Shown here: piece after piece, positions 1-18,052 of the stretch
Numbering within the stretch: position 1 is the first letter of the stretch
Layout: each line of letters opens with the position of its first letter
Made by a program: the position numbers and the translations under genes
Source: an uncultured Faecalibacterium sp.
Lineage (GTDB): Bacteria > Bacillota > Clostridia > Oscillospirales > Ruminococcaceae
NCBI GenBank assembly: GCA_934525405.1
Contig: CAKSZF010000023.1
Location: 1 to 18,052 of the forward strand
Direction of reading: 5' to 3'
Length of the DNA: 18,052 bases
Notes under the pieces: model-generated
The model's database searches: none
Told to the model about the DNA's origin: nothing
Seen by the model: only the letters and a program-made list of their open reading frames with translations

Positions 1-318
1 AGCGGGCTGAGCCAGTGCTGGGCGCTGGAGCCTACCCGCAGCGGACGCACCCGCATCCGCAATGTGCTGGCGGATAAGTACATCGACCTTGTGGGCATGA
101 ACACCGCCAACGGCGCACAGGCGCAGATCTGGAACTATGTGGCGGGCGGCAATCAGGAGTGGACGCTGGAACGCATCGACCCTGACGTTGCCCAGACCGG
201 CAAGCGCGCCGGGGAGGCTAAAGACCCCCAGCCTACCCCCAGCCAGCGCAAGCACCAGAACGACCTGGTGCGCAAGCTGAACAGCGCAGGCAAGGGACGC
301 GCCGAACGCAAGGCATAA
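1..318 (+). CDS. Ricin-B lectin domain protein, C-terminal part (5' end outside window)
   Basis: The reading frame is open from base 1 and ends at TAA 316-318, so only the last 105 residues are present. Two Q-x-W type motifs are visible (SQCW near residue 5 and NQEW near residue 52), with a YIDLVGMNTANGAQAQIW stretch between them. This is the pattern of a ricin-type beta-trefoil carbohydrate-binding repeat. A hydrophilic, Lys/Arg-rich tail of about 40 residues follows and ends in KGRAERKA. In this family the lectin module is usually attached to a cell-wall or glycan-acting enzyme; that catalytic part would lie upstream and cannot be seen. The GTG at 64 is not the true start, because homology continues through it. 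Confidence 0.75.
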   Translation, partial: SGLSQCWALEPTRSGRTRIRNVLADKYIDLVGMNTANGAQAQIWNYVAGGNQEWTLERIDPDVAQTGKRAGEAKDPQPTPSQRKHQNDLVRKLNSAGKGRAERKA

Positions 319-373
319 ATCGAAAAACGCTTCCGTTGCCATGTGGGCATCCGCAGCGGAAACACTTCCCAAA

Positions 374-411
374 GGGCTGCTGCACAGCGTTTCATGCAGC
401 AGCCCTTTCTT
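374..411 (+). terminator. Rho-independent terminator after the lectin gene
   Basis: A perfect 11-bp stem (374-384 with 395-405) and 10-base loop are followed by TTTCTT. A second, weaker hairpin lies just upstream (331-339 with 353-361, one G-U pair). The stem ends 13 bases before the ribosome site of the Nudix gene, so that gene either has a promoter I cannot see or depends on read-through. Confidence 0.8.
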
Positions 412-437
412 ATGAGAATGATAAGGAGAACTACCCA

Positions 438-947
438 ATGAACTTAGGCGCATTTATGAACCCGGAATTTCCCATCTTCAGCACCACCCTTTGCTATCTG
501 GAGCGGGAGGACGCTTACCTGATGCTGCACCGCATCAAAAAGCAGGACGACTACAACCACGACAAATGGGTGGGCGTGGGCGGCAAATTTGAGCGGTTTG
601 AAAGCCCGGAGGACTGCCTTGTGCGGGAGGTGCGGGAAGAGACTGGCCTTACCCTGACGCGCTACCGCGCCCGGGGACTGCTGACCTTTGTGTGGGGCAA
701 CATGACCGAGTTCATCCACCTGTACACCGCCGACCGGTGGGAGGGCGAGATGATCCGGGGCGATGCCTGCATCGAGGGCGAATTGCAGTGGGTACAAAAG
801 TCTGAGGTGCAAAAACTGCCCATCTGGGAGGGGGACAAGATCTTTTTCCGTCTGCTGGAGGAAGAGCACCCCTACTTCTCCCTCAAGCTGGTGTATGACG
901 GCGACACCCTGAAACAGGCCGTGCTGGACGGAAAACGCATCGTTTAA
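438..947 (+). CDS. Nudix hydrolase, MutT/8-oxo-dGTP diphosphatase type
   Basis: The 169-residue protein has an intact Nudix box at residues 49-71: G, five residues, E55, seven residues, then REVREETGL. The N-terminal half (TTLCYLEREDAYLMLHRIKK, then KWVGVGGKFE) matches Firmicutes proteins annotated as 8-oxo-dGTP diphosphatases, which cleave oxidised nucleotides to monophosphates in the cytosol. Nudix substrate specificity cannot be read from sequence alone, so the function is Nudix hydrolase with MutT-like activity as the likeliest guess. The start is ATG 438, 9 bases after an AAGGAG site at 423-428. In-frame codons further upstream overlap the preceding terminator and are unlikely to be used. 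It is a single gene, with the nagE leader downstream. Confidence 0.88.
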   Translation: MNLGAFMNPEFPIFSTTLCYLEREDAYLMLHRIKKQDDYNHDKWVGVGGKFERFESPEDCLVREVREETGLTLTRYRARGLLTFVWGNMTEFIHLYTADRWEGEMIRGDACIEGELQWVQKSEVQKLPIWEGDKIFFRLLEEEHPYFSLKLVYDGDTLKQAVLDGKRIV

Positions 948-1145
948 AAATGTACGGATGCAGAGACCTATGGTGGGATGCAACTGTTTGGATAAAATAG
1001 ACATAAAAAGAAAAGATTTTTCAGCACTTAAATCAGGACGCGTGCAGAAAAAACAAAAAATACTGACAGATGTGCCATCGAATAAGGACTTTTGACGCAT
1101 TTTGATAGAAAAAAGAAAAAACCACTTTCTTTTTTTGCAAAAATA

Positions 1146-1154
1146 TGTTACTAT
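1146..1154 (+). promoter_or_regulatory. Extended -10 promoter candidate for nagE
   Basis: TG at 1146-1147 followed by TACTAT at 1149-1154 is an extended -10 element; the -35 region is a poor T-rich stretch (1126-1131). An A/T-only stem (1109-1118 with 1126-1135) sits just upstream. The resulting leader of about 70 bases carries a small GGACAG/CTGTCT inverted repeat. The rest of 948-1145 shows no gene and no clear terminator for the Nudix gene. Confidence 0.45.
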
Positions 1155-1232
1155 TCTGTTACGGAACTATGGACAGCCTGCAACCAGAGACTGTCTGTAA
1201 ACACAAACATTCTTTAAGGAGGAATGTGTCTT

Positions 1233-2699
1233 ATGATGAAGTATCTCCAGAAACTGGGCAAAGCTCTGATGCTTCCCGTCGCTGTGCTGCCGATCTGCGG
1301 CATCCTGATGGGTCTTGGTTATGCCCTCGCTCCGGGCGTTATGGGCGTTCCCGGTGCACCGACTTCCGGCGCAGCATACACCGTCGGCTTCCTGCTGGTC
1401 AAGGCAGGCGGCGCTCTGATCGATAACATGGCATGGCTGTTCGCCATTGGTGCCGCTGTCGGCCTTGCTGACAACGATGGTACCGCAGGTCTGGCCGGTC
1501 TGGTCAGCTTCCTGATGATGCAGCAGCTGCTGAACCCCGGCGTGGTCAGCATGGTGCGCACTCTGGAAGAGGGCACCGCTACCTACATCGCCTTCCAGAA
1601 GGTCGCCGGCAACTCCTTCATCGGCATTCTGGCCGCTGTTGTGGGTGCTGCCTGCTACAACAAGTTCAAGAATATCCAGCTGCCTGACTGGCTGGCATTC
1701 TTCTCCGGCAAGCGCTTCGTTGCAATCGCTACCGGTCTGATCTCCATTCTGGTGTCCGTTGTTCTGCTGTTCGTCTGGCCCGTCATCTTCGACGCTCTGG
1801 TCGCAATCGGCAACGGCATCGCTGGCATGGGCGGCATCGGCGCCGGCATCTACGCCTTCCTGAACCGCCTGCTGATCCCCACCGGCCTGCACCACGCTCT
1901 GAACAACGTGTTCTGGTTCGACACCATCGGTCTGGGCGACCTGTGCCACTTCTGGGCTGGCGAGACCTCTGCTGATGTGGGCTGGAGCCTTGGTATGTAT
2001 ATGTCCGGCTTCTTCCCCTGCATGATGTTCGGTATTGCCGGCGCTGCTCTGGCTATGGTCAAGACCGCTAAGAACAAGAAGGCCGCCATCGGTCTGGTTC
2101 TGTCTGCTGCAATCTGCGCATTCGTCTGCGGCGTTACCGAGCCCTTCGAGTTCGGCTTCATGTTCCTGTGCTTCCCGCTGTACGTTGTGTACGCTGCTCT
2201 GTACGGCATCTTCACCATCATCACCTACTACTCCGGTTTCCGTGCTGGCTTCTGCTTCTCCGCAGGTGCTACCGACCTGATCTTCTCTGCATCCCTGCCC
2301 GCAGCTGCTAAGACCTGGATGATCATTCCTCTGGGCATCGCAGCATTCCTGGTGTTCTACTTCGTGTTCTACTTCGCTATCACCAAGTTCGACCTGAAGA
2401 CCCCCGGCCGTGAGGATGACGACGAGGAAGCTGAGAAGAAGGTCGTTCTGGCTAACAACAACTACACCGAAGTCGCTTCTGCTGTTCTGGCTGCTGTCGG
2501 CGGCAAGGAGAACGTGAAGGACGTTGGTTACTGCGCAACCCGTCTGCGTTTTGAGGTGAAGGATAACGCTAAGGTCGATGAGAAGGCCGTCAAGGCTGCC
2601 GGTGCTGCCGGTGTCATCCGTCCCAGCAAGAACGCTTGCCAGGTCATTATCGGCACCAAGGTGCAGTTCGTGTACGACGAGCTGAAGAAGATGCTGTGA
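1233..2699 (+). CDS. nagE: PTS system N-acetylglucosamine-type EIICB component
   Basis: A 488-residue membrane permease that imports and phosphorylates a hexose using phosphate from EIIA. The EIIC domain (about 1-395) has many hydrophobic segments, the sugar-binding motif GVTEP (E303), and NagE-like stretches such as LPDWLAFFSGKRFV, FLNRLLIPTGLHHALN and FDLKTPGRED. These resemble E. coli NagE more than PtsG, so GlcNAc is the likely substrate, though glucose or glucosamine is not excluded. The EIIB domain (about 410-488) has the phosphorylated Cys434 in GYCATRLRFEV. There is no fused EIIA domain; a separate EIIA gene lies at 4136-4648. The start is ATG 1233, 10 bases after AAGGAGG (1216-1222); ATG 1224 is too close to that site. 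nagA follows under its own promoter, which supports a GlcNAc role. Confidence 0.88.
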   Translation: MMKYLQKLGKALMLPVAVLPICGILMGLGYALAPGVMGVPGAPTSGAAYTVGFLLVKAGGALIDNMAWLFAIGAAVGLADNDGTAGLAGLVSFLMMQQLLNPGVVSMVRTLEEGTATYIAFQKVAGNSFIGILAAVVGAACYNKFKNIQLPDWLAFFSGKRFVAIATGLISILVSVVLLFVWPVIFDALVAIGNGIAGMGGIGAGIYAFLNRLLIPTGLHHALNNVFWFDTIGLGDLCHFWAGETSADVGWSLGMYMSGFFPCMMFGIAGAALAMVKTAKNKKAAIGLVLSAAICAFVCGVTEPFEFGFMFLCFPLYVVYAALYGIFTIITYYSGFRAGFCFSAGATDLIFSASLPAAAKTWMIIPLGIAAFLVFYFVFYFAITKFDLKTPGREDDDEEAEKKVVLANNNYTEVASAVLAAVGGKENVKDVGYCATRLRFEVKDNAKVDEKAVKAAGAAGVIRPSKNACQVIIGTKVQFVYDELKKML

Positions 2700-2723
2700 T
2701 CCTGCACTTCTGAAAAAGAATGA

Positions 2724-2809
2724 ACTGCAAAAGTCTGGTTGATTTTGCAGTATGAACCGGGCCGCCGGGGGCGGGGTGCACAGCGCCCCCTCCCGGCGGT
2801 TCGCTTTTT
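2724..2809 (+). terminator. Double-hairpin terminator after nagE
   Basis: A 9-bp perfect hairpin (2724-2732 with 2743-2751) is followed by a long G+C-rich hairpin (2754-2804; CCGCCGGG pairs with CCCGGCGG, flanked by GAACC/GGTTC) and a TTTTT run at 2805-2809. This separates nagE transcription from nagA. Confidence 0.8.
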
Positions 2810-2842
2810 ATGCACAGCGGTACAATGTTCACACAAAAGGAC

Positions 2843-2871
2843 TTTTGAAAAAACACCCGGCGTGCTATACT
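2843..2871 (+). promoter_or_regulatory. nagA promoter
   Basis: TTTTGA (2843-2848; the overlapping TTGAAA is an alternative), a 17-base spacer and TATACT (2866-2871) preceded by TGC form an extended -10 promoter. CACCC (2854-2858) and GGGTG bracket the -10 as a short inverted repeat, and AAAAG-GA-CTTTT overlaps the -35. Either could be an operator, but neither is strong evidence. Confidence 0.7.
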
Positions 2872-2904
2872 GGGTGAAAAAGAAGAAAGAACGAGGTGTT
2901 TTGT

Positions 2905-4032
2905 ATGATCCTTCAGAATGCACTGGTCTATACCCCGCGCCACACCTTTGAGCGCGGCACCATCGTCATCCGCGATGGCCGCATCGTGCCCTTTGCCGCC
3001 CCGGAAGAGGGCGAGGAGGTGCTGGATGCCGAGGGGCTGTACGCCTTGCCGGGTCTTGTGGATATCCACTTCCACGGGGCGATGGGCAAGGATTTCTGCG
3101 ACGGCACTGAGGAGGCCATCCAGACGCTGGCGGATTTTGAGGCCAGCAAGGGTGTGCTGGCTATCTGCCCCGCCACCATGACCTATCCCGAGGAGATCCT
3201 GAACAAGGTGATGGACGCCGCTGCCGCCCATAAAAACGGCAAGGGTGCCGACCTTGTGGGCATCAACATGGAGGGCCCCTTCATCAGCCCCAAAAAGGTG
3301 GGCGCACAGAACCCGGAGTATGTGCAGGGCGCAGACGCTGCCATGTTCCGCCGCCTGCAGAAGCGTGCTAATGGTCTGATCAAGCTGGTGGATGTTGCCC
3401 CGGAGGAGCCGGGCAATCTGGACTTTATCCGGGACTGCCATAACGAGGTGCGCATTTCCATCGCCCACACCTGCACCGACTACGACACCGCCGTCAAGGC
3501 ATTTGAGGCCGGTGCCACCCACATGACCCACCTGTACAACGCTATGCCCGGCATCACCCACCGTGCGCCCGGCCCCATCATTGCCGCCATGGAGCACGAT
3601 GCCGAGGTGGAGCTCATTACCGATAACGTGCACATCCACCCCGCCATGGTGCGGTTCACCTTCAACACCTTTGGGGATGACCGTGTCTGCCTGATCGCGG
3701 ACAGCGCCATGTCCTGCGGTCTGCCGGACGGCCAGTACAGTCTGGGCGGACAGGCCATCACGGTCAAGGGACCCCGCGCTACCTTGACCGAGCACCCGGA
3801 CACCATTGCGGGCAGCAACACCTGCCTGTACGACTGCATGAAGCGCGCTGTGCTGGAGATGAACGTGCCGCTGGAAAGCGCCGTCCGCGCCGCCAGCGAG
3901 ACCCCCGCTAAGAGCATCGGCGTGGATAACGACTACGGCAGCCTTGCCGCCGGACGCTACGGCAATGTGATCCTTGCGGACAAGGAGCTGAACATCAAGG
4001 CTGTCATCCAGAAGGGCGTCCGCATCGTCTGA
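2905..4032 (+). CDS. nagA: N-acetylglucosamine-6-phosphate deacetylase
   Basis: A 375-residue amidohydrolase that removes acetate from GlcNAc-6-phosphate, the step after PTS import. The metal and active-site landmarks of NagA are present in order: H55-F-H57 in VDIHFHG, E123 in NMEGPFISP, H188 in AHTCTDY, H209 in THLYNAM, and the catalytic D266 in LIADSAMSCG. The GSNTCLYDCM and YGSLAAGRYGN segments near the C-terminus are also typical. Keeping both HxH histidines puts it with the Bacillus-like group rather than the E. coli type. The start is ATG 2905, 8 bases after GAGG; GTG 2896 overlaps that ribosome site and is rejected. No nagB deaminase is visible in the window. Confidence 0.95.
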   Translation: MILQNALVYTPRHTFERGTIVIRDGRIVPFAAPEEGEEVLDAEGLYALPGLVDIHFHGAMGKDFCDGTEEAIQTLADFEASKGVLAICPATMTYPEEILNKVMDAAAAHKNGKGADLVGINMEGPFISPKKVGAQNPEYVQGADAAMFRRLQKRANGLIKLVDVAPEEPGNLDFIRDCHNEVRISIAHTCTDYDTAVKAFEAGATHMTHLYNAMPGITHRAPGPIIAAMEHDAEVELITDNVHIHPAMVRFTFNTFGDDRVCLIADSAMSCGLPDGQYSLGGQAITVKGPRATLTEHPDTIAGSNTCLYDCMKRAVLEMNVPLESAVRAASETPAKSIGVDNDYGSLAAGRYGNVILADKELNIKAVIQKGVRIV

Positions 4033-4088
4033 GCTTCGTAAAAAAGGTGATGTCCGGCATCACGCTGTAAAAACACGTTTTCCGCAAA

Positions 4089-4122
4089 AAAGAGGCCGCT
4101 GCGCAATTGCAGCGGCCTCTTT
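4089..4122. terminator. Bidirectional terminator between nagA and the EIIA gene
   Basis: A perfect 14-bp stem (4089-4102 with 4109-4122) with a 6-base loop. On the minus strand it is followed by a run of U from AAAAAA at 4086-4091; on the plus strand by only three T. It serves the two convergent genes. Confidence 0.85.
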
Positions 4123-4135
4123 GTGATGCAAAAAA

Positions 4136-4648
4136 TCAGACCTTGAACAACGGGGTGCCGGGGGCGACATCGCCCTCTGCCAGCATCTTCACTTCATCAC
4201 CGGCGCCATCTGTCACGATGATAGCAGTGGCGGTGGGGTGACCTGCAGCGCGGATGGCGTCCAGATCCACCTTCAGCAGCGGAGTGCCTGCGGTGACCTT
4301 CTGGTTCTCCTTGACCAGAACGGTAAAGCCCTGACCCTTCATGTCCACGGTGTCCATGCCGACGTGGATCAGCAGCTCGATGCCGTCGTTGCTGGTGATG
4401 CCGACAGCGTGCAGGGTGGTAGCAATCTGGGTCACAGTGCCGTCAAAGGGGGCGTACACGGTATCGCCGGTGGGCTCGATGCCGCAGCCGGGGCCCAGAA
4501 TGCCCTGTGCAAAGGTCTCGTCCGGGATGTCAGCCTGTGCCAGCACCTTGCCCTGCAGCGGGGTCAGCACGGTCTTGCTCTGGTTGGTGAACTTAGCGGT
4601 GTTTTCGTCCTTGGACTTGCCGCCAAAAAGCTTGTCAAAAAAACCCAT
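4136..4648 (-). CDS. PTS EIIA component, glucose family (Crr-like)
   Basis: A 170-residue soluble phosphocarrier. The phosphorylated His95 lies in ELLIHVGMDTV and the supporting His80 in TTLHAVGITS. The surrounding GDTVYAPFDGTV and late GTPLLKVD segments are diagnostic of the EIIA-Glc fold. It begins MGFFDKLFGG, as in free-standing EIIA proteins rather than fused domains. It probably accepts phosphate from HPr and donates it to Cys434 of the EIICB encoded 1.4 kb away, which lacks its own EIIA; it could also serve other EIIB partners. The start is ATG 4648, 9 bases after AGGAAGGA; the in-frame ATG at 4657 touches the ribosome site and is not preferred. Its own promoter and a leader inverted repeat lie upstream. 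Confidence 0.92.
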   Translation of the reverse strand: MGFFDKLFGGKSKDENTAKFTNQSKTVLTPLQGKVLAQADIPDETFAQGILGPGCGIEPTGDTVYAPFDGTVTQIATTLHAVGITSNDGIELLIHVGMDTVDMKGQGFTVLVKENQKVTAGTPLLKVDLDAIRAAGHPTATAIIVTDGAGDEVKMLAEGDVAPGTPLFKV

Positions 4649-4679
4649 AAGTATCATTCCTTCCTGTCATCATGCAAGG

Positions 4680-4707
4680 GCGGCAAATGCAACAAAATGT
4701 TTGCCGC
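4680..4707. promoter_or_regulatory. Inverted repeat in the EIIA leader
   Basis: GCGGCAAA (4680-4687) and TTTGCCGC (4700-4707) are a perfect 8-bp inverted repeat with a 12-base spacer. It sits between the promoter and ribosome site of the EIIA gene, so it is either an operator just downstream of the start point or a leader hairpin. It does not resemble known antiterminator (RAT) sites. Confidence 0.5.
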
Positions 4708-4723
4708 TCCTGAAGTGTTTACC

Positions 4724-4753
4724 TGTATAAAAAGATACCATATCGCGCACCAA
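4724..4753 (-). promoter_or_regulatory. Promoter candidate for the EIIA gene
   Basis: On the minus strand: TTGGTG (4753-4748), an 18-base spacer and TATACA (4729-4724). The -35 is weak. The remainder of the 4658-5015 interval holds the leader repeat, the divergent lipoprotein promoter, and no ORF I would support. Confidence 0.5.
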
Positions 4754-4881
4754 AATGCAAGAAAAGCGGGAACTTTTTCTCCATGCTATCCGGGCAGAGG
4801 AGGCTGCTTTTTGCCGGGGGCTGCCCCGGAAGGGTCATTTCCCGGCGGCGACCTCTCTTCTACGCTGCCGCTAATTTTCAC

Positions 4882-4910
4882 TTTACAAACGCCGCAAGAA
4901 CCGTTACAAT
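4882..4910 (+). promoter_or_regulatory. Promoter of the DUF3048 lipoprotein pair
   Basis: TTTACA (4882-4887), an exact 17-base spacer and TACAAT (4905-4910). It gives a leader of about 100 bases before the AGGAGG site of the gene at 5016. Confidence 0.75.
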
Positions 4911-5015
4911 TACAATCAAAGCAATGCCGAAAGGCCGTTCGTTTTCATCCACCGTGCGCAACCGTTCCGACAGCGCCGGGGCTGCGCAGAACGCTCTTAT
5001 CAGGAGGTTTTTTGC

Positions 5016-6236
5016 ATGAAAAAGATCACGCGTCGTACTGTTCTTCGTGCTTCGGGGCTGGCAGCCGCCTCGCTGGCTCTGTCCGGCTGCGCACCCACCG
5101 GCAGCGCCTGTGTGGGCAACGGCTTTTCCGACTGGCTGCAGCAGACCTTCGGGAAGGGCAGCGCCGCTTCTTCTGAAAGCACCGAGTCCGCTGCCCCGGA
5201 CGCAGGAGCGGCGTCTGAAGCCCCGGCGGAAAGCGCCGACCCCAGCCTGCCCGCCTACAATGCCGACCCCCTTACCGGTGAGCCCCGCCGCAGCAATGGC
5301 CGCATGGTGGGCGTGATGGTGAACAACATCAGCAACACCCAGCGGCAGAACGCCCGCCCGCAGCGCGGCCTTGGCTCTGCCGACCTGCTCATCGAGAGCA
5401 AGGTGGAGGGCGGCATCTCCCGCTTCTGCGCGGTGTACTATGACGCCAATGCCATCCCGGAGGTGGGGCCGCTGCGCTCCGGCCGCGACCAGTTTTTGCA
5501 GCTGCTCATGCCGTGGCAGGCGCTGTACTACCATGACGGCGAAAGCGCACCCTGCACCAAGTTCATCAACGTGTACAACTATTCCGGCCTGAACATCGGC
5601 GGCAAGAGCTACTTTGATACCCCTACCCACCCCCATGTGGCGCACCGCGACAGCCGCAGCCGCAATGTGGCCTACGAGCACACCGAGTTCACCTCCGGTG
5701 CCGAGATCCGGCAGGCCGCTGCCAACGCGGGTATCGGGCTGCAATACCCCTACGAGAGCACCTTCTTCCGCTTTGCGGACTACCGCACCGGCGCAGAGAA
5801 CAAGATGTCCGGTGCTGCCGCCGCCAAGACCATCAACATCGTGCACTCGGACAGCTATAAGACCACCTTCAGCTACAACCGCTGGGAGCACCTTTATAAA
5901 ATGTCCATGTACAGCCGCGCCGCCGGTGCCTTTGAGAACACCGTGGACGAGCTGACCGGCAAGCAGCTCGGCTTTACCAACCTGCTGGTCTGCTTTGCGG
6001 GCATCGCGGACTATCCCGGCAACTCCGGCGGTGTGCAGCAGGTGGATTATGTGTCCGGCGGCGAGGCTTATTTCTTCACCCGGGGCGCAGTGCAGCGGGG
6101 TACATGGCAGAAAGCCTCCCCGGAACACCCGCTCAAGGTCTACGCCGCCGATGGCAGCGAGCTGTGCTTCAACCGGGGCAAGACCTATCTGGCCATCGTG
6201 GACGATGACGAGTGGCAAAACTTCAACTATCAGTAA
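5016..6236 (+). CDS. DUF3048 (YerB-like) lipoprotein with a Tat-like signal
   Basis: A 406-residue exported protein. The N-terminus has twin arginines (TRRTVLRAS, R6-R7), a hydrophobic stretch and a lipobox LSGC with Cys25, followed by a low-complexity Ala/Ser/Glu/Pro linker to about residue 85. The rest is a DUF3048 domain: DPLTGEP, PQRGLGSADLLIESKVEGGISRF, then PEVGPLRSGRDQFLQL, with a conserved C-terminal half (FTNLLVCFAG, KTYLAIVDDDEW). The DUF3048 prototype is B. subtilis YerB, a lipoprotein of unknown biochemical role, so I assign no function beyond surface anchoring. The start is ATG 5016, after AGGAGG at 5001-5006. It is transcribed with the next gene, 12 bases downstream. Confidence 0.85.
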   Translation: MKKITRRTVLRASGLAAASLALSGCAPTGSACVGNGFSDWLQQTFGKGSAASSESTESAAPDAGAASEAPAESADPSLPAYNADPLTGEPRRSNGRMVGVMVNNISNTQRQNARPQRGLGSADLLIESKVEGGISRFCAVYYDANAIPEVGPLRSGRDQFLQLLMPWQALYYHDGESAPCTKFINVYNYSGLNIGGKSYFDTPTHPHVAHRDSRSRNVAYEHTEFTSGAEIRQAAANAGIGLQYPYESTFFRFADYRTGAENKMSGAAAAKTINIVHSDSYKTTFSYNRWEHLYKMSMYSRAAGAFENTVDELTGKQLGFTNLLVCFAGIADYPGNSGGVQQVDYVSGGEAYFFTRGAVQRGTWQKASPEHPLKVYAADGSELCFNRGKTYLAIVDDDEWQNFNYQ

Positions 6237-6248
6237 GGGGAGAAGTCC

Positions 6249-7325
6249 ATGAAACGCAAATGGAGCCTGCGCCTTGGTGCAGCCGTGCTGTGCGCGGTGC
6301 TGCTGGGCAGCTGCGGGAGCACCGCCGCTGCGCCCGCAGAAAGCACCACCCCGGCAGACCCGCTTACCGGGCAGCAGCTGCTGTACCCGGAGCAGCGGGC
6401 AGCTGCGGTGGTCATTGAGAACACCACCGACAGTACCACCCAGTGGGGCGTCGGCAGCGCCTCGGTGGTGCTGGAAGCCCTGACCGAGAGCGGCAGCTCC
6501 ACCGAGCTGTGTCTGGTATACCCCGCCCTTGAGGCCATGCCCATCGTAGGGCCGGTGACGCGCGGGCAGGACTTATACTGGCGGCTGCTCAGCGGGCAGC
6601 AGGTGCTGCCCATCCAGTGCGGCAGCAGCGCTTACGCCAAGCGGTATCTGGAATATTATAACCTCCGCGCGGTGGACGCGCAGGAGGTGGGACGCAACGC
6701 CTTTGTCAGCACCGGCTACAGCTGGAACAGCGCGCCTTTGTGGCGCACCAGCGGCAAGGCGGTCGCCTCGGTGCTGGACAGCCTGAGCATCTCTGCCGCT
6801 GTGAACCAGAGCGCCTCCGGCAGCGAGAGCGAAACGGCAGGCGGTCTGCCCGCCCTACTGCCCCAGCGGGATACCGGGTATCTGCCGGACGCAAACGCCG
6901 CAGATGCAGTAAACGTGACCGTAAATTTTCAGTCCGGCGGTGCCACCGGCTTTGTCTATAATGACACCCTTGCCGCCTACGGGATGCAGCACGCGGACGG
7001 CACCCCCCAGCTGGACGCCAACACCGGCACACAGGCTGCCTTTGACAACCTGCTCATCCTGTACAGCGGCTCCTCTCTGCGGGACGATGGCCGCACGCTG
7101 GACTACGACCTTTCCATGGGCGGCGGCGTCTGGCTGAACGGCGGGCACCTGTGGCAAATCACATGGACGCAGGGCACCCAGAGCACCCTTGCCCTCTACG
7201 ATTCCAACGGCAAGCCGCTGGATCTCCCGGCAGGGCGCAGCTACATCGCCCTGCTCTCCAGCCTTACCGGGCAGGAGCTGCTGGTGCAAAACAGCACCGG
7301 CGAGGCGCTGGTGGGCGCCGGTTGA
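6249..7325 (+). CDS. Diverged DUF3048 paralogue, lipoprotein
   Basis: A 358-residue Sec-type lipoprotein (MKRKW start, LLGSC lipobox, Cys22), 12 bases after the previous stop and preceded by GGGGAGAAG, so the two form an operon. It aligns along its length with the upstream DUF3048 protein: ADPLTGQQ, a VGPVTRGQDLYWRLL block, FDNLLILYSG and a GRSYIALL end. The most conserved DUF3048 residues are changed: EGGISRF becomes ESGSSTEL, and VGPLRSGRD becomes VGPVTRGQD. This suggests a tandem duplication in which the second copy lost the ancestral activity or binding site while keeping the fold. A structural or partner role for the first protein is possible but unproven. Confidence 0.8.
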   Translation: MKRKWSLRLGAAVLCAVLLGSCGSTAAAPAESTTPADPLTGQQLLYPEQRAAAVVIENTTDSTTQWGVGSASVVLEALTESGSSTELCLVYPALEAMPIVGPVTRGQDLYWRLLSGQQVLPIQCGSSAYAKRYLEYYNLRAVDAQEVGRNAFVSTGYSWNSAPLWRTSGKAVASVLDSLSISAAVNQSASGSESETAGGLPALLPQRDTGYLPDANAADAVNVTVNFQSGGATGFVYNDTLAAYGMQHADGTPQLDANTGTQAAFDNLLILYSGSSLRDDGRTLDYDLSMGGGVWLNGGHLWQITWTQGTQSTLALYDSNGKPLDLPAGRSYIALLSSLTGQELLVQNSTGEALVGAG

Positions 7326-7340
7326 TCTCCGGCAGAAGTG

Positions 7341-7648
7341 CCCTCTCAGGCGCTCCCGGAGGGAGAGCCAAGGTCTAAGGCGTGTTGCTAAAGTATTGGG
7401 TTCAATGAGAAAGCTTCCGGCAGTGCACTTGGCTCTCCCTTTGGGAGAGCTGTCACCGCAGGTGACTGAGAGGGCGCACGCCGAAAGAAACTCCCCCAGT
7501 CATCTCGCTGCGCTCGATGCCAGCCCCCTCGGAGATGGGGCCTTTGGCATAGCGGTAAAGTTTCCGGCTAAAGCGCAAAGCTTGCGGGCGCGCCAGAGGC
7601 TCCCTCCCCGAGGGAGCTGGCAAAACCGTCAGGTTTTGACTGAGGGAG
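7341..7648. repeat. Cluster of four two-hairpin intergenic repeats (REP/MITE-like)
   Basis: Four related units in alternating orientation fill the 7326-7675 gap: A (7341-7373, minus, internally shortened), B (7429-7474, plus), C (7491-7548, minus) and D (7596-7648, plus). The plan is GGCTCTCCC..GGGAGAGC, a second small hairpin, then TGACTGAGAGGG. Stem sequences differ between units but pairing is kept: the second hairpin is GTCACC/GGTGAC in B, AAAACC/GGTTTT in D, and an ATCGAG/CGAGAT pair in C. There is no transposase nearby and no gene in the interval. Confidence 0.75.
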
Positions 7649-7675
7649 TTAAGCTAAGAGGGTCTCAACAAACAA

Positions 7676-7715
7676 AAAAGAGCCATTGCACGCAAACTTG
7701 TGTAATGGCTCTTTT
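7676..7715. terminator. Bidirectional terminator
   Basis: AAAAGAGCCATT (7676-7687) pairs with AATGGCTCTTTT (7704-7715), and the loop adds about four more pairs. T-runs exist in both directions. It serves the DUF3048 operon from the left and the minus-strand Tat-signal gene from the right. Confidence 0.85.
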
Positions 7716-7724
7716 ACGATGCTG

Positions 7725-8330
7725 TTACAGGTCCACCACGCTGCCGACCTCGGCGGGGGTGGTGGGCACGGGGCCCAGAGCGGCTTCATCGGCATCGCGG
7801 CGCACCGTAAAGATGGCGCTGCGCCCGGCAGCAAAGTCCGGGTGCCAGGTCAGCGCAAGGGTCTGCCAGTCCTTCGGCACGGCGCAGAAGCAGTGCAGCA
7901 GCGCCCCGCGTCCGGCGGCAAGGTTCAGGGTGAACACCGAGGCATCCGCCGCGTTCTCGCTGTACAGCGGGGCGGCAAAGCTGCCGCAGGGCACACTCTG
8001 ACCGTTGCAGGCAGCGGTCACGCCGGTGCCCATGCTATACAGCTGCTCCCGGGTGCGCAGTCCCCGGCTTTGCAGATAGCTGGTATCCACCGGCAGGCTG
8101 GCTGCTGAAAGGTTTTCCACCGAGAGGTACACCAGCACACCGCCCAGCTCCGATGCCGGGGCATAGCCCAGCAGCTCTACGGCAGCTTTGCCGTCCAGCA
8201 GGGCAGGCTCGCCCGCAAGACACGGCTGCTGCGCCGCAGCACAGACCCCGGTAAGCAGCGCAGCAGCAAGGCTGACCGCACCGGAACCGGCACATTTCAG
8301 GAATGACCGGCGGGAGATGGATTGGGACAT
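7725..8330 (-). CDS. Small Tat-signal exported protein, lipobox not canonical
   Basis: I do not recognise a named family for this 201-residue protein. It begins MSQSISRRSFLK, an excellent twin-arginine motif. After the hydrophobic stretch comes LLTGVC, where Val at -1 breaks the usual Gly/Ala/Ser rule, followed by AAAQQ, so it may be released by signal peptidase I instead of lipid-anchored. The mature part is related to the protein at 10937-11554: TAACNGQ against TAVCDGQ, and VPKDWQTLALTWHPDF against VPKDWKQLKVTYVPTF. Alternating hydrophobic strands suggest a beta-sandwich of the DUF4352 sort; that is inference. The start is ATG 8330, following AGGAGG; the upstream in-frame ATG lies within the promoter-leader. 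Confidence 0.75.
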   Translation of the reverse strand: MSQSISRRSFLKCAGSGAVSLAAALLTGVCAAAQQPCLAGEPALLDGKAAVELLGYAPASELGGVLVYLSVENLSAASLPVDTSYLQSRGLRTREQLYSMGTGVTAACNGQSVPCGSFAAPLYSENAADASVFTLNLAAGRGALLHCFCAVPKDWQTLALTWHPDFAAGRSAIFTVRRDADEAALGPVPTTPAEVGSVVDL

Positions 8331-8372
8331 GACAGCGTTCCTCCTGTATACGATACAATACACTACCCTTTA

Positions 8373-8401
8373 ACAATAAAGGATTCTGCGCGTTCTGTCA
8401 A
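8373..8401 (-). promoter_or_regulatory. Promoter of the Tat-signal gene at 7725-8330
   Basis: On the minus strand: TTGACA (8401-8396), a 17-base spacer and TATTGT (8378-8373). The same pair of hexamers and spacing drives the Tat-lipoprotein gene at 11725. Confidence 0.8.
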
Positions 8402-8428
8402 GGGGCAGCGGGAAACTGTAACCCTTTC

Positions 8429-9103
8429 TTATTCGTAAGCTTCGTTCTCCTCGGCCTCGGCCTGCCCCTGCAGGGTGTCGGCGTAGCCAAAGGGTACGAT
8501 GTCGATGGCCTCCACCAGTTTGTCCCGCATCCACAGCTGCACATCGGTCTGCACGGTGTAGCCGCAGCCCGGGTCTGCCATCCACTGCTCGGGGTGGCGG
8601 GTGGGTACGGCGCGCTGGCTGAGCATACTCATGATCACGCCGCCGTGGGTCACGCAGGCGGCCTCGGTAACGTCCATACGGATCATGTACTCAAACAGCT
8701 TCATCAGGCTGTCGGCACAGCGGGCGTGGAACTGCTCGGTGGGCTCTGCGCCCTCCGGCAGATAGCCGGAGCCCGGGGTGATCCACTTTTTAAAGTCCTC
8801 GTCTCGCACGAGCTCCTTCACCGGGCGACCCTCAAACTTGCCAAAACCGGCCTCCCGCAAATCGTGCACCGTAAACTGGTGAGCAGCTCCGGGGAACAGG
8901 ATGTTGGCGGTCTCCACCGCACGCAGCAGCGGGGAGGAAAAAACGGTGTCTACCTGCGGGTAGGTAAACCGCTCTTTCAGGTCTGCCAGCTGGGCGCGGC
9001 CCTCGTCGCACAGAGGCAGGTCGGTGCCGCTGCCGATGTACAGACCCTGCAAATTGCCCGCCGTCATACCGTGGCGGATGAGATGAAGCTTGAAGGTTTT
9101 CAT
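8429..9103 (-). CDS. Histidine phosphatase family protein (phosphoglycerate-mutase-like)
   Basis: A 224-residue cytosolic enzyme of the histidine phosphatase superfamily. The phosphorylated His11 is in LIRHGMT; R61 in SSPLLRAVETA, E84 in LREAGFGKFEG and H153 in CVTHGGV complete the active-site set. This branch includes alpha-ribazole phosphatases, small-molecule phosphatases and cofactor-dependent mutases; the substrate cannot be assigned from this sequence, and there are no cobalamin genes nearby to favour CobC. The start is ATG 9103, preceded by AAGAGGTG. It lies 38 bases downstream of the LRR lipoprotein gene and is probably co-transcribed with it. No obvious terminator follows before the next promoter. 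Confidence 0.88.
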   Translation of the reverse strand: MKTFKLHLIRHGMTAGNLQGLYIGSGTDLPLCDEGRAQLADLKERFTYPQVDTVFSSPLLRAVETANILFPGAAHQFTVHDLREAGFGKFEGRPVKELVRDEDFKKWITPGSGYLPEGAEPTEQFHARCADSLMKLFEYMIRMDVTEAACVTHGGVIMSMLSQRAVPTRHPEQWMADPGCGYTVQTDVQLWMRDKLVEAIDIVPFGYADTLQGQAEAEENEAYE

Positions 9104-9141
9104 GAATCACACCTCTTTTGGTTCAGAATTACGGACGGGGT

Positions 9142-9708
9142 TTAGCCCTCGGCGTGGTTGACCTCGACGGTATCGGGGAACACGTTCATGTCCAGACGGC
9201 AGTTGTCGCGGATGGTCACACTGGTCAGGGCGGTGCAGCCCTTGAAAGCGCCGGTCTTGATGTAGCTCACGCTCAGGGGGATATTGACCTCAGTCAAGGC
9301 GGTGCAGCCGTTGAAAGCGCCGGCCTCGATGTACTCCACACCGTCAGCGATGTTCACGGTGGTCAGGGCAGTGCAGTCCTTAAAGGCGGTAGCGCCCACG
9401 CTGGTAACGGTGCCCTCCACCTCAACGGTGGTGATCTGGTCAGCCTGATCAGCCCAGGGAGCCGGAGCGTCCTTGGTGAAGTTGGTCATACGGCCGGTGC
9501 CGCTGATGGTCAGGGTGCCGTCAGCCAGTGCCCAGGTCACGCCCTCGCCGCAGCTGTTGTTGGTGGCAGCAGCGGTGGAAGCAGCCACAGAAGAAGCGGC
9601 TGCGGAAGAAGCAGTGGTCTTGGAGCCGCCGCAGCCGGTCAGGGCGATGGCGGCGATCAGGACAGCAGCGGCAGCGCTGCACAGACGGACTTTGCGCTCG
9701 AGTTTCAT
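9142..9708 (-). CDS. Leucine-rich-repeat (BspA-type, LRR_5) lipoprotein
   Basis: A 188-residue surface lipoprotein. It has a Sec signal peptide with lipobox LTGC (Cys26), an Ala/Ser/Thr-rich spacer to about residue 50, then a WALADGTLTISGTG segment and three LRR_5 repeats of about 23 residues, each with the core AF-x-x-C-T-A-L-T-x-V-x-I. Such repeats form short solenoids that bind proteins or glycans at the surface of gut bacteria. With only three repeats it is small for the family. The start is ATG 9708, 8 bases after AGAGGAAA. It is the first gene of a probable operon with the histidine phosphatase. Confidence 0.85.
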   Translation of the reverse strand: MKLERKVRLCSAAAAVLIAAIALTGCGGSKTTASSAAASSVAASTAAATNNSCGEGVTWALADGTLTISGTGRMTNFTKDAPAPWADQADQITTVEVEGTVTSVGATAFKDCTALTTVNIADGVEYIEAGAFNGCTALTEVNIPLSVSYIKTGAFKGCTALTSVTIRDNCRLDMNVFPDTVEVNHAEG

Positions 9709-9746
9709 GGTGAAGTTTCCTCTTTCTTATTCTTGGTATATTACCT

Positions 9747-9774
9747 TTTATAGCGTCTGGCTTGTCCTTTGCAG
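9747..9774 (-). promoter_or_regulatory. Promoter candidate for the LRR lipoprotein
   Basis: On the minus strand: CTGCAA (9774-9769), a 16-base spacer and TATAAA (9752-9747). The -35 match is only partial. Confidence 0.45.
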
Positions 9775-9984
9775 ATTTGTGCGCCGGTCAAGAACAGTCG
9801 CCAAAAAGAGATTATAGCACAAACTGCAGAAAGATGGAACCACCTGTTTGAAAAATTTTTGTTTCGGAAAAGACGGACTTTCACCGCGGCTGTCGGTTTT
9901 CTTCCACAGCGAAAACACAAAATCTATGTGTTAATACCCATAGTTTAGCATAGATGTGGGGTCCGCGGCAAGACTTTTGACAAT
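9775..9984. other. A+T-rich intergenic spacer without a gene
   Basis: Part of the 415-base gap between the divergent LRR and XRE genes. I see no supported ORF. The only structure is an inverted repeat, ATCTATG (9922-9928) with CATAGAT (9949-9955), whose role is unknown. Confidence 0.5.
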
Positions 9985-10006
9985 AATGACGAAAAATGAC
10001 GAAAAA
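9985..10006 (+). promoter_or_regulatory. 10-base direct repeat upstream of the XRE promoter
   Basis: AATGACGAAAAA occurs twice with a 10-base period (starting at 9985 and 9995), and another T-run follows at 10015-10019. These A/T tracts are phased with the helix and sit 20-40 bases upstream of the -35, so they could bend DNA, act as an UP element, or bind the adjacent XRE regulator. Confidence 0.4.
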
Positions 10007-10024
10007 TATCGGCATTTTTCTTGC

Positions 10025-10053
10025 TTTACAAGTCGTTTTCCAATGTGTATAAT
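10025..10053 (+). promoter_or_regulatory. Promoter of the XRE regulator gene
   Basis: TTTACA (10025-10030), a 17-base spacer and a perfect TATAAT (10048-10053). It is among the strongest promoters in the window. Confidence 0.85.
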
Positions 10054-10123
10054 CAACCTGTTGTAAACCAAAAACAAGGATGTTACCAAAAATAGATCCT
10101 TCGGAGATTGAGGAGAGCACACC

Positions 10124-10819
10124 ATGGAGTTCAATCGTATCATCAAGCTGCTGCGCAAGGAGCGCGGCATCACCCAAAAGCAGGCGGCAGAGGATCTGGG
10201 GGTCTCTCAGGCGCTGCTGTCCCACTACGAAAAAGGCATCCGCGAGTGCGGCTTGGACTTTGTGGTGCGGGTTGCAGACTACTATAATGTTTCCTGCGAT
10301 TACCTGCTGGGGCGCAGCGCCGAGCGCAATGGCATGATGCTCTCTGCCGAGGACCTGCCTAACCCCGAAAAGATGAAGGACAACGTCTACCACGGCAGCG
10401 TACTGCCCACCATGAACAAAAAACTCATCTCTAACAGCCTGAACGTGCTCTACGCCAAAATCGGCCAGTGCCACAGCAAGGCGCTGACCACCGAGGTGAG
10501 TGCCTACCTGATGATGGCGGTGGCCAAGATGTTCCGGCTGCTCTACTCTGCGGAGCCGCACAATGCCTCCAGTATGTTCAGCATTGAGCCGCACCGCTGG
10601 CACGGCTATTCCGATGCCGTGATGCGGATGGCCGAGGCCAACGTAGAGGCGCTGCTGGACGGGCAGGATGTGAACGGCGGCGAGGGCGTCAAGGACCCCG
10701 CCTGCCTTGCCATGACCACCGAGAGCCTGACGCGGGAATTCCCGCTGTACACGCCCAGCCTGTTAAATCTGGTCAAAACCAGCGAGACCCACGTCAAGGG
10801 GCTTTCGCCGCAGGAGTGA
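10124..10819 (+). CDS. XRE-family helix-turn-helix transcriptional regulator
   Basis: A 231-residue protein. Residues about 5-62 are a classic Cro/C1-type HTH (IIKLLRKERGITQKQAAEDLGVSQALLSHYEKG, ending DYYNVSCDYLLG). The remaining 165 residues are mostly helical in character and match no sensor domain I can name, so the signal is unknown. The start is ATG 10124, 7 bases after GAGGAGAG. It has its own strong promoter and is followed by three Tat-lipoprotein genes, the first of which has a separate promoter. Regulation of those genes by this protein is plausible from position only. The 10-base direct repeat upstream could be an autoregulatory site. Confidence 0.85.
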   Translation: MEFNRIIKLLRKERGITQKQAAEDLGVSQALLSHYEKGIRECGLDFVVRVADYYNVSCDYLLGRSAERNGMMLSAEDLPNPEKMKDNVYHGSVLPTMNKKLISNSLNVLYAKIGQCHSKALTTEVSAYLMMAVAKMFRLLYSAEPHNASSMFSIEPHRWHGYSDAVMRMAEANVEALLDGQDVNGGEGVKDPACLAMTTESLTREFPLYTPSLLNLVKTSETHVKGLSPQE

Positions 10820-10858
10820 CCGGCTTGTGAAATTGTTGTAAAGAATCGGCCCGGGCTC

Positions 10859-10887
10859 TTGCATCTGTGCGCCGGAAACGGTATAAC
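10859..10887 (+). promoter_or_regulatory. Promoter of the Tat-lipoprotein gene at 10937
   Basis: TTGCAT (10859-10864), a 17-base spacer and TATAAC (10882-10887), about 45 bases upstream of the AAGGAGG ribosome site. I see no convincing terminator for the XRE gene in between. Confidence 0.6.
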
Positions 10888-10936
10888 CAAATAAGAAAGA
10901 AAAAAGAAAATCACTCTTCAAGGAGGATATAACGTT

Positions 10937-11554
10937 ATGTCTACTGTCATTTCCCGCCGCAGCTTCCTCAAGTGCACTGGCGCATCTGCTGCGGCACTGG
11001 GTGCAGTCGGCCTGCTGGGCGGCTGCCAGTCCAACGGCGACGACACTGTAGTGGAGGTCAAGGTCGGTGATACCGTCCGCAACTGGAACGGCTTGGGCGT
11101 GCAGCTGACCAGCGTGTTCCACCTGACGCAGGACCCCGTGCAGCCGGCAGGCTACGAGTATCTGGGCGTGCGGGTGACCACCGTCAACCGCAGCAAGACC
11201 GAGAGCTACGCCATCGGCGCACAGGGCGTTGACGCCATCAACGAGGCTTACCCTGTGCCCCCGCTGGAGAACGTGGACGCAAACTTTCAGGCTATGGCTG
11301 CTGCTACCCCGGATTTTACCGCCGTCTGTGATGGTCAGCCTGCAGCCTGCTGCGCCAATATCTCGCTGTACAACGCCAATTCCCAGAGCTTTTCCGATGT
11401 GGAGAGCCTGCCCCCGCAGGGCAGCGCCTACATTGTGCTGATGCTCATGGTGCCTAAGGACTGGAAACAGCTGAAGGTCACCTATGTGCCCACCTTCCTG
11501 GAGGGCAAGAGCCTGACTTTTGTCATGAACGCTTCCGATGTGATCCGCAGCTGA
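10937..11554 (+). CDS. Small Tat-signal lipoprotein, unknown function (copy 1)
   Basis: A 205-residue protein starting MSTVISRRSFLK, with lipobox LLGGC and Cys30, thus a predicted Tat-exported lipoprotein. The mature region opens with VVEVKVGDTVRNWNGLGVQL and YEYLGVRVTTVNRS, the layout of DUF4352-type immunoglobulin-like domains, in which a strand-rich fold is carried near the membrane. It shares the TAVCDGQPA and VPKDWKQLKVTYVPTF segments with the protein at 7725-8330, so the two are paralogues. No metal- or cofactor-binding motif is visible, so the reason for Tat rather than Sec export is not clear. The start is ATG 10937, after AAGGAGG at 10919-10925. Confidence 0.8.
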   Translation: MSTVISRRSFLKCTGASAAALGAVGLLGGCQSNGDDTVVEVKVGDTVRNWNGLGVQLTSVFHLTQDPVQPAGYEYLGVRVTTVNRSKTESYAIGAQGVDAINEAYPVPPLENVDANFQAMAAATPDFTAVCDGQPAACCANISLYNANSQSFSDVESLPPQGSAYIVLMLMVPKDWKQLKVTYVPTFLEGKSLTFVMNASDVIRS

Positions 11555-11639
11555 CAGAATCACCAGAAAAATCGCTTGAACTTCGTCTAAAATGCACGAT
11601 GCTGCCACAAAAAATTCACATTTGTTTTGCGGAAAATTA

Positions 11640-11668
11640 TTGACATTTTTCCTCGTTTCGCCTATTGT
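11640..11668 (+). promoter_or_regulatory. Promoter of the Tat-lipoprotein pair
   Basis: TTGACA (11640-11645), a 17-base spacer and TATTGT (11663-11668), followed by a GGTAG shortly after the -10. Hexamers, spacing and the GGTAG match the promoter of the gene at 7725-8330. Confidence 0.8.
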
Positions 11669-11724
11669 ATAGGTAGTGCCTTATGGCAGAATCTGTATTG
11701 ATGTGTCCCAAAGGAGGAACGAAT

Positions 11725-12219
11725 ATGACTGGGGAATTTTCCCGCCGCTCTTTCCTGAAATATACCGCCCTCACCGCTGTGGCTGTAGCTGGCAGCAGTC
11801 TGCTGACCGGCTGCTCCGGGTATGCCCCGGTGCAGCATGCTCCCGGTACCAGCAACACGGTGCTGAAGGTGGTTTCCACGCTGGAACGGGTAGAATACGA
11901 TGAAGATACCAACACCACATTGTTCCGGCTGGTAGTGACCAACGGCCGTGTTAATGCACTGGACGTGACCAAGGCAAATTTTGCCGTGAAGGCAGACAGA
12001 TATCTGGCCTACCAGAACAGTAAGCTGGAGGTGACCAGCCCGGATGCACTGAGCCATCAGGTCAAGAAGGGCGAGACCGTTACCTACAATGTATTGGCAA
12101 AGGGACTGAACGCGCTGACCGACGGCCCTGTGACCCTTACCTTCTATCCCGATCTGGAGTACAGCGAATTCAACGCCAACTGGGAGCTGGACGCAGACGC
12201 ATTGAAGTCTACGACCTGA
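11725..12219 (+). CDS. Small Tat-signal lipoprotein, unknown function (copy 2)
   Basis: A 164-residue protein starting MTGEFSRRSFLK, with lipobox LLTGC and Cys30. After a short Ser/Pro-rich tether, the mature domain alternates hydrophobic strands (VLKVVSTLERVEYD, TLFRLVVTNGRVNALDV, GPVTLTFYPDLEYSEF). It looks like a single beta-sandwich and ends with SEFNANWELD, which resembles SEYSMTWEIT in the next gene. I cannot assign a function. The start is ATG 11725, seven bases after AAAGGAGG; two in-frame ATGs upstream have no ribosome site and would bury the signal peptide. It is followed 35 bases later by copy 3. Confidence 0.8.
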   Translation: MTGEFSRRSFLKYTALTAVAVAGSSLLTGCSGYAPVQHAPGTSNTVLKVVSTLERVEYDEDTNTTLFRLVVTNGRVNALDVTKANFAVKADRYLAYQNSKLEVTSPDALSHQVKKGETVTYNVLAKGLNALTDGPVTLTFYPDLEYSEFNANWELDADALKSTT

Positions 12220-12254
12220 ACCCCAACATTCTGGTAAAAACGGAGGAATAAGCC

Positions 12255-12794
12255 ATGTCTTATACATTTTCCCGCCGCGCATTCCTGAAGTATTCGGCAG
12301 CCACCGCAGTGGCTGTGGCCGGTGCCAGTCTGCTGGGCGGCTGTGAGTATCAGGACCCCAAAAACCCGGTGAGCAAAGAGCTGCCCAGTGCAATCACCAG
12401 CGATATGCAGGTTATTGCCGGTCTGAGAAGCATGAAGATCGAGGGCGGTGTCTGCACTTTGGAGGTAGATATCGAGTCTGTCCGTGCAAACCCCATCCCG
12501 CTCGATCCCTACCGCTTCTCTCTTGCCGTCAAGGACGTTGAGGACAAGCAGGTCTACTTCAGCGATAACTGGGGCGGCGTGCGCATTCTGGACGCCGAGA
12601 ACAGCCTGATCCAGCAGAAGAAACCTGTAACGCTCCATCTGGCCGCATCCAGCTTCCCCGAGCTGCAGGATGGCTACACTGTGGTGTTCAGGTACATCCC
12701 CATCCGCGAGAACTCCGAGTATTCTATGACTTGGGAGATCACCAAGGAAGTGTACGACAAGTTCATCGCAAACCAGGGTACCAGCAAAGAATGA
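12255..12794 (+). CDS. Small Tat-signal lipoprotein, unknown function (copy 3)
   Basis: A 179-residue protein starting MSYTFSRRAFLK, with lipobox LLGGC and Cys30. Residues 1-30 are nearly identical to copy 2, including the AVAVAG core, which indicates recent duplication of the signal region. The mature domain is beta-strand-rich (GVCTLEVDIESVRANPIPL, YRFSLAVKDVE, YTVVFRYIP) and ends in the shared SEYSMTWEIT element. It has a GGAGG site, ATG 12255, and lies in an operon with copy 2, closed by a strong terminator. No function is assigned; a surface accessory or binding role is a guess. Confidence 0.8.
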   Translation: MSYTFSRRAFLKYSAATAVAVAGASLLGGCEYQDPKNPVSKELPSAITSDMQVIAGLRSMKIEGGVCTLEVDIESVRANPIPLDPYRFSLAVKDVEDKQVYFSDNWGGVRILDAENSLIQQKKPVTLHLAASSFPELQDGYTVVFRYIPIRENSEYSMTWEITKEVYDKFIANQGTSKE

Positions 12795-12817
12795 GCAAAT
12801 ACCTTTGAACTATGACC

Positions 12818-12859
12818 GCAAACCGCTGCACAAGACCTTGTGCAGCGGTTTGCGTTTTT
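12818..12859 (+). terminator. Terminator of the Tat-lipoprotein operon
   Basis: GCAAACCGCTGCACAA (12818-12833) pairs perfectly with 12838-12853 around a four-base loop, followed by GTTTTT. Confidence 0.9.
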
Positions 12860-12934
12860 ATGTGGGCTGTTTTGAAACAGCTGTCTGCGCATCTGGCGCT
12901 GCACTGCGCTTTGCGCGGTACATGGAGAAAAGTG

Positions 12935-12963
12935 TTGACGACAGCAGGCTTTTTTGCTATACT
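12935..12963 (+). promoter_or_regulatory. tRNA-Ser promoter
   Basis: TTGACG (12935-12940), a 17-base spacer and TATACT (12958-12963), ending 16 bases before the tRNA 5' end. Confidence 0.8.
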
Positions 12964-12979
12964 ATATAAGGTTTATTAT

Positions 12980-13070
12980 GGAGATGTATCGAAGCGGTCG
13001 TAACGAGAACGACTCGAAATCGTTTTGTCCTTAACCGGGCACGTGGGTTCGAATCCCACCATCTCCGCCA
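12980..13070 (+). tRNA. tRNA-Ser (anticodon CGA)
   Basis: The acceptor GGAGATG (12980-12986) pairs with CATCTCC, followed by G and an encoded CCA (13068-13070). The anticodon arm is AACGA-CTCGAAA-TCGTT, giving anticodon CGA, which reads UCG. The long variable arm (class II) and the T arm GTGGG-TTCGAAT-CCCAC are typical of serine tRNA. It has its own promoter and terminator. Its 3' end borders the remnants of an integrative element, so it may have been the attachment site. Confidence 0.95.
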
Positions 13071-13071
13071 G

Positions 13072-13106
13072 AAGTCGCAGATTCAAACGAATTTGCGACT
13101 TTTTTG
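13072..13106 (+). terminator. Terminator of tRNA-Ser
   Basis: AAGTCGCA (13072-13079) pairs with TGCGACTT (13094-13101), with an inner ATT/AAT pairing, followed by a T-run through 13106. Confidence 0.85.
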
Positions 13107-13229
13107 TTGCTGGTTTCGACGGTGATTCTGTGACAACAATAGCGAAGATCCTACTTTGAAAGTCCGTTCTCTCCTGAATTCTCTCCAACGGGCGAGTAAA
13201 CTGATCACCTGTTGAATTTGTGTGTAATA

Positions 13230-13589
13230 TTACAATAGGTTGAAAGCTTGGAACGTAGCTGCTTCTCCTTTTGCACTCTCCGTCAAAGCATGGGGTTCTT
13301 CGGCACTGTAATAGCTGCCTTTGAAACCATTCTTTTTCGGACGCTCGACCTTATCTGCCGGATTGGTGGGGATCAGGTCGATCTTCGCCGCATAGATGAT
13401 ATACACCCGCCCCTGCTCGTCCAGCCAGCCGTTCTTTGCAGACAGGCTCATGCGGTCCAGCAGGATACCGTATAGCGTCCGGGCATCGGTGGAGAGCTGC
13501 CGGAAGCGGTGGTCTTGGAACAGTGCCTTGGGGATGCAGAAATAGGAGAACAATTCGCCCGACTGACCATAGAAGTAGTCCAGCATCAT
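13230..13589 (-). pseudogene. Chimeric remnant: RepA N-terminus fused to a tyrosine integrase fragment
   Basis: From ATG 13589 (or 13586) the first 65 or so residues match the N-terminus of replication initiator A proteins of conjugative elements: LDYFYGQSGELFSYF, then FRQLSTDARTLYGILLDRMSLS and KNGWLDEQGRVYIIY. Near 13390 the frame passes straight into KIDLIPTNPADKVERPKK and GFKGSYYSAEE, which is the linker between the core-binding and catalytic domains of phage-type tyrosine integrases. After ALTESAKG the match ends and a stop follows. Neither part is complete: RepA lacks its DNA-binding remainder and the integrase lacks all its catalytic residues. The in-frame join is best explained by deletion inside an element. 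The frame is also open upstream to 13682, but without a ribosome site. Confidence 0.7.
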
Positions 13590-13671
13590 TTGGTGTGACC
13601 TCGGATTTTCAACTGTATGGGTGTGTTCATGTGGAAAACTATCCCTCCCTCCGAAATGAATGAAAAACAGG

Positions 13672-13706
13672 TTGACATTCACCAGAAAAAACGCTTACAT
13701 TGGTGA
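13672..13706 (+). promoter_or_regulatory. Promoter with overlapping palindrome, DUF4869-ATPase operon
   Basis: TTGACA (13672-13677), an 18-base spacer and TACATT (13696-13701). TCACCA (13679-13684) and TGGTGA (13701-13706) form an inverted repeat that spans the spacer and touches the -10, a natural place for a repressor. No regulator gene lies inside the cassette. Confidence 0.6.
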
Positions 13707-13747
13707 TAATAAAAGTGTCAACCGATGTAACAGGAGAAGATGCTTAT

Positions 13748-14185
13748 ATGCTCAATGTTTTTTACGGTGATATGCCGAACGTGATTTATAATACCGCTGT
13801 TTATTTTAAGAACACTTATGCAGAGGAGTGGATCACAGCTCCGCTTACTCGTGAGATGATACAAGATGTAGACCATTCCACTGTACTGGACAGCGGTGTG
13901 ATTGATAGTCCGGTGCTGGGGAAGATTCCCCCGGTGCAGTTGTCGGGCGGAGTAAAGACCCTGATTTTGATAGCCAACGAGCCGGAAAAGGTGTTCAACG
14001 CTTCGACCTGTGGAGATAACTGTGCCAAATGGCTGTTAAAAATCGCTGAAAATCGGGATGTTACCATCAACCTTCGGCATCTCATGGATTTTGGAAATGG
14101 AACATTTACCATCCGCATCCTGAACACCAATCAGATCGTTCACTCCATGCGGGAACTTGTCCCCGTTGCAGGACTTTATGTGTGA
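13748..14185 (+). CDS. DUF4869 domain-containing protein
   Basis: A 145-residue cytosolic protein covering a full DUF4869 domain: it opens MLNVFYGDMPNVIYNT and contains YFKNTYAEEWIT, VLDSGVIDSPVLGKIPP, LSGGVKTLILIA, FNASTCGDNCAKWLLKIAE and TINLRHLMDFG. The biochemical function of DUF4869 is, to my knowledge, unknown. The two cysteines in STCGDNC are part of the conserved block. The start is ATG 13748, after AGGAGA at 13732-13737; the earlier in-frame ATG lies inside the promoter. The gene ends 9 bases before the ATPase start, and the TGAGG at its stop doubles as the ribosome site of the next gene, so the two are translationally coupled. Confidence 0.88.
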   Translation: MLNVFYGDMPNVIYNTAVYFKNTYAEEWITAPLTREMIQDVDHSTVLDSGVIDSPVLGKIPPVQLSGGVKTLILIANEPEKVFNASTCGDNCAKWLLKIAENRDVTINLRHLMDFGNGTFTIRILNTNQIVHSMRELVPVAGLYV

Positions 14186-14194
14186 GGATTATTT

Positions 14195-15172
14195 ATGACA
14201 GGAGCATATCGGGTCGTTGTACAAAACCGAAAAATCAAGTTCGATTTTGAAATACGCCGGAACATCACGATCTTGCGTGGAGATAGTGCCACAGGAAAAA
14301 CAACGCTCGTGGAGATGATTCGGGAATACGAGGAACTAGGCCCAGACAGTGGAATAGAACTGCAATGCGAGAAGGATTGCGTTGTTCTTTCCGGGCGGCA
14401 GTGGGAAAAACAGCTTTCCGACCTTTCGCAGAGTATCGTTTTTATTGATGAAGGGAATGCTTTTACTGCTTCAAAGGAATTTGCCGCAGCGATTCAGAAA
14501 ACAGACAACTACTATGTGCTCGTCACGCGGGAAGGACTTGAAACATTACCGTACAGCGTAACGGAAATTTACGGAATCCGGGCATCCAAACACTTCGGAG
14601 ACTTGAAACAGACCTACAATGAGTTTTTCCGAATTTACGGAAAGCCGATGGGGTTGGAGAAACTAAAACCAGCGGCAATCATTACAGAGGATTCCAATTC
14701 GGGGCTCCAGTTTTTTCAGGCTGTTTGCGCCGAAAACGGAATTTTCTGCGAATCTGCTGGTGGGAAGTCCAACATTTTCAAAATGCTGTCCGACCGTGCA
14801 GGGGAGAATGTTCTGGTGGTTGCAGACGGTGCGGCGTTTGGTTCGCAGATGGAGCGCATTATGCAACTGCTCGCCCTCCAGCCGGATTCTCATATTTACC
14901 TGCCAGAATCGTTTGAATGGTTGATTCTTCGTTCTGGATTGCTCGAAGACGCGGAGGTCGATGAAATTCTGAAATCGCCGGAAAATCATGTGGAAAGCCA
15001 GCAGTATTTCAGTTGGGAGCGCTATTTTACGGCTGTGCTGATGCAAAAGACCGCTGACAGCTATCTGAAATATACGAAGTCAAAACTGAATCCTGTGTAT
15101 TTACAGGAGCATGAAAAGAAAGCGATTCTTTCGGAAATGTCCCACATCCAGCTCGACAAGAAAGACAGATAA
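14195..15172 (+). CDS. Compact P-loop ATPase with TOPRIM-like C-terminal half
   Basis: A 325-residue protein. Walker A is GDSATGKTT (29-37) and Walker B is IVFIDE (81-86), with a strand VLVTRE (108-113) in sensor position. The ATPase core is short, about 155 residues. The second half starts KPAAIITEDSNSG (E165, D166), then AGGKSNIFKML (188-198) and VLVVADGAAFG (206-216). This order of an acidic motif, a Gly-Gly-Lys-Ser turn and a strand ending in Asp resembles TOPRIM or DUF4435-type domains fused to ATPases in OLD-like nucleases, but the usual DxD is replaced by ADGAAFG. The fold call is therefore tentative. It is co-transcribed with DUF4869 and followed by a terminator. Position in an element scar suggests a defence or maintenance role; that is inference. 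Confidence 0.75.
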   Translation: MTGAYRVVVQNRKIKFDFEIRRNITILRGDSATGKTTLVEMIREYEELGPDSGIELQCEKDCVVLSGRQWEKQLSDLSQSIVFIDEGNAFTASKEFAAAIQKTDNYYVLVTREGLETLPYSVTEIYGIRASKHFGDLKQTYNEFFRIYGKPMGLEKLKPAAIITEDSNSGLQFFQAVCAENGIFCESAGGKSNIFKMLSDRAGENVLVVADGAAFGSQMERIMQLLALQPDSHIYLPESFEWLILRSGLLEDAEVDEILKSPENHVESQQYFSWERYFTAVLMQKTADSYLKYTKSKLNPVYLQEHEKKAILSEMSHIQLDKKDR

Positions 15173-15186
15173 ATCCCTACTAAGCA

Positions 15187-15236
15187 AACAGGACTGCTTC
15201 ACACACATTGCACTGTGGAGCAGTCCTGTTCGTTTA
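15187..15236 (+). terminator. Terminator after the ATPase gene
   Basis: AACAGGACTGCT (15187-15198) pairs with AGCAGTCCTGTT (15219-15230); CACA/TGTG extends the stem inward. Only a short T-run (CGTTT) follows. Confidence 0.7.
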
Positions 15237-15473
15237 ATATGTAATTGTCATTGCACCTTCATGGCAGTCCTGTGCATAGGTGCGGAGCAGATCAAGGTGC
15301 TTTGAGGATTTTCGGACGATAGCCGTTGCACGGTCGCCGGACATAAACTCAACGACCGCAAGCCGTGGAATTGTCAGTGTGCCACGGATTTTGAAGCCCA
15401 CAAGAATCTTCTGATTGCACCATCGCTGGATGCTTTGTGCAGAGTAGTCACCATCCCCGCCAACAAAAAGCAC
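15234..15473 (-). pseudogene. 5'-truncated helix-turn-helix (excisionase/MerR-like) fragment
   Basis: The 79-codon frame contains SAQSIQRWCNQKILVGFKIR followed by GTLTIPRLAVVEFM. This is the second half of a helix-turn-helix domain of the kind found in small element-encoded DNA-binding proteins, with the recognition helix and wing present and the usual N-terminal helix missing. The only start is a GTG (15473) inside the terminator hairpin of the gene upstream, with no ribosome site. I therefore read it as a truncated remnant of the same mobile element rather than a working gene. A short functional protein is not excluded. Confidence 0.5.
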
Positions 15474-15494
15474 CGGCTCAGGCTGGTGCTTTTT
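15465..15494. terminator. Bidirectional terminator after the UPF0178 gene
   Basis: AAAAAGCACC (15465-15474) pairs perfectly with GGTGCTTTTT (15485-15494) around a 10-base loop, with T-runs in both directions. It lies downstream of the minus-strand gene ending at 15537. Confidence 0.8.
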
Positions 15495-15536
15495 TGCATA
15501 TCCAACCGGATTTCTCCATCCTTCAAAAAATATGTA

Positions 15537-15974
15537 TCAATATTTTTTGCTCAGAATCTTCTCAAGCGTGTCCGCAAACTTGGCATCCTGCTCCTTCGTC
15601 CGCTTTGGGCTCCCCTTGGGGTGCTTTCCGGCACGGAGGAGCTTTTTGTTTTCATAACGCCGCAGCATGAGAGCGTCTATGTTGTCGGCGGTGTATTCCA
15701 AACCGTTCTGGTTCAGCACCCGGGCGCACTTGGCAAGGCACATACTCGCCAGCCCGTAGTCCTGTGTTACGACAATATCACCCGGTTTTACCCGGTTGAC
15801 GAGGGCAAAGTCCACGCTGTCCGCTCCTTTGTCGAACACCAGCGTCTGCGCACCTTCCCGCTCGATTTGGTGAGAGGTGTCGCACAGGATGATGACCGGA
15901 ACGCCAAATGGTTTCGCAATCTGCAAAGTTAGATTGACAACCGGGCAGCCGTCTGCATCAATCAAAATGGTCAT
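15537..15974 (-). CDS. UPF0178 (YaiI/YqxD, DUF188) family protein
   Basis: A 145-residue protein with the family signature at the N-terminus (MTILIDADGCPVV, with Asp6 and Asp8), then DSVDFALVNRVKPGDIVVTQDYGLA and the basic C-terminal GSPKRTKEQD segment. The fold is PIN/NYN-like, and the acidic residues fit a nuclease active site, but the cellular role of YaiI/YqxD proteins is not established. The start is ATG 15974, 7 bases after GGAGG; the frame is open further upstream only as a shadow of the esterase gene. Its start overlaps the esterase stop (ATGA), so translation is coupled. Confidence 0.9.
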   Translation of the reverse strand: MTILIDADGCPVVNLTLQIAKPFGVPVIILCDTSHQIEREGAQTLVFDKGADSVDFALVNRVKPGDIVVTQDYGLASMCLAKCARVLNQNGLEYTADNIDALMLRRYENKKLLRAGKHPKGSPKRTKEQDAKFADTLEKILSKKY

Positions 15975-16654
15975 GTGCGTTCCTCCATCACCCACCGAAA
16001 GGCTCTTGCGGTACGCAAATCGGCGTCTTTGAAATGCCCGCCGCTGTTCCATTCAAGGGTGCAGTCTGTGCTACGCTCTGTAAGTCGGCTGTGCAGAGTG
16101 CGGATGTTATCGCCCACCACAGCCATGACGGCGTTTTTCGTGTTTTCCTCCTTGCCGCCAAGGCTCAGATAAACGCGCTGCGTCTGTATCGGGTGCTGTT
16201 GTTCAAACTCCATCCAGCCCGGAAACCAAACAGAGGGCGAGGCGGCGGCGACACCGTAGAACAGCTTTGTCTGAGTGGATGCCCACAGTGCAAACAATCC
16301 CGCCAGCGAATAGCCTCCCAGAATGATTTTGACGTTTTCCGGGAGATGAAACTGCTGCTTCAGTGTGGGAACAACCTGTTCTGTCAGAAAGCGCAGGGTG
16401 TCCGCAGCATTGCCGCCGAAGCCTTGCGTTCCCCACACCGCAGGGGCTTCCCACGGAGAAAGTGCATCGTTCCAGTTTTCCACCGGGATGGCTGCAAACA
16501 GAAAATTCCGGCCGCTCTGCGCAGTCACTGTCACTTCATGGTCTATGCTCTGCAGCTCATGTTCACCGGTCATTTGGAGCAGTAGGTATTCTGCATGGGG
16601 CTCGCCGTAAATGCGGCAAGGTTTGTTCCCGATTTGCATTGTCTGTGCGGTCAC
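15971..16654 (-). CDS. Alpha/beta-hydrolase, putative esterase (Fes/YbbA-type)
   Basis: A 227-residue hydrolase. The nucleophile elbow GGYSLAG places Ser at residue 116, and His207 in SGGHFKDAD is the likely catalytic His. The VPTLKQQFHLP segment before the elbow and AAASPSVWFPGW after it are typical of the putative esterase family, which includes siderophore esterases and S-formylglutathione-hydrolase relatives. The substrate is unknown, and no iron-uptake genes are nearby. I choose GTG 16654, eight bases after GGGAGG; the ATG at 16717 is rejected because a strong promoter covers that stretch, and the ATG at 16639 is too far from the ribosome site. No signal peptide is seen, so it is cytosolic. 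Confidence 0.82.
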   Translation of the reverse strand: MTAQTMQIGNKPCRIYGEPHAEYLLLQMTGEHELQSIDHEVTVTAQSGRNFLFAAIPVENWNDALSPWEAPAVWGTQGFGGNAADTLRFLTEQVVPTLKQQFHLPENVKIILGGYSLAGLFALWASTQTKLFYGVAAASPSVWFPGWMEFEQQHPIQTQRVYLSLGGKEENTKNAVMAVVGDNIRTLHSRLTERSTDCTLEWNSGGHFKDADLRTARAFRWVMEERT

Positions 16655-16688
16655 TGCAGCATCCTCCCGAAAAAATTTTGATAAGCCC

Positions 16689-16717
16689 AGTATAGCAACT
16701 GAAAAATCATTTTGCAA
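16689..16717 (-). promoter_or_regulatory. Promoter of the esterase-UPF0178 operon
   Basis: On the minus strand: TTGCAA (16717-16712), a 17-base spacer and TATACT (16694-16689) with an extended TGC. It lies inside the apparent N-terminal extension of the esterase frame and so decides the start in favour of GTG 16654. Confidence 0.75.
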
Positions 16718-16744
16718 TTCAAAAGGCGTTCATAGCAGTGGCAA

Positions 16745-16792
16745 GCAGTATCTTCGTACTGTGGAATCCCCTCGTTGGCACAAAGATACTGC
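16745..16792. repeat. 10-bp inverted repeat between regulator and esterase
   Basis: GCAGTATCTT (16745-16754) and AAGATACTGC (16783-16792), 28 bases apart. It is downstream of the regulator gene, but no U-run follows on the minus strand, so it is a weak terminator at best; another role is open. Confidence 0.4.
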
Positions 16793-16845
16793 CCCTCTTC
16801 GCTCAAGTGGGCGATTCCTTTTTCAGGAAACAGTTCGTTCGCAGC

Positions 16846-17481
16846 TCACTTCAGCTTGCTCAGGTAGCGGTAGATGGTGGCCTCCGAAGAGCCCAGCTGG
16901 GCGGCGACTTCGCTGACGGCACCCTTCATATAAAAGATGCCCGCGTGGTGCAGGGACTCCACGATGCGGATCTTCTCCTCCATCGTCAGCCGGTCGGGCG
17001 GCAGCCCGGCGCTGCCGGTCACCTCGGCAATGGCATTCTGCACGGCGTCGGGCAGGGAACTGACAAAGTTCTCCACCCCGATGCCGGTAGAGGAGGGCTC
17101 GGTGTGCGCCCCGCAGAGGGCAAGCAGCTCCTGCGCGATGCGGCTGTACTTGCCGGCATCAAAGTTGATGCAGAGCATCCCGATGAGCTGGCCGTTGTCC
17201 TTGATGAACATGGTGGAGGAGCGCAGACGCCCCTTGGCCTGCGAAGCGCCCTGATAGCCCGCCAGATAATCCTGCTTTTCGTACATCCGCTCCTGAATGA
17301 AGCGCAGCGCCATGTTGGAAAGGGGCGCGCCCTCGGTGCGTCCGCTGATGTGGTTGTTGACGATGGCAACAATGATGCCGTCCTCGCTGGTAAGGTCGTG
17401 CAGCACCACCTCGTAGTCTGGGCCCAGCGCCTCCCCCAGAAAAGATACCACTACGCGATAAGGCTCAAGTCTTGCATCCAT
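16846..17481 (-). CDS. YheO/DauR-type transcriptional regulator (PAS-like + HTH)
   Basis: A 211-residue regulator. Residues about 5-120 match the YheO-like PAS domain (YRVVVSFLGEALGPDYEVVL, VNNHISGRTEGAPLS, then IKDNGQLIGMLCINFD). The C-terminus (TMEEKIRIVESLHHAGIFYM, then VSEVAAQLGSSEATIYRYLSKLK) is the HTH_22-type DNA-binding domain. Relatives such as DauR control D-amino-acid or amino-acid catabolic genes in response to a small ligand. The divergent neighbour is ridA, which removes reactive imines made by amino-acid-degrading enzymes, so that is the likely target. The start is ATG 17481, 8 bases after GAGG; GTG 17490 overlaps the ribosome site. A palindrome at 17510-17533 may be its own operator. 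Confidence 0.88.
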   Translation of the reverse strand: MDARLEPYRVVVSFLGEALGPDYEVVLHDLTSEDGIIVAIVNNHISGRTEGAPLSNMALRFIQERMYEKQDYLAGYQGASQAKGRLRSSTMFIKDNGQLIGMLCINFDAGKYSRIAQELLALCGAHTEPSSTGIGVENFVSSLPDAVQNAIAEVTGSAGLPPDRLTMEEKIRIVESLHHAGIFYMKGAVSEVAAQLGSSEATIYRYLSKLK

Positions 17482-17509
17482 CCCGTTCACCTCTTTTGTA
17501 CTGCTGGAG

Positions 17510-17533
17510 CGCGTGAGAAAAAATTCTCATGCG
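17510..17533. promoter_or_regulatory. Palindromic operator candidate, regulator promoter
   Basis: CGCGTGAGAA (17510-17519) and TTCTCATGCG (17524-17533) form a 10-bp inverted repeat (one G-U type mismatch) around AAAA, just downstream of the regulator's -10. The TTCTCA half-site recurs at 17652-17657 and at 17685-17690, the latter inside the ridA promoter spacer. Confidence 0.55.
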
Positions 17534-17545
17534 TGTTCTATTGCT

Positions 17546-17574
17546 ATCATAGCAGAAATGACAGAAATTTACAA
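17546..17574 (-). promoter_or_regulatory. Promoter of the YheO-type regulator
   Basis: On the minus strand: TTGTAA (17574-17569), a 17-base spacer and TATGAT (17551-17546), with an extended TGC. Confidence 0.75.
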
Positions 17575-17673
17575 TAAAAAGGTGCATTGTATCCATTGTT
17601 TCGTCAAAGTGATGACATTTCTCGGGCGTTTTTGTCATGCACGACAATTTGTTCTCATGATAAGAAAATATTA

Positions 17674-17702
17674 TTGACAAAATATTCTCACTGCGTTAGG
17701 AT
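17674..17702 (+). promoter_or_regulatory. Promoter candidate for ridA
   Basis: TTGACA (17674-17679), a 17-base spacer and TAGGAT (17697-17702). It implies a long leader of about 215 bases before ridA. Another inverted repeat, ATGACA/TGTCAT (17612-17617 with 17633-17638), lies between the two divergent promoters. Confidence 0.65.
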
Positions 17703-17794
17703 AGTGTCAGCAAGGGAAGGACAGCCCTCCCTAAGGGGTACCTGAAAAGTCGAAAATTTAGCCTATTTCTACAAACACAGCTGGATTTTGCGTT

Positions 17795-17834
17795 AAACAG
17801 CCTTGAAATCCACAAAGGATTCCTGCGGCTGTTT
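17795..17834 (+). promoter_or_regulatory. Hairpin in the ridA leader
   Basis: AAACAGCC (17795-17802) pairs with GGCTGTTT (17827-17834), and AATCC pairs with GGATT inside. No T-run follows, so it is not a simple terminator. It could be a leader control element or an RNA-stabilising hairpin. Confidence 0.4.
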
Positions 17835-17921
17835 GCCTTAAATCCCGCTTGTGCTTGCGAAATATTCGTCATTTTCTTTGTTTTCAGATACACCCTAACA
17901 AATGGAAAAGGAGAAAATCGG

Positions 17922-18052
17922 ATGAAACAGGTGATCGTTACCCCCAATGCTCCCGCTGCCATCGGCCCCTATTCGCAGGGCATCGCTGCAGGGCAGACCG
18001 TCTATGTATCCGGGCAGCTGCCCATCGATCCGGCCACCGGCCTGATCCCGGA
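17922..18052 (+). CDS. ridA: RidA/YjgF family enamine/imine deaminase (3' end outside window)
   Basis: The first 43 codons are present. They start [20 protein letters not shown] and continue to [13 protein letters not shown], which is the unmistakable N-terminus of the RidA family. These small trimeric enzymes hydrolyse reactive 2-aminoacrylate-type imines released by PLP-dependent dehydratases. The catalytic Arg lies further on and is not visible. The start is ATG 17922, after AAGGAG. It is divergent from the YheO-type regulator and probably heads an amino-acid catabolic operon. Confidence 0.92.

Follow-up and report, generated by a model that had tools for sequence, protein, structure and literature searches.

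A DUF4869 gene and its Walker A/B-TOPRIM-like partner in Faecalibacterium: a candidate ABC ATPase split over two proteins

The gene pair and its setting

The window analysed here is a stretch of 18,052 nucleotides from an uncultured Faecalibacterium species. Its ORF listing includes a two-gene operon on the plus strand (13748-15172). The first gene (13748..14185, +) encodes a 145-aa protein with a strong match to DUF4869 (PF16163, E about 3e-63 to 4e-63). After a gap of 9 nt, the second (14195..15172, +) encodes an unbroken P-loop protein of 325 aa, here called the partner, which joins a Walker A/B half to a TOPRIM-like half. An earlier, sequence-only reading had described an intact pair with a DUF4869 domain, and both points hold. 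Mechanical ORF calling began the DUF4869 gene at TTG 13700 (161 aa). This start was replaced by ATG 13748 because most of the 120 homologues among the matches listed are 145 aa long and begin at the residue coded by this ATG, because a Shine-Dalgarno-like AGGAGA, read from the sequence (13732..13737, +), lies 10 nt upstream, and because TTG 13700 overlaps the -10 element of a promoter-like site.

That site, TTGACA-18-TACATT (13672..13701, +), agrees with the consensus at 10 of 12 positions. The operon's proposed promoter thus exists as a motif, but such sites are not commoner in the window than in shuffled sequences (2 found versus 2.6 +/- 1.5 expected). Translational coupling, also proposed earlier, is plausible because the partner's Shine-Dalgarno-like GAGG overlaps the DUF4869 stop codon and the gene begins 9 nt past it. 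Beyond the operon, an inverted repeat (15181..15236, +) forms a strong hairpin of -32.4 kcal/mol (z -7.6) that no shuffle equalled. It is a plausible terminator, although it is absent from the terminator scan output for the window. The hairpin (15180-15236) recurs at locus L061 (4151-4205, 86% over 57 nt), near the start of an ORF that by eye resembles an IS110-type transposase.

The operon had been placed between broken pieces of an integrative element. On the upstream side this is borne out by a truncated RepA_N replication initiator of 150 aa, a remnant of the host element (13230..13682, -; PF06970, E 6e-20). To the right of the hairpin, however, the genes are chromosome-like (DUF188, esterase) and match related genomes at 88-90%, and no further element pieces were identified there. 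Faecalibacterium longum (L001) has a block that aligns to positions 13393-15447 of the window at 97.6% and includes a longer RepA_N gene (319 aa) and a ParA-like gene, both recognised by eye. The same block occurs at L061 (genome G004) at 96.7%. A tRNA-Ser(CGA) gene (12980..13070, +) is a possible integration site, and about 100 nt of its region recur close to the pair in L001 and L061. From the truncated RepA_N gene, the tRNA gene, the two blocks and the recurring tRNA-region sequence, the window appears to hold what remains of a tRNA-Ser-linked element in Faecalibacterium or one of its close relatives. Elsewhere in the window (10937-12794), three adjacent genes code for small proteins that resemble one another and, by eye, have twin-arginine-like N-termini (SRRxFLK); one of the three was tested and gave a TAT_signal match below the cut-off.

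Motifs and predicted folds of the two proteins

The N-terminal half of the partner (residues 1-150) carries Walker A (GDSATGKT, residues 29-36; 14279..14302, +) and Walker B (IVFIDE, residues 81-86; 14435..14452, +) about 50 residues apart. The short ATPase core seen in the sequence-only reading recurs across a set of 42 distinct pairs, each with at least about 110 matched DUF4869 positions and about 100 N-half positions: both Walker motifs are present in 41/42 partners. No conserved signature lies between them. Weak Pfam matches of the N-half are ABC-type first (ABC_tran at 0.0067, AAA_23 at 0.0086, then AAA_14 at 0.012), and the registers of the weak ABC-type matches begin at the N-terminus. 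PADLOC likewise gives weak matches to LmuB, PbeC, PtuA and AriA (0.0007-0.02). A PDB sequence search also returned a designed P-loop protein, RarA and guanylate kinases. Comparison with six OLD proteins by hhalign gave E values of 6e-4 (local, in a plausible register) and 5e-5 (global) with low probabilities of 29-39%; these and the other hhalign results against the same proteins serve as hints only.

DUF4869 shows the pattern that the partner lacks. Its signature-like segment, LSGGVKTLIL (L65-L74, with S66, G68 and K70; 13940..13969, +), sits at the start of a helix (67-77) in a confident AlphaFold model (pLDDT 95.6). The signature pattern, which was picked post hoc, is found in all 42 DUF4869 proteins of the distinct pairs and in none of their partners, and Walker A in none of the 42 DUF4869 proteins. 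Among the matches listed for the model, the descriptions name ABC/SMC-type proteins in 46 of 50 Foldseek rows, with weak scores, and in 46 of 50 VIA rows. Sequence comparisons give no such link: 21 DUF4869 members yielded no Pfam match to ABC families at E 10 (one matched Toprim_2 at 0.16), the PDB sequence search connected DUF4869 to no ABC family, and hhalign against the six OLD proteins gave a local probability of 1% in a plausible register and a senseless global alignment. On the strength of the model and its structural matches, DUF4869 may be read as an ABC lobe whose P-loop has been lost while the signature (LSGGxK) and a residual H-loop remain, as one part of the joint reading developed below.

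The C-terminal half of the partner (residues 155-325; 14657..15169, +) was said to show a TOPRIM-like order of motifs, and the order IITED, SAGGKSN, VLVVADGAAFG is indeed present (E165, G190/K191, D211-G-A-A-F-G, E238/E241). The AlphaFold model of the partner is confident (pLDDT 90.4, pTM 0.87). The longest structural alignments of the C-half, 137-138 residues, are to the C-terminal regions of OLD nucleases, and the top query-normalised TM (0.48) among the 50 matches listed belongs to a viral RloB-like protein, whose alignment spans 169 columns. Foldseek against the PDB was uninformative by itself, and hhalign against the six OLD proteins gave a local probability of 0.7% in a plausible register and a senseless global alignment. 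Because of the confident model, the alignments to OLD and the E/G/D motif order, the C-half is probably a TOPRIM domain, although a degenerate one. As the earlier reading had noted, its DxD motif is altered: the second Asp is Ala in 17/17 aligned members, in which DGAAFG is invariant, while, read by eye, the six OLD proteins keep D-x-D at the same place. Catalysis by the C-half, and with it nuclease activity of the partner, is therefore uncertain.

Elsewhere, three partner genes (L082 7334-7882, L083 8476-9000 and L087 8210-8785) break off close to the first TOPRIM motif (TEDSN...) or a little past it, and two of them have other candidate conflict genes nearby (Fic and SMEK-TPR in one case, BREX in the other), which suggests a recombination spot. 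A partner homologue from Faecalibacterium prausnitzii (P0281) is publicly named 'translation initiation factor 2', probably a misannotation.

Inheritance, distribution and neighbours

DUF4869 and its partner are co-inherited. In 40 regions fetched around DUF4869 matches, some of them near-duplicates (for example, L071 and L072), 39 of 43 DUF4869 copies adjoin a partner N-half; the exceptions are L064, L068, L070 and L077. These regions cover 4/15 matches of genome G476, 9/10 of G475 and 2/4 of G477, three MAGs selected for holding a partner relative. Copies at L032, L034 and L049, on short contigs or with a weak match and with no partner match, stand outside the count. DUF4869 is mostly the first gene and is second in L080, L094 and L095. 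At the start of L081, two DUF4869 copies share one N-half between them. N-half-only forms of the partner keep DUF4869 alongside, and the system is modular: in the three-gene form of L097, the TOPRIM-like module has a gene of its own. Distances among DUF4869 proteins correlate with those among partners (r 0.90, 42 distinct pairs, with a contribution from the kinship of hosts and copies); none of 2000 permutations reached this value, the highest being 0.39. When the window, L001 and L061 are compared, their DUF4869 genes are 7-12 nt and 0-1 amino acids apart, and their partner genes 16-26 nt and 6-7 amino acids. With so few amino-acid changes and a dN/dS of about 0-0.16, both genes look to be under purifying selection.

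The pair is an accessory one, present in multiple copies in some genomes. DUF4869 occurs in 8/31 genomes of the genus searched, probably Faecalibacterium, at up to 3 copies each, so these are not core genes of every strain. It occurs in 10/197 genomes of a family sample (9 above the cut-off), with up to 6 copies. In a phylum sample it was found in 1/249 genomes, the centre genome itself, and the same holds for the partner. The three MAGs chosen for a partner relative hold 10, 11 (15 including weak ones) and 4 DUF4869 matches. Protein searches return thousands of homologues of each protein, and 7983 of 7998 scored DUF4869 candidates passed E 1e-3.

Phage carriage of the pair looks rare, since viral scans, which rely on short patterns, found the partner at 1 locus and DUF4869 at 3, with one contig common to both. 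A phage origin of the pair was set aside given so few viral loci. Matches occur in 3 of 72,556 plasmid records and 5 of 50,697 phage records; the five phage records are without annotation, and the four opened are 'UNVERIFIED' faecal scaffolds. Two viral contigs carry DUF4869 with no recognisable partner (L055, around 8001-8450; L057, 6994-7428 and 8001-8441), and one of the two L057 copies has a longer N-terminal extension. Such partnerless proteins could be decoys or anti-defence proteins.

Location near defence genes, a point that the sequence-only reading proposed to survey, applies to some copies but not to many others, which by eye have no defence neighbour. The L059 copy adjoins a Wadjet type I set (JetABCD, PADLOC) and also has type I-E Cas3, Cas8e and Cas11e nearby. 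By eye, L063 and L069 have a Wadjet set of the same size and L065 has its JetC and JetD; these neighbours are probably one ancestral association. The copies at L061 and L066 each have an AbiL/RloB pair 2-4 kb away, BrxL and PglZ follow the cut copy at L083, PtuA and PtuB directly follow DUF4869 at L064, where no partner was found, and AbiEi lies near the partnerless L077 copy. L086 gave a GajB match, but the protein is a helicase of the generic UvrD type and was not counted as defence. Since partners at L082, L083 and L087 have a cut C-half and the copies beside Septu (L064) and AbiEi (L077) are partnerless, these associations point to turnover at shared spots and not to joint function. The neighbour scan covered 136 of 330 deduplicated ORFs, nearest first, up to 50,000 residues and 1300 aa per ORF. 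These matched 112 PADLOC families at 1e-20, of which the 25 among the matches listed represent no more than about eight types of gene. The control set of 120 ORFs (132 picked out of 251 deduplicated, less 12 touching region ends) matched 5 families in 4 to 7 proteins. Because many models per gene inflate such family counts, no statistical enrichment of defence genes is claimed. On this neighbourhood evidence, a defence role of the pair is plausible.

Relation to known systems and possible roles

The pair resembles known anti-phage systems and is identical to none. OLD proteins (class 1 and 2 OLD, and GajA of Gabija) likewise join an ABC-type Walker A half to a C-terminal TOPRIM-like domain. 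However, the partner is a single chain of 325 aa versus 526-731 aa in six OLD proteins, and it lacks both the conserved signature (0/42) and DxD, so that the complete ABC ATPase that OLD carries in one chain is missing. The OLD-like ATPase-TOPRIM architecture proposed earlier is partly supported: the Walker half is present and the TOPRIM half probable, whereas the signature lobe apparently lies in the second gene. PARIS (AriA and AriB) also pairs an ABC ATPase with a TOPRIM effector, and the separate TOPRIM-like gene of L097 recalls this arrangement; here, in contrast, the ATPase itself would be split and not the effector alone. The AriA match is not confident (E 0.018, residues 13-115 only), and PADLOC gave no AriB row. 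PtuA of Septu provides the best named structural rows for the DUF4869 model, but PtuA is a complete ABC ATPase, and the pair has no HNH partner: neither window protein matches HNH or PtuB in Pfam or PADLOC. Nor did these searches match either window protein to RloB or AbiL, although an RloB-like viral protein aligns to the C-half and AbiL genes lie near two copies. OLD-ABC ATPases with TOPRIM and other nucleases are described as recurrent accessories in a BREX survey (PMC12839542), in whose main text the term DUF4869 does not appear. A literature search, with most subscription papers and preprints outside its scope, returned no paper on DUF4869/PF16163 and, in the portions of text that it reached, no matching description of split signature and Walker motifs in an anti-phage context.

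In dimers of ABC ATPases, every ATP is held between Walker A/B motifs from one subunit and the signature from its counterpart. Because DUF4869 has a signature without Walker A, and the partner Walker A/B without a signature, the two genes may encode one ABC ATPase. The explanation we find slightly more probable than not is that the pair forms a single OLD/PARIS-like ABC-TOPRIM machine whose ATPase is divided between two proteins. DUF4869 and the partner would be an obligate heteromer with one composite ATP site, in which the partner would bind ATP and DUF4869 would close over it in trans. Either this binding or a signal linked to phage might then free or activate the TOPRIM half, which would serve as the output, as in OLD and PARIS, in an abortive or nucleic-acid-directed response.

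Two other explanations seem unlikely. Two small adjacent genes of swappable order on a decayed, apparently tRNA-linked element could be a toxin-antitoxin or addiction pair, in which the ATPase-TOPRIM protein is a toxin, DUF4869 an antidote or regulator unrelated to ABC ATPases, and addiction the reason for retention after element decay. The solo DUF4869 genes of L055 and L057 could then be antidotes, and HipA_C-like genes at L081 6940-7785 (E 3e-7) and L077 8416-9504 (3e-5, below the curated cut-off) do lie near the DUF4869 copies there. Yet two genomes hold ten and eleven copies above the cut-off, several carry the pair among ordinary chromosomal genes, N-half-only forms would lack the toxin half while still keeping DUF4869, and the structural resemblance between DUF4869 and ABC heads would go unexplained. 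Similarly improbable is the reading that the ATPase pair serves gut Clostridia in regulation or housekeeping and not in defence, with the TOPRIM-like half acting as a ligand-binding or scaffold domain. The missing second Asp in all 17 aligned members, the chromosome-like surroundings in Agathobacter and the many copies that by eye lie away from defence genes agree with such a role, but the patchy occurrence across the genus, family and phylum samples and the turnover beside Septu and BREX do not.

The split-ABC reading offers a testable function for DUF4869, a functionally uncharacterised domain with abundant members in public sequence data. A broader proposal, which we rate at slightly under even chances, is that the pair represents a new kind of ABC ATPase, with a single ATP site built from two gene products and acting as a portable switch with its TOPRIM module in cis, in trans (L097) or absent, and that it constitutes a conflict system that is widespread in gut Clostridia and so far unrecorded. 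If the split-ABC reading is true, the pair would provide a natural test, in minimal form, of the way in which ABC ATPases share an ATP site, and a compact relative would join the OLD, PARIS and Septu defence ATPases.
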